Part shown: one piece after another, positions 1 through 56,018 of the stretch
Layout: each line of letters opens with the position of its first letter
Numbering within the stretch: position 1 is the stretch's first letter
DNA from: Comamonadaceae bacterium
GTDB lineage: Bacteria > Pseudomonadota > Gammaproteobacteria > Burkholderiales > Burkholderiaceae_C
NCBI GenBank assembly: GCA_030602185.1
Contig: JAUWAE010000002.1
Coordinates: 1 to 56,018 of the forward strand
Direction: 5' to 3'
Length of the DNA stretch: 56,018 bases
The notes under the pieces: generated by a model
The model's database searches: none
What the model saw: only the letters and a program-made list of their open reading frames with translations
What the model was told of the DNA's origin: nothing
Position numbers and translations under genes: made by a program

Positions 1-10
1 GGCGTTTGAA

Positions 11-1120
11 ATGAGCAAGTTGGTAGGTCTGGTCGGCTGGCGCGGCATGGTCGGCTCGGTATTGATGGATCGCATGGTCGCCGAAGGCGATTTCGAGCAC
101 ATCGAGCCCGTTTTCTTTTCCACTTCCAACACCGGCGGCGCGGCCCCGGCCATGGCCAAGGCGCACAAGACGCTGCAGGACGCGAACGACATCGCGGCGC
201 TGGCAAAGTGCGACATCGTGATCACCTGCCAGGGTGGCGACTACACCAAAGAGGTGTTCCCAAAGCTGCGCGCCAGCGGCTGGCAGGGCCACTGGATCGA
301 TGCCGCCTCGTCGCTGCGCATGGAATCCGACGCCGTCATCATCCTGGACCCGGTCAACGAAGGCCTGATCCGCAAGAGCCTGGCGGCCGGCGGCAAGAAC
401 TGGATCGGCGGCAACTGCACCAACTCCATCCTGCTGATGGGCCTGGGCGGCCTGTTCCGCGAGGGGCTGGTGGAGTGGGTGAGCTCCATGACCTACCAGG
501 CGGCATCGGGCGGTGGCGCCAACCACATGCGGGAACTGCTCAAGGGCATGGGCGTGGTGCACGGTGCGGTGGCCGATGAGCTGGCCACCCCCGCCTCCGC
601 CATCCTCGAGATCGACCGCAAAGTCGCCAAGACCATCCGCGAAGACGTGCCGACCGAGTTCTTCGGCGCCCCCCTGGCCGGTGGCCTGATCCCCTGGATC
701 GACGTGCAGCTGCCCAACGGCCAGTCCAAGGAAGAATGGAAGGGCCAGGCCGAGGTCAACAAGATCCTGGGTACCGAGCAGACCATCCCGGTGGACGGCC
801 TGTGCGTGCGCATCGGCGCCATGCGCTGCCACAGCCTGGCGCTGACGCTGAAGCTGAAGAAAGACCTGCCGCTGGAGCAGATCGAGTCCATCATCAAGAG
901 CGGCAACCCCTGGGTGAAGTGGGTGCCGAACGACCGCGCCATCACCGTCAAGGAACTCACCCCCGCCGCCATCACCGGCGGCCTGGAAGTGGGCGTGGGC
1001 CGGGTGCGCAAGCTGAACATGGGCCCCGAGTACGTTTCGGCATTTGTGATAGGCGACCAGCTGCTGTGGGGTGCGGCCGAACCGCTGCGTCGCATGTTGC
1101 GCATTTTGCTCGACGCTTGA
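11..1120 (+). CDS. asd: Aspartate-semialdehyde dehydrogenase
   Basis: Catalyses NADPH-dependent reduction of aspartyl phosphate to aspartate semialdehyde, the branch point to lysine/diaminopimelate, threonine and methionine; cytosolic. The protein has 369 residues, close to the 367 of E. coli Asd. A Rossmann nucleotide-binding loop ([10 protein letters not shown]) is at residues 6-15. The catalytic cysteine lies in GGNCTNS (Cys136), and the substrate-binding Arg268 and His274 lie in RIGAMRCHS. The ATG start gives the full N-terminus. It heads the asd-fimV-truA-trpFBA order typical of Burkholderiales, where leuB normally precedes it; only ten bases upstream are visible here. Identification is secure. 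Confidence 0.97.
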
Positions 1121-1292
1121 GGGTATAGTCTCACCCGGATGCCCCTGTGACGGCACCGTTGCTTGAAGGCAACGGTTGTCGGCGCAAGGCGCCCCGGGAC
1201 CCGCTTCCGGACGCGCCCAGCCGGCGCTTCGGCTTGTCGTCATAAGTTATTGATGATAAGGTGATTTTTCGCATTCTTCGGTAGGAGACTCT
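1121..1292 (+). promoter_or_regulatory. asd-fimV intergenic region with three successive hairpins
   Basis: This 172-base gap holds three perfect inverted repeats in a row. The first is ACCGTTGC (1155-1162) with GCAACGGT (1169-1176). The second is GGCGC (1181-1185) with GCGCC (1189-1193). The third is AGCCG (1219-1223) with CGGCT (1230-1234). None is followed by a clear U-run, so a simple intrinsic terminator for asd is not obvious. An AT-rich stretch (about 1240-1276) and a strong AGGAG ribosome-binding site (1283-1287) precede the GTG of fimV. A weak promoter-like pair TTGTCG (1234-1239) and TAAGGT (1257-1262) with 17-base spacing can be drawn but is not convincing. Confidence 0.4.
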
Positions 1293-3863
1293 GTGCAGTA
1301 CACACCTCGCCACATCCCCACCCAGTCCACGTCCCTCAGCGATCGCCGCGCCGGTCGCCCCTGGAGTCTGCGGGCGGTGGCAGGTGCTGTGGCGCTGGCC
1401 TCGGCGCTCACGGCGGGCCAGGCCTGGGCGCTGGCGCTGGGTCGTGTGTCGGTGCAGTCCTTGCTGGGCGAACCCCTGAGGGCCGAGATCGATGTTCCCA
1501 GCCTGAGCCCGGAAGAAGCCGCCTCTTTGCAGATCGGCGTCGCGCCGCTCGAACGCTTCCGCGCCGCTGGCATGGAGTTCAATCCGCTGCTGGGCGACGT
1601 CACCTTCGAACTGATCCAGCGACCCGACGGGCGGCGCGCGATCCGGCTGCGCAGCACCCGCACGGTCAACGAACCCTTCTTGGACATCGTGGTGCAGGCC
1701 AACTGGGCCAACGGACAGCTCTTGCGTGGCTACACGCTGCTGTTCGATCCGCCGAACCTACGGCAAGCGCCGGCCCCCCTCGTCCCGGCGGTACCGGCGG
1801 CCCCAAGGGATGCGCCCGCGGCCCCTGGAGCGGCTCGGGTCACACCGCCCAGCGCGCCTGCACAGCCCGCCGCCGCACCTGTCACACCTGCTGCGGCAAC
1901 CACAGCACGCCAGCAGCAAGTCAACGTCGCCCGCGGTGACACCGCCGGTCGCATCGCCGCTGTGCACAAGCCCGCCCAGGTGTCGCTGGAGCAGATGCTC
2001 GTAGGCCTGTTGCGGGCCAACCCGCATGCCTTCATGGGGCAGAACGTCAACCGGCTCAAGGCCGGGGTGGTGCTCGACCTGCCCGACAACGAGACACTCG
2101 CGGCCATTCCGGCCGCAGAAGCGCGACAACTGATCGCTGCCCAAAGCCGCGACTTCAACGACTACCGGCGCCGCCTGGCCGCGACCGCCCCGTCACAGGC
2201 GACACCCGCGCCCAGCCGCGCCGCGGCGGGCACGGTGCAGACCGAGGTGACCGACACCCGCGCTGCAGACACCAGCCAGGACAAACTGACGCTGTCCAAG
2301 GGGGCCACCGCCGCCCCGCAGGAAGACCAGATCGCCCAGGCCCGGCAGGAAGCCGATACCAGTGGACGGCTCAGCGAGCTGAACCGCAATCTGGAAGAGC
2401 TTGAACAGCTCAAGGCAGCGGTGCCTGCGGAGCCCGGGGGCGAGGCACCGGTCGAGACCGCACCACCGACGGAGACCACCCCGGGCGTTGCCGTCGAGGC
2501 GACCCCCCCTGTGCCGCCGCCCGCTCCGGCACCCACACCGGCCCCCGCCCCCGCGGCAGAAGGTGCTGGCCTGACGCAATGGCTGCAACACCCCATGGCC
2601 TTGCCTGTGGCCGGTGGTGCAGCGGCGGCCCTTGGCCTGCTGGCCTTGTTCGCCCTGCGGCGCCGCCGCCAGGACCAAGCACTGCAGGCGGCCAACGCTG
2701 AAGGGGCACCCTCTCAATTCGACGAGGCGCAGGGCCAAACCGTGGATACGCACGAGGACGCACCGGTGTCGTCGATGATGTACTCGCCCAGCCAGCTCGA
2801 TGCGGGGGGCGACGTCGACCCGGTGGCCGAGGCCGACGTCTACCTGGCCTACGGGCGCGACAAGCAGGCCGAGGAAATCCTGCAAGAGGCCCTGCGCCTT
2901 CACCCTGAACGCCTGGCCGTGCGGGCCAAGCTGCTGGAAATTTACGCCCAGCGCGGCGACGTTGGGGCCTACAACACCGAGGCCCAGACGCTGTACGACC
3001 TGACCCTGGGCGAGGGGCCGGACTGGGCAGCCGCCCGCGACGGGGGCCTGACGCTGGACCCCGACAATCCGCTGTACCGCGGTGGCGCAGTCGCGGCCGT
3101 GCAAGGGCCCGACAGCTTGTCTCCACAGGAAGCGCTCGCCAGTCAGCCCCCTAACTTAGACCTGAGCCTCGGGGAGAGCCAGGAAGCGCCCTCAACCACA
3201 GAAACCGACTCTCGGGCCGTCGGTTCATTGGAAATTGAGGCCGAAACACCGCCCACAACGGAACCGGTCTCGTTCGACTTCGACCTCACCCAGCCCAGCG
3301 AAAACCCGCCGACCCAGTCGGCGGTGGACCTCGAACTCGACCTCGACCAACTCTCGGCACCTTCGGACGAGGCAGCGGCACCCGCCGCCACGGCCAGCCC
3401 GCCCCCTGGTCCCGATGCCCTCGAATTCGACCTGGACCTGAGCGTCCCAGCACCGGAGGCCACACCGTTGGCACCGGCCGGTGAAACCGCTGACGAGCAG
3501 GACCTGGGCTTCGATCTCGACCTGACCCCGCCGCCAGAAGCGCCGGCCCCCAGCAGCGAGCTGCCGGAAGAGGTGAAAGGTCTGGACCTCGATCTCGACC
3601 TGGACCTGGAAGGCATGGCCGATGCCGCACCCGCCGAGGAACGGCCGGTCGCGCAAGCGGCTACCGAGCTGGACGACCTCTCCAGCCTGGAAGTGGACGA
3701 AGGCAGCGGCGCCGACCCGCTGGAGACCAAGCTGTCTCTCGCCCGCGAGTTCGAAGCGATTGGCGACACCGACGGCGCGCGCACCCTGGCCGAGGAGGTC
3801 GAGGCCGAAGCCACGGGCGAATTGCAGGCCCGCGCCCGCGCCTTCCTCGCCCAGTTGTCCTGA
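1293..3863 (+). CDS. fimV: FimV/HubP-family polar landmark protein
   Basis: A large inner-membrane protein of the FimV/HubP family, which in other bacteria binds peptidoglycan through LysM and organises polar pilus and chemosensory machinery. Length is 856 residues from a GTG start with an AGGAG site five bases upstream. Visible parts in order: signal-like hydrophobic stretch (about 26-48); conserved FimV N-terminal domain (about 49-150); Pro/Ala linker; a LysM-like segment (about 207-262); a second Pro/Ala linker; a transmembrane helix (about 434-456) followed by an Arg-rich stop; a TPR-like segment (about 509-570); an acidic region with repeated Asp-Leu blocks (about 659-774); and the C-terminal FimV motif (about 809-856). 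It lies between asd and truA, the usual betaproteobacterial position. Exact function here is inferred from the family. Confidence 0.88.
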
Positions 3864-3889
3864 CCGCCCCCTCACCTGACAGGACCGTT

Positions 3890-4675
3890 TTGAGGATCGC
3901 GCTCGGCATCAGCTACCAGGGTGGCGCCTACCAGGGCTGGCAAAGCCAGCCCAGTGGCCAGACGGTGCAGGACCAGCTCGAGAAGGCCCTGGCGCAGTTT
4001 GCCGACGTGCCCGCCATCCACACACTGTGTGCCGGCCGCACCGACGCCGGCGTCCACGGCCTGGGCCAGGTGGTGCACTTCGACACCGACGTGCACCGCG
4101 CCATGAACTCATGGGTGCGCGGCACCAACCGCTACCTGCCCGACGACATCGCCGTCCAGTGGGCCTACCCCGTGCCCGATGCCTTCCACGCCCGCGCCAG
4201 CGCCATTGCCCGGCGCTACGCCTATGTGCTGCTCGAATCACCGGTGCGGCCCAGCCTTGAAACGGGGCGGGCAGGCTGGGTGTTCCGCCCGCTCGACCAG
4301 GCGGCCATGGAAGCCGCTGCCGCCCACCTGATCGGCGAGCACGACTTCACCTCCTTCCGGGCGGCCCAGTGCCAGGCGCTCTCGCCCGTGAAGCACCTGC
4401 ACCGCATCGACATCCGCCGCCGCGGCGCCTACTGGCGTTTCGACTTCGAGGCCAACGCCTTCCTGCACCACATGATCCGCAACCTCATGGGTTGCCTGGT
4501 GGCGGTGGGCCAGGGCCTGCGCCCGCCCGGGTGGATGGCCGAGGTGCGCGACGCCCGCAGCCGAGACGTGGCGGCCCCCACCTTTGCGCCCGACGGACTG
4601 TACTTCCTGGGGCCGGTGTACGAGCCCCACTGGGGCCTGCCCAACACGGTGCCCGGCGCGGACTGGTTGCCATAA
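3890..4675 (+). CDS. truA: tRNA pseudouridine(38-40) synthase
   Basis: Converts uridine to pseudouridine at positions 38-40 in the anticodon arm of many tRNAs; cytosolic. The 261-residue protein carries the catalytic aspartate in the signature GRTDAGVHG (Asp52) and the family N-terminal GxxYxGWQ-type motif at 11-18. The start is a TTG at 3890, the only start that keeps the conserved first strand (RIALGISY). It follows fimV by 26 bases and is followed closely by trpF, so it is probably in the same transcription unit. Confidence 0.95.
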
Positions 4676-4682
4676 TCGCGGG

Positions 4683-5351
4683 ATGCACCGCACCCGAATC
4701 AAGATCTGTGGCCTGACGCGCGAAGACGACGTGCGCCATGCCGTCCACGCCGGGGCCGACGCCATCGGCTTCGTGCTCTACCCGCCCAGCCCGCGCGCCG
4801 TGTCGCCCGAGCGGGCCGGTGAACTGGCCCGCCTGCTGCCCCCGTTCGTGACGCCGGTGCTGCTGTTCGTCAACGCCACAGTCCAAGAGGTGCAGGCTGG
4901 CTTGGCAGCGGTCCCCCATGCCCTGCTGCAGTTCCATGGCGACGAATCGCCGCAGGAATGCCTGGCCCACGGCCGCCCCCACATCCGTGCGGCCCGGGTG
5001 CCCACTGGCGATGGCGCTGCCAGCTTCGATCTCCTAAAATACGCGCAGCAGCACGCCGCCGCACAAGCCATTCTGCTCGACGCCCACGTACAGGGCTATG
5101 GCGGCGGCGGTGTTTCCTTCGACTGGACAGCCTTCAATTGGTCACACCCGCAACTAAACGCCAGCGCTCGCCTCGTTTTGTCTGGTGGACTCACACCTGC
5201 AAATGTGGCCGATGGCATTCGTCTCGTTCGCCCCTGGGCGGTTGACGTGAGTTCGGGCGTGGAAAGCGCCAAAGGCATCAAGAGCCCCGAACTGATCGAC
5301 CGCTTCGTGGCCGCCGTGCGCCAGGCCGACGACCTCCTGGCCCGCGGCTGA
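4683..5351 (+). CDS. trpF: Phosphoribosylanthranilate isomerase
   Basis: Third step of the tryptophan pathway: Amadori rearrangement of N-(5-phosphoribosyl)anthranilate to CdRP. The chosen ATG gives 222 residues beginning with the conserved KICGLT motif, whose Cys9 is the general base. The general acid is Asp133 in LLDAHVQGYGG. The C-terminal LSGGLTPANV and VDVSSGVE motifs bind phosphate. The reading frame stays open further upstream (to about 4584), but that part overlaps truA and lacks family similarity. It lies seven bases after truA and 41 bases before trpB. Confidence 0.96.
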   Translation: MHRTRIKICGLTREDDVRHAVHAGADAIGFVLYPPSPRAVSPERAGELARLLPPFVTPVLLFVNATVQEVQAGLAAVPHALLQFHGDESPQECLAHGRPHIRAARVPTGDGAASFDLLKYAQQHAAAQAILLDAHVQGYGGGGVSFDWTAFNWSHPQLNASARLVLSGGLTPANVADGIRLVRPWAVDVSSGVESAKGIKSPELIDRFVAAVRQADDLLARG

Positions 5352-5392
5352 GCCCCACGCCCTCCCCCTGACGAATCCCCGAGACGATCTCC

Positions 5393-6694
<1,302 letters not shown>

Positions 6695-6698
6695 CGCC

Positions 6699-7517
6699 AT
6701 GAGCCGCATCGAAACCACCCTACAGCAGCTCAAGGCACAAGGCCGCAAGGCGCTCATTCCCTACGTGACGGCCGGCTTCCCCTACGCTGACGTGACGCCC
6801 GAACTCATGCACGCCATGGTGCAGGGCGGCGCCGACATCATCGAACTGGGCGTGCCGTTTTCCGACCCCATGGCCGACGGCCCGGTGATCCAGAAGGCGG
6901 GCGAAAAAGCCTTGACCTTCGGCATTGGCATGACCCAGGTGCTGGACATGGTGCGTGCCTTCCGGCAGACCGACGCCACCACCCCGGTGGTGCTGATGGG
7001 TTACGCCAACCCGGTGGAGCGCTACGAACTGAAGCACGGCGCCAACACCTTCGCCCGCGACGCCGCTGCGGCGGGTGTGGACGGCGTGCTGATCGTGGAC
7101 TACCCGCCCGAGGAGTGCGAGGCGTTTGCCGCCACGCTCAAGGCCCACGGGCTGGACCTGATCTTCCTGCTGGCCCCCACCAGCACGGACGAACGCATGG
7201 CCCAGGTCGGGCGCATCGCCAGCGGCTACGTGTACTACGTGTCGCTCAAGGGCGTGACGGGTGCCGGCCACCTGGACACCGACGCCGTGGAAGCCATGCT
7301 GCCGCGCATCCGCCGGCACGTGAACACCCCGGTGGGCGTGGGTTTCGGCATCCGCGACGCGGCCACGGCGTGTGCGGTCGGCAAGTCGGCCGACGCGGTG
7401 GTCATCGGCACCCGGCTGATCCAGCTCATCGAGCAGGAACCGCGCGAGCGCGTGGCCCCGGTGGCCAGCGGGTTCCTGGCCGGCATCCGGCAGGCACTGG
7501 ACGGCTTGCGCGCATAA
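6699..7517 (+). CDS. trpA: Tryptophan synthase alpha subunit
   Basis: Cleaves indole-3-glycerol phosphate to indole and glyceraldehyde 3-phosphate, passing indole to TrpB. The 272-residue TIM-barrel protein has the catalytic Glu49 ([11 protein letters not shown]) and Asp60 (MADGP), at the same numbers as the E. coli enzyme. Phosphate-binding glycine motifs (VGFGI, then VVIGT) are present near the C-terminus. It is coupled to trpB and followed by accD, the usual arrangement in many proteobacteria. Confidence 0.98.
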
Positions 7518-7529
7518 TGTCGCCCATTC

Positions 7530-7561
7530 GCGAGCGCCCCGCCCTACCCGGTGGGCGGCGC
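7530..7561 (+). terminator. Hairpin between trpA and accD
   Basis: An inverted repeat pairs GAGCG (7530-7534) with CGCTC (7557-7561) and CCGCCC (7537-7542) with GGGCGG (7551-7556), leaving a two-base bulge and an eight-base loop. No U-run follows (CCTGTG), so it is at best an attenuator, a processing site or a Rho-dependent end rather than a classical terminator. It could separate expression of trpFBA and accD. Confidence 0.35.
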
Positions 7562-7586
7562 TCCCTGTGACCAGCAAGGAGAAACC

Positions 7587-8459
7587 ATGTCCTGGCTCGA
7601 AAAACTGTTGCCCCCGAAAATCACCCACACCGACCCTGCCGGCCGCCGCCAAGTGCCCGAGGGGCTGTGGATCAAGTGCCCCAGCTGCGAAGCGGTGCTC
7701 TACAAGAACGACCTGGAAAAGAACCAGAACGTCTGCCCGCACTGCAGCCACCACCACCGCATCGGCGCCCGGGCACGGCTCGACGCGTTCCTGGACGCCG
7801 AAGGCCGTTACGAGATCGGCCAGGAGGTCATCCCGGTCGACGCGCTCAAGTTCAAGGACAGCCGCAAGTACCCCGAGCGCCTAAAGGAAGCCCTGGAGTC
7901 CACCGGCGAGACCGATGCGCTGATCGTCATGGGCGGCTCGGTGATGAGCATCGAGCTGGTGGCCGCGTGCTTCGAGTTCGACTTCATGGGCGGCTCCATG
8001 GGCTCGGTGGTGGGCGAGCGCTTCGTGCGCGGCGTGGAAACCGCCATCGAGCAGAAAGTGCCCTTCGTGTGCTTCACCGCCACCGGCGGCGCGCGCATGC
8101 AGGAAGGCCTGCTGTCCCTCATGCAGATGGCCAAGACCAACGCGGCCCTGACGCGCCTGGCCAAGAAAGGGCTGCCCTACATCAGCGTGCTGACCGACCC
8201 GACCATGGGCGGCGTGAGCGCCGGTTTCGCCTTCATGGGTGACGTGGTGATCGCCGAGCCCAAGGCCCTGATCGGCTTCGCCGGCCCGCGCGTGATCGAG
8301 AACACGGTGCGCGTGAAGCTGCCTGAAGGTTTCCAGCGCGCCGAGTTCCTGCAGACCAAAGGCGCGGTGGACTTCATCTGCGACCGTCGCGAGTTGCGCG
8401 GCACGGTGGCCAACGTGCTGGCCATGCTGCAGCGCCAGAGCACCGACGCGGTGGCCTGA
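7587..8459 (+). CDS. accD: Acetyl-CoA carboxylase carboxyltransferase subunit beta
   Basis: Beta half of the carboxyltransferase that moves CO2 from biotin-BCCP to acetyl-CoA, giving malonyl-CoA for fatty acid synthesis; acts with AccA. The ATG at 7587 follows AAGGAG (7576-7581) by five bases and gives 290 residues. A four-cysteine zinc ribbon is clear (Cys31, Cys34, Cys50, Cys53). The crotonase-fold core has conserved Gly-rich motifs (TGGARMQEG and [12 protein letters not shown]). It lies downstream of trpA as in many proteobacteria and supplies substrate for the fab genes found later in this window. Confidence 0.97.
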
Positions 8460-8484
8460 CCTGCTTCGCCCAGGGCCTGCAACC

Positions 8485-9120
8485 TTGCACATTCCACTGT
8501 TCCCGCTGGGCACCGTCCTGTTCCCGGGTGGCAGTCTGCCGTTGCAGATCTTCGAGGTGCGCTACCTCGACATGGTGCGGCGCTGCCAGCGTGAGGGCAC
8601 GCCGTTTGGTGTGGTCTGCCTCACCGAGGGTGGCGAAGTCCAGCGGCCCGATGCCGAGGGCGGCTACGCCCGGGAAGGCTTCCACGACACCGGCACGCTG
8701 GCGCGCCTCGTGTCGGTCGAGCAGCTGCAGCCCGGGCTGCTGTTCATCGCTTGCGAAGGCACCCAGCGCTTTCGTGTGGCGCGCAGCGAGAAACTGCCGC
8801 ACGGCCTCTGGACGGCCGATGTGGAACCGCTGGCGGCCGACGCGCCAATGCCAGTCCCGCCGGAGCTGCGCGGCATCGCCCAGGCATTGCACCGCTTGCA
8901 AGAACGGCTGCAGGCCGAGCAACCGGCCGCCTTCGCCAACTACCCCGCCTACCAGCCGGACGAAGGCCCCTGGCAGGACGCCGGCTGGGTGGCCAACCGC
9001 TGGGCCGAACTGCTGCCACTGCCCGCCCAGGCGAAACAGCGCCTGCTGACACTCGACAGCCCGCTGCTGCGGCTGGAACTGGTGGGCGACGCGCTGGAGC
9101 AGTGGGGCATCCCGACCTGA
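8485..9120 (+). CDS. Lon N-terminal (LON substrate-binding) domain protein
   Basis: A 211-residue stand-alone protein resembling the substrate-binding N-terminal domain of Lon protease, with no ATPase or protease domain. The start is TTG at 8485, giving the family opening IPLFPLGTVLFPGG, followed by QIFEVRYLDMV. Such proteins (YcaL/LON-domain family) are widespread in proteobacteria; their role is not firmly known. It lies 25 bases after accD and ends twelve bases from the convergent LysR gene. Confidence 0.85.
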   Translation: MHIPLFPLGTVLFPGGSLPLQIFEVRYLDMVRRCQREGTPFGVVCLTEGGEVQRPDAEGGYAREGFHDTGTLARLVSVEQLQPGLLFIACEGTQRFRVARSEKLPHGLWTADVEPLAADAPMPVPPELRGIAQALHRLQERLQAEQPAAFANYPAYQPDEGPWQDAGWVANRWAELLPLPAQAKQRLLTLDSPLLRLELVGDALEQWGIPT

Positions 9121-9132
9121 GCGCAGCGCCAG

Positions 9133-10017
9133 CTACCCGCGCAACAGCCGCTCCACCAGCTGCCTGACCACTTGCAAGCCGGGCGGCTCGGCGCGCTGGT
9201 CCAGCGTCACCAGCCCGAAGCGGGCCGTGCCATCGAGCGCCGGGACGGTGGGCAGGCTCTTGAGGCCCTGGCCGGCGGCGTCGATCGTCAGCACGATGGC
9301 GTCGCTGCGGCGTGCCACCTCCACCAGGGTCTGGGTGTCGTCGCAGCGCAGCGTCACCATCTGGTCCGGGTTGGCGGCAGGCCCGAAACGCTCGGTCAGC
9401 AGCCGGGCCACCTCGTCGCTCAGGGGGGTGGAGGCGATCGGGTAGGCCAGCAGGTCCTCGAACGGCACCGGCGTACCCCGTTGGTACAAGGGGTGGTCTT
9501 CGCGGCACAGGAAACTGCCCGGCATTTCGACCTGCAGGCTCACGCGCAGGTCGGAGGCCGGGCGCAAGGCACGGATGTCGACCACCGCCGCATCCAGCCG
9601 CCGGGCCCGCAGGGCGTCGATCAGCAGGTCGGTTCCGCCCCGGGCCACCTCCAGCTGCAGGCGCGGGTGGTGCTGTGCCATGTGCAACAGCAACGGCGCC
9701 GACAGCAAGGCACCCGGCCCGGAGCCCAACCCGATGCGGACCTTGCCCGTGAGGCCGGCCTGCATCTGGCGCCCCACCGACTTGAGGGCGTCGGCCTCCT
9801 GCACCAAGCTTTTGGCCCGTGGCAGGAACTGCTGGCCAAACACCGTCAGCTCGATGCGCCGCCCCAGGCGATCGAACAGCGCCTGTCCCAGGTCGTCTTC
9901 GAGCGCCTGGATGCTGCGCGACAGCGCGGGCTGGGTCAGGAACAACGCCCGCGAGGCGAGCGCGAACGAGCCCGCGTCGGCCAACGCCAGGAAGTGCCGT
10001 AGCTGAACGAGTGTCAT
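9133..10017 (-). CDS. LysR-family transcriptional regulator
   Basis: A 294-residue LysR-type regulator. The N-terminal winged helix-turn-helix spans about residues 1-60 and reads typically (FLTQPALSRSIQALE). The remainder is a periplasmic-binding-protein-like effector domain. It is transcribed divergently from the M20 amidohydrolase and TRAP transporter genes, which it most likely controls. The 119-base intergenic region holds a T-N11-A dyad only six bases from this gene's start, so it probably also regulates itself. The inducer is unknown; the neighbours suggest an acylated or conjugated amino acid or related carboxylate. Confidence 0.9.
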   Translation of the reverse strand: MTLVQLRHFLALADAGSFALASRALFLTQPALSRSIQALEDDLGQALFDRLGRRIELTVFGQQFLPRAKSLVQEADALKSVGRQMQAGLTGKVRIGLGSGPGALLSAPLLLHMAQHHPRLQLEVARGGTDLLIDALRARRLDAAVVDIRALRPASDLRVSLQVEMPGSFLCREDHPLYQRGTPVPFEDLLAYPIASTPLSDEVARLLTERFGPAANPDQMVTLRCDDTQTLVEVARRSDAIVLTIDAAGQGLKSLPTVPALDGTARFGLVTLDQRAEPPGLQVVRQLVERLLRG

Positions 10018-10023
10018 GGCGAA

Positions 10024-10044
10024 TCAATGCATTTAATTCATTGA
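10024..10044. promoter_or_regulatory. Probable LysR operator (T-N11-A dyad)
   Basis: A perfect inverted repeat TCAATG-N9-CATTGA sits between the divergent LysR and M20 genes and contains the T-N11-A core expected of LysR-family sites. A second, weaker dyad AATG-N10-CATT follows at 10047-10064. Two sites of unequal quality spaced this way fit the usual recognition-site and activation-site layout of LysR promoters. Binding is inferred from pattern and position. Confidence 0.6.
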
Positions 10045-10136
10045 ATAATGTACAACAATGCATTGGACTTGACCAGATTGCGTTCGTAACATGCAGCAAA
10101 GTTCATGTCACGCGCTTGTCAAGAAGGATCGCCACG

Positions 10137-11342
10137 ATGTCGTCCCTGTCCGCACCGCCCACCCAGTCCACGCCTCATCCGGCGCTGGACAGTGCCTTGA
10201 TCGAAGAATTCATCGAGGTGCGGCACGACATCCATCGCCACCCGGAAATGGCGTTCGACGAGCACCGCACCGCCGCACTGGTGGCCGAGCGCCTCCGCGA
10301 TTGGGGCTACGCCGTGACCACCGGACTGGGCGGGACGGGGGTGGTGGGCCAGCTGGTGCGTGGCCAAGGGACCAAGCGCATCGGGCTGCGCGCCGACATG
10401 GACGCCCTGCCCATCGTGGAAAACAGTGGCCTGCCCTGGAGCAGCTGCCACCACGGCGTGATGCACGCCTGTGGCCACGACGGACACACCGCCATGCTGC
10501 TGGCTGCGGCCAAGCACCTGGCCGAGCATGGGCAGTTCGACGGCACGCTCAACCTGATCTTCCAGCCGGCCGAAGAAGGCGCCGGCGGTGCCCTGAAGAT
10601 GATGGAAGACGGCCTGTTCGAGCGCTTCCCGTGCGACGCCATTTTCGCCATGCACAACATGCCCGGCTACCCGCAGGGGCAGCTGGTGTTCCGCGCCGGC
10701 CCCACCATGGCCTCGTCGGACTACGTGACGGTGACGCTGCACGGCCGTGGCGGCCACGGCGGCATGCCGCACCGCGCCGACGACCCCCTGGTGGCCGCGT
10801 CCTCCATCGTGATGGCGCTGCAGACCATCGTGTCGCGCAACACCGACCCGATGCAGCCGGTGGTCATCACCGTGGGCGCGTTCAATGCCGGCCACGCCAA
10901 CAACGTGATCCCCGACACGGCCAAGCTGGAAATCGGCATCCGGGCGCTGGACCCGCAGGTGCGGTTGGACACCGAGCGCCGCTTCAAGGCCCTGGTGCAG
11001 GCCCAGGCCGAAAGCTTCAACGTGCGCGCCGAAATCGACTGGCGGCGCGGCTACGCGGTGCTGGTCAACAGCCCGCACGAAACCCAGCTGGCGCTGGACG
11101 TGGCACGCCGCCACTTCGGCGACGAGCGTGTCAACCCCCACGGCGCCATGCTCACCGGCAGCGAAGACTTCGCCTTCATGCTGGAGCGGGTGCCCGGTTG
11201 CTACCTGTTCATCGGCAACGGGGCCGACGGTGAGCCCGGCGCCTGCATGGTGCACAACCCGGCTTACGACTTCAACGACCGCAACATCGCCATCGGCGCC
11301 GCCTACTGGGTGGCCCTGGCACAGGACCTGCTCACGCCCTGA
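10137..11342 (+). CDS. M20D-family amidohydrolase/carboxypeptidase
   Basis: A 401-residue metal-dependent hydrolase of the M20D group (hippurate hydrolase, AbgB, IAA-amino acid hydrolase type), which releases amino acids from N-acyl or conjugated forms. Metal-ligand motifs are intact: Cys112 and His114 in ACGHDGH, Glu146-Glu147 in FQPAEEGAGG, His173 in AMHNMPG, and a late His in MVHNP. There is no signal peptide, so it acts in the cytosol. The ATG at 10137 is chosen because upstream in-frame sequence runs into the LysR promoter region. It precedes the TRAP genes, suggesting that the imported substrate is hydrolysed here. The exact substrate cannot be told. Confidence 0.9.
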   Translation: MSSLSAPPTQSTPHPALDSALIEEFIEVRHDIHRHPEMAFDEHRTAALVAERLRDWGYAVTTGLGGTGVVGQLVRGQGTKRIGLRADMDALPIVENSGLPWSSCHHGVMHACGHDGHTAMLLAAAKHLAEHGQFDGTLNLIFQPAEEGAGGALKMMEDGLFERFPCDAIFAMHNMPGYPQGQLVFRAGPTMASSDYVTVTLHGRGGHGGMPHRADDPLVAASSIVMALQTIVSRNTDPMQPVVITVGAFNAGHANNVIPDTAKLEIGIRALDPQVRLDTERRFKALVQAQAESFNVRAEIDWRRGYAVLVNSPHETQLALDVARRHFGDERVNPHGAMLTGSEDFAFMLERVPGCYLFIGNGADGEPGACMVHNPAYDFNDRNIAIGAAYWVALAQDLLTP

Positions 11343-11389
11343 GCGTGCGCCCCCTTTTCACCCACCCACCACGACACAGGAGACACAAC

Positions 11390-12427
11390 ATGACCCCACG
11401 CATCCGCATCCACTGCCTCGGCGCCGCGCTGGCCGCCACGCTGCTGGGCGCCACCGCACCCGCGCAGGCGCAAAACACCACCCTCACCCTCTCGAGCTGG
11501 GTGCCACCGACACACTACGTGGTCACCGACATCCTGCAGCCCTGGATCGAGGACGTGAAAAAGGCCACCCAGGGACGGGTGACCATCAACCTGCTGCCCA
11601 AGCCGGTGGGCGCCCCGGCGCAGCACTGGGAACTGGCACGCAAAGGCGTGGCCGACATCACCTGGGGCAACTTCACCTACGAGCCCGAGCGCTTCAAGCA
11701 CGTCTGGTTTGCCGAGCTGCCGCTCATGGGCGACCAGTGCGAGGCCAGCTCGGTGGCGCTGTGGCGCACCTACCAGAAGTTCCTGGCCGAGAACGAAGCT
11801 TTCAAAGGCGTCACGCTGCTGGGCGCCGGCATGCTGGGTGGCGGTCACATCCACCACCCGTCGCGGCTCGTCAACACGCTCGATGGCCTTAAGGGCCAGA
11901 AGGTCCGCATGGGCGGCCCAATCCAGAAACGCCTGCTCGAAGAGATGGGCGCCATCCCAGTGTCGGGCCCCGGCACACGCGCCTATGAAATGCTCGAGGG
12001 CGGCGTGATCGACGCCTCGCTGCACCCGATGGAGTCGGTGGTCAACTTCCGCCTCGACGGCAAGCTCAAGTACCACACCGTGGTCCCGCAGGGCCTGTAC
12101 GATGCAGCGTTCTTTATCGCCATCAACGACAACAAGTGGCGCCGCCTGTCGGCAGCCGACCAGCAGGCCATCATGAAGGTGTCGGGCGAGGCGCTGTCGC
12201 GCCGCTGGGGCCAGCAGTTCGACAAGCAGTCGCGCGACGCCGTGGTGAAGATGCGCGCTGACGGCCACGTATTTGCCGAACCCAACAAGGACCTCATGAA
12301 CGTGGTGCGCAAGGTGCGTGGCGACATGTTGCAGGAACTCAATGCCGACGGTGCCAAGTTCGGCGTGGCCGACCACAATGCCATGGTGCGCTTCTACGAG
12401 CAGCAGTACCAGGCGCTGAAGAAGTAA
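11390..12427 (+). CDS. dctP: TRAP transporter substrate-binding protein (DctP family)
   Basis: Periplasmic solute receptor of a tripartite ATP-independent periplasmic transporter. The ATG at 11390 has AGGAG at 11378-11382 and gives 345 residues, starting with a Sec signal peptide ending near ATAPAQAQ. The mature part has the DctP fold and the conserved ligand-binding Arg region (KVRMGG then GAIPV). TRAP receptors bind carboxylates; the ligand here is not known. It lies 47 bases after the M20 gene and is followed by both membrane subunits. Confidence 0.92.
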   Translation: MTPRIRIHCLGAALAATLLGATAPAQAQNTTLTLSSWVPPTHYVVTDILQPWIEDVKKATQGRVTINLLPKPVGAPAQHWELARKGVADITWGNFTYEPERFKHVWFAELPLMGDQCEASSVALWRTYQKFLAENEAFKGVTLLGAGMLGGGHIHHPSRLVNTLDGLKGQKVRMGGPIQKRLLEEMGAIPVSGPGTRAYEMLEGGVIDASLHPMESVVNFRLDGKLKYHTVVPQGLYDAAFFIAINDNKWRRLSAADQQAIMKVSGEALSRRWGQQFDKQSRDAVVKMRADGHVFAEPNKDLMNVVRKVRGDMLQELNADGAKFGVADHNAMVRFYEQQYQALKK

Positions 12428-12461
12428 ACGCCTGCCGCAACCCACCCACTGGAGTCGGACC

Positions 12462-12950
12462 ATGCAAGCGCTCCTGCAGCCCCTACAACGCGCGATCAGC
12501 GTCTTGCTGGTCCTGATGCTCGCGGCGATGGTGACCCTCACCTTCGCCGACGTGCTGGGCAGGCGACTGCTCAACGCCCCGGTCTTCGGCGCCAACGACC
12601 TGACCGAGCACCTGATGGCCATCATCATCTTCGCCGGCCTGCCGGTGCTCACCGCGCACCGCGGCCACCTGAGTGTCGACCTGTTCGATCACTGGCTGCT
12701 CACGCCACGCTGGCGCGCCTGGCACAAGGCGGTGGACGTGTTGATCGCCGCCGTGCTCGGCCTGATCGCATTCGAGTACTACCTCGCCATTGGTGAGGCC
12801 CGCGAGATCAACGAAGTCAGTCCCGCTCTGACCATCCCGCGCTACTGGATGTACGGCTTCATCACCGTCACCACCGCACTGGCCGCCGTGGCCGCCCTGT
12901 TCGTGTCCGCCCCACGTCACGGGCATGCGCCCGAGGAGACCGCCCCATGA
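12462..12950 (+). CDS. dctQ: TRAP transporter small permease (DctQ family)
   Basis: Small membrane subunit of the TRAP transporter, 162 residues with about four predicted transmembrane helices. The family pattern FADVLGR followed by FGANDLTEHLM near residues 28-50 is visible. It bridges the receptor and the large permease. Its stop overlaps the dctM start (ATGA), indicating translational coupling and a fixed stoichiometry. Confidence 0.92.
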   Translation: MQALLQPLQRAISVLLVLMLAAMVTLTFADVLGRRLLNAPVFGANDLTEHLMAIIIFAGLPVLTAHRGHLSVDLFDHWLLTPRWRAWHKAVDVLIAAVLGLIAFEYYLAIGEAREINEVSPALTIPRYWMYGFITVTTALAAVAALFVSAPRHGHAPEETAP

Positions 12951-14239
12951 CCATCGGATTGATCGGCCTGGCCATGGTGCTGCTGCTGGCCTTCATGCGG
13001 GTGCCCCTGGGCATTTCGCTGCTCACGGTGTCCATCGGTGGCATTGCCTACCTCAACAGCTTCGACGCCGCACGCACCCTGTTGCCCATGACGCTGACCG
13101 AAGCCGCGTTCTCCTACGAACTCGCGGTGGTGCCACTGTTCATCCTGATGGGCAACGTGCTGTCGCGCACCGGCATTTCGGAAGACCTGTTCCGCGCCGC
13201 CAACGCCTTCCTGGGCGCGGTGCGCGGCGGGCTCGCCCTGGCGACCATGGTGACCTGCGCCGGCTTCAGCGCCGTGTGCGGCTCCAGCTTCGCCACCGCG
13301 GCCACCATGTCCAAAGTAGCCTACCCGAGCATGAAAAAGTACGGCTACTCTGACCGTCTGGCGTCGGCCACCATCGCCGCCGGGGGTACGCTGGGCATTC
13401 TCATCCCCCCGTCCATCATCCTGATGATCTACGGCATCCTGACGCAGCAGAACATCGGTGAGCTGTTCATTGCCGGCGTGCTGCCGGGGCTGCTGGGACT
13501 GGCCCTGTACATGGCCGCGATCTACGCAATTGCGTGGTTCAAGCCCGAACACGCGCCGCGCGGCGACAAGGTGCCCATGGCCGAGCGCTGGCGCTCGCTG
13601 GCGGGGGTGTGGCCATTCCTGGCCCTGTTCCTGCTCATCATCGGCGGCCTGTACATGGGCTGGTTCACCGCCACCGAGGCTGGCGGCATTGGCGCCGGGC
13701 TGGCCCTGCTGGTGGCCCTGGTGCAAGGCCGGCTGGGCTGGCAGCGCTTCTATGAAGTGATGCGCGAAACCGCGATGACCTCGGTGATGCTCTACGTGGT
13801 GCTGTTCGGGGCGATGCTGTTCTCGCAGTTCATCACCTTCTCCGGCCTGGCCGACGAACTGCTGAACCTGGTGCAAGGCTCGGGGCTGCCCCGCATGGGC
13901 ATCCTGCTCGCCATCCTGGCCGTGTTCCTGCTGCTGGGCTGCGTGATGGACGCGATGGCCATCATCCTTATCTTCGTGCCGCTGTTCGCGCCCACCCTGG
14001 TGGCGCAGGGTTTCGACCTGGTGTGGTTCGGCATCATCGTGGTGGTGCTGACCGAGATCGGGCTCATCACCCCGCCGGTGGGCATGAACGTCTTCGTGCT
14101 CAAGGCCAACCTGCCCAAGGTGCCGGTGGGCACCATCTTCCGCGGGCTGCTGCCCTTCGTGGGGGTGGACCTGATCCGGTTGGCGCTGCTGGTGGGGTTC
14201 CCTTCCATCAGCTTGGCACTGGTGCACTTGATGAGGTGA
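12947..14239 (+). CDS. dctM: TRAP transporter large permease (DctM family)
   Basis: Sodium-coupled transport subunit, 430 residues with roughly a dozen transmembrane segments and the Gly/Pro-rich re-entrant motifs of the family (GGTLGILIPPS and EIGLITPPVGMNVF). It completes the dctPQM set and overlaps dctQ by four bases. Its last codons also carry the -35 element of the downstream riboswitch promoter, so the dadA unit starts inside the end of this gene. Confidence 0.94.
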   Translation: MTIGLIGLAMVLLLAFMRVPLGISLLTVSIGGIAYLNSFDAARTLLPMTLTEAAFSYELAVVPLFILMGNVLSRTGISEDLFRAANAFLGAVRGGLALATMVTCAGFSAVCGSSFATAATMSKVAYPSMKKYGYSDRLASATIAAGGTLGILIPPSIILMIYGILTQQNIGELFIAGVLPGLLGLALYMAAIYAIAWFKPEHAPRGDKVPMAERWRSLAGVWPFLALFLLIIGGLYMGWFTATEAGGIGAGLALLVALVQGRLGWQRFYEVMRETAMTSVMLYVVLFGAMLFSQFITFSGLADELLNLVQGSGLPRMGILLAILAVFLLLGCVMDAMAIILIFVPLFAPTLVAQGFDLVWFGIIVVVLTEIGLITPPVGMNVFVLKANLPKVPVGTIFRGLLPFVGVDLIRLALLVGFPSISLALVHLMR

Positions 14240-14256
14240 AACGCACCCCCTAGAAT
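14228..14256 (+). promoter_or_regulatory. Sigma-70-type promoter for the riboswitch-dadA unit
   Basis: TTGATG (14228-14233) and TAGAAT (14251-14256) are separated by exactly 17 bases. The predicted transcription start is near 14263, right at the first base of the glycine aptamer. The -35 lies in the last codons of dctM. Agreement with the consensus, the spacing and the position before the riboswitch support it. Confidence 0.75.
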
Positions 14257-14262
14257 ACAAGT

Positions 14263-14458
14263 CACCGATCGGGAGAGCCCGGCCTGCCCACTCCGCAGGC
14301 CGGCGCCGAAGGAGCAACCGCCCCGGAAACTCTCAGGCAAAAGGACCGGTCGGTGTTGGACAGAACTCTGAAGAGCGGCCGGTGTCGTCACCCGGTCCAC
14401 CGCAGGAGCAAGTGACCCCACTGCGGGGCCACGAATCTCTCAGGTTCCAAACAGAGGG
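14263..14458 (+). promoter_or_regulatory. Tandem glycine riboswitch upstream of dadA
   Basis: Two glycine-type aptamers in series. Aptamer 1 (about 14265-14353) has P1 CCGATC (14265-14270) pairing GGTCGG (14348-14353), and the conserved core GGGAGAG, CGCCGAAGGAGCAA and ACTCTCAGGCAAAAGGAC. Aptamer 2 (about 14364-14458) has P1 CTCTG (14366-14370) pairing CAGAG (14452-14456), and the core AGGAGCAA and AATCTCTCAGGTTCC. A short linker separates them. These are hallmarks of the glycine (gcvT-motif) class. It lies in the leader of the DadA-family gene, so that gene is predicted to respond to glycine. The usual target, the glycine cleavage operon, is absent here. Confidence 0.93.
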
Positions 14459-14489
14459 GGCGCACATCCCGCACGGGGTGGGATGCGCC
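14459..14489 (+). promoter_or_regulatory. Hairpin in the riboswitch expression platform
   Basis: GGCGCA (14459-14464) pairs TGCGCC (14484-14489) and TCCC (14467-14470) pairs GGGA (14480-14483), with a CA bulge and a nine-base loop. No U-run follows. The stem can be extended by GAGG (14455-14458) with CCTC (14494-14497), which would take bases from the 3' strand of aptamer 2 P1. That makes it a candidate for the alternative structure that reads out glycine binding. The mode of control (transcriptional or translational) is not clear from sequence. Confidence 0.55.
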
Positions 14490-14519
14490 GTTACCTCATG
14501 ACGTGTTTGGAGCCTGCCC

Positions 14520-15785
14520 ATGCAATCGATCGCCGTCATCGGCGGTGGCATCACCGGTGTCACCACAGCCTACGCCCTGGCCAAACGGGGCCTCAAGGTC
14601 ACCCTGTTCGAGCAGAACCGCTACGCGGCCATGGAAACCTCGTTCGCCAACGGCGGACAACTCTCGGCCTCCAACGCCGAGGTGTGGACGCACTGGTCCA
14701 CCATCCTCAAAGGCCTGAAGTGGATGCTCAAGAACGACGCGCCGCTGCTGGTCAACCCCAAGCCCAGCTGGCACAAGGTGTCCTGGTTCCTGGAGTTCAT
14801 TGCCAATATCCCCCACTACGAACGAAACACCACCGCCACCGCCCAGCTGGCGATCGCGGCGCGCGAGCACTTCTTCGCCTGGGCCGAGGCCGAGGGGCTG
14901 GACTTCAACGTGGAGAAGCGCGGCATCCTGCACATCTACCGCGACAAGCAGGGCTTTGACCACGCCGCGCGCGTGAGCCAGCTGCTGGCCGCCGGGGGGC
15001 TGGAGCGCCGCGCCGTCACGCCGCAAGAGATGCGCGCCATCGAACCCACGCTGGCCGGCACCTACTACGGCGGCTTCTACACCGAAAGCGATGCGACGGG
15101 CGACATCCACAAGTACACCGTCGGGCTGGCAGCCGCGGCCGAGCGCCTGGGCGTGACCATCCGCTACGGGCAGCAGGTGCACCAGGTGCGCAGCGACGGC
15201 GCCTCGGCCTGGGTCGCCACGCAGGACGACGCGGGCGAACACACCCACCGCTTCGACGCCCTGGTGGTCTGCGCCGGCGTGGCCAGCCGCCAGTTCGCGG
15301 CGCAGCTGGGCGACCGGGTCAACATCTACCCGGTCAAGGGCTATTCGATCACCGTGAACCTGCTGGACGAGGCCAGCCAGCAGGCCGCCCCCTGGGTGAG
15401 CCTGCTGGACGACGAAACCAAGCTGGTGACCAGCCGGCTGGGCCCGGACCGCTTCCGGGTTGCCGGCACGGCCGAGTTCAATGGCTACAACAAGGACATC
15501 CGGGCCGATCGCATCCAGCCGCTGGTGGATTGGGTGAACCAGTGCTTCCCCGGAGTGAACACGCGCCAGGTGGTGCCCTGGGCCGGCCTGCGCCCCATGA
15601 TGCCCGACATGATGCCGCGCGTGGGTCGGGGCAAGCGACCCAACGTGTACTACAACACCGGGCACGGCCACCTGGGCTGGACACTGAGCGCCGGCACCGC
15701 GCACCTGATCGCCGACGTGGTGAGCGCAGACCGCGCCCGCCCGCAGGTGGGTGTGGCTCCGGTGGCCGCGGCCGCCAGGGCCTGA
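14520..15785 (+). CDS. dadA: DadA-family FAD-dependent D-amino acid dehydrogenase
   Basis: A 421-residue FAD flavoenzyme of the DadA/DAO family that oxidatively deaminates amino acids to keto acids and passes electrons to the respiratory chain. The FAD-binding GGGITGVTTAYALAKRG is at residues 8-24, followed by an acidic residue closing the Rossmann beta-alpha-beta (LFEQ). The C-terminal family motif GHGHLGWTLSAGTA is intact. The ATG at 14520 follows GGAG (14509-14512) by seven bases. Control by a glycine riboswitch is unexpected for a D-alanine enzyme and raises the possibility that glycine, or an amino acid linked to its metabolism, is a relevant substrate or signal. It ends four bases from the convergent nagZ. 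Confidence 0.9.
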   Translation: MQSIAVIGGGITGVTTAYALAKRGLKVTLFEQNRYAAMETSFANGGQLSASNAEVWTHWSTILKGLKWMLKNDAPLLVNPKPSWHKVSWFLEFIANIPHYERNTTATAQLAIAAREHFFAWAEAEGLDFNVEKRGILHIYRDKQGFDHAARVSQLLAAGGLERRAVTPQEMRAIEPTLAGTYYGGFYTESDATGDIHKYTVGLAAAAERLGVTIRYGQQVHQVRSDGASAWVATQDDAGEHTHRFDALVVCAGVASRQFAAQLGDRVNIYPVKGYSITVNLLDEASQQAAPWVSLLDDETKLVTSRLGPDRFRVAGTAEFNGYNKDIRADRIQPLVDWVNQCFPGVNTRQVVPWAGLRPMMPDMMPRVGRGKRPNVYYNTGHGHLGWTLSAGTAHLIADVVSADRARPQVGVAPVAAAARA

Positions 15786-15789
15786 GCCG

Positions 15790-16875
15790 TCAGGGCAGCA
15801 GGCTGAGCGCGTGCATGTAGCGCGCGTCCACCATCAGCTCGTCCCACCCCAGCGGCTGGCCAGGTGGCAGCAGCGCCAGGCGGCGCTGCTCGCTCGCGCC
15901 CCGCGGCTGCCATCGGCCCTTGATCTGGGCCTCGCTCAGGCTGTCGATGAGTTCGTCGATGGGCGCGCCCCCGTCCACCACGCATTGGTTGCACAGCAGC
16001 ACCAGGTCGCAGCCGGCCTCCAGCGCCGTGAGGGCGGCCTCGGTGTAGCTCACCTCGCGGCCATCGATCTGGCGCGCGCCGGCCATGCTCAGGTCGTCGC
16101 TGAACACCGCCCCGGTGAAGCCCAGTTGGCCGCGCAGGATGTCGCCCAGCCAGCGCGACGAGAAACCCGCCGGGCGGGCATCCACCTGAGGGTAGATGAC
16201 GTGCGCGGGCATGACGCTGCTCAGGCTGGCGCTGAGCCAGCCGTAGGGAGCGGCGTCGTCGGCCAGGATGGCCTGCAGACTGCGCGGGTCCACCGGAATG
16301 TCGACGTGGGAGTCGGCCTTCACGAAGCCGTGGCCCGGGAAGTGCTTGCCACAGTTGCGCATGCCGCTTTGCACCAGGCCGTGCATCAGTGCCTGGGCGA
16401 GCAGCGTCGTGACGCGGCCGTCGCGGGCGAAAGCCCGGTCACCGATCACGCTGCTGCCGCCGTGGTCCAGGTCCAGCACCGGGGTGAAGCTGAAATCGAC
16501 GCCACATGCGCGCAGCTCTGCCCCCAGCACGAAACCGGCCGCGGTGGCGGCGTTGCAGGCCGCCAGGGCCGCATCGCTTTCCTGGCCGGGTTGACCGCCA
16601 AACCACATCTCGCCCAGGGCGCGCATGGGAGGCAGGTGGGTGAAGCCGTCGGTGCGGAAGCGCTGTACCCGCCCGCCCTCGTGGTCCACACAGATCAGCA
16701 GATCGGGCCGGACCTTCTTGATCTGGCGGCAGAGCTTGGCAAGCTGCGCCCGGCTCTCCCAGTTGCGGGCGAACAGGATGACGCCACCCACCAGCGGGTG
16801 GGCCAGGCGCTGTTTGTCGGTCTTGGTCAGGCGAGTGCCGGCCACGTCGATGATCAGGGGGGCGTGCAGGGTCAT
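15790..16875 (-). CDS. nagZ: Beta-N-acetylhexosaminidase
   Basis: Glycoside hydrolase family 3 enzyme that removes GlcNAc from anhydromuropeptides during peptidoglycan recycling; cytosolic. The 361-residue single-domain protein has the catalytic motifs KHFPGHG (178-184, including the acid/base His) and FSDDLSM (258-264, nucleophile Asp). The substrate-binding [10 protein letters not shown] (64-73) is also intact. The start overlaps the acpS stop by four bases. It is the last gene of the long minus-strand run; the single-domain length fits the Gram-negative NagZ type. Confidence 0.96.
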
Positions 16876-17264
16876 GGTTTCTCCACCACCACAAAGCTGG
16901 CGGCATAGTCGGTTTCGTCGGTGACGCTGACGTGTGCCGTCAGCCCCCGGGATTCGAACCAGTCTTTCAGCCCCCGGTGCAGCACGATGACGGGCTGGCC
17001 GCTGGGCAGCTTGTCGATCTCGCAGTCGCGCCAGGTCATGGGCATGCGCATGCCCAGCCCGATGGCTTTGCTGAAGGCCTCTTTGGCGGAAAACCGGGTG
17101 GCCAGGTAGCGCAGGCCGCGCTCGGGCCAGCGGACGCTGCGCTGGCGCCAGGTCGCCAGCTCACGCTCGCCCAGCACCTTCTCGGCAAAACGGTCACCGT
17201 GGCGCTCCAGGCTGGCGCGGATGCGGCGCACATCGCAGACGTCGGTGCCGATGCCGTAGATCAT
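16872..17264 (-). CDS. acpS: Holo-[acyl-carrier-protein] synthase
   Basis: Transfers 4'-phosphopantetheine from CoA to the serine of ACP, activating AcpP encoded 12 kb upstream in the same gene run. The 130-residue protein shows the magnesium-binding motif [12 protein letters not shown] (4-15) and the second family motif [11 protein letters not shown]. It overlaps nagZ by four bases and follows pdxJ by six bases, as in the pdxJ-acpS arrangement of many proteobacteria. Confidence 0.96.
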
Positions 17265-17270
17265 GGGCGC

Positions 17271-18065
17271 TCAGTCCTGTGCGGCCGCCATGGCACGCAG
17301 GTAATCCTGCACCGTGGCGGCGTAGCCCAGCTCCAGCGCATCGGCCACCAGCGCATGGCCGATGGATACCTCGCTGACGCCCGGCACGGCGCGCAGGAAG
17401 TCGGTGAGGTTGTCGCGGTTCAGGTCGTGCCCGGCGTTCACGGCCAGGCCGGCGTCCAGCGCGGCCTGTGCCGCCGCAGCAAAACGCGCCAGCTGGCCTT
17501 CGCTGTCCGCCCTACCCTGGGCGTGGGCGGCGGCGTACGGCTCGGTGTAGAGCTCCACCCGGTCGGCCCCCACCGCCTTCGCAGCGGCCATCTGGGCAGG
17601 CTCCGCATCCATGAACAGGCTCACCCGCACCCCGAGCGCCTGGGCCTCGGCGATGAGCGGGCGCAGCCGTTCGGCATCGTCTGGAAATCGCCAGCCGTGG
17701 TCGCTGGTGAACTGGCCCACGCTGTCGGGCACGAAGGTGAGCTGGTGCAGCGGCAGGCCGCGCGCCTTGACCTCGCGAGCCACGTCCATCAGGTTGTGGA
17801 AGGGGTTGCCCTCGATGTTGTATTCGCGATCAGGCCAGGCCTGCAGCAGCTCGGCGAGGTCGAACACGTCGTGGCGGCGGATGTGCCGCTCGTCGGGCCG
17901 CGGGTGCACCGTGATGCCGTGCGCCCCCGCCTGCAGGCACAGCGTGGCCGCGCGGGTGACGCTGGGGATGCCCAGGTGGCGGGTGTTGCGCACCAGCGCG
18001 ACCTTGTTGACGTTGACGGACAGCGCGGTGCGCACGGACGGGAGGGACATGGGCAGGCTCGGCAT
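17271..18065 (-). CDS. pdxJ: Pyridoxine 5'-phosphate synthase
   Basis: Condenses 3-amino-2-oxopropyl phosphate and 1-deoxyxylulose 5-phosphate to pyridoxine 5'-phosphate, the last ring-forming step of the DXP-dependent vitamin B6 pathway. The protein has 264 residues from ATG at 18065, or 259 from a second ATG at 18050; neither has a good ribosome-binding site. Family motifs are intact: SVNVNKVALVRNTR near the N-terminus, HPRPDERHI, and NAGHDLNRDNL near the C-terminus. Open frame continues upstream into recO, where it is a shadow. It lies between recO and acpS, the usual order. Confidence 0.95.
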   Translation of the reverse strand: MPSLPMSLPSVRTALSVNVNKVALVRNTRHLGIPSVTRAATLCLQAGAHGITVHPRPDERHIRRHDVFDLAELLQAWPDREYNIEGNPFHNLMDVAREVKARGLPLHQLTFVPDSVGQFTSDHGWRFPDDAERLRPLIAEAQALGVRVSLFMDAEPAQMAAAKAVGADRVELYTEPYAAAHAQGRADSEGQLARFAAAAQAALDAGLAVNAGHDLNRDNLTDFLRAVPGVSEVSIGHALVADALELGYAATVQDYLRAMAAAQD

Positions 18066-18075
18066 CGGGTGAAGG

Positions 18076-18873
18076 TCAGGCAGCGGCGGACTGGGCACGG
18101 CCCAGGCCCTGGACATCGACCATGAACTGGCGCGTCTGGAACACCCGCACGCCGCTATGGTAGTGCAGCAAGGCCCGCAACTGCTGGCGCAGGGCACCAC
18201 CATCGGGGCGGGCCAGCCGCACCAGCGGCTCGAATGGGGCGTCCAGCGCCAGGGCCGCGTGCAGGGCCAGCCAGTCGCGGCCCGTGCAGGCGACGCTGTC
18301 GGCGTGCGGAGCGGGCAGCAAGCCACCCTCGGGCGTGAGGCGGTACGCCACGTCCGGCTCCAGCGGCTGCAGGCGCGACCCGTCGCAGCCGAGGTCGGGC
18401 AGCACGCCGGTATCGCGCAACAGCAGCAATTCAAACGCCCGCAACACCGCGGCCTGGGCGGCCAGCCCCTCGGAAGCCTGGACCGGCGCTGCCAAGGCCG
18501 CCACCGCTTCCGCGTAGTGATCGAACAGGCGCGGGTGCGGGTCGTCGCGGGCCAGCAGCTTCAACACCAGTTCGTTGAGGTAGCAGCCGGCCAGCAGGGC
18601 ATCGCCACTGGGCATGACATGCCCGCCTTGCCAATGCGCGCTTTTCAGGGTACGCACCTCGGCATCGCCACCCCAACCCAGACGCAGGGGCTGCAGCGGC
18701 AACAACACCGGGCGGAACTGGGACGACGGCCGCTTGACCCCCTTGGCCACCAGCGCCACCCGGCCGTGGTGGCGACTGAACACCTCCAGGATCAGGCTGG
18801 CTTCGCTCCAGTCGTGGCGGTGCAGCACGAACGCCGGTTCGTCCTGCACCCGCGGCAGTTTGGCCGTGGCCAT
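18076..18873 (-). CDS. recO: DNA repair protein RecO
   Basis: RecF-pathway mediator that binds SSB and helps load RecA on gapped DNA. The 265-residue protein from ATG 18873 has the N-terminal OB-fold strand pattern (FVLHRHDWSEASLILEVFSRHHGRV) and the helical C-terminal domain (ELLLLRDTGVLPDLG). A TTG at 18900 would overlap era by 14 bases and is less likely. No zinc-binding cysteine cluster is apparent, as in many proteobacterial RecO proteins. It lies between era and pdxJ. Confidence 0.92.
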   Translation of the reverse strand: MATAKLPRVQDEPAFVLHRHDWSEASLILEVFSRHHGRVALVAKGVKRPSSQFRPVLLPLQPLRLGWGGDAEVRTLKSAHWQGGHVMPSGDALLAGCYLNELVLKLLARDDPHPRLFDHYAEAVAALAAPVQASEGLAAQAAVLRAFELLLLRDTGVLPDLGCDGSRLQPLEPDVAYRLTPEGGLLPAPHADSVACTGRDWLALHAALALDAPFEPLVRLARPDGGALRQQLRALLHYHSGVRVFQTRQFMVDVQGLGRAQSAAA

Positions 18874-18886
18874 GACGGCGCGGCCG

Positions 18887-19894
18887 TCACTCGTAGCCAA
18901 AGCTGCGCACGCGAGCCTCGTCGTCGGCCCAGCCGGAACGCACCTTCACCCAGAGCTCCAGGAACACCTTGCAGTCCCAGAGCTTTTCCAGCTCCTGGCG
19001 GGCCTCGGTCCCGATGCGCTTGAGCTTTTCGCCCTTCTCGCCTATGACCATGCCCTTGTGCCCTTCGCGCTCCACCACGATGGTGGCAGCGATGCGTTTG
19101 AGCCGCCCGTCTTCTTCGAACTTGTCGATGACCACGGTGGACGTGTACGGCAGCTCGTCGCCAGTCAGGCGGAACAGCTTCTCGCGCACCATCTCGGCCG
19201 CCATGAAGCGCTCGCTGCGGTCAGTCAGCTCGTCGGCGTCGTACATCCAGTCCTGCTCGGGCAGGTACTTTTCAACGATGGCATAGAAGCGCTGGATGTC
19301 CTTCGCGTTCTTGGCCGACATGGGCACAAATTCGGCAAAGGGGTGGCGCTCCTGCATGCTGCGCAGCCAGGGAGCCAGCTCGCCACGGCGGTGCACCATG
19401 TCGAGCTTGTTGGCCACCAGGATGACCGGCAGGTTCTTGGGCAGCAGGTCCAGCACCTTGGCGTCAGCCAGGTTGAAATGGCCCGCCTCCACCACGAAGA
19501 CGATGACGTCCACGTCGGCCACCGCGCCCAGCACGGTCTTGTTGAGCGAGCGGTTGAGCGCGTTGCCGTGGCGGGTCTGGAAACCTGGCGTGTCCACGAA
19601 CACGAACTGCGTGGCACCCACGGTGCGCAAGCCCGTGATGCGGTGGCGCGTGGTTTGTGCCTTGCGGGAGGTGATGCTGACCTTCTGCCCCACCAGGGCA
19701 TTGAGCAGCGTGGACTTGCCCACGTTGGGCTTGCCGACGATGGCCACAAAGCCACAGCGCCGGGGGCCCTGGGGCTCGATCTCGGGTTCGGGCGCTTCGG
19801 GCGCTGGCGTGCCCTCACCCGCCGCGGGCTTGCGCAAGGCGCGCGCCAGCATGGCCTCCAGGTCGTCTTCGGGAAGGGGGGCGGAAGGGGTCAT
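18887..19894 (-). CDS. era: GTPase Era
   Basis: Essential GTPase that binds the 3' end of 16S rRNA and assists 30S assembly. The GTPase motifs are GKPNVGKST (G1), DTPGFQ (G3) and NKLDM (G4), followed by a C-terminal KH domain with a conserved GxKGxxLK-type loop. Length is 335 residues against about 300 in E. coli; the difference is an acidic, Pro-rich N-terminal extension of about 45 residues. ATG 19894 overlaps the rnc stop (ATGA), so rnc and era are translationally coupled as in other proteobacteria. Confidence 0.96.
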
Positions 19895-20574
19895 GTCTTG
19901 CCTTGGGTCAGGAGCTGGAGCATCTCGGTGGCGGCGGCCTGCTCGGCCGCACGGCGGGATGCGCCGGTGCCACGGGCTTGCTGCCCGGTTTCGGCCACCT
20001 CGCACACCACCTCGAAGGTTTGCCGGTGGGCTTCGCCATGGGTGCTGGCGACGCGGTACTGCGGCAGTTTCATTTTGCGGCCTTGCAGCCACTCCTGCAA
20101 GGCGGTCTTGGCATCCTTGCCCTGGGCCTGCTGCCCTGGGCGCAGGTCGACCTTGGCGAACAGACGCTGCACCACGGCGTTGGCGGCATCGAAGCCGGCG
20201 TCCAGGTACACCGCGCCGAGCACGGCCTCCAGCGCGTCGGCCAGGATGGAGGGACGCTGGCGTCCGCCCGAGCGAACCTCGCCCTCGCCCAAGCGCAACA
20301 GGGCCGGCAGCCCGAGTTGTTCGGCCAGGCCGTGCAGCGTATCCTGCTTGACCAGATTGGCCCGGATGCGCGACAGATCGCCCTCGGGTTGGCGGCTCAG
20401 GCGCTGGTACAGCAGGCCAGAGATGGCCAGCGACAGCACCGAGTCGCCCAGGAATTCCAGGCGCTCGTAGTGCTGGGCCGAGTAACTGCGGTGGGTCAGG
20501 GCCCGCTCGAGGAGTTCGGGTTGGGCAAAGCGGTGGCCCAGGCGCTGTTGCAGCGCCAGCAAGTCAGGGTTCAA
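19891..20574 (-). CDS. rnc: Ribonuclease III
   Basis: Double-strand-specific endoribonuclease for rRNA and mRNA processing. The 227-residue protein has the RNase III signature [12 protein letters not shown] (about 38-49) with its catalytic acidic residues, and a C-terminal double-stranded RNA-binding domain ending in [12 protein letters not shown]. The start is TTG (20574), which gives the normal family N-terminus. It lies downstream of lepB and a DUF4845 gene and upstream of era. Confidence 0.96.
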
Positions 20575-20589
20575 ATCTGGCAGGTCCCG

Positions 20590-20934
20590 TCATTTGGTGC
20601 GGCCCTGGTACTTCATGACGAGGTAGGCCGGACCGGCGAGGTGGATTTCTTTCTGGTAGGCGAACTCCACCACGATCCTGTCGTTGACCTTGCCAATCTC
20701 CAGGTCCTTGCCGCTGATGGCCTCGAAGTAGTCCACGGCCTTGGCTTTGTCGAAGGTCGAGCGGATGTCGGCCACCGTGGTGCCCGATTCAGCGGCGCGC
20801 TGAGCCGCCTTCATGATGGACTGGTATTCCAGGTACGTCGGCGCCACCTGGGCCGCCACCACGCCCACCACACCCACCACAATCCCCACGAACACGACCC
20901 CGAGGAAGGTGATCCCCCGCTGCTGGTGCTTCAT
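20590..20934 (-). CDS. DUF4845 small membrane protein
   Basis: A 114-residue protein with one N-terminal transmembrane helix (about residues 8-30) after a short basic head (MKHQQRG). The rest is a soluble DUF4845-type domain (AQVAPTYLEYQSI onwards) that would face the periplasm. The prepilin-like look of the N-terminus is notable, but no clear GFTLxE cleavage site is present. ATG 20934 is preferred because GGAG precedes it by about nine bases; an upstream start at 20964 adds ten residues. The family sits between lepB and rnc across beta- and gammaproteobacteria; its function is unknown. Confidence 0.85.
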   Translation of the reverse strand: MKHQQRGITFLGVVFVGIVVGVVGVVAAQVAPTYLEYQSIMKAAQRAAESGTTVADIRSTFDKAKAVDYFEAISGKDLEIGKVNDRIVVEFAYQKEIHLAGPAYLVMKYQGRTK

Positions 20935-20992
20935 CTGCCCTGCTCCGTTGAATGCGATGCGCACATCTTAAACAATGGCGGACCGCCACGGC

Positions 20993-21972
20993 TCACTGGA
21001 AAGAACCGATGCGGCCGAGGTCACCAAAATTCATCCAGACGAAGAAGGCCTTGCCGACGATGTTGGCCTCGGGCACGAAACCCCAGTAGCGGGAGTCGAG
21101 CGAGTTGTCGCGGTTGTCGCCCATCAGGAAATAATGGCCGGCCGGCACCTTGCAGACCACGCCTTCGACCGAGTAGCGGCACTGGTCCTTGTACGGGAAC
21201 TCGGCCGCGGCGGGAATGAAGGACGGGCGGTCACCGTCGTTGAGGGTCTGGTACTGCTTGGCACCCAGCGTCTCGCCGTACTGCGACGAATAGCGCATGG
21301 TGCCCGAATCGTAGAACTCGGGCTGCGGTACCTTGGCCACCGGCTCGCCGTTGATGAACAGCTGCTTGTTCAGGTAGGCCACCTCGTCACCGGGCAGGCC
21401 CACCACGCGCTTGATGTAATCCAGGCTGGGTTGCGGCGGGTAGCGGAACACCATCACGTCGCCGCGTTCGGGCGCGTTGTTGGCGATGATCTTGGTGTTG
21501 ATCACCGGCAGGCGCACCCCGTAATGGAATTTGTTGACCAGGATCAGGTCGCCGATGCGCAGCGTCGGGATCATGGAGCCCGAGGGAATCTTGAAGGGCT
21601 CGAACAGGAAAGAGCGCAGGATGAAAACGACGAAGATCACCGGGAACAGGCCAGCGGTCCAGTCGAGCCACCAGGGCTGCATCAGCAGCTTGTGCTGGGC
21701 GGCCTGCAGGTCCACCGTGTCGCCCTTGATGCCCTGGCGCGCCCATTCGGCCTCGCGCTTGCGGTGCTCTTCGGCCAGCCGCTCGGCAGCGGCCTTGCGT
21801 TGGGGCAGAAAGTACAGCTTCTCGGCCAGCCAGTAGGCGCCGGTCACCACCACGGCCAGCAGCAGCAGCAGGGCGAAGTTGCCTTCGATGGCGCCGAGGT
21901 ACCAGGCCAGGCCATAGCCGGCAAACGCCGTCAGCACCAGGCCGGTCAGGGCGCTCATGTTCGAATTGCTCA

Positions 21973-21976
<4 letters not shown>
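20993..21976 (-). CDS. lepB: Signal peptidase I
   Basis: Removes Sec and Tat signal peptides at the periplasmic face of the inner membrane. The 327-residue protein has two hydrophobic segments near the N-terminus (about 8-56), a charged cytosolic loop, and a further membrane-entry helix (about 109-122). The catalytic serine is Ser134 in PSGSMIPTL and the general-base lysine is Lys189 in [11 protein letters not shown]; their 55-residue spacing matches E. coli. C-terminal [16 protein letters not shown] is intact. The start overlaps the lepA stop, so the two are coupled. Confidence 0.97.
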
Positions 21977-23784
<1,808 letters not shown>

Positions 23785-23827
23785 CACAGAATGGTGGTCG
23801 GGCACAGGTGGCGGCACAGGCCACAAG

Positions 23828-23855
23828 AAAAAGGCGCGCCAGCCTTGGGCGCGCC
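23828..23855 (-). terminator. Intrinsic terminator after mucD
   Basis: On the minus strand an eight-base perfect stem GGCGCGCC (23848-23855 with 23833-23840) with a seven-base loop is followed by a run of five U residues (23828-23832). It lies between the mucD stop and the lepA start and would uncouple the sigma-E operon from lepA-lepB. A second hairpin, GACCGGCC/GGCCGGTC at 23859-23880, lies just upstream on the transcript. Confidence 0.8.
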
Positions 23856-23914
23856 CATGACCGGCCCGCTGAGGCCGGTCGTCAGATCCCTAGATTGTAG
23901 GCAAGTTTGGGTTT

Positions 23915-25444
23915 TCAGCGGGCCTCGGGGCGGATCAGGGCGTACTGGGCCCAGTCGCCACGCCGGATCAGCACGCTCACCGGTCGGTCCTTGCGCAGCG
24001 CCGCCACGGCGGCCTCGAACTCCTTGAGGTTGCCGATCTGCTGGTTGCCCAGGCCCACGATCACGTCGTCTTCGCGCAGCCCGGCCGCCGCCGCCGGCCC
24101 CTGGGCGCCAACCACCCAGACGCCACCATTGAGCCGCAGCTCGCGCCGTTCGGCTGCCGTCAACTCGCGCACCGCCAGCCCCAGCGGGCTCTGGGCGGCC
24201 GTCGCCTGGGGATCGGCCGAGGGCGCGTTGGCCTGCGCCACCGTCTCCTCTTCGAACGTCCCGACGGTGATCGTCAGCTCCTTCTGGGCGCCCCGGCGCC
24301 AGACCTTCAGCTTGGCCCGGGTGCCGGGCGCGGTGTTGCCGACGATGCGCGGCAGATCGGCCGACTTCTCCACCGCCTTGCCGTCGAAGCTCAGGATGAT
24401 GTCACCCGGCTCCACCCCGGCCTTGGCCGCGGGCGAATCGCTTTCCACGCCCCGCACCAGAGCGCCTTCCGTCTTCGCCAGGCCGAGCGAATCGGCCAGC
24501 TCCTTGCTCACGCTGTCGATGGCGACACCGATGCGCCCGCGCGTGACCTTGCCGGTGGCGCGCAGCTGGTCGGACACCCGCACGGCCTCGTCGATCGGGA
24601 TGGCGAACGAAATGCCCTGGAAACCGCCCGAGCGCGAGTAAATCTGGCTGTTGATACCCACCACCTCGCCGCGCAGGTTGATCAGCGGGCCGCCCGAGTT
24701 GCCGGGGTTGATGGCCACATCGGTCTGGATGAAAGGCAGGAAGTCCCCCGTCTCGCGCTGCTTGGCGCTGACGATGCCGGCCGTGACGGTGTTCTCCAGC
24801 CCGAAGGGCGAGCCGATGGCCATCACCCACTCACCCACTTTCAGCCGGCTGACGTCACCGATGCGCACCGCTTTCAGCCCAGTGGCCTCGATCTTGACCA
24901 CCGCCACGTCGGTGCGCTTGTCAGCGCCCACCACCTTGGCCTTGAACTCGCGCTTGTCGGGCAGGGTCACCAGCACCTCATCCGCGCCCTCGACCACGTG
25001 GGCATTGGTCATGATGAAACCGTCGCCACTGAGCACAAAGCCCGACCCGACACCACGGGGGCGCTCGATTTCCGGCCCACGCTCCTGGCGTTGCGGCCCG
25101 CGCGGCACCATGCCCGGCGGGACCGGCAGCCCAAAGCGGCGGAAAAACTCGAGCATCTGCTCGTCAGGGCCACTGGGCGGCCCGGAACGGCGCACCCGCT
25201 CCACCGTGCGGATGTTGACCACCGACGGCCCCACCTGGTCCACCAACACGGTGAAATCGGGCAAACCGGTGACCAATACCGGCGCCGGGGTGGAAGCGAC
25301 GGGCGCCGGGCCGGTGGTGGCAGGCGCCGTCTGCGCCTCGACGTTGCCATGGTTGGACGACCACAGCACGGCCACCAAGGCCCCGGCCGCCACCGCGGCA
25401 GCGGCGTAACGTCGGGCAGGACGGTCCACAATCTTTGAGGTCAT
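23915..25444 (-). CDS. mucD: Periplasmic serine protease, DegP/MucD family
   Basis: Trypsin-fold HtrA-type protease/chaperone that clears misfolded envelope proteins. The ATG at 25444 has GGAG six bases upstream (25451-25454) and gives 509 residues. An N-terminal signal anchor (about 12-30) is followed by a Pro/Ala-rich linker. The catalytic triad is His149 (TNAHVVEG), Asp179 (TDVAVVKI) and Ser250 (NPGNSGGPL), followed by two PDZ domains. A charged loop rich in Pro/Arg (about 104-130) precedes the core. It is the last gene of rpoE-rseA-rseB-mucD, so it is probably sigma-E regulated. Confidence 0.94.
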   Translation of the reverse strand: MTSKIVDRPARRYAAAAVAAGALVAVLWSSNHGNVEAQTAPATTGPAPVASTPAPVLVTGLPDFTVLVDQVGPSVVNIRTVERVRRSGPPSGPDEQMLEFFRRFGLPVPPGMVPRGPQRQERGPEIERPRGVGSGFVLSGDGFIMTNAHVVEGADEVLVTLPDKREFKAKVVGADKRTDVAVVKIEATGLKAVRIGDVSRLKVGEWVMAIGSPFGLENTVTAGIVSAKQRETGDFLPFIQTDVAINPGNSGGPLINLRGEVVGINSQIYSRSGGFQGISFAIPIDEAVRVSDQLRATGKVTRGRIGVAIDSVSKELADSLGLAKTEGALVRGVESDSPAAKAGVEPGDIILSFDGKAVEKSADLPRIVGNTAPGTRAKLKVWRRGAQKELTITVGTFEEETVAQANAPSADPQATAAQSPLGLAVRELTAAERRELRLNGGVWVVGAQGPAAAAGLREDDVIVGLGNQQIGNLKEFEAAVAALRKDRPVSVLIRRGDWAQYALIRPEAR

Positions 25445-25513
25445 GGGTTTCTCCATACGTTGCATCCTGTTGAGGTCCGGTGGCGGGGCACGCGCACGGC
25501 CCACCACCCCACG

Positions 25514-26536
25514 TCAACGCGTGCGTTCCAGCGATTGCAGGAAGAGGGTCAGGGTGTCCGGCGGCACTTCGCCCATGGCGGTGACCCAGTGGTCACCCAC
25601 GCGCCGCGACAGCGAGTGCGTTGCACCGGCTGAAGCCAGTTTTTCCTTGCTGTGGCGCTTGGCGTCGTAGCTCTCGAGGAACAGCGACACCGACGCCAAC
25701 CCGTCCGAAAACACCCACTGCACCGAGCCCGTGCGCCCGGGCGCTTCGCTGCGCACATGGCAGCTCATGGACTGGAAGCCGGGCACGTCCTGGCGCAGCC
25801 GCCAGCCTTCGTTTTCGGCCGTGGTTTTGCGCAGCTCGGGCTTGATGACCTGGTAGCCCGCGGTGTTGTCCATCTGCTTGATCAGGGCATCCATCTTCAC
25901 CGGCGCGTCGAGTTGCAGCTCGGTGAATGCCACCTGCTCGAGCACCTGCCCCGCGGCGTCGCGGGTCTGCAGCTTCACCACGAGCCCGGTGGTCTTTTCC
26001 GACCAGATGCGGTAGCCGTAGCGCAACGCGTCCTTGGGCACGAAATCGACCACCAGGGCGTCGAACCCGGCCACCCGCTCCTGCCCCTGGGCTCGTGCGG
26101 CGTAGAGAGACTCGATCTGCTGACCCGGTGTGCGCAACAGGTCGGGGAACAGGCGCAGGGCCTCGCGGCGCTCTCGAAGGGCCACTTTGAGGTCGGGCGC
26201 GAAGGTCACGACCTCGTCGTTGCGGCGAATGGTGGTGCGTGGCGCGCCGGTCAGGGTTTCGATGCGCTCGAGCTGCTGCGTCCCGTCGCAGACGTGCCAA
26301 ATTTTGGACGCTGCCATTTCGGCGCCGCTGGAGACCACGAAGGTGCCGATGTAGGCGCGCCGACGGGCGGCCTCGTGCAACCGCTCCAGCCAGGCGTGGA
26401 TGCTTTTTTCCTGGGCCGGCGGGGTGGCGGACGCACCACGGGCCGGCTCCAGGGCCAGGGCGGGTGCCGCGTACAGCCCCAGGGCCATGGCCCCGACGCC
26501 CAACATCCGCTGTCCAATCGTCAGCAAACGCAGCAT
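25514..26536 (-). CDS. rseB: Sigma-E regulatory protein RseB/MucB
   Basis: Periplasmic protein that binds the periplasmic part of RseA, protects it from proteolysis, and senses misplaced lipids and LPS. The 340-residue protein has a Sec signal peptide (about 1-29, ending ALALEPA) and the LolA/LppX-like N-terminal domain (WLERLHEAARRRAYIGTFV) typical of MucB/RseB. It lies seven bases after rseA and before mucD. Confidence 0.93.
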   Translation of the reverse strand: MLRLLTIGQRMLGVGAMALGLYAAPALALEPARGASATPPAQEKSIHAWLERLHEAARRRAYIGTFVVSSGAEMAASKIWHVCDGTQQLERIETLTGAPRTTIRRNDEVVTFAPDLKVALRERREALRLFPDLLRTPGQQIESLYAARAQGQERVAGFDALVVDFVPKDALRYGYRIWSEKTTGLVVKLQTRDAAGQVLEQVAFTELQLDAPVKMDALIKQMDNTAGYQVIKPELRKTTAENEGWRLRQDVPGFQSMSCHVRSEAPGRTGSVQWVFSDGLASVSLFLESYDAKRHSKEKLASAGATHSLSRRVGDHWVTAMGEVPPDTLTLFLQSLERTR

Positions 26537-26543
26537 AGCAAGA

Positions 26544-27200
26544 TCAACGTTGCGGGGTTTCGTAAGTGGCGTTGCGCAGGAAGCCCGCCGGCATCTGCAA
26601 TGCCGAGACGCCGCCGTACTGGCGGTGCGCCGCCATCAGCTCTTCCAGCTGTGGGTCACGCAGCATGACACCGCGCTCGGTCACGACGCGCTGAACGGCC
26701 ACTGTGGCGGGCGCCGTCTGCTGCGCCAGTTGCGGCATGGCCGTGGGCGCCGGGGCCACGGCCACCTGCCACGCTACGGCAGCCACGGCCGCCAACGCGG
26801 CCACGCCAGCCACCATCTTCCAGCGGAAAACGGCGTCGTTGGCCGCGGTAGCAACCGCCGATGCCTCCAGCTGCACGGGCGTCACCGGCGCAGGGGCGTC
26901 CGACAGGACCGGCACGGGTTCCTGGGCCAGGCGCGCCATCACCGCGGAGACGAAGGCGCCATCGGCAGGCGCCGTCACGCGCCCCGACTCGGCGGCGCGC
27001 AGGGCATCGCCCAGCCACTGGTAGTCGCGCCAGTCGCTTTGCAAGGCACTCGAACCGGCGTAGGTCCGGGTCACCTCAGCCGCTTCAGCGGCCGCACACT
27101 CGCCATCGAACAGGGCCGACAGCGCTTCGCGCAAGGGCCGCTCACCGCCAGCGGGCGCGGTGGCCACCGGTTCGTGCGGGGGTTCGTGCAAGGTTTGCAT
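26544..27200 (-). CDS. rseA: Anti-sigma-E factor RseA/MucA
   Basis: Inner-membrane anti-sigma factor that holds sigma-E inactive until cut by site-1 and site-2 proteases. The 218-residue protein has a cytosolic sigma-binding region with the family motif LREALSALFDGEC (about 23-35) and WRDYQWLGDALR (about 57-68). One transmembrane helix follows at about 129-149, then a periplasmic Gln-rich domain that should bind RseB. It lies 30 bases after rpoE and seven before rseB. Confidence 0.9.
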   Translation of the reverse strand: MQTLHEPPHEPVATAPAGGERPLREALSALFDGECAAAEAAEVTRTYAGSSALQSDWRDYQWLGDALRAAESGRVTAPADGAFVSAVMARLAQEPVPVLSDAPAPVTPVQLEASAVATAANDAVFRWKMVAGVAALAAVAAVAWQVAVAPAPTAMPQLAQQTAPATVAVQRVVTERGVMLRDPQLEELMAAHRQYGGVSALQMPAGFLRNATYETPQR

Positions 27201-27230
27201 GGTCTTGGGCTTTCCAAAAAAACTTCAGGC

Positions 27231-27863
27231 TCACCAACGCTTGCCCGATTGACGCTCCAGCATCGGCTTGATGCGCGCTGAAATCGCCTCTCGGGCCCGG
27301 AAAATGCGCGAGCGCACTGTGCCAATGGGGCAATCGAGCGCCTGCGCGATTTCTTCGTAACTGAGACCCTCGATCTCGCGCAACGTGATGGCCTGGCCCA
27401 ACTCCTTGGGCAAGGCCTCCATCGCTGCGTTCACGGCTTCGGCGATTTCCTTGCTCGCCAGCACCGCTTCGGGGGTCTCGGCATCGGCTACCTGAGCGTT
27501 TAGTTCGTGTTCGAGCCCGGAAGTTTCATCGTCATCACCAGACGACATCGCGCTCATGAGCACGAGCGGGTCGCGCTTGAGCTCCATCAGCTGCTTTTTG
27601 GCCGTATTGACCGCGATGCGGTAGAGCCAAGTGTAGAACTGTGCCTCGCCCCGGAACTGCCCCAGGGCACGGTAGGCACGGATGAAGGTTTCCTGGGCGA
27701 TGTCCTGCACCAGATCGGTATCCCGCACCATGCGGCCGATCAGCCGCTCGACGCGGCGCTGGTACTTCACCACCAGCATCTCGAAGGCGCGCTGGTCCCC
27801 GGCCAGCGTGCGCTGGACCAGCAGGGTGTCGGGGTCAGAAGAAGGAGGAGCGGGATCGGGCAT
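27231..27863 (-). CDS. rpoE: RNA polymerase sigma-E factor
   Basis: ECF-type sigma factor for envelope stress. The 210-residue protein has sigma region 2 (FEMLVVKYQRRVERLIGRM then DLVQDIAQETFIRAYRAL) and region 4 (ALPKELGQAITLREIEGLSYEEIAQAL) with a helix-turn-helix. The ATG at 27863 is preferred; open frame continues upstream without family similarity. A spacer insertion between the regions (about 118-147, acidic) is longer than in E. coli RpoE. It heads rpoE-rseA-rseB-mucD and is preceded 37 bases upstream by a small membrane protein gene at the end of the fab cluster. Confidence 0.96.
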   Translation of the reverse strand: MPDPAPPSSDPDTLLVQRTLAGDQRAFEMLVVKYQRRVERLIGRMVRDTDLVQDIAQETFIRAYRALGQFRGEAQFYTWLYRIAVNTAKKQLMELKRDPLVLMSAMSSGDDDETSGLEHELNAQVADAETPEAVLASKEIAEAVNAAMEALPKELGQAITLREIEGLSYEEIAQALDCPIGTVRSRIFRAREAISARIKPMLERQSGKRW

Positions 27864-27900
27864 AAACGCGTTCAGGCCGGCAAATATACCCGAAGGGCTC

Positions 27901-28380
27901 TCAAGTCGGCCGCGGCAGGGCTGCACGCACGGCACGCCGCAGGGCATCCCAGTCGGCCGGGCTGTGGTGCGCATCGAGCCACAACCACAGGCCCAGACCC
28001 GCGGCGGTTTGGGCGCGCATCAACAGTGCGACCTGCAGGTCCAGCGCCACACGCAAGGCCACGACCGGCGTCCCACGGCGGTAGGCGGTGCTGTACCAGC
28101 ACCAACTCCCCGCCTCGGCACCGTGAGGTGACCAAGACAGTTGCCCGACGCGGGGGTGCCTGGACAGCCAAAGGCTCCAGCCCAGCAGCAGGCAGCCTGC
28201 CGCCAGCGACGCCCACCAGGCGCCCGGCAGCGGGCCGGATCCGACCGAACGGACCCACAGCAGCAGGCCCACGGCCCAGGCGGCGGCCAGGACCCAGAGC
28301 AAGCGGTGCGAAAAAGCGGACGGCCGCACAGGGTAGTCCACCGCCGGAGGGAGGTGGACGGCCTGGGACAGACCAGCCAT
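27901..28380 (-). CDS. Hypothetical membrane protein between fabF and rpoE
   Basis: A 159-residue Trp-rich protein with two adjacent predicted transmembrane helices (about 26-43 and 54-71), followed by a soluble domain with a Trp-rich beta pattern (WSPHGAEAGSWCWYS). Size and layout, two helices then a small beta domain, resemble the YgfX/DUF1434-type toxin-like membrane proteins, but similarity by eye is weak and I do not assign a name. It begins nine bases after fabF and ends 37 bases before rpoE, so it should be cotranscribed with one or both. Confidence 0.7.
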   Translation of the reverse strand: MAGLSQAVHLPPAVDYPVRPSAFSHRLLWVLAAAWAVGLLLWVRSVGSGPLPGAWWASLAAGCLLLGWSLWLSRHPRVGQLSWSPHGAEAGSWCWYSTAYRRGTPVVALRVALDLQVALLMRAQTAAGLGLWLWLDAHHSPADWDALRRAVRAALPRPT

Positions 28381-28389
28381 GGGTCGCGG

Positions 28390-29634
<1,245 letters not shown>

Positions 29635-29641
29635 CGGCGGA

Positions 29642-29968
<327 letters not shown>

Positions 29969-30718
29969 TCAGGCCATGAACATGCCGCCGTTGACGTGCA
30001 GTTCCTGCCCCGTCACGTAGGCGGCCTGCGGGCTGGCCAGGTAGGCCACGGCGTGCGCAATGTCGGCCGGCTTGCCGAGGTGACCCAGCGGGATCTGGCC
30101 CAGCAGCGCCTTCTGCTGCTCTTCGGGCAGGGCGGCGGTCATGTCGGTCTCGATAAAACCCGGCGCCACGCAGTTGACGGTGATGTTGCGGCTGCCCAGC
30201 TCGCGCGCCAGCGCGCGGGTCATGCCCGCCACACCTGCCTTGGCGGCGGCGTAGTTGGCCTGGCCCGGGTTGCCGGAAGCACCCACCACGCTGGTGATGC
30301 TGATGATGCGGCCGTAGCGCTGCTTCATCATCGGGCGGATGACGGCGCGGCTCATGCGGAAGACGGCCTTGAGGTTGGTGTCGAGCACCGCATCCCAGTC
30401 CTCGTCCTTCAGGCGCATGGCCAGCATGTCGCGGGTGATCCCGGCGTTGTTGACCAGCACGTGCAACGCGCCGTGTTCTTTCACGATAGCGTCGATCAGG
30501 GCCTCGGCCTCGGCGGCATTGTTCACGTCCAGCTTGGCACCGCGGCAGGATTCGAAGTTGGCCAGCGCCTGGCCGATCTTGGCGGCGCCGTCGTCGCTGG
30601 TGGCGGTGCCGATGACCTTCAGGCCCTTGCGCGCCAGTTCCAGCGCGATGGCGGCGCCAATGCCGCGCGAGGCGCCAGTGACCAGGGCCACCTGGCCCGC
30701 GAACACATTTTCAGACAT
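29969..30718 (-). CDS. fabG: 3-oxoacyl-[ACP] reductase
   Basis: NADPH-dependent reduction of beta-ketoacyl-ACP. The 249-residue short-chain dehydrogenase has the cofactor motif TGASRGIG (14-21), NNAG (90-93), and the catalytic Ser143, Tyr156 and Lys160 (YAAAK). An AAGGAG site precedes the ATG. It lies 18 bases after fabD. Confidence 0.97.
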   Translation of the reverse strand: MSENVFAGQVALVTGASRGIGAAIALELARKGLKVIGTATSDDGAAKIGQALANFESCRGAKLDVNNAAEAEALIDAIVKEHGALHVLVNNAGITRDMLAMRLKDEDWDAVLDTNLKAVFRMSRAVIRPMMKQRYGRIISITSVVGASGNPGQANYAAAKAGVAGMTRALARELGSRNITVNCVAPGFIETDMTAALPEEQQKALLGQIPLGHLGKPADIAHAVAYLASPQAAYVTGQELHVNGGMFMA

Positions 30719-30736
30719 GGTGTTGCTCCTTCGGGA

Positions 30737-31684
30737 TCAGCCCAGCAGGGCCTTGACTTCGGCCAGCGTGGCTGGGTCGTACAGGGCGGCACTGGCCAGC
30801 TCGGCGTCGATGCGCTTGACCATGCCGGCCAGCACCTTGCCCGGGCCGCATTCCACCACGGTGGCGATGCCACGGGCTTTGAGGGCCTGCACGCTTTCGA
30901 CCCAGCGCACCGGGCCAAAGGCCTGGCGGTAGAGGGCATCGCGGATGCGGTCGGCGTCGGTTTCCACCGCCACGTCGATGTTGTTGAGCACCGGAATCTG
31001 GGGCGCGGCGAACGCGGTCGTGGCCAGCTTCTCCTTGAGCCGCTCGGCGGCGGGCTTCATGAGGCTGGAGTGGAACGGCGCCGACACCGGCAGCGGCAGC
31101 GCGCGCTTGGCCCCGTTGGCCTTGAGCACCTCACAGGCTTTCTCGACAGCGGCCTTGCTGCCAGCGATCACGGTCTGGGCCGGGTCGTTGAAGTTCACGG
31201 CCTCCACCACCTCGCCGCTGCCCGCAGCGAAGGTGGCCTGCGCCTCGGCGCAGCCGTCGCGCACCTTGTCGGCGGCCATGCCCAGGATGGCGGCCATCGC
31301 ACCGGTGCCCACCGGCACCGCGTCCTGCATGGCCTGGGCGCGGAAACGCACCAGCGGCGCGGCCTGCGCCAGCGTCAGCACGCCCGACGCCACCAGGGCC
31401 GAATACTCGCCCAGCGAATGGCCGGCCACCGCGGCGGGCAGTGCACCGCCGTCGGCGCGCCACACGCGCCACGCAGCCACACCCGCCACCAGCATCACCG
31501 GCTGGGTGTTGGTGGTCAGCGCCAGGGCTTCCTTGGGGCCTTCGTGGATCAGCTTGGCCACGTCCTCGCCCAGGGCGTCGGACGCTTCCTTCAGGGTCTC
31601 GGCCACCACCGGGTGGTCGCCCCAGGCGTCGAGCATGCCGACGGCCTGCGAGCCCTGGCCCGGAAACACAAATGCGAACGTCAT
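30737..31684 (-). CDS. fabD: Malonyl-CoA:ACP transacylase
   Basis: Loads malonyl groups from CoA onto ACP. The 315-residue protein has the nucleophile elbow GHSLGEYSA (Ser90), the catalytic His in VSAPFHSSLM, and the N-terminal FPGQGSQ motif. The ATG at 31684 with AAGGAGA upstream is clear; in-frame sequence further upstream lies antiparallel to fabH coding sense and is ignored. Confidence 0.97.
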   Translation of the reverse strand: MTFAFVFPGQGSQAVGMLDAWGDHPVVAETLKEASDALGEDVAKLIHEGPKEALALTTNTQPVMLVAGVAAWRVWRADGGALPAAVAGHSLGEYSALVASGVLTLAQAAPLVRFRAQAMQDAVPVGTGAMAAILGMAADKVRDGCAEAQATFAAGSGEVVEAVNFNDPAQTVIAGSKAAVEKACEVLKANGAKRALPLPVSAPFHSSLMKPAAERLKEKLATTAFAAPQIPVLNNIDVAVETDADRIRDALYRQAFGPVRWVESVQALKARGIATVVECGPGKVLAGMVKRIDAELASAALYDPATLAEVKALLG

Positions 31685-31704
31685 TTTTATTCTCCTTGAT
31701 CGGT

Positions 31705-32724
31705 TTACAGGCGCACCAGCACGGCACCCCAGGTGAAGCCACCGCCGACGCCTTCGAGCATCAGCAGCTGGCCCGGTTTCACCTGGCCGGTGCGCACCCC
31801 GTGGTCCAGCGCCAGCGGGATGGACGCGGCCGACGTGTTGCCGTGGTCGTGCACCGTGACCACCACCTTGTCCATGGGCAGCTTGAGCTTGCGCGCCGTG
31901 CTCTGCATGATGCGGATGTTGGCCTGGTGCGGGATCAGCCAGTCGATGTCGGCGTCCGACTTGCCCGCCTTGGCGAGCGTGGCCCGGGCGGCGTCTTCCA
32001 GCAGGCCCACGGCCAGCTTGAACACCGCCTGCCCGTCCATCTTGAGCAACGGGTCGCCCAGCACCTGGCCACCGCTCACCGTGCCCGGCACGCACAGGAT
32101 GCCGGTGTGGCGGCCATCGGCATGGATGTCGCTGGCCAGCACCGCGGGGCCGTTGCCGTCGTGTTCGGTGGCCTCCAGCACCACGGCGCCGGCGCCGTCG
32201 CCGAACAGCACGCAGGTGGTGCGGTCGTTGAAGTCGAGCAGGCGCGAGAACACCTCGGCGCCCACCACCAGCGCCTTTTGGGCGGCGCCGGTCTGGATCA
32301 TGGCATCGGCCACGGTCAGGGCGTAGATGAAGCCGCTGCACACCGCTTGCACGTCAAAGGCAGCGCCGCCAGCAGCATCGGCCTGTCCCTGCGCTTGCGC
32401 CACCTCCGACAGCTTGCGCTGCAGGATGGACGCGGTGGAGGGGAACACCATGTCGGGGGTGGAGGTGGCAACGATGATCAGGTCGATCTCGCCCACCTGG
32501 CGGCCGGCGGCCTCCAGGGCCTTCAGGCAGGCCTGCAGGGCCAGGTCGCTGGCGTTGACGCCGTCGTCCACGTAATGGCGCGCCCGGATGCCGGTGCGCT
32601 CGACGATCCAGTCGTCGCTGGTGTCGATGCCGCGGGCGGCGAGCAAGGCCACCATGTCGGCATTGGTCAGGCGCTTGGGCGGCAGGTAGCTGCCGGTGCC
32701 GGTGATGCGGGAATAGCGTTTCAT
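31705..32724 (-). CDS. fabH: 3-oxoacyl-[ACP] synthase III
   Basis: Starts fatty acid synthesis by condensing acetyl-CoA with malonyl-ACP. The 339-residue protein has Cys129 in the VQAVCSGF motif, His in IPHQANIRI and Asn in GNTSAAS. A small Ala/Gln/Gly-rich insertion (about 107-121) just before the active-site strand makes it some 20 residues longer than E. coli FabH. It lies between plsX and fabD in the standard order. Confidence 0.97.
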
Positions 32725-32758
32725 GGTTGTCGTGGGTAGGGTGCCGGCACGGACCGGC

Positions 32759-33805
32759 TCAGCCGGCCACCGGTGCGGGCGATACGGGCGCCTGCATCAG
32801 CGGGGCCGCATGGGCGATGCGGGCCTTGACACGGTCCAGCAGTTGGTGGTGGGCCGCATCATACGCGCGCACCAGGGCCTGTTCGAAGGCAAAGGCATCG
32901 GCCGAACCGTGGCTTTTGAACACCAGCCCGCGCAAGCCCAGCAGGGCCGCACCGTTGTAGCGGCGGTGGTCCACTCGGTGCTTGAACGCCGACAGCACCG
33001 GGTAAGCGACCAGCGCGGCCAGGCGGGTGAACAGGTTGCGCGAGAACTCTTCGCGAATGAAACCGCCGATCATGCTGGCCAGGCCCTCGCTGGCCTTGAG
33101 CGCCACGTTGCCGACAAAGCCGTCGCACACCACGATGTCGGTCGTACCCTTGAACAGGTCGTTGCCCTCCACGTTGCCGTGGAAATTGAGGTCACCGCGC
33201 TCGCCGGCCTGGCGCAGCAGCACGCCCGCCTGCTTGATGACGTCGTTGCCCTTGATGACCTCTTCACCGATATTGAGCAGACCGACCGACGGTGCATCGC
33301 GGCCACCGGCCGCCACCAGCGCCGAGCCCATGACAGCGAACTGCAGCAGGTGTTCGGCGGTGCAATCCACGTTCGCCCCGAGGTCCAGCACCGTGGTGGC
33401 ACCGCCGGTGGCGTTGGGCATCTGGGTGGCGATCGCCGGGCGGTCGATGCCGTCGAGCGTCTTGAGCACGTAGCGTGCAATCGCCATCAAGGCGCCGGTG
33501 TTGCCCGCCGAGACCGCCGCCTGGGCCGCCCCATCCTTGACCTGGGCAATGGCGACCCGCATGGACGAGTCCTTCTTGCGACGCAACGCCACTTCAACCG
33601 GGTCGTCCATGGTCACCACCTCGGTGGCGGGGACGACGGTGCAGCGCGCCGCATCCAGCGCCGCCGGCAGGCGGGACAGGGCCTCGGGCCGCCCGACAAG
33701 CAGCAACCGCGCGTCCGGATGGGACGCAAGGAACGCCGCACATGCCGGCAAGGTGACGGACGGGCCGTGGTCCCCGCCCATGCAATCGACCGCAATCGTG
33801 ATCAT
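32759..33805 (-). CDS. plsX: Phosphate acyltransferase PlsX
   Basis: Converts acyl-ACP to acyl-phosphate for phospholipid synthesis by the PlsX-PlsY route. The 348-residue protein begins with [14 protein letters not shown], the family opening, and has the conserved [11 protein letters not shown] and [17 protein letters not shown] 33805 is preferred; an upstream ATG at 33823 would add six residues. A terminator-like hairpin lies 57 bases upstream, so full expression may need readthrough from rpmF or a local promoter. Confidence 0.95.
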
Positions 33806-33861
33806 GCCTAGACCTTGGTTCATGCCGACCCGTGGCCAGCCGTTGCAAGCCCCCAAGACGC

Positions 33862-33890
33862 AAAAAGCCCGCATGCAGCATGCGGGCTTT
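33862..33890 (-). terminator. Intrinsic terminator between rpmF and plsX
   Basis: A nine-base perfect stem GCCCGCATG/CATGCGGGC with a three-base loop is flanked by A-runs and U-runs on both sides (AAAAA before, TTT after on the plus strand), giving on the minus strand a stem followed by UUUUUG. It is placed to end or attenuate rpmF transcripts ahead of plsX-fabHDG. Confidence 0.8.
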
Positions 33891-33932
33891 GCGAGTGGCC
33901 CCCGCGCCCCGGGCGCAGCGACGCAATGCCGA

Positions 33933-34115
33933 TCAAGCCTCGGACTTGTTCTTCAGCACCTGACGGCCGCGGTAGAAGCCGTTGGGGCTCACGTGGTGGC
34001 GCAGATGCACTTCGCCGGTGGTCGGCTCGACAGCCACGCCCGGCACGCTCAGTGCGTTGTGCGAGCGGTGCATGCCGCGCTTGGAGGGAGACTTTTTGTT
34101 TTGCTGGACAGCCAT
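33933..34115 (-). CDS. rpmF: 50S ribosomal protein L32
   Basis: Small basic large-subunit protein, 60 residues, starting [19 protein letters not shown]. It has no zinc-binding cysteine pairs, so it is the zinc-free form. It lies between yceD and plsX, the conserved yceD-rpmF-plsX order. It has its own promoter that overlaps the end of yceD. Confidence 0.98.
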
Positions 34116-34218
34116 GTTCGGCTCCTATGAAAAAGGCCCAGGCCTGAGAACAGACCCGTTGACGGTTGGCGGGAGCACCAGCCACGACAAACGTGTTCAG
34201 GCCAGCGCGAAACCATGC

Positions 34219-34248
34219 ATTATAGCCGGCACACGAACACTTCATCAA
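34219..34248 (-). promoter_or_regulatory. Sigma-70 promoter for rpmF
   Basis: On the minus strand TTGATG (34243-34248) and a perfect TATAAT (34219-34224) are 18 bases apart. The -35 includes the stop codon of yceD. The predicted start would give a leader of about 95 bases before rpmF. This is the best-matching promoter in the window and would let L32 be expressed above yceD. Confidence 0.8.
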
Positions 34249-34802
34249 GTGCCCTTGCCGCCCGCACCGGTTTTGAGCTGCGCCAAGGCGGCAAACGGAT
34301 GGGGCCGCTCCTCGGTGGCGGCCTCGTCGGCCGCGCCCAGGCGCACCGGCTCGGGGCAGACCTCGTGCATGGGCACGAGCGGCAGCGCCAGCAGCAACTC
34401 GTCTTCCAGCAGTTCGTGCAGGTTGAAACGGGGCACCAGGACGAGCAGGTCTTCTTCGCTCTCGTCGTCTTCGGCCAGCGCAGCGGCCTCGTCGGCCACG
34501 AAGCGGAACCAGCGGTCGATCACCACCGGCTGTCGGTACGCCGACAGGCAGCGCTGACAGGTCAGCGGCACTTCGGCGGTCACGTCCAGGTGCAGCCACA
34601 GCTGGGCGGCGACGCCCACGGGCTCGCGCCATTCGGCCTGGGCGCGCCACGCCACGGACAGGTCGGCAGGCTGCTCGGGAAGGTCGGCCAGCAGGCGCTC
34701 GAAAGCCACCAATGGCGTCACACCTTCCAGCGCAGTCGCCTCTCGGGCCATGGCACGTACGTCGACCAGGGTCGGCAACTCGGGGGCGGGGCTTGCGGTC
34801 AT
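34245..34802 (-). CDS. yceD: YceD family protein (DUF177), 23S rRNA accumulation
   Basis: A 185-residue DUF177 protein. The family is needed for normal 23S rRNA accumulation and is genetically linked to L32. The signature CQRCL (about residues 98-102) in the central beta domain is visible, followed by an acidic stretch (DDESEEDLLVL) and the C-terminal region with HPFAALAQL. It is the first gene of the yceD-rpmF-plsX-fab run and is divergent from a ChaC-like gene. Confidence 0.92.
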   Translation of the reverse strand: MTASPAPELPTLVDVRAMAREATALEGVTPLVAFERLLADLPEQPADLSVAWRAQAEWREPVGVAAQLWLHLDVTAEVPLTCQRCLSAYRQPVVIDRWFRFVADEAAALAEDDESEEDLLVLVPRFNLHELLEDELLLALPLVPMHEVCPEPVRLGAADEAATEERPHPFAALAQLKTGAGGKGT

Positions 34803-34834
34803 GTCTGCGGTATGAATAATGCTTGGTGATTCTA

Positions 34835-35461
34835 ATGTTGGACCCCGACCTGCTCCCAGCCCCTCCGATGCCCGCGCGCTGTTCGCAGGCGATGCTGCGG
34901 GTCACCCTGGCGGAATGGCAAGGCATGGGCGCGAGCGACCTGTGGCTGTTTGCCTACGGCTCGCTGATCTGGAAAACCGACTTTCCCGTGGTGGAGCGCC
35001 GCCCGGCGCGGGTGCATGGCCATCACCGGGCGCTGAAAATGTGGAGCCGGGTCAACCGCGGCACGCCCGAGCGCCCCGGCCTGGTGTTCGCCCTGCTGAC
35101 CGGCGGCAGCTGCCAGGGCATGGTGCTGCGCGTGCCGGCGGGCGCGGTGCCAGACATGCTGCCCAGGCTGTGGGAGCGCGAGATGCCCAACCCGGTCTAC
35201 GACCCCAAATGGCTGCGCTGCCACACCCCGTCGGGCGCGGTCACCGGACTGGCCTTCACCTTGTCGCGCCGCAGCCCGAACTACACCGGCGAACTGTCCG
35301 GCGAACAGCTACGCACCATTTTTGCGCAGGCTCAAGGTCGCTATGGCTCCACCCTCGATTACGCCCGCCAGACGCTGCAGGAGCTGCGTGCACTTGGCAT
35401 CCGCGACGTGTCGCTGGAGCGTTTGCTGCGCCATGCGGGCGGCGGTGGCATGCCATACTGA
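34835..35461 (+). CDS. ChaC-like gamma-glutamylcyclotransferase
   Basis: A 208-residue protein of the ChaC type, which cleaves glutathione to 5-oxoproline and Cys-Gly in the cytosol. The substrate-binding loop [12 protein letters not shown] is near residues 39-50, and the catalytic Glu is in [14 protein letters not shown] 34835 is chosen; a TTG at 34823 or a later ATG at about 34868 are alternatives, as the first 20 residues look non-conserved. It is divergent from yceD and followed four bases later by pdxH. Confidence 0.88.
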
Positions 35462-35465
35462 CGGC

Positions 35466-36098
35466 ATGAACATCGCCGACCTCCGCAAGAGTTACGAAAA
35501 AGCCGAGCTGAGCGAAGACGCATCGCACGCCGACCCGCTGCGACAGTTCGACCAGTGGTTCCAGGAAGCCCTCAAGAGCGAGCTGCCCGAGCCCAACGCC
35601 ATGACCGTGGCCACGGTGGGCAGTGACCTGCGCCCGAGCACCCGGGTGGTGCTGATCAAAGGGTACGACGCCCGCGGCATCGTCTGGTACACCAACTACG
35701 ACAGCCGCAAGGGCCAGGAGCTCGCCGGCAACCCCTGGGCTGCCCTGCAGTTCCACTGGGTCGAGCTGGAGCGGGTGGTGCGGATCGAAGGCCGCGTCAG
35801 CCGCGTCAGCGCCGACGAGAGCGACGCCTACTACCAGAGCCGGCCATTGGACAGCCGCATCGGCGCCTGGGCGAGCCCGCAGAGCCAGGTGATCTTCGGG
35901 CGCTCGGTACTGGTGGCCAACGCGGCCAAGTACGGAGCGCAGTTCCTGCTCCAGCCGCCGCGTCCGCCGCACTGGGGCGGCTACCGGCTGGAGCCGGACC
36001 GCTGGGAATTCTGGCAGGGCCGCAAGAGCCGGCTGCACGACCGGCTGCGCTACCGCCAGGACGCTGGCCACTGGGTGCGCGAGCGGCTCGCGCCGTGA
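35466..36098 (+). CDS. pdxH: Pyridoxamine 5'-phosphate oxidase
   Basis: FMN-dependent oxidation of pyridoxine or pyridoxamine phosphate to pyridoxal 5'-phosphate, the last step of B6 synthesis and salvage. The 210-residue protein shows [34 protein letters not shown] and the C-terminal [16 protein letters not shown] with RLHDRLRY, all family signatures. It starts four bases after the ChaC-like gene; upstream open frame is a shadow of that gene. PdxJ of the same pathway is also encoded in this window. It ends 13 bases from the convergent folK. Confidence 0.96.
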
Positions 36099-36111
36099 AT
36101 GGCGGCCTTCG

Positions 36112-36600
36112 TCAGGCGGGTGGGTCGCAGCGCTCGATCGCCTGATCGGCCACGGCCGCCAGGGCACGGGCACTGACCCGCTCGGGCGCCAACTCGTGCA
36201 GCGGATGCAAGACGAAGGCGCGTGTCCACAGTCGGGGGTGGGGTACCGTCAGCCGCGGTGAATCGATCCGGGCGTTGCCGTACAGCAGCAGGTCCAGGTC
36301 GAGCGTGCGGGGGGCGTTGCGGTAGGGGCGCTCGCGCCCGGCCGCCTGCTCCAGCGCTTGCAAGGTGGCCAGCAAGGCCGGGGCCGTGAGCGTCGTGTCC
36401 AGTTCGGCCACCGCGTTGACGTACCACGGCCCGCCGGCGTCCACCGGGGCGCTGCGGTAGAACGACGAGGCGCGCACGGCCTCCACCCCGGGCGTGGCGG
36501 CCAAGCCACACAGGGCGGCCTGCAGCGCGGCCACCGGCTCCCCCAGGTTGGCCCCCAGCCCCACGTAAGCGCGCACGCACGGGTGCAGCGGCACAGTCAT
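36112..36600 (-). CDS. folK: HPPK (6-hydroxymethyl-7,8-dihydropterin pyrophosphokinase)
   Basis: Transfers pyrophosphate from ATP to hydroxymethyl-dihydropterin in folate synthesis. The 162-residue protein has the opening AYVGLGANLGEP, the ATP/magnesium motif RTLDLDLLLYG and the closing VPHPRLWTRAFVLHPL. ATG 36600 lies 16 bases after the pcnB stop; upstream open frame is a pcnB shadow. pcnB-folK is a conserved pair. Confidence 0.96.
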   Translation of the reverse strand: MTVPLHPCVRAYVGLGANLGEPVAALQAALCGLAATPGVEAVRASSFYRSAPVDAGGPWYVNAVAELDTTLTAPALLATLQALEQAAGRERPYRNAPRTLDLDLLLYGNARIDSPRLTVPHPRLWTRAFVLHPLHELAPERVSARALAAVADQAIERCDPPA

Positions 36601-36616
36601 GCAGCCTTGCCCTGCG

Positions 36617-38218
36617 TCATTCTGTGGCCGGACCAGACCCCTCGCCCGCGCCCCCCCCTGCCGGTTTGCGGCGCCGGCGGCGGCGCTTTTTGGCGGGGCT
36701 GGCCGAGCCCTCGTCGTCAGACACTGGGCGCGGCTCGGCGCCGTCGCCCTCCTCGGTGCGCCAACGCGGATCGTCTGTCTCGGCGGTGCTGCGGGCGGGT
36801 GCGGCAACGGTCTTGCCGCCGCGCCCGGCCCCTTTGCTGCTGGGCCGGCTGCGCTGCTGCTCCAGCCGCACCGCCTCCACCATGTCGCGGCGCACCGGCT
36901 CGCTGGCGGTGCTGAAGGTTTCCCACCAGTGGGACAGTTCTTCTTCCAGTTCGCCCACCTGGGCACGCAGGCGCAAAAAGTCGAAGCCGGCGCGGAAGCG
37001 CGGCTGCTCGGCCAGCGCGAACGGGCTTTGCCCGGTACGGCGGTCAAAGCGCGGCTGCATCATCCAGATCTCGCGCATGTCGGCACCCAGCTTGCCGCGG
37101 CCCGAGACGTCGCCAATTTTGGCCTCGAACACCTCGTCCACCGATTCCTGCAGCGCAGGGAACGGCGGCACCCGGGCGCTCTGGCGCTTCTGCCAGCCGT
37201 CGCGCACGTCGCTCCACAGCACGCAGGCGAGCAGAAAGCTGGGCGCCACCGGCTTGCCTTCGGCCACGCGGCGGTCGGTGTCCTGCAGCGCGGCTTTGAC
37301 GAAGGGCTCGTCGGCGCGCTGCACCACCAGGTCGAGCAGCGGGTAGATGCCCTTGGCCAGCCCGGTGGCCTTGAGCTGCTCGATGCTGGCCAGCGCGTGG
37401 CCAGTCTGCAACAGCTTGAGCATCTCGTCGAACAGGCGGCTTTGCGGCACGTCGGCCAGCAGCGGCAGCGAGGCGGCGAGCGGCGCCTTGGTCTTGGCGT
37501 CGAACTGGAAGCCCAGGCCGCTGAGCTTGGCGCCAAAGCGCACGGCGCGGATGATGCGCACCGGGTCTTCGCGGTAGCGGGTGGCGGGGTCGCCGATCAT
37601 GCGCAGCACGCGTTTTTTCGCGTCGCGGATGCCATGGTGGAAGTCGACCACGGTTTCGGTTTCCGGGTCGTAGTACATGGCGTTGATGGTGAAGTCGCGC
37701 CGCACGGCGTCTTGCTCGATCGGGCCCCACACGTTGTCGCGCAGCACGCGGCCGCTGGCATCCACGGCGTGCTTCATGCCCGCCAGCTCGCCTTTGGAAG
37801 TGCGTTCGTTGCCGCTCACCTGCTCGGCCGCGGCGTTGTCCATGTAGGCGCGGAAGGTGGAGACTTCGATGACCTCGTGCTCGCGCCCGCGACCGAACAC
37901 CACGTGCACGATGCGGAAGCGCCGGCCGATGATGAAGGCGCGCCGGAACAGGGCCTTGACCTCTTCGGGCGTGGCGTTGGTGGCCACGTCGAAATCCTTG
38001 GGGCGCAGGCCCAGCAGCAGGTCGCGCACCGCACCGCCCACGATGTAGGCCTCGTAACCGGCGCGTTTGAGGGTGTGCACCACGTCCAGCGCGCGGCCGT
38101 CCACTAGCGAGGGATCGATGCCATGGACGGTGGCGGGCACGTCCTCGCGCTTGCCAAAGTTCGGGCCCTGCGCTTTCGGCGCCTTGCCCAGCAGCTTGTC
38201 GATGAATTTCTTGATCAT
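36617..38218 (-). CDS. pcnB: Poly(A) polymerase I
   Basis: Adds 3' poly(A) tails that mark RNA for decay. The 533-residue class II nucleotidyltransferase has YIVGGAVRDLLLGLRPKDFDVAT (split signature at about 58-80, with Asp75 and Asp77 as metal ligands), the RRAFIIGRRFRIVHV motif, and an RNA-binding helical part. The last 80 or so residues are a low-complexity tail with an acidic block, then a run of Lys/Arg (about 512-521) and Gly. The tail makes it longer than E. coli PcnB. ATG 38218 overlaps the stop of the HAD gene. Confidence 0.95.
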   Translation of the reverse strand: MIKKFIDKLLGKAPKAQGPNFGKREDVPATVHGIDPSLVDGRALDVVHTLKRAGYEAYIVGGAVRDLLLGLRPKDFDVATNATPEEVKALFRRAFIIGRRFRIVHVVFGRGREHEVIEVSTFRAYMDNAAAEQVSGNERTSKGELAGMKHAVDASGRVLRDNVWGPIEQDAVRRDFTINAMYYDPETETVVDFHHGIRDAKKRVLRMIGDPATRYREDPVRIIRAVRFGAKLSGLGFQFDAKTKAPLAASLPLLADVPQSRLFDEMLKLLQTGHALASIEQLKATGLAKGIYPLLDLVVQRADEPFVKAALQDTDRRVAEGKPVAPSFLLACVLWSDVRDGWQKRQSARVPPFPALQESVDEVFEAKIGDVSGRGKLGADMREIWMMQPRFDRRTGQSPFALAEQPRFRAGFDFLRLRAQVGELEEELSHWWETFSTASEPVRRDMVEAVRLEQQRSRPSSKGAGRGGKTVAAPARSTAETDDPRWRTEEGDGAEPRPVSDDEGSASPAKKRRRRRRKPAGGGAGEGSGPATE

Positions 38219-38889
38219 GCGTGTTCCGCAAACAGGTCCAGGATGCGCCAGCCGCGCTCGCGGGCGATGGCACGCAGGCCCTCGCCCGGGTTGGTGGCGA
38301 CGGGCACGTGCGCGCGCTCCAGCAGCGGCAGGTCGTTGGTGGAGTCGGAGTAGAAGGTCATGTCGCAATCGTCCCAGTCCAGGCCACGGGCCTGCAGCCA
38401 CTGCTGCAGCCGCTGGACCTTGCCTTCACGGAACGAGGGCGTGCCCCGGATTTCGCCGGTGTACCAGCCGTCGGGGCCGCGCTCCAGCTCCACGGCGATG
38501 AGCTCGTCGATGCCGAAGGCCTGCGCGATCGGGCGGGTGACGAATTCGTTGGTGGCGGTGATGAGGATGAGCTGCTCGCCTGCGTCGCGGTGCTGCTGCA
38601 CCAGCGCCTGCGCCTGCGGCTTGAGGTTGGGCCGGATCACTTCGGCCATGAAGCGGGCATGCGCCTCGGCCGCCGCCTGCGGGCCGCGCTGGCGCACCGC
38701 GTCGATGGCGAAGCGCACGTAGTCGTGCACGTCCAGCGTGCCGGCTTGGTAGTGGGCAAAAAATTCGTCGTTGCGGCGGTTGAATTCCACCGGGTCGGTC
38801 CAGCCGATGTGGCTGGTGAACTGGCCCCACGAGTAGTCCGAATCGATCGGCAGCAGCGTGTGGTCCAGGTCAAACAAGGCCAGTTTCAT
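38215..38889 (-). CDS. HAD-IB family phosphatase (SerB-like)
   Basis: A 224-residue haloacid-dehalogenase phosphatase. Motif I is FDLDHTLL (Asp7 nucleophile, Asp9), motif II is ITATN and motif III is YSDSTNDLPLLE. The cap between motifs I and II is helical (C1 type), as in the HAD-IB group including SerB and CicA. Substrate is unknown. It lies between hda and pcnB and overlaps pcnB by four bases; this position is conserved in Burkholderiales. Confidence 0.9.
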   Translation of the reverse strand: MKLALFDLDHTLLPIDSDYSWGQFTSHIGWTDPVEFNRRNDEFFAHYQAGTLDVHDYVRFAIDAVRQRGPQAAAEAHARFMAEVIRPNLKPQAQALVQQHRDAGEQLILITATNEFVTRPIAQAFGIDELIAVELERGPDGWYTGEIRGTPSFREGKVQRLQQWLQARGLDWDDCDMTFYSDSTNDLPLLERAHVPVATNPGEGLRAIARERGWRILDLFAEHA

Positions 38890-38930
38890 GGCGCAATCCG
38901 TATCAGGTCAGCAAAGGCAGGCGGCCGGGA

Positions 38931-39617
38931 TCATTCGTGCTCCAGCATCGCCTTGATGAGGGGGATGGTGATGGCGCGCTGGGTGCGCAGGGCATAACCG
39001 TCGAGCTGCTCCAGCAGGGCCATGAGGCTGCTGAGGTCGCGCGAGAAGCGGTTGAGCATGAAATCCATCACCTCGTCGCTCAGGAACACCCCGCGGTCGT
39101 CGGCCGCACGGCGCAGCACCGCGCGGCGCTCACCGTCCCCTAAAGCCTGCAATTGGAACACATGGCCCCAGCCAAGGCGGGTGCGCAGGTCTTCGCGCAG
39201 TGGCAGATCGGCAGGTGGACGGTCGGCGGCGGCCAGCACCCAGCGGGCTGGCCCGCTCACCGGCGTCTGCGCGTTGACGAACCAGTTGAAGGCCGCCGCC
39301 TGCTGTTCGGCGGTGTAGAGGTGGCAGTCGTCCAGCACCACCACCGACCAGCGCTCGTCGAATTCGTCGGGCGCCATGACCGAGGCATCGAGCCAGCCGA
39401 CGCGGGCGCCCTGCCCCTGCAGTGCGAGCCGCACCGCCTGCAACAGGTGGGTCTTGCCCACCCCCGGGCCGCCCCACAGCAGGGTGGGCACGGGCGAGCG
39501 GTAGGGGTTGGACACCCACAGGCGCAGGTGCTCCAGCACCGCGTCGTTGTGGTCGGCCAGGAAGTTGTCGAGCGAGGGCTGGGGCGTCAGACCCATGTCG
39601 AGCGTGAGCTGCTGCAT
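38931..39617 (-). CDS. hda: DnaA regulatory inactivator Hda
   Basis: DnaA-related AAA protein that, with the beta clamp, stimulates ATP hydrolysis by DnaA to limit re-initiation. The 228-residue protein starts MQQLTLDMGL, whose QLTLDM-type segment is a clamp-binding motif. Walker A is WGGPGVGKTH, Walker B is VVVLDDCH, and there is no DNA-binding domain IV. The start shares one base with the stop of the upstream AI-2E-family gene. The reading frame remains open far upstream in shadow of that gene. Confidence 0.93.
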   Translation of the reverse strand: MQQLTLDMGLTPQPSLDNFLADHNDAVLEHLRLWVSNPYRSPVPTLLWGGPGVGKTHLLQAVRLALQGQGARVGWLDASVMAPDEFDERWSVVVLDDCHLYTAEQQAAAFNWFVNAQTPVSGPARWVLAAADRPPADLPLREDLRTRLGWGHVFQLQALGDGERRAVLRRAADDRGVFLSDEVMDFMLNRFSRDLSSLMALLEQLDGYALRTQRAITIPLIKAMLEHE

Positions 39618-40717
39618 CAGCCTTCTCCGTCCTGGGCCGAGCGGGACGGCGGGGCGCCATGGGTGTACAGCGGGCTGCCCACGTACACCGCCTGCAGCCG
39701 GCGCACCGCCACCAGCAGCACCGCGCTGGCTGGCAGGGCGATCAGCACGCCCACAAAACCGAACACGTGCCCGAAGGCCATGAGCGCGAAGATCACCGCG
39801 ATCGGGTGCAAGCCGATGCGCTCGCCCAGCAGCCGCGGCGTGAGGTACAGGCTTTCCAACACCTGCCCCACCGCGTACACCGCTGCCACCAGCAGCACGC
39901 CGGTCAGGCTCTGGAACTGCAACAGCGCGGCGAGCAGGCCCAGCACCAGCCCAAGGCCGAACCCAAGGTAGGGCACGAACACCGCCAGACCGGTGAACAC
40001 CCCGATCGGCAAGGCCAGGCTCAGCCCCACCCCGGCCAGCGCCACCGTGTAGAACACCGCCAGAATACCCATCACCAGCAGCTGCCCACGCAGGTACTGC
40101 CCCAGCACCTCGTCGGTCTCGTCCAGGAAACGCTGGGTGCTGTGCTGCCAGCGCGGCGGCACCAGCGCCTTGCAGCGCGCGACCAAGCCCGACCAATCGA
40201 GCAGCAGGTAATACGCCACGATGGGCATGAGCACCAGGTTGCCCAGCACAGCCGCCACCGCACTGCCGCCGATGCGCAGCGACGACAGCAGCCGGTCGAT
40301 CAGTTCGCCCTCGTGACCGGACACCATGCGCCGCAGCACGTCGCGCACCAGGTTGACGTCGATCTCGGCGTTGATGCCAAAGCGCTGCGCCCAGGGCGCC
40401 AGCCAGAGGTTGAGCTGCTCGAACAGCGGCGGGATCTGCTCGCGCAGCAATGGCAGTTGGCGGGTCACCACCGGCACGATCATCAACGCCACCGCCAGGA
40501 GCACCACCATCAGCAGCACGATGGCGACCCCGGCGCCCAGCCAGCGTGGCACCCGGCGCGCGTGCAGCGCTTCCACCGCGGGGTGCAAGGCGTAGGCCAT
40601 GACCGCGGCCACCACGAACGGCAACAGCACCGGCGACAACAGGGACAGCAGCCACCAGGCGGCCACTGCCAGGGCCAGCCACGCCAGGGCACGGGCTTGC
40701 GTCGCGGTCAGGGACAT
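39617..40717 (-). CDS. AI-2E family transporter (PerM/TqsA type)
   Basis: A 366-residue polytopic membrane protein of the AI-2E/PerM exporter family with about eight transmembrane helices. Visible pattern: N-terminal helices (LLSLLSPVLLPFVVAAVMAYAL), a soluble middle segment (QIPPLFEQLNLWL), and C-terminal helices with the family motif VFVPYLGFGLGL. Substrates differ across the family and none can be named here. It lies directly before hda and divergent from purM, as in other Burkholderiales. Confidence 0.9.
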   Translation of the reverse strand: MSLTATQARALAWLALAVAAWWLLSLLSPVLLPFVVAAVMAYALHPAVEALHARRVPRWLGAGVAIVLLMVVLLAVALMIVPVVTRQLPLLREQIPPLFEQLNLWLAPWAQRFGINAEIDVNLVRDVLRRMVSGHEGELIDRLLSSLRIGGSAVAAVLGNLVLMPIVAYYLLLDWSGLVARCKALVPPRWQHSTQRFLDETDEVLGQYLRGQLLVMGILAVFYTVALAGVGLSLALPIGVFTGLAVFVPYLGFGLGLVLGLLAALLQFQSLTGVLLVAAVYAVGQVLESLYLTPRLLGERIGLHPIAVIFALMAFGHVFGFVGVLIALPASAVLLVAVRRLQAVYVGSPLYTHGAPPSRSAQDGEG

Positions 40718-40781
40718 GGCAAAAAACAGGTGGTCATGGCGGGGCCCGTAAAATCACGGCAATTCTATCGGCCCTACTCTT

Positions 40782-41810
40782 ATGACGACTCCCCTTTCCT
40801 ACAAAGACGCTGGCGTGGACATCGACGCGGGCGACGCCCTGGTTGAACGCATCAAGCCACTGGCCAAGAAAACCATGCGCGAAGGGGTGCTGGCCGGCAT
40901 CGGCGGCTTCGGCGCGCTGTTCGAAGTGCCCAAGCGCTACCAGGAGCCGGTGCTGGTCAGCGGCACCGACGGTGTGGGCACCAAGCTCAAGCTGGCCTTC
41001 GAATGGAACATGCACGACACCGTGGGCATCGACCTGGTGGCCATGAGCGTGAACGACGTGCTGGTGCAGGGCGCCGAGCCGCTGTTCTTCCTCGACTACT
41101 TTGCCTGCGGCAAGCTGGACGTGGACACCGCCGCGGCCGTGGTAGGCGGCATCGCCAAGGGCTGCGAGCTGAGCGGCTGCGCGCTGATCGGCGGTGAGAC
41201 CGCCGAAATGCCCGGCATGTACCCTGCCGGCGAATACGACCTGGCGGGCTTTGCCGTGGGCGCGGTCGAAAAATCCAAGATCCTGACCGGCCGCAACGTG
41301 CAGGCTGGCGACGTGATACTGGGGCTGGCTTCGGCGGGCGTGCACTCCAACGGCTTCAGCCTGGTGCGCAAGTGCATCGAGCGTGCGGGTGCCAGCCTGC
41401 CCGCCACGCTGGACGGGCAGCCGTTCAAGCAGGCCATCATGGCGCCCACCCGGCTGTACGTGAAGAGCGTGCTGGCCGCGCTGGCGCAGCACCCGATCAA
41501 GGCGCTGGCCCACATCACCGGCGGCGGCCTGCTGGAAAACATCCCCCGCGTGCTGCCCGAAGGCCTGGCCGCCCACCTGAAAAAGGGCAGCTGGCCGCAG
41601 ACCGAGCTGTTCGCCTGGCTGCAGGCCACGGCAGCGATCGACGACATCGAGATGAACCGCACCTTCAACAACGGCATTGGCATGGTCGTGGTGGTGGAGG
41701 CGGCCCATGCCGGGGCCACTGCAGCCACGCTGCGCGCCCAAGGCGAGACCGTCTACACCATCGGCGCCATCGCGCCCCAGGGCGACGGCGCGCAGGTCGT
41801 CGTGGCCTGA
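40782..41810 (+). CDS. purM: Phosphoribosylformylglycinamidine cyclo-ligase
   Basis: Fifth step of purine synthesis, closing the imidazole ring to give AIR. The 342-residue protein has the family motifs [38 protein letters not shown] and [11 protein letters not shown], and [18 protein letters not shown] further on. It is divergent from the AI-2E-family gene and ends six bases from a convergent lipoprotein gene. Confidence 0.98.
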
Positions 41811-41815
41811 ACACG

Positions 41816-42775
41816 TCAGGGCCGCTGGCGCACGATCTTGTCCCGCAACACCAGGTAATCGGCCTGACGAGGCCCCCCCAGGGCCACCGCCCGCGTGATC
41901 GCGTCTTGCGCCGCGGCCAGGCGGCCCTGTTCCAGCCGAACCTGCGCCAGGTTGTTCCAAGCGTCGGCAAAGTCGGGATGGGCCTGGGTGGCGGCTTCGT
42001 AGGCGTGCGCGGCCTGCTCGATCCGTCCCAGGGCATAGGCGGTGTTGCCCAACCCCAGCCAGCCGATGCGGTCCTGCGGCCAGGCCTCCAGCCCGGTGGC
42101 GTAGGCGCGGTGAGCGGCTTCGGCGTCCACACGTTCCAGCGGGGCCACGGCCCGGCCCCAGGCGTCGGCGCTGGCGGTCACCGGCAACTGGCTGGGCGGG
42201 GTGACGCGTACCGCCCAATGTGCCGAGCGGGCCCACGTGTACTCAAAGGTGGACAGCGGCATCACGAGGCGGGGTGTGGTGCCGGAATGCAACACGATTT
42301 CCCGCCGCACCTGGTCGTAGCCGATCACCACCGCGTAATGCCACAGCGGTGAAACCGGCAACGACAGGTTCTGCAACACAAGCACTGGCGCACCGCTGGC
42401 CACCTCGGTCAGCAGGGCCTGCAAGGTGGGCTCGATCGGATAGGCCACCAGCCCCTGGCGCCGGGCGGCGGCCAGCATTTCCAGCTGCAAGGCACCCTGG
42501 CGCTGCGGCAGGTACACCTGCGGCGTGAGTTCCTCGGGCGTTACCGGCTTGCCCGCGGCCTGCGCCACCATGGCCAGGGTGGCCGGACCGCACAGGTAGT
42601 CGTCCTGCGGAAAAAAGGGCACGTCGGCCAGCAACACCCGTGCTGGCAACTGCGCCGGCCATTGCCGCTCGAGCGCGGCGAACTGGGGGGCGGTGGCACA
42701 ACCGCCCAGCAGTGACGCGACCAGCAGCCCGACCACCAGCGCCAGGAAAGGTCGGCGGGTCGGTCGGGCCGCCAT
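41816..42775 (-). CDS. PA2778-like lipoprotein cysteine peptidase with TPRs
   Basis: A 319-residue predicted lipoprotein: the signal ends in the lipobox LLGGC with Cys26. A papain-like/C39-like peptidase domain follows, with the catalytic Cys62 in DDYLCGPATLAM and His146 in LWHYAVVIGYD. The C-terminal third (about 185-305) holds tetratricopeptide repeats (LGLGNTAYALGRIEQAAHAY, AWNNLAQVRLEQGRL). It matches the PA2778-family cysteine peptidases described in Pseudomonas genomes, whose substrate is unknown. It starts three bases after a PA2779-like gene, so the two form an operon. C39 domains process double-glycine leader peptides, but here the domain is outside the cytosol. Confidence 0.85.
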   Translation of the reverse strand: MAARPTRRPFLALVVGLLVASLLGGCATAPQFAALERQWPAQLPARVLLADVPFFPQDDYLCGPATLAMVAQAAGKPVTPEELTPQVYLPQRQGALQLEMLAAARRQGLVAYPIEPTLQALLTEVASGAPVLVLQNLSLPVSPLWHYAVVIGYDQVRREIVLHSGTTPRLVMPLSTFEYTWARSAHWAVRVTPPSQLPVTASADAWGRAVAPLERVDAEAAHRAYATGLEAWPQDRIGWLGLGNTAYALGRIEQAAHAYEAATQAHPDFADAWNNLAQVRLEQGRLAAAQDAITRAVALGGPRQADYLVLRDKIVRQRP

Positions 42776-42778
42776 CGG

Positions 42779-43171
42779 TCAGCGGACGCTGCGGGTGAAC
42801 GGAAACACCTTGGTGAACCCAAGGATGTCCGTCACCAGCAGGATCAGGAACACCGAGAACAGCACACCCACCACCCCACTGCCTGCGGGCGCCTGGTCCA
42901 CCCGGTGCGCCAGCTGGGCCACCTCGGCATCGGACATGGCGTTCACCCGGGCCATGGCGTCGTCGGCACTGACACCCTGCTCCTGCAGGGCGGCCCGCAC
43001 GTCATCCCGCTGGAAGAACGCGTGGACCCGCTCGCGGCTGCCATCGGCAACCGGGGCGGCGATCACCTCTTCAGTGGAGACGATGGCCGCCTGCGAAGCC
43101 AGCGGCAGACCGGCCAGGGCGATGCAGGGCATGAGCACCGAGGCAACAAAACGGTAAAAGGTTTTCAGCAT
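42779..43171 (-). CDS. PA2779-like small membrane protein
   Basis: A 130-residue protein with a signal peptide (about 1-29, ending LASQAAI), a helical charged middle part (SRERVHAFFQRDDVRAALQEQG, then DAEVAQLAHRVDQ), and one transmembrane helix near the C-terminus (about 99-117) with a basic tail. It is likely anchored in the inner membrane with its helical part in the periplasm. It pairs with the downstream cysteine peptidase lipoprotein. Function is unknown; the conserved pairing suggests a substrate, chaperone or activator of the peptidase. Confidence 0.8.
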   Translation of the reverse strand: MLKTFYRFVASVLMPCIALAGLPLASQAAIVSTEEVIAAPVADGSRERVHAFFQRDDVRAALQEQGVSADDAMARVNAMSDAEVAQLAHRVDQAPAGSGVVGVLFSVFLILLVTDILGFTKVFPFTRSVR

Positions 43172-43308
43172 GGCAGCCCCCAGAAGTTGGCGTACACCAC
43201 CAGCGAAACATTCGCTGACAGTTTTATCAGGCTAGCACAGGCTACACCACCAACGCAACCGGACTTACATCGCGAAACATCCGACTTCGCGTGCCGGCCG
43301 GTGCGTGC
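43172..43308 (-). promoter_or_regulatory. Leader of the PA2779/PA2778 pair with two palindromes
   Basis: A 137-base region upstream of the PA2779-like gene. It contains two perfect inverted repeats with the same sequence theme: AGCGAA-N3-TTCGCT (43202-43216) and CGCGAA-N9-TTCGCG (43271-43291). On the minus strand a possible promoter reads TTGGTG, 18 bases, TGATAA, with the first palindrome just downstream of the -10. A TACACCACCA element occurs twice nearby. This looks like operator architecture, but no regulator gene is adjacent. Confidence 0.45.
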
Positions 43309-44160
43309 TCAGCTCAACTCACGCCGGAGTTCGCGCACCCGCTGGGCAATCGCATCAACGTCCATGGGGTCGTCGGCATGGGCCAGGTAGGCCTCCAAGT
43401 CGGGCACGGCACGCTCGGGGTGGCCGTGCTCGGCCCAGGCCAGGCCGCGGTCGCGCCGCTCGCTCCAATCCTCGGGCAGCAGCAGCACCAGCCGGTCCAG
43501 CACGGCGATCAGACGGGGCCAGTCTTCCTGGGTGCGGTGAATTTCCTTCAGGTTGCGCAGCACCCGCGCGAGGATGTCCCTCGAGGGAGCGGACTGCAGG
43601 TACAAGCCCACTGGCACGTCAAAATCCTCGACCAGCCCATTGCGGCGCTTGAAGGGCTCCAGCCGGTCGCTCAGGTCTTCGCGGCTCAGCGACTGGCCGG
43701 TGAACGGGTCGATCACCACCTGCCCTTGCGGCAGGTTGACCTTGACCATGAAGTGCCCGGGGAAATTCACCCCGCGCGCCTGCAGGCCCAGCCCCTGGGC
43801 GAGCTCCAGCCAAAGGATGGCCAGCGTGATCGGGATGCCCCGGCGGGTGCGCAGCACCACGTTGACGTAGCTGTTGTCGGGGTCGTAGTAGTGGTTGACG
43901 TTGCCGCCAAAGCCCAGGTCGTGGAAAAAGAACTGGTTGAGCAGGCGCAGGCGCTGCAGCGGCCCGGCATCGGCCGGCAGACGCCGGCGCACCCGTGCCA
44001 GCAACTGGTCCACGTCGCCCAGCACGGTCTGCACGTCCAGGTCGGGGTATTCGTCCATGGCCACGGCAGCGGTGGCCTCCAGCAGCGGGAATCCCTCGTC
44101 GTCCTGCACCAGGGCAGCAAAATACTCCAGGGGCGACGGGGGCTGAACGGGCAGACGCAT
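43309..44160 (-). CDS. SirB1-like protein with transglutaminase-type and TPR domains
   Basis: A 283-residue cytosolic protein. The N-terminal half is a transglutaminase-like domain of the SirB1 type (LNQFFFHDLGFGGNVNHYYDPDNSYVNVVLRTRRGIPITLAILWLELAQ, split across about 68-117), followed by a TPR-like end (LIAVLDRLVLLLPEDWSERRDRGLAWAEHG). The family is widespread in proteobacteria; the original link to Salmonella virulence regulation does not define a reaction. It begins three bases after murJ. Confidence 0.85.
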   Translation of the reverse strand: MRLPVQPPSPLEYFAALVQDDEGFPLLEATAAVAMDEYPDLDVQTVLGDVDQLLARVRRRLPADAGPLQRLRLLNQFFFHDLGFGGNVNHYYDPDNSYVNVVLRTRRGIPITLAILWLELAQGLGLQARGVNFPGHFMVKVNLPQGQVVIDPFTGQSLSREDLSDRLEPFKRRNGLVEDFDVPVGLYLQSAPSRDILARVLRNLKEIHRTQEDWPRLIAVLDRLVLLLPEDWSERRDRGLAWAEHGHPERAVPDLEAYLAHADDPMDVDAIAQRVRELRRELS

Positions 44161-44163
44161 GCC

Positions 44164-45726
44164 TTACTTTCTCACAAACTGGCGCAGTTGCACACCGGCC
44201 AGCAACAGCACGCCAAAGTACACCACGCCGGCACCGAGCACCGTCAGCGCCAGGGTGACGATGCGCCGCCAGGCCACCACGCCATGCACCCACTCCACCT
44301 GGCCACCCACCCACAGCAGGAACACGGCCAGCAGCGCGCTGGCCGCCACCACTTGCAAGGCGAACGTGCCCCAGCCCGGCCGGGGCTGGTAGGCCCCACG
44401 GCGGCGCAACCCCACCAGCAGCCAGCCCGCGTTCAGCAGGGCCCCCAGGCCGATGGCCAAGGCCAGCCCGGCATGGGCCAGGTGGGGCACCAGAACCGCG
44501 TTCATGGCCTGGGTGAACACCAGCACCACGATGGCAATCTTCACCGGCGTGCGGATGTCCTGACGGGCATAGAACCCGGGTGCCAGCACCTTGATGGCGA
44601 TCAGCCCCAGCAGGCCCACGCCGTAGCCCATCAGGGCCAGCGAGGTCTGGCGCACGTCGGCGGCGGTGAACGCACCGTAGTGGTACAGCACCGCCACCAG
44701 CGGCTGGGCAAAGGTCAGCAGCGCCACCGCACAGGGCACCGCCAGCAATACCACCCAGCGCAGCCCCCAGTCGAGCAGGCCACTGTAGCGGTCGGCGTCG
44801 TCGGCCGCGCGCGCCGCCGCCAGCTGGGGCAACAGCACCACGCCCAGCGCCACGCCCAGCATCGCGGTCGGGAATTCCATCAGCCGGTCGGCGTAGGTCA
44901 GCCAGCTCACGCTGCCGGTGGTCAGGTGTGAGGCGATCTGGGTGTTGATGAGCAGCGAAATCTGCGCCACGCTCACGCCCAGCAGCGCCGGCAGCATCAG
45001 CCGTGTGATGCGTTCGGTGCCCGGGTGGTGCCAGGCCTGGCGCACGGCGCTCCAGCGCAGGCCGATGCGGGGCAGCAGCCCCAGGCGGTGCAAGGCCGGC
45101 AACTGCACCCCGAGCTGCAGCACGCCGCCGACCATGACGCCCAGGGCGAGCGCGTAGATGGGCGGCACGCCCAGCTCGCCAAACCAGGGCGCCCCCCAGT
45201 AAGCGGCGGCGATCATGGCCACGTTGAGCAGCACCGGCGTGGCGGCCGGCACGGCAAAGCGCTTCCAGGTGTTGAGCACACCGGCCGCCAGGGCCACCAG
45301 CGACATGAAGCCGATGTAGGGGAACATCCAGCGCGTCAGCACCACCGCGGTGTCGAAACCTTCGGCGGTCTGCCGCAAGCCGGCCGCCATGGCCCACACC
45401 AGAGCGGGGGCCGCCACCACCCCGACCACACAGGTGAGGGCCAGCGCCCAGGCGAGCACGGTGGCCACCTGATTGATCAGCACCTTGGTCGCGTCCTCGC
45501 CATCGGCTTCGCGGCTGGCCGCCAGCACCGGCACGAAGGCCTGGCTGAACGCCCCTTCGGCAAACAGCCGGCGCAGCAGGTTGGGGATGCGGAACGCGAC
45601 GTTGAACGCGTCGGTCAGCGCGCTGGCACCGAAGGTGGCGGCGATCAGCAGCTCGCGCACCAGGCCGGTGATGCGCGAGGCCAACGTGAGCAGGGAGACC
45701 AGGGAGGCGGATTTGAACAGCGACAC
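44164..45726 (-). CDS. murJ: Lipid II flippase MurJ
   Basis: Moves lipid II across the inner membrane for peptidoglycan synthesis. The 520-residue protein has the MVF/MurJ fold with about fourteen transmembrane helices; the N-terminal LTLASRITGLVRELLIAATFG and RRLFAEGAFSQAFVPVLA segments are typical. The start is taken as GTG 45726, which gives the family opening SLFKSASLVSLLT; an upstream GTG at 45759 would add eleven non-conserved residues. It is divergent from a PHP gene and coupled to the SirB1-like gene. Confidence 0.95.
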   Translation of the reverse strand: MSLFKSASLVSLLTLASRITGLVRELLIAATFGASALTDAFNVAFRIPNLLRRLFAEGAFSQAFVPVLAASREADGEDATKVLINQVATVLAWALALTCVVGVVAAPALVWAMAAGLRQTAEGFDTAVVLTRWMFPYIGFMSLVALAAGVLNTWKRFAVPAATPVLLNVAMIAAAYWGAPWFGELGVPPIYALALGVMVGGVLQLGVQLPALHRLGLLPRIGLRWSAVRQAWHHPGTERITRLMLPALLGVSVAQISLLINTQIASHLTTGSVSWLTYADRLMEFPTAMLGVALGVVLLPQLAAARAADDADRYSGLLDWGLRWVVLLAVPCAVALLTFAQPLVAVLYHYGAFTAADVRQTSLALMGYGVGLLGLIAIKVLAPGFYARQDIRTPVKIAIVVLVFTQAMNAVLVPHLAHAGLALAIGLGALLNAGWLLVGLRRRGAYQPRPGWGTFALQVVAASALLAVFLLWVGGQVEWVHGVVAWRRIVTLALTVLGAGVVYFGVLLLAGVQLRQFVRK

Positions 45727-45805
45727 GCCGGGAGTGTAGCCGCCCCCTGGCGGTGACACCCCCGTGCCAGCAGGGGCGGGCCCTAACCCCTAAAATGCTT
45801 GAAAC

Positions 45806-46657
45806 ATGACCATCCTGAACGCCGACCTCCATTGCCACTCCACCGTGTCCGACGGCACGCTCACGCCCGAGGCCCTGGCCGAGCGCGCCAAGGCCAACGG
45901 CGTGGAACTGTGGTCCTTGACTGACCACGACGAAATCGGCGGTCAGCACCGCGCCCTGGCGGCGGCCCGGGCGGTGGGGCTGCCCTACCTCACCGGGACC
46001 GAGATTTCCGTTACCTTCGCCGACGTGACGGTGCACATCGTCGGCCTGGGCTTCGACCCCGACCACCCGGCATTGGTGCAGGGGCTCCAGGCCACCCGGG
46101 GCGGGCGCGAGGAGCGGGCACGCGAGATGAGCGAGCAACTCGAGAAAGTCGGCATCCCCGGCGCCTTCGAAGGGGCGCTGAAGTACGTGGGCAACCCCGA
46201 CCTGATCTCCCGCACCCATTTCGCCCGCTACCTGGTCGAAACCGGCGTCTGCAAGGACACCAGCGAGGTGTTCCGCCGCTTCCTCACCGAAGGCAAACCC
46301 GGTTTCGTGCCGCACCGCTGGGCCAAGCTGGGCGATGCCGTGCGCTGGATCCGCGAAGCGGGCGGCATGGCCATCATTGCCCACCCGGCGCGCTACGACC
46401 ACAGCCCGACACAAGAGTACGCGCTGTTCAGCGAATTCAAGGCGCACGGCGGCGAAGGGGTGGAGGTGGTCACCGGCAGCCACACGCCGAGCGAATACGG
46501 CAAATACGCCGACATGGCGCTGGAATTCGGCCTGGCCGCATCGCGCGGCAGCGATTTCCACAGCCCCGAGGAAAGCCGCTGCGACCTGGGCGCCCTGCCC
46601 TACCTGGAAGGCCGCCTCACCCCGGTGTGGGAACGGCTGGCCGACCGCATCCGCTGA
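45806..46657 (+). CDS. PHP-domain phosphoesterase (RNase AM/TrpH type)
   Basis: A 283-residue PHP-family metal phosphoesterase. Metal-binding motifs are DLHCHSTVSDG (His9, His11, Asp16) and SLTDHDE (Asp40, His41), with later His residues in IIAHPARYDH and GSDFHSP. This matches the YciV/TrpH group, which degrades short oligonucleotides and 3',5'-bisphosphonucleotides and matures RNA 5' ends. Exact activity here is inferred. It starts a plus-strand run with the DMT gene four bases downstream. Confidence 0.9.
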   Translation: MTILNADLHCHSTVSDGTLTPEALAERAKANGVELWSLTDHDEIGGQHRALAAARAVGLPYLTGTEISVTFADVTVHIVGLGFDPDHPALVQGLQATRGGREERAREMSEQLEKVGIPGAFEGALKYVGNPDLISRTHFARYLVETGVCKDTSEVFRRFLTEGKPGFVPHRWAKLGDAVRWIREAGGMAIIAHPARYDHSPTQEYALFSEFKAHGGEGVEVVTGSHTPSEYGKYADMALEFGLAASRGSDFHSPEESRCDLGALPYLEGRLTPVWERLADRIR

Positions 46658-46660
46658 GCA

Positions 46661-47536
46661 ATGGGCGCCGATTACTCGCGCCCCCTGCTCGGGGTCTTCT
46701 TCCTGATCCTGGCGGTGGCGTGCTTCGCCCTGCTCGACACCACCGTCAAGGTGCTCAGCGCCACGGTGTCGGTCCTGCTGGTGGTGTGGTTCCGTTACCT
46801 GTTCCAGGCCATCGTGATGGCGGCGGTGCTACTGCCCACGCGCGGCTGGCGCTCGCTGTGCACGGCCAAGCCGGTGCAGCACGTGCTGCGCGGCATCCTG
46901 CTGCTGCTCACCAGCACCCTGGGTTTCATCAGCCTGATCTACATGCCCGTGGGCGAATTCACCGCCATCATCATGCTCACGCCGCTGGTGGTGACGCTGC
47001 TGGCGGCGCTGTTCCTGAAGGAGTCGGTGGACCTGCGGCGCTGGCTGCTGGTGCTCGGCGGCTTTGCCGGCGCGCTGCTGGTGATCCAGCCCACCGGCGA
47101 GGCCATCGGCTGGGCGGTGGGCATTCCGCTGGCCATGGTGCTGGTGTACGCGCTGTTCCAGATCCTCACCAGCCGCATGGCCCGCACCGAAGATGCCATG
47201 ACGTTGCACTTCTACACCGGCTGGACGGGGGCCCTCGGCATCAGCCTGGCGTTGCCCTGGATCTGGCAGACGGTGGAGGACTGGCAGACGCTGGGCCTGC
47301 TCGGCCTGGCCGGCCTGTTCGGTACCGTGGGGCATTTCATCCTGATCCAGGCGTTCAAGCGCGCGCCGGCCGCGACGCTGGCGCCCTACCTGTACACCCA
47401 GATCGGCTTTGCGCTGCTGGCCGGCTGGCTGGTGTTTGACCACGTGCCAGGAGCCATGGAGCTGTGGGGCATTGCGCTCATCACGGCCTGCGGAGCGACC
47501 CTGGCCTGGCTCGCTGCCCGCGCGGCGCGGCCGTAA
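46661..47536 (+). CDS. DMT (EamA) family permease
   Basis: A 291-residue drug/metabolite transporter superfamily protein with two EamA repeats and about ten transmembrane helices. Typical features are the N-terminal VVWFRYLFQAIVMA and the GEFTAIIMLTPLVVTLLAALFLKE motif closing repeat one. Substrate is unknown. Close to the PHP gene upstream and a Sua5-like gene downstream, so probably cotranscribed. Confidence 0.9.
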   Translation: MGADYSRPLLGVFFLILAVACFALLDTTVKVLSATVSVLLVVWFRYLFQAIVMAAVLLPTRGWRSLCTAKPVQHVLRGILLLLTSTLGFISLIYMPVGEFTAIIMLTPLVVTLLAALFLKESVDLRRWLLVLGGFAGALLVIQPTGEAIGWAVGIPLAMVLVYALFQILTSRMARTEDAMTLHFYTGWTGALGISLALPWIWQTVEDWQTLGLLGLAGLFGTVGHFILIQAFKRAPAATLAPYLYTQIGFALLAGWLVFDHVPGAMELWGIALITACGATLAWLAARAARP

Positions 47537-47558
47537 GCACCCGTAGGACAATCGGGGC

Positions 47559-48194
47559 ATGTCGCAATACTTCGAAGTCCACCCCGACAACCCGCAAGCC
47601 CGGCTGCTGAAGCAGGCGGTGCAGCTGCTGCACAAGGGCGGCGTGCTGGCCGTGCCCACCGATTCGAGCTACGCCCTGGTCTGCCACCTCGACGACAAGG
47701 CCGCCGCCGACCGGTTGCGCCGCATCCGCGGCGTGGACGACAAGCACCACCTGACACTGCTGTGCCGCGACCTGAGCGAGCTGGCCAGCTACGCGCGGGT
47801 GGACAACCGGCAGTACCGGTTGCTCAAGCTGGGCACCCCCGGGGCCTACACCTTCGTGCTGGAAGCCAGCAAGGAAGTGCCCCGGCGCGTCAGCCACCCC
47901 TCGCGCAAGACCATCGGCCTGCGGGTGCCCGAGCACCGCGCGCTGCAGGAATTGCTGGCGCTGCACGGCGCACCGCTGCTGGCGACGACACTGATCCCGC
48001 CCGGCGAGACCGACCCCCTGAACGACGCGCACGAAATCCGGGAGCGCTTCGAGCACGACCTGGCGGCGGTGATCGACGCCGGCGCCTGCGCCCTGGCCCC
48101 CACCACCGTGGTGGACCTGACGCCCATGGCGAATGGCGACGACCCGCAGGTGCTGCGCGAAGGCGCCGGGCCGCTCGCCGCGCTGGGCCTTTGA
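47559..48194 (+). CDS. Sua5/YciO/YrdC family protein
   Basis: A 211-residue protein of the Sua5/YrdC/YciO fold. The KxR and SxN-type surface of threonylcarbamoyl-AMP synthases is partly visible: LAVPTDSSYAL, RLRRIRGVDDKHHLTLLC and the late RVPEHRALQELL. YrdC-type (TsaC) enzymes make threonylcarbamoyl-AMP for t6A in tRNA. This protein looks closer to YciO, which often sits next to a PHP gene of the YciV type as here, and whose activity is less certain. The next gene is an M50 protease, 44 bases downstream. Confidence 0.85.
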   Translation: MSQYFEVHPDNPQARLLKQAVQLLHKGGVLAVPTDSSYALVCHLDDKAAADRLRRIRGVDDKHHLTLLCRDLSELASYARVDNRQYRLLKLGTPGAYTFVLEASKEVPRRVSHPSRKTIGLRVPEHRALQELLALHGAPLLATTLIPPGETDPLNDAHEIRERFEHDLAAVIDAGACALAPTTVVDLTPMANGDDPQVLREGAGPLAALGL

Positions 48195-48238
48195 CGCCAC
48201 CCGAGCGCCGGCCGCGGCCGGCCTGAGACAATACGCCC

Positions 48239-48907
48239 ATGGACTTTGCCCAGATCATCCAGACGGTGGCCATTTATGCCATCCCGGTGCTGTTTGCCAT
48301 CACCGTGCACGAAGCCGCCCACGGCTACGCGGCGCGCCATTTTGGCGACAACACCGCTTACATGCTGGGGCGCATCACGCTCAACCCGCTCAAGCACATC
48401 GACCCGCTCGGCACCATTGCCATGCCGCTGTTGCTGCTGTTCGCCACCGGTGGGGCCTTCCTGTTCGGCTATGCCAAGCCGGTGCCGGTGAACTTCGGGC
48501 GGCTGCGCCGGCCCAAGCGCGACATGGTGTGGGTGGCACTGGCCGGCCCGGCCGCCAACCTGGTGCAGGCCGTGGCCTGGCTGGTGCTGTTCTACCTGAT
48601 GCGCGCCACCGGAGTGACCGAGGTGTTCTTCCTGAAGATGGCGCAGGCGGGCCTGAGCGTCAACCTGGTGCTGTTTGCGCTCAACATGTTCCCGTTGCCG
48701 CCGCTCGACGGCGGGCGCATTCTGGTGGGCCTGCTGCCCATGCGCCCGGCCCTGGCCGTGTCGCGCATCGAACCGTTCGGTTTCTTCATCGTGCTGGGGC
48801 TGGTACTCACCGGCATCCTGGGCACCTACTGGCTGCGCCCGCTGATGGGCCTGACCGCTGGTTTGCTCGAAACGCTGCTGGCCCCGCTGCGCTGGCTGCT
48901 GTTCTGA
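48239..48907 (+). CDS. Site-2 protease family (M50) membrane protein
   Basis: A 222-residue intramembrane metalloprotease-like protein with about five or six helices. The zinc motif HEAAH is at residues 24-28 and the second ligand region is FPLPPLDGGRIL. No PDZ domain is present, so it belongs to the short M50 group (often annotated YwhC/rhomboid-like zinc protease), not RseP. Its substrate is not known. It precedes trpS, as in several Burkholderiales. Confidence 0.88.
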   Translation: MDFAQIIQTVAIYAIPVLFAITVHEAAHGYAARHFGDNTAYMLGRITLNPLKHIDPLGTIAMPLLLLFATGGAFLFGYAKPVPVNFGRLRRPKRDMVWVALAGPAANLVQAVAWLVLFYLMRATGVTEVFFLKMAQAGLSVNLVLFALNMFPLPPLDGGRILVGLLPMRPALAVSRIEPFGFFIVLGLVLTGILGTYWLRPLMGLTAGLLETLLAPLRWLLF

Positions 48908-48947
48908 GTCCTCATCACTCCCACGTTTTCGTCTGTCGTTCCTCACC

Positions 48948-50243
48948 ATGAGCCAAGTGCGCGTTCTCACCGGCATCAAGCCTTCCGGCACCCCCCACCT
49001 GGGCAACTACGTCGGCGCCATACGCCCCACGGTGCGCGCCAGCCGCCAGCCGCAGGTGGACAGCTTCCTGTTCCTGGCCGACTACCACGCGATGATCTCC
49101 ACCCAGGACCCGGTGCGGCTGCAACGCTCCACGCTGGAGATCGCGGCCACCTGGATCGCCTGCGGGCTCGACCCGGCGCGGGTGACGTTCTACCGCCAGT
49201 CCGACATCCCCGAGATCCCGGAGCTGACCTGGTTCCTGACGTGCGTGTGCGGCAAAGGCCTGCTCAACCGCGCCCACGCCTACAAGGCCATGCTGGACAA
49301 GAACGCGGCCGCCGGTGCCGAGCCCGACGACGGTGTGAGCGCTGGCCTGTTCATGTACCCGGTGCTGATGGCGGCGGACATTTTGATGTTCAACGCCCAC
49401 CAGGTGCCGGTGGGGCGCGACCAGGTGCAGCACATCGAGATGGCGCGCGACATGGCCAGCAGCTTCAACCACCTGTACGGCGAGCACTTCACCCTGCCCG
49501 ACGCGGTGATCGAAGAAAGCGTGGCCACCCTGCCCGGCCTGGACGGCCGCAAGATGAGCAAGAGCTACGACAACGTGATCCCGCTGTTCGCGCCGCCAGA
49601 TCAGCTGCGCAAGCTGATCATGGGCATCGTGACCGACTCGAAAACGCCGGGCGAGCCGAAGCAGACCGAAGGCTCGGCCCTGTTCCAGATCTACCAGGCC
49701 TTTGCCACCCCGGAAGAAACCGCGGCACTGGCCCAGGCCTACGCCGACGGCATTGCCTGGGGCGACGCCAAGCAACTGCTGTTTGAACGCATCGACCGCG
49801 AAATCGCGCCGATGCGCGCCACCTACGACGAGTTGACGGCCCACCCCGAAAAAGTGGAAGCCATGCTGCAGGCCGGTGCGGTCAAGGCCCGTGCCGTGGC
49901 CACCCCCTTCACGGCGCGCGTGCGGCACGCGGTGGGTCTGCGCCCACTGCAGGCCGTGGCCCAACCCCAGGCGGCCAAGGCCGACAAGGCGGCCCTGCCC
50001 ACCTTCAAGCAATACCGCGAGAAAGACGGCCTGTTCTACTTCAAGCTGGCCGATGGCAAGGGCCGCGTGCTGCTGCAAAGCACTGGCTTCGCCTCGCCCA
50101 AAGACGCTGGCCAGGCGATTGCCCGACTGAAGTCACAAGGCCATGCCGCCTGCACCGACCTGCACGGCCAAGCCCCCGTGGCACCGGGCGCCAGCGCCGA
50201 TGATGTAGAAACCGCGCTGCAGGCGTTGCGCGACGCCGAATAA
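48948..50243 (+). CDS. trpS: Tryptophanyl-tRNA synthetase with C-terminal extension
   Basis: Charges tRNA-Trp with tryptophan. The class Ic catalytic core fills residues 1 to about 334, with the HIGH-type motif TPHLGN (15-20) and KMSKS at 202-206 (GRKMSKSYDN). Normal bacterial TrpRS ends near residue 335; this protein has 431. After a linker (about 335-351), residues 352-398 (FKQYREKDGLFYFKL and QSTGFASPKDAGQAI) look like one DUF1508/YegP repeat, followed by a short tail. The extension is in frame with normal codon use, so it is a real fusion rather than a frameshift artefact. tRNA-Ser follows. Confidence 0.95.
   Translation: MSQVRVLTGIKPSGTPHLGNYVGAIRPTVRASRQPQVDSFLFLADYHAMISTQDPVRLQRSTLEIAATWIACGLDPARVTFYRQSDIPEIPELTWFLTCVCGKGLLNRAHAYKAMLDKNAAAGAEPDDGVSAGLFMYPVLMAADILMFNAHQVPVGRDQVQHIEMARDMASSFNHLYGEHFTLPDAVIEESVATLPGLDGRKMSKSYDNVIPLFAPPDQLRKLIMGIVTDSKTPGEPKQTEGSALFQIYQAFATPEETAALAQAYADGIAWGDAKQLLFERIDREIAPMRATYDELTAHPEKVEAMLQAGAVKARAVATPFTARVRHAVGLRPLQAVAQPQAAKADKAALPTFKQYREKDGLFYFKLADGKGRVLLQSTGFASPKDAGQAIARLKSQGHAACTDLHGQAPVAPGASADDVETALQALRDAE
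50001..50240 (+). other. DUF1508/YegP-like domain fused to TrpRS
   Basis: The segment encoding residues 352-431 of TrpRS. The pattern is a beta-hairpin of aromatic residues (KQYREKDGLFYFKLADGKG), a strand with LLQSTGF, and a helix rich in Ala/Gly/Lys (SPKDAGQAIARLKSQG), which resembles one repeat of the YegP (DUF1508) fold. Family assignment is by eye and needs a profile search. Function in this context is unknown. Confidence 0.55.
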
Positions 50244-50267
50244 GCTAGAATATTGGCTTCGACTTCA

Positions 50268-50359
50268 GGAAGGGTGGCAGAGTGGTCGAATGCGCCGGAC
50301 TCGAAATCCGGTATACGGTTTCTACCGTATCGAGGGTTCGAATCCCTCCTCTTCCGCCA
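50268..50359 (+). tRNA. serT-like: tRNA-Ser (anticodon CGA)
   Basis: A 92-base serine tRNA with encoded CCA. The acceptor stem pairs GGAAGGG (50268-50274) with CTCTTCC (50349-50355), discriminator G, then CCA (50357-50359). The anticodon stem CCGGA/TCCGG (50295-50299, 50307-50311) frames the loop CTCGAAA with anticodon CGA at 50302-50304, reading UCG. A long variable arm with the ACGGT/ACCGT stem and the TpsiC arm GAGGGTTCGAATCCCTC confirm serine type. A -10-like TAGAAT (50246-50251) lies 17 bases upstream. Confidence 0.97.
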
Positions 50360-50387
50360 AAATCAACGACTTAGCGTCGTTTTCAGC

Positions 50388-50418
50388 AAACCCGCCTCGT
50401 GCGGGCTTTGTTGTTTTT
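50388..50418 (+). terminator. Terminator after tRNA-Ser
   Basis: A stem CCCGC/GCGGG (50391-50395 with 50401-50405) and five-base loop, extended by flanking A/U pairs, is followed by CTTTGTTGTTTTT. A weaker hairpin AACGAC/GTCGTT precedes it. It ends the tRNA transcript before the convergent HD-GYP gene. Confidence 0.75.
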
Positions 50419-50445
50419 GACTGGCGCAACCGGCCTCGCCCGCCG

Positions 50446-51684
50446 TCAGTTGACGGGCTCAACAGGCCGCAGCAACGCCACATCCACCATCTCGTCCAGG
50501 TGGTGCAGCAGCAAGTCGGCGATCGCCATGTCCACGCTGCCCTGTTCGCGCAAATCGCGCATGAAGTCGGCCACCGCGTCGCGCGACAGGCCTCGGCGGT
50601 AGGGCCGGTCCTGCACCATGGCCTGAAAGATGTCGGCCACGCGCAGGATGCGGGCTTCCAGCGGCAGGCGGGCACCGTCCAGCCCGTACGGATACCCCGT
50701 GCCCCCAGGGGCTTCGTGGTGGTCGGCCGCCCAGGCCGCAATGGATTCGAAGCCACGGATCTTGCGCAGGATCTGCATGGTCTCGAAGCTGTGGGCGTTC
50801 ATGGCCAGGCGTTCGGCCTCGTCCAGCGGTGCGGGTTTCTCAAGGATCTCATCGGGCACCCGCAGTTTGCCCAGGTCGTGCAGCAGCCCGGCGATTTCGA
50901 GCTCGTCACAGCGCTCGGCGTCCAGCCCGAGGCGTTCGCCCAGCCGGCGCGCCACGGCCGCGACCCCGCGTGAGTGCTCCACCGTGAAACGGCTTTTGGC
51001 ATCGACGATGTTGGAGAAGATGCGGGCGAGTTGCAGCATTTCGGCATGGCTGGCGGCCATGGGCCGGCCGGTGGCCAGCATGTCGGCCAGATAACCGTTC
51101 AGCGCCGAGGGCTCCAGGTTCAGCCAGAACGCCTCGTGGCCCGAGACCCGCATGAACACGGCCACCAGCTCGGGGTCGAAGTAGGTACCGGCCCGCGACT
51201 GGATTTCCTGCTGGATGGCTTTGCGGTGCAGCAGGACTTTTCCGCTGGCGTAGTACGGGGCGGCCATGGCATCGACCCGGTCGACCAGCAGGATGAGGTT
51301 GGCCTGTCGCCGCACAACAGCGTCCAGACCCTGCGCCACCATGCGGTCCCAGCGGGTGTGGTGGTAGCGGATGGGCAGCGCCATGGGCGCCAGCGGGCGA
51401 AATTCCTTCAGCAACTCGTAACCCACCACCGTGTGGGCCTGCGAGCCGGCCCAGTCGAACTCGTTGACCAGGTGATGGTGCGTGGTGGTGGTGGACACGC
51501 CGATGTCGTGCAGCAGCCCCAGATCGAACAGGAACTGCACCTCGTCGGCCGGCAGGCCCAGGCCCTTGGCACATTCGGCCGCCATGACGCCCACCCGCTT
51601 GCCGTGGGCCAGGTCATCCACACCCACCAGGTCCAACGCGTCCGACAACGCATACACCACCTGCCGAAAATCCGCTTCGATCAA
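50446..51684 (-). CDS. HD-GYP phosphodiesterase with tandem HD domains
   Basis: A 412-residue protein predicted to act on cyclic di-GMP. The first HD-type domain (about 28-170) keeps HGKR, LLHD (59-60) and YHH (108-109) but lacks a GYP motif. The second is complete: EHSRG (His237), LLHDLGK (His269-Asp270), His298 and DHHEAPGGTGYP (322-332). The start is TTG 51684, set by a near-perfect GGAGGT (51690-51695) five bases upstream; the frame stays open for 27 more codons without similarity. There is no membrane segment or obvious sensor domain, so partner or localisation input is unknown. Confidence 0.88.
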   Translation of the reverse strand: MIEADFRQVVYALSDALDLVGVDDLAHGKRVGVMAAECAKGLGLPADEVQFLFDLGLLHDIGVSTTTTHHHLVNEFDWAGSQAHTVVGYELLKEFRPLAPMALPIRYHHTRWDRMVAQGLDAVVRRQANLILLVDRVDAMAAPYYASGKVLLHRKAIQQEIQSRAGTYFDPELVAVFMRVSGHEAFWLNLEPSALNGYLADMLATGRPMAASHAEMLQLARIFSNIVDAKSRFTVEHSRGVAAVARRLGERLGLDAERCDELEIAGLLHDLGKLRVPDEILEKPAPLDEAERLAMNAHSFETMQILRKIRGFESIAAWAADHHEAPGGTGYPYGLDGARLPLEARILRVADIFQAMVQDRPYRRGLSRDAVADFMRDLREQGSVDMAIADLLLHHLDEMVDVALLRPVEPVN

Positions 51685-51689
51685 CCTAC

Positions 51690-51695
51690 ACCTCC
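51690..51695 (-). promoter_or_regulatory. Ribosome-binding site deciding a TTG start
   Basis: GGAGGT on the minus strand, five bases before TTG 51684. It is the strongest Shine-Dalgarno match near this gene and moves the start 27 codons inside the longest open frame. Confidence 0.75.
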
Positions 51696-51830
51696 ATACC
51701 GCATCTACAGCTGCCAGCTTATCCGAAAGCAGTGGCACGCAGGCATGCACCCCGCCACCGCCCAAGCCCCGGGCAGTATCCGGTCCGGGTACTTACAATG
51801 GCCTGTCATCCGCCACCCTATCTGGCCCCG

Positions 51831-53561
51831 ATGCCCCCACCCACCCCCTGGCAGCGCTGGCTGCCCATCCTGCACTGGTCCCGCCAGTACCGGCTCGACC
51901 ATTTCGCTGCCGATGGCGTGGCGGCCGCGGTGGTGACACTCATGCTCATTCCGCAGAGCCTGGCCTATGCCTTGCTCGCCGGTCTGCCACCAGAGGCCGG
52001 CCTGTACGCCAGCATGGCGCCGCTGGTGCTGTACGCGGTGTTTGGCAGCAGCAGCACACTGGCGGTCGGGCCGGCCGCGGTCACATCGCTCATGACGGCT
52101 GCCAGCGTGGGGGCGGTGGCCACGGCTGGCAGCGCAGGCCATGCCGAAGCGGCGGTGGTACTGGCCCTGCTCAGCGGCGCGCTGATGGTGCTGATGGGCG
52201 TGGTGAAGCTGGGCTTTGTGGCCAACTTCCTTAGCCACCCGGTGGTGTCGGGTTTCGTGTCGGCCTCGGGGTTGCTGATCGCGGCGAGCCAGCTCAAGCA
52301 CCTGCTCGGGGTGCCCTTGCAGGGCGACACGCTGTGGCAACTGGCCCAGGGCCTGCCGGTGCAACTGCCCCGCGTTCATCTGGCCACGCTGGCCATGGGT
52401 GCCGGCGGGCTGCTGGCACTGCTGTGGGCGCGGCGCCGGCTCAAGCCCCGGCTGATGGCCTGGGGAGTCACCGCCCACACGGCCGACCTCGCCACCAAAG
52501 CGGCCCCAGTGGCGGTGCTGGCCGCCAGCACCGCGCTGGCGTGGGCCCTCGACCTGGCCGGTGGCGGGCTGAAAGTGGTGGGGCACGTGCCGCAGGGGCT
52601 GCCCACGCTCACCCTGCCCAGCGCATCGGCCAGCACCTGGGCACTGGTGCAAGCACTGTGGGTGCCGGCGGTGCTCATCTCGCTGGTAGGCTTCGTCGAG
52701 TCGGTGTCGGTCGGCCAGTCGCTGGCGGCCAAACGGCGCGAGCGCATCGACCCCGACGCCGAACTGCGGGCACTCGGCATGAGCAACCTGGGCGCCGGCC
52801 TGACCGGCGGCTTCCCGGTGACGGGCGGGTTTTCCCGCTCGGTGGTGAATTTTGACGCCGGGGCCCGCACGCCGGCGGCCGGTCTCTACACCGCTGTCGG
52901 GCTGGCACTGGCCGCGCTGTTCCTCACACCCTGGCTGCACCACCTGCCCCAGGCGACCCTGGCAGCCACCATCGTCGTGGCGGTGCTCACCCTGGTCGAT
53001 CCGGGCGCCTTCGGCCGCACCTGGCGCTACGCCAAGGCCGATTTCACGGCCCTGCTGCTCACCTTCGCGCTCACCCTGGTCGCGGGAGTGGAGACCGGAC
53101 TGGTGGCCGGCGTGGGGGCCTCGGTGCTGTTGCTGCTGTACCGCAGCAGCCGCCCGCACATCGCCACGGTGGGCCAGGTCCCGGGCACCGAACACTACCG
53201 CAACGTGCTGCGCCATCGGGTAGTCACCCAGCCGCACCTGCTGGGCCTGAGGGTGGACGAAAGCCTGTACTTCGCCAACGCCCGCCACCTGGAAGACCAC
53301 ATTGCGGCGGAAGTGGCGCGGCACCCGGAAGTGCGCCACTTGGTGCTGCAGTGCAGCGCCGTCAATGACATCGACGCCAGTGCGGTGGAAAGCCTGGAGG
53401 CCATCAACGAACGCCTGCGCGACTCCGGGGTGACGCTGCACCTGTCGGAAGTCAAGGGGCCGGTCATGGACCGGCTGCAACGCAGCGAATTCCTGCCGCG
53501 CCTCAGCGGCCAGGTGTTCCTGACGCACCACCAGGCGGTGCAGGCCCTGTCCCGGCACTGA
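51831..53561 (+). CDS. SulP-family anion transporter with STAS domain
   Basis: A 576-residue SLC26/SulP protein. The transmembrane part has the consensus region (LMLIPQSLAYALLAGLPPEAGLYASM and the FPVTGGFSRSVVNFDAGARTP motif), and a STAS domain follows at about 467-570 (LRVDESLYFANARHLED, VNDIDASAVESL). Substrates in the family include sulfate, bicarbonate and C4-dicarboxylates and cannot be told here. ATG 51831 is preferred because TACAAT (51794-51799) resembles a -10 element and overlaps the alternative ATG 51798. It is followed four bases later by a thioredoxin-fold gene. Confidence 0.92.
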   Translation: MPPPTPWQRWLPILHWSRQYRLDHFAADGVAAAVVTLMLIPQSLAYALLAGLPPEAGLYASMAPLVLYAVFGSSSTLAVGPAAVTSLMTAASVGAVATAGSAGHAEAAVVLALLSGALMVLMGVVKLGFVANFLSHPVVSGFVSASGLLIAASQLKHLLGVPLQGDTLWQLAQGLPVQLPRVHLATLAMGAGGLLALLWARRRLKPRLMAWGVTAHTADLATKAAPVAVLAASTALAWALDLAGGGLKVVGHVPQGLPTLTLPSASASTWALVQALWVPAVLISLVGFVESVSVGQSLAAKRRERIDPDAELRALGMSNLGAGLTGGFPVTGGFSRSVVNFDAGARTPAAGLYTAVGLALAALFLTPWLHHLPQATLAATIVVAVLTLVDPGAFGRTWRYAKADFTALLLTFALTLVAGVETGLVAGVGASVLLLLYRSSRPHIATVGQVPGTEHYRNVLRHRVVTQPHLLGLRVDESLYFANARHLEDHIAAEVARHPEVRHLVLQCSAVNDIDASAVESLEAINERLRDSGVTLHLSEVKGPVMDRLQRSEFLPRLSGQVFLTHHQAVQALSRH

Positions 53562-53565
53562 GCCC

Positions 53566-54132
53566 ATGACCTCGCCCCGCCCCAGCCTGTTCGACCGCAT
53601 GCGCCGGCACCTGCGCACCCAGTGGCGCTCCCACCTGGGCACGCTCGCTCTGGTGCTGGCGGTGTTTGTCGGCTTGCAAGCCTGGCAGACCCGCCACGTG
53701 CCTGGCGCTCCCGCCCCCGACACCATGCTGACGGTGTTGCGCCCCGATGGCCAGCGTGAAACACTCACGCTGGCCGCATGGCGGGCACGCCACCCCGGCC
53801 AACCGGTGGCCCTGCACTTCTGGGCCGAATGGTGCCCGATCTGCCGCACCGAAGAACACAGCGTCAGCCGCCTGGCGCGGGACTGGCCGGTCCTGACGGT
53901 GGCCATGCAGTCCGGCCCCGAGGCCCAGGTGCGGCGGGTACTGGCGCAGCGCGAACTGGCGTGGCACACCGCGCTCGACCCCGATGGGCAACTGACGCGG
54001 GCCTTTGGTTTCCGGGCGGTACCCGGTTTTGTGGTGGTAGACACCCAAGGCCGCCTGCGCGCACCCACGGTGGGCTACACCACCGAACTGGGCATGCGGC
54101 TGCGCCTGTGGTGGGCCTGGTGGCTCGGCTGA
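53566..54132 (+). CDS. Membrane-anchored thioredoxin-fold protein (CPIC)
   Basis: A 188-residue protein with one N-terminal transmembrane helix (about 25-40) and a periplasmic TlpA/ScsD-like thioredoxin domain. The active site is WAEWCPIC (Cys90, Cys93) and the cis-proline motif is RAVPGFVV. It is likely a periplasmic thiol-disulfide oxidoreductase, with redox role inferred from the fold. It probably shares an operon with the SulP gene. It ends two bases from the convergent HD-domain gene. Confidence 0.88.
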   Translation: MTSPRPSLFDRMRRHLRTQWRSHLGTLALVLAVFVGLQAWQTRHVPGAPAPDTMLTVLRPDGQRETLTLAAWRARHPGQPVALHFWAEWCPICRTEEHSVSRLARDWPVLTVAMQSGPEAQVRRVLAQRELAWHTALDPDGQLTRAFGFRAVPGFVVVDTQGRLRAPTVGYTTELGMRLRLWWAWWLG

Positions 54133-54134
54133 CC

Positions 54135-55340
54135 TCAGAGGCGGGCCAACAGGCGCGATGCGGGCACGCGCACCTTGACCTCGTGCGCCCCCAAACCACG
54201 CTGCACCTCGAGCGCGGCTTCGGACGTGTCGCGCAGGGCAGGCTCGCCCAGCGGCAGCCCACGCCGGCCGACCAGCGCCATCACCAGCGGCGTGTGGGAG
54301 CGGCGGCCACGCCGCACCACCACGCCCATCTCCCCGTTCACCAGCCGCACATGACTGCCCGGGATGTACGCCCCCAGCGCCTTGACGAATGCGGCACCCA
54401 GCGCCGACGGCTGGCCGTCCGGACCCAGGTAAGCCTCGCGCGCGGCGTGGGGCGACGGCAGGCCGGGCCGGTGGACGCGCGGCCCCAGGCGGGCCACGTA
54501 CGTGTCGGCCAGGCGCAGCAGCTGCGCCAGCGTGCCCACATCGCGCCGCCCTGCGGGGTAGCCGGCGCCGGTGGGCGTTTCGTGGTGGTCGCGCACCGCC
54601 GTCAGCCACGCGCCGTCGCTCACACCCAGTTGCTGCAGCCAGTCCATGCCCACGCCCGGGTGGGCCCGGATCTGGTCGCGTTGCGCGGGCGTCAGCGGCG
54701 CGGCCTGGCGCGCCAGGGCGTCGTGCAGGTGCGACATGCCGATGTTCATCGTCAGGGCGGCCCGCTGCGCGGCGACCGTCTGCGCTTCGTCCAGCCCGCA
54801 CTGGGGCGCCACCAGCCGCAACAACACCGCACACAGCAGCGCATGGGTGGCGCTGTAGCCCACCCGGACATCCTGCAACAGTTGCACCAGCACGAACAGG
54901 CTGTCGTCCACCCGGGAGCGGGTGATGGCCACGATGCGCCGCTCGATCGCGGCCAGGCGGTCCATGAAATCGTGGGCACTGGCGCCCTGGTGCAACAAGG
55001 TGGCCAGCGTGTCGTGCAGGTCGGGCCAGACCTCCACCGCTGACGCCTCCGACGGGGCCGCCACGGTGTCCACCCCCATCGGCCGCTCCACGCCGGCGAT
55101 CGCTTCCAGCCGCTGGTTGTTGCGCACCATGCGGTCCAGCGCCGTGGTGTACCGGTAAGTCCAGGCCCGGTACTCCTCCTCGTCCACCACCGGCAGGTGC
55201 ATCTGCAGGCGGCCGCGGTGCCTCTCGTCGAGGATGACCTCGCCCTTGCGCAGCAGCAGCGTGCCGTTCGGGTCCCAGAGGTTGACGGGCACCGGCGCAT
55301 TCAGGGCCAACTGGTCGAGCGGAAAGGGAATGTGAGCCAT
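54135..55340 (-). CDS. Degenerate HD-GYP domain protein
   Basis: A 401-residue cytosolic protein. Residues 1-75 form a small N-terminal domain (VPVNLWDPNGTLLLRKGEVI). The HD-GYP-like region spans about 160-300: His166 in YSATHALLCA, then TMNIGMS (197-203) where the family has the HD metal dyad, then His227 in AHPGVGMDWL, and DHHETPTGAGYP (251-262). The GYP motif is intact but the HD pair is Met198-Asn199, so phosphodiesterase activity is doubtful; it may bind cyclic di-GMP without cleaving it. The C-terminal 100 residues are unassigned. It is divergent from a DUF3391-containing HD-GYP gene, 93 bases apart. Confidence 0.8.
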   Translation of the reverse strand: MAHIPFPLDQLALNAPVPVNLWDPNGTLLLRKGEVILDERHRGRLQMHLPVVDEEEYRAWTYRYTTALDRMVRNNQRLEAIAGVERPMGVDTVAAPSEASAVEVWPDLHDTLATLLHQGASAHDFMDRLAAIERRIVAITRSRVDDSLFVLVQLLQDVRVGYSATHALLCAVLLRLVAPQCGLDEAQTVAAQRAALTMNIGMSHLHDALARQAAPLTPAQRDQIRAHPGVGMDWLQQLGVSDGAWLTAVRDHHETPTGAGYPAGRRDVGTLAQLLRLADTYVARLGPRVHRPGLPSPHAAREAYLGPDGQPSALGAAFVKALGAYIPGSHVRLVNGEMGVVVRRGRRSHTPLVMALVGRRGLPLGEPALRDTSEAALEVQRGLGAHEVKVRVPASRLLARL

Positions 55341-55433
55341 GGCGTTGGCAATGTACAACGCCCCTGCCAAAGCGCCAAACTTGTAGATAATGGTACGCAC
55401 CTTCTCCAACCCCTCCAGCGAGCCGTAATCCCC

Positions 55434-56018
55434 ATGCCGGACACACACAGTCAGACCCTGCCGGTGACGGCGCTGCGGGTTGGCATGTTCGTCCACCTGG
55501 ATCTGGGCTGGATGCAGCACCCGTTTCCGTTCGGCAGCTTCAAGATCAGTTCGCAGCAGCAGATCGACACCATCCGCCAGCTCGGCCTCCAGACCGTGCG
55601 CTGGGACCCGGCCAAGAGCGACGCGGCACCGGAACCCGCGGGTGGCGAGACCGCCAAGCCGAGCCTCCCGGACCGAGCCCCCCTCCCGAACACCCAGGCT
55701 GCACCTTCGCCGCAGCAGGCGGCCCTGGCCGTGCAAAGGCAGGCGCTGCAGCAATGCGAGCGGCGCTTTGCCGAAGGGCTGCGGTCGTACAAGAACATCG
55801 TCGATGAGGCGGTGCAGCGGCCCCTCGAAGCGGGGCAGCGGTGCGCTCAGCTGGTGGGCCAGATGGTCACCCAGCTGCTGGGCGACCAGGAATCGGCCCT
55901 GCGCCTGCTGCCCGACGGCCAGGGCGACCGCGCTGCCGTCCACGCCCTGAACGTGACAGTGCTCAGCCTGCTGCTGGGCAAGGCCATGGGGTTGCCCGAA
56001 AGTGCGCTGCAAGACCTG
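55434..56018 (+). CDS. HD-GYP protein with DUF3391 N-terminus (partial)
   Basis: An open frame of 195 codons from ATG 55434 that runs off the window. The start PVTALRVGMFVHLDLGWMQHPFPFGSFKI and IRQLGLQTVRWDPAK match the DUF3391 domain that precedes HD-GYP domains. A Pro/Ala/Glu-rich linker and a helical segment (LQQCERRFAEGLRSYKNIVDEAVQ, split across about 102-126) follow. The catalytic HD-GYP region lies beyond the edge and cannot be judged. It is divergent from the degenerate HD-GYP gene. Confidence 0.8.
   Translation, partial: MPDTHSQTLPVTALRVGMFVHLDLGWMQHPFPFGSFKISSQQQIDTIRQLGLQTVRWDPAKSDAAPEPAGGETAKPSLPDRAPLPNTQAAPSPQQAALAVQRQALQQCERRFAEGLRSYKNIVDEAVQRPLEAGQRCAQLVGQMVTQLLGDQESALRLLPDGQGDRAAVHALNVTVLSLLLGKAMGLPESALQDL

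Follow-up and report, generated by a model that had tools for sequence, protein, structure and literature searches.

A close known counterpart of the riboswitch reported here precedes gcvT in Neisseria gonorrhoeae (PMC13104608). As described there, two tandem aptamers abut, aptamer 1 is strong and aptamer 2 is weaker, as in our case. It is a translational ON switch, and experiments show that aptamer 2 helps to sequester the ribosome-binding site without glycine, much as we predict for our locus. The two systems differ in their target, the cleavage operon gcvT-NGFG_01513-gcvH in N. gonorrhoeae and a flavin dehydrogenase here, and the gonococcal switch has been tested experimentally, while ours is predicted. 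The gcvTHP riboswitch of Burkholderia spp. (Munyati-Othman et al. 2021) has the same ligand class and a similar glycine-catabolic theme, but differs in target and pathway: glycine cleavage instead of a predicted oxidation to glyoxylate. DadA6 of Cupriavidus necator is named "glycine oxidase" in PMC11879842 and also in PMC12421819, the available text of these two papers does not mention a glycine riboswitch.

Several enzymes may also be compared. Escherichia coli DadA (dadA-dadX) belongs to the same FAD-dependent superfamily as our enzyme. In our tree, which leaves out L079 (short), L152, L166, L177 and roughly half of the named NF009074 rows, it appears on the NF001933 side, on a long branch far from the NF009074 clade. 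The E. coli gene is followed by an alanine racemase gene, and RF00504 has no match in the E. coli control genome. ThiO glycine oxidases (Bacillus, Geobacillus) are the nearest solved sequences and folds to our enzyme and its predicted fold, with about 21% identity. Sarcosine oxidase and dimethylglycine dehydrogenase are also among the nearest folds. Glycine, sarcosine and D-amino acid enzymes have a common fold.

The window is the whole stretch of 56,018 nt that we have analyzed. Its relevant features are the following:

9133–10017, minus strand: LysR-family regulator, divergent from the amidohydrolase (Pfam)
10122–11342, plus strand: M20 amidohydrolase (TIGR01891, 360.7 bits), start taken at 10122
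11390–14239, plus strand: TRAP transporter dctP-dctQ-dctM, immediately upstream (Pfam/NCBIfam)
14228–14256, plus strand: sigma-70-like promoter, TTGATG (14228–14233), 17 nt, TAGAAT (14251–14256) (promoter scan)
14260–14358, plus strand: glycine aptamer 1, well conserved (RF00504 71 bits; R1 84.3 bits)
14358–14464, plus strand: glycine aptamer 2, divergent core CTGAAGAG, CCGCAGG, AAACAG (RF00504 39.4 bits)
14441–14453, plus strand: anti-Shine-Dalgarno strand CAGGTTCCAAACA, in the 3' half of aptamer 2, pairing with 14504–14516
14459–14489, plus strand: hairpin between aptamer 2 and the Shine-Dalgarno region (predicted leader fold)
14504–14516, plus strand: Shine-Dalgarno region TGTTTGGAGCCTG, with GGAG at 14509–14512 (sequence)
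14520–15785, plus strand: FAD-dependent amino acid dehydrogenase, NF009074/PRK12409, predicted glycine dehydrogenase (NCBIfam 735.1 bits)

Both aptamers, the gene family, the recurrence of the coupling and the complementarity of the strands are results of computation. The initial annotation had proposed two complete glycine aptamers, and a covariance-model check with Rfam agrees, as both scores are over the RF00504 gathering score of 32. The two lie on the same strand with one gene downstream, a tandem RF00504 arrangement. Aptamer 2 exceeds the cut-off in the whole-genome Rfam search; the window-wide Rfam table gives aptamer 1 alone, with one overlapping match of lower score omitted. R1, an aptamer model which we have built for this analysis and used beside Rfam, finds only aptamer 1 in the window at E<=0.1 (filters on), so aptamer 2 is, judged by its sequence, the divergent one of the pair. 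It deviates at near-invariant positions of our alignment A2, and it may bind glycine weakly. Of the 73 named loci with an aptamer 1 match, R1 (filters on) recovers aptamer 2 in just 10. We have considered whether aptamer 2 might be spurious: this is ruled out by its Rfam score and by the core motif C[TG]CTCAGG, present twice in 74 of 78 related leaders.

The open reading frame at 14520–15785 codes for 421 amino acids and starts 55 nt after aptamer 2. A good ribosome-binding site had been suggested, and GGAG is in fact found shortly before the start codon at 14520. The gene had also been assigned to the DadA family, which is correct for the superfamily but not for the classical DadA subfamily: The product scores 350.1 bits against NF001933/PRK00711, under the NCBIfam cut-off of 383. 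It belongs to NF009074/PRK12409 (735.1 bits, cut-off 494), and not to the ThiO glycine oxidases of TIGR02352 (152.6 bits, under the cut-off of 250.8). The Pfam DAO match reaches 258 bits.

The coupling of riboswitch and gene is no isolated case, it recurs. R1 finds a glycine aptamer upstream of the gene in 75 of the 80 named loci; two of the other five lack the upstream sequence. In a phylum-wide draw, the aptamer precedes 21 of 22 NF009074 loci, our own window included, and of the 20 loci newly fetched for this draw, Rfam confirms it in 19. Among all named and phylum-wide loci examined, the riboswitch is absent at L054, L058, L106 and L143, and at L045 it is decayed. The riboswitch also precedes NF001933 genes in this bacterial family (38 of 40 selected genes). 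Seven of these 40 were scored against NF001933, all of them over the cut-off; the set corresponds to consecutive rows from G275, two partial rows above being left out (G091, G233:C78). The NF001933 gene of this genome has no glycine riboswitch in the whole-genome Rfam search.

The 3' half of aptamer 2 is complementary to the Shine-Dalgarno region. All 13 positions of 14441–14453 pair with 14504–14516, with one G-U, and the 22 nt segments of the window pair at −25.0 kcal/mol. In the predicted glycine-free fold, the hairpin at 14459–14489 is the upper part of a long sequestering stem. The predicted unpaired probability of GGAG is 0.00 in the free leader vs 0.57 when aptamer 2 is forced. Among 76 leaders, the 16 nt anti-Shine-Dalgarno strand pairs with its own Shine-Dalgarno at a mean of −13.4 kcal/mol, compared with −6.4 for shuffled Shine-Dalgarno regions (sd 2.5), and the pairing is more than 2 sd beyond the shuffles in 58 of them. 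When 75 leaders are folded freely, the 3' strand of aptamer 2 occupies more than half of the Shine-Dalgarno in 57; for the Shine-Dalgarno, forcing aptamer 2 raises its accessibility in 60 leaders, with no rise in the other 15. L062, with a mis-picked start codon, is omitted from this folding and still included in the 76-leader and longer-segment pairing sets. Eight Limnohabitans-type leaders do not present the pairing (−5.6).

The specificity of the pairing differs among groups. Shine-Dalgarno regions of the four CAAGGAC-type leaders give −12.7 with their own strand vs −6.5 with the common type. In the swap table, the own strand type is preferred only by the CAAGGAC group, the CCGAAC group and the mixed rest, while CCAAAC and CCAGAAC regions pair slightly better with CCGAAC strands. 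With longer segments, strands give −18.0 with their own region vs −16.8 with those of other species, a comparison in which the start codons of L037 and L109 are mis-picked. Covariation in this helix is modest: 66.3% of cells are paired vs 65.2% from column make-up. Two-sided changes are found in 4 of 12 helix pairs, a number reached by 27 of 500 shuffles, and such changes are seen in seven cells, a smaller number than some slid versions give (up to 23). NF001933-class leaders give a mean of −13.9 vs −12.3 for shuffled sequences (sd 4.0, n = 35); of the other five leaders in the set of 40, three (L152, L166, L177) lack a gene call and two (L172, L180) an aptamer core. This class shares the mechanism only in part, it is clear in some leaders and absent in others.

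From folding and comparison we infer that a translational ON switch is the best mechanism. In the absence of glycine, the Shine-Dalgarno region would be locked into one long hairpin by the 3' strand of aptamer 2, and ribosomes would be kept from binding. With glycine, aptamer 2, backed by the well-conserved aptamer 1, would fold and reclaim its strand, freeing the Shine-Dalgarno. A transcription-termination platform is unsupported, because a scan of 14000–14600 gives no intrinsic terminator or terminator-like site.

In our view, this tandem riboswitch is likely to switch on, at the level of translation, an FAD-dependent dehydrogenase which would oxidize glycine. Glycine binding, the direction of switching, the substrate, the electron acceptor and the downstream route are what we infer in this model. 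The enzyme would convert glycine to iminoacetate and then to glyoxylate, which malate synthase G could take onward, and would provide a second outlet for glycine beside the glycine cleavage system. It is regulation, context and the probable orthologue DadA6 that support a glycine-oxidizing class for this enzyme, the context being M20 amidohydrolase neighbors, a lack of alanine racemase neighbors and the presence of malate synthase G. Distant relatives have the same pairing of riboswitch and gene, so the enzyme probably consumes excess glycine, and its annotated name, D-amino acid dehydrogenase, is probably a misnomer. The tie to glycine is strengthened by the conserved coupling, by an anatomy which predicts an ON switch and by the published name of DadA6.

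The place of DadA6 was approached through its published PCR primers. In five of seven Cupriavidus loci, the reverse primer has a site with one or two mismatches that lies some 1.2 kb upstream of riboswitch and gene, so DadA6 is, on this indirect evidence, probably the orthologue of our enzyme. The forward primer is found in none of the seven loci. A single genome has an exact match to it, located on a different contig, and this contig has no blastn match to the seven loci. The exact reverse primer is present in none of 60 Cupriavidus genomes, among which H16 probably is not. DadA6-dependent glycine oxidation is said to have been described by Claassens in 2020.

A literature search gave no paper linking a glycine riboswitch with dadA. 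Target lists in supplements were outside this search, so an earlier notice of the link is possible. Sun et al. 2013 (PMC3766115) have a supplement with twelve glycine-metabolism orthologues, and the only paper found that treats glycine oxidase together with the glycine riboswitch links thiO with TPP riboswitches.

NCBIfam names NF009074 "D-amino acid dehydrogenase", which suggests that the substrate could be D-alanine, D-serine or a similar compound, glycine being only a signal of amino acid or cell-wall stress that turns the switch ON. The riboswitch-linked DadA-subfamily genes mentioned above agree with this proposal. We find it rather unlikely: alanine racemase (E. coli DadX as query) is found in none of 120 flanks, with a positive E. 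coli dadAX control, the NF001933 gene of this genome has no riboswitch, and the probable orthologue is printed as a glycine oxidase. Between the two predicted functions, the evidence favors oxidation of glycine over that of a D-amino acid produced at high glycine.

The switch might also work in the opposite direction, high glycine repressing the gene so that D-alanine is spared for the cell wall. Destruction of D-alanine by this enzyme is chemically possible, and glycine OFF switches are known for sodium-alanine symporters (PMC13104608). Nevertheless, this is very unlikely. Folding has the Shine-Dalgarno blocked without a formed aptamer 2 and freer with it in the 60 leaders mentioned above. 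Furthermore, aptamer 1 is the conserved one, and 75 of the 76 leaders carry a G-tract 3' of aptamer 2, with a possible C-tract partner in 42. In ON switches, the pocket is conserved in aptamer 1 or in both aptamers, and a C-tract/G-tract pseudoknot is frequent (PMC13104608, after Torgerson et al.). An N-substituted glycine such as sarcosine, with glycine reporting on that pathway, is an extremely improbable substrate: The related folds of sarcosine oxidase and dimethylglycine dehydrogenase and the frequent M20 amidohydrolase (flanks of 44 of 78 loci) fit this idea, but a glycine ligand is simpler to understand if glycine is the substrate or the amidohydrolase product, and the printed dadA6 name refers to glycine.

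From the RNA ahead of the gene, a function and a more fitting name can be predicted for a widespread and probably misnamed enzyme family, and this prediction is cheap to test. The likely targets of glycine riboswitches would gain an oxidative, glyoxylate-forming route. For engineering of the reductive glycine pathway, the leader would be a native glycine-responsive control element for a glycine-wasting oxidation step.

The initial annotation described promoter, aptamers and gene as a self-contained unit. The promoter site is the only one in 14000–14600 (shuffles 0.0, sd 0.3). It ends 3 bases before aptamer 1, so a start near 14260–14263, as had been proposed, is plausible. The unit has its own promoter, aptamers and gene, but it is self-contained only in part: the promoter overlaps the 3' end of dctM (stop at 14239), which runs in the same direction, and transcripts of the M20-TRAP genes may therefore continue into the unit. 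Some near relatives have similar promoter sites. Beyond them, the promoter fails as a conserved part of the unit, with a mean score of 6.84 across 74 leaders vs 6.25 for shuffled sequences (sd 1.2).

The neighboring genes vary among loci. M20 amidohydrolases are found in 57 of 120 flanks; in 26 of the 44 loci mentioned above they end 263–418 nt before the gene. Of the 78 loci, 31 have a LysR-family regulator in their flanks. DctM matches are found in eight of 78, directly upstream only in L035, L039, L043, L051 and L060; the other three are distant (31–33%) and downstream of the gene. We tentatively suggest, as a possibility on the doubtful side, that the whole NF009074 family is a riboswitch-run glycine dehydrogenase throughout the phylum, a second outlet beside the cleavage system, which here would complete a path for N-acylglycines: import by the TRAP transporter, release of free glycine by the M20 enzyme, translation of the dehydrogenase triggered by this glycine, and entry of glyoxylate into malate. 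Glyoxylate carboligase has no match over the cut-off in this genome. Malate synthase G is present (1160 bits), as is gcvT (535 bits), which has its own glycine riboswitch upstream.

The unit proposed in the initial annotation, a promoter, two glycine aptamers and a DadA-family gene, is made up of the following elements in the window (SD, Shine-Dalgarno):

14228–14256, promoter TTGATG-17-TAGAAT, the sole promoter detected within 14000–14600
14260–14358, glycine aptamer 1 (Rfam glycine aptamer model, 71 bits)
14358–14464, glycine aptamer 2 (same model, 39.4 bits)
14441–14453, anti-SD strand CAGGTTCCAAACA, within the 3' half of aptamer 2
14504–14516, SD-containing region TGTTTGGAGCCTG, complement of CAGGTTCCAAACA
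14520–15785, dehydrogenase ORF, NF009074/PRK12409 "D-amino acid dehydrogenase" (735.1 bits, cut-off 494)

The promoter is present as described, and both aptamers, which abut, exceed the gathering score of the covariance model (32). No intrinsic terminator was detected within 14000–14600. The gene is a relative of DadA within the superfamily, but it does not reach the cut-off of the DadA subfamily NF001933 (350.1 bits, cut-off 383), nor that of ThiO (152.6 bits, cut-off 250.8). It is a member of a sister family, not DadA proper. In aptamer 2, the near-invariant CTGGAGAG and GGACAG are replaced by CTGAAGAG and AAACAG, changes which may be linked to a G-G/A-A homopurine pair that Barrick and Breaker (2007) predicted.

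The coupling of riboswitch and gene is wider than the initial annotation could know: It is seen across the phylum. A covariance model (R1) built from 20 aptamers matches 75 of 80 named loci of the closest relatives of the protein (80 of 445 confirmed). In 73 of these 75 the match is a full aptamer 1, starting 238–295 nt ahead of the protein match. The sequence of locus L034 begins within aptamer 1, and L045 (Tepidimonas aquatica) retains just an aptamer-2 remnant. No R1 match is found in L054, L058 and L106, where an M20 amidohydrolase immediately precedes the gene, or in L059 and L107, whose contigs extend just 128 and 2 nt upstream. Among 349 genomes drawn from across the phylum, NF009074 is present in 22 (E ≤ 1e-180), and 21 of these 22 loci have an upstream aptamer, the window included; the sole locus without one is L143. 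Rfam confirms the aptamer in 19 of the 20 newly fetched loci. In a quick tree (99 rows, several long branches, rooted at the midpoint for drawing), genes with a riboswitch branch off at the deepest splits and are spread over the whole NF009074 clade; of the rows used there, 56 have a riboswitch and 4 do not.

The anti-SD strand and its complement in the leader predict a translational ON switch. Without glycine, CAGGTTCCAAACA would pair with TGTTTGGAGCCTG; formation of the aptamer-2 helices would then make the SD more accessible. This principle has been demonstrated for gcvT of Neisseria gonorrhoeae, where aptamer 2 is reported to contribute to a structure sequestering the ribosome-binding site in the absence of glycine (PMC13104608). 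The proposed mechanism is a testable model, specified down to the base pairs. All 13 positions of the two strands are complementary, with one G-U. In the predicted free fold of the window the SD is wholly paired with this strand (unpaired 0.00), and forcing the aptamer-2 helices raises the unpaired value to 0.57. In free folds of 75 leaders, the SD is more than half paired with the aptamer-2 strand in 57; forcing aptamer 2 increases its accessibility in 60, not in the other 15. PMC13104608 cites a G-tract after aptamer 2 as belonging to a pseudoknot that is common among ON switches. This G-tract lies immediately 3' of aptamer 2 in 75 of 76 leaders, and a C-tract, its possible partner, is found in 42. 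The decayed riboswitch of T. aquatica (L045:4700–5003), which has lost aptamer 1 and the 5' half of aptamer 2 and has kept the 3' strand of aptamer 2 and the SD region, offers a naturally occurring deletion with which to test the switch.

Across the 76 leaders, a 16-nt strand pairs with its own SD region at a mean of -13.4 kcal/mol; with shuffled regions the value is -6.4 (sd 2.5), and 58 leaders lie beyond 2 sd. With 22-nt segments the means are -18.0 (own), -16.8 (other species) and -12.0 (shuffled, sd 3.6); own segments barely surpass those of other species, so most of the signal is common complementarity, not co-change. By pair counts, 66.3% of the cells are paired in 63 leaders. Slid versions reach 25–48%, and column make-up by itself predicts 65.2% (none of 500 shuffles attains the observed value). 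Two-sided change affects 4 of 12 pairs, a value reached in 27 of 500 shuffles, and 7 cells, fewer than in some slid versions (23 and 21). The clearest co-change is found in four leaders with a CAAGGAC-type strand, whose SD pairs with its own strand at -12.7 and with the common type at -6.5. The SDs of two other groups pair slightly better with foreign CCGAAC strands than with their own (CCAAAC, -16.7 and -15.1; CCAGAAC, -14.0 and -13.3). Eight Limnohabitans-type leaders (L072, L073, L077, L080, L082, L088, L095 and L108) have lost the anti-SD pairing (-5.6), so their platform must differ. Both aptamer cores are retained in these leaders.

Five lines point to glycine as the probable substrate, and they support the main inference of the initial annotation, an enzyme tied to glycine. 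The ligand sensed is glycine, by riboswitch class. DadA6 of Cupriavidus necator has been called a glycine oxidase (PMC11879842). In 5 of 7 Cupriavidus loci its published reverse primer matches, with 1–2 mismatches, at a site some 1.2 kb ahead of the riboswitch-gene unit; the forward primer is found in none of the seven, allowing up to 4 mismatches, and has an exact match on another contig, in C. lacunae, about 1 kb from the contig edge. Of 78 loci, 44 have an M20 amidohydrolase in their flanks, and in 26 of these it stops 263–418 nt ahead of the gene, adjoining the riboswitch. Alanine racemase is absent from all 120 flanks searched, which extend to 5 kb at most, or to 2.5 kb around DadA-subfamily genes (E. 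coli DadX query, 1e-8, positive control detected). The genome contains malate synthase G (1160.5 bits), a glyoxylate outlet; its best match to glyoxylate carboligase (325.9 bits) is under the cut-off (711.2). In its predicted structure (mean pLDDT 82.5) the enzyme most closely resembles glycine oxidases, followed by sarcosine oxidases and relatives, a weak line because D-amino acid enzymes share this fold. The "D-amino acid dehydrogenase" family NF009074 is probably misnamed.

Upstream of the unit, 9133–14239 contains LysR, M20 amidohydrolase and TRAP transporter genes, which suggests that an N-acyl amino acid, for example N-acylglycine, is taken up and hydrolysed. LysR is present in the flanks of 31 of 78 loci. 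It is rather doubtful that the whole NF009074 family is a riboswitch-controlled glycine dehydrogenase, ending here a TRAP/M20 N-acylglycine route, and slightly more so since TRAP DctM immediately precedes the unit in just 5 of 78 loci.

Both the class of riboswitch and the principle of switching are already known. What may be new is the link to the NF009074 enzyme family: Among the papers covered, none joins "glycine riboswitch" and "dadA" or links the riboswitch to this family. Sun et al. 2013 (PMC3766115) place twelve orthologues of glycine metabolism under the control of glycine riboswitches, and their main text does not mention "dadA".

The DadA subfamily also presents glycine riboswitches. 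Among the 40 next-best DadA hits in 299 genomes from the window's own bacterial family, 38 have an upstream aptamer, which is not an unbiased fraction because the sample is the top of a score list; all seven hits scored against NF001933 exceed its cut-off. The genome of the window has two glycine riboswitch sites, the one described here and another on contig C112. This second site and the DadA-subfamily gene of the same genome are:

C112:12426–12662, minus strand, tandem glycine riboswitch preceding gcvT (NF010093, 535.3 bits)
C37:33347–34615, minus strand, DadA-subfamily gene (NF001933, 453.9 bits)

The whole-genome search found no riboswitch at the C37 gene, which adjoins an ArgP/LysG-type regulator (360.7 bits). 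Another genome (G007, C1:1068901–1069105) has tandem glycine aptamers (68.8 and 44.8 bits) ahead of an unusual target, an ORF with a relationship to the binding proteins of branched-chain amino acid ABC transporters (NF011933, 234.6 bits, under the cut-off of 477).
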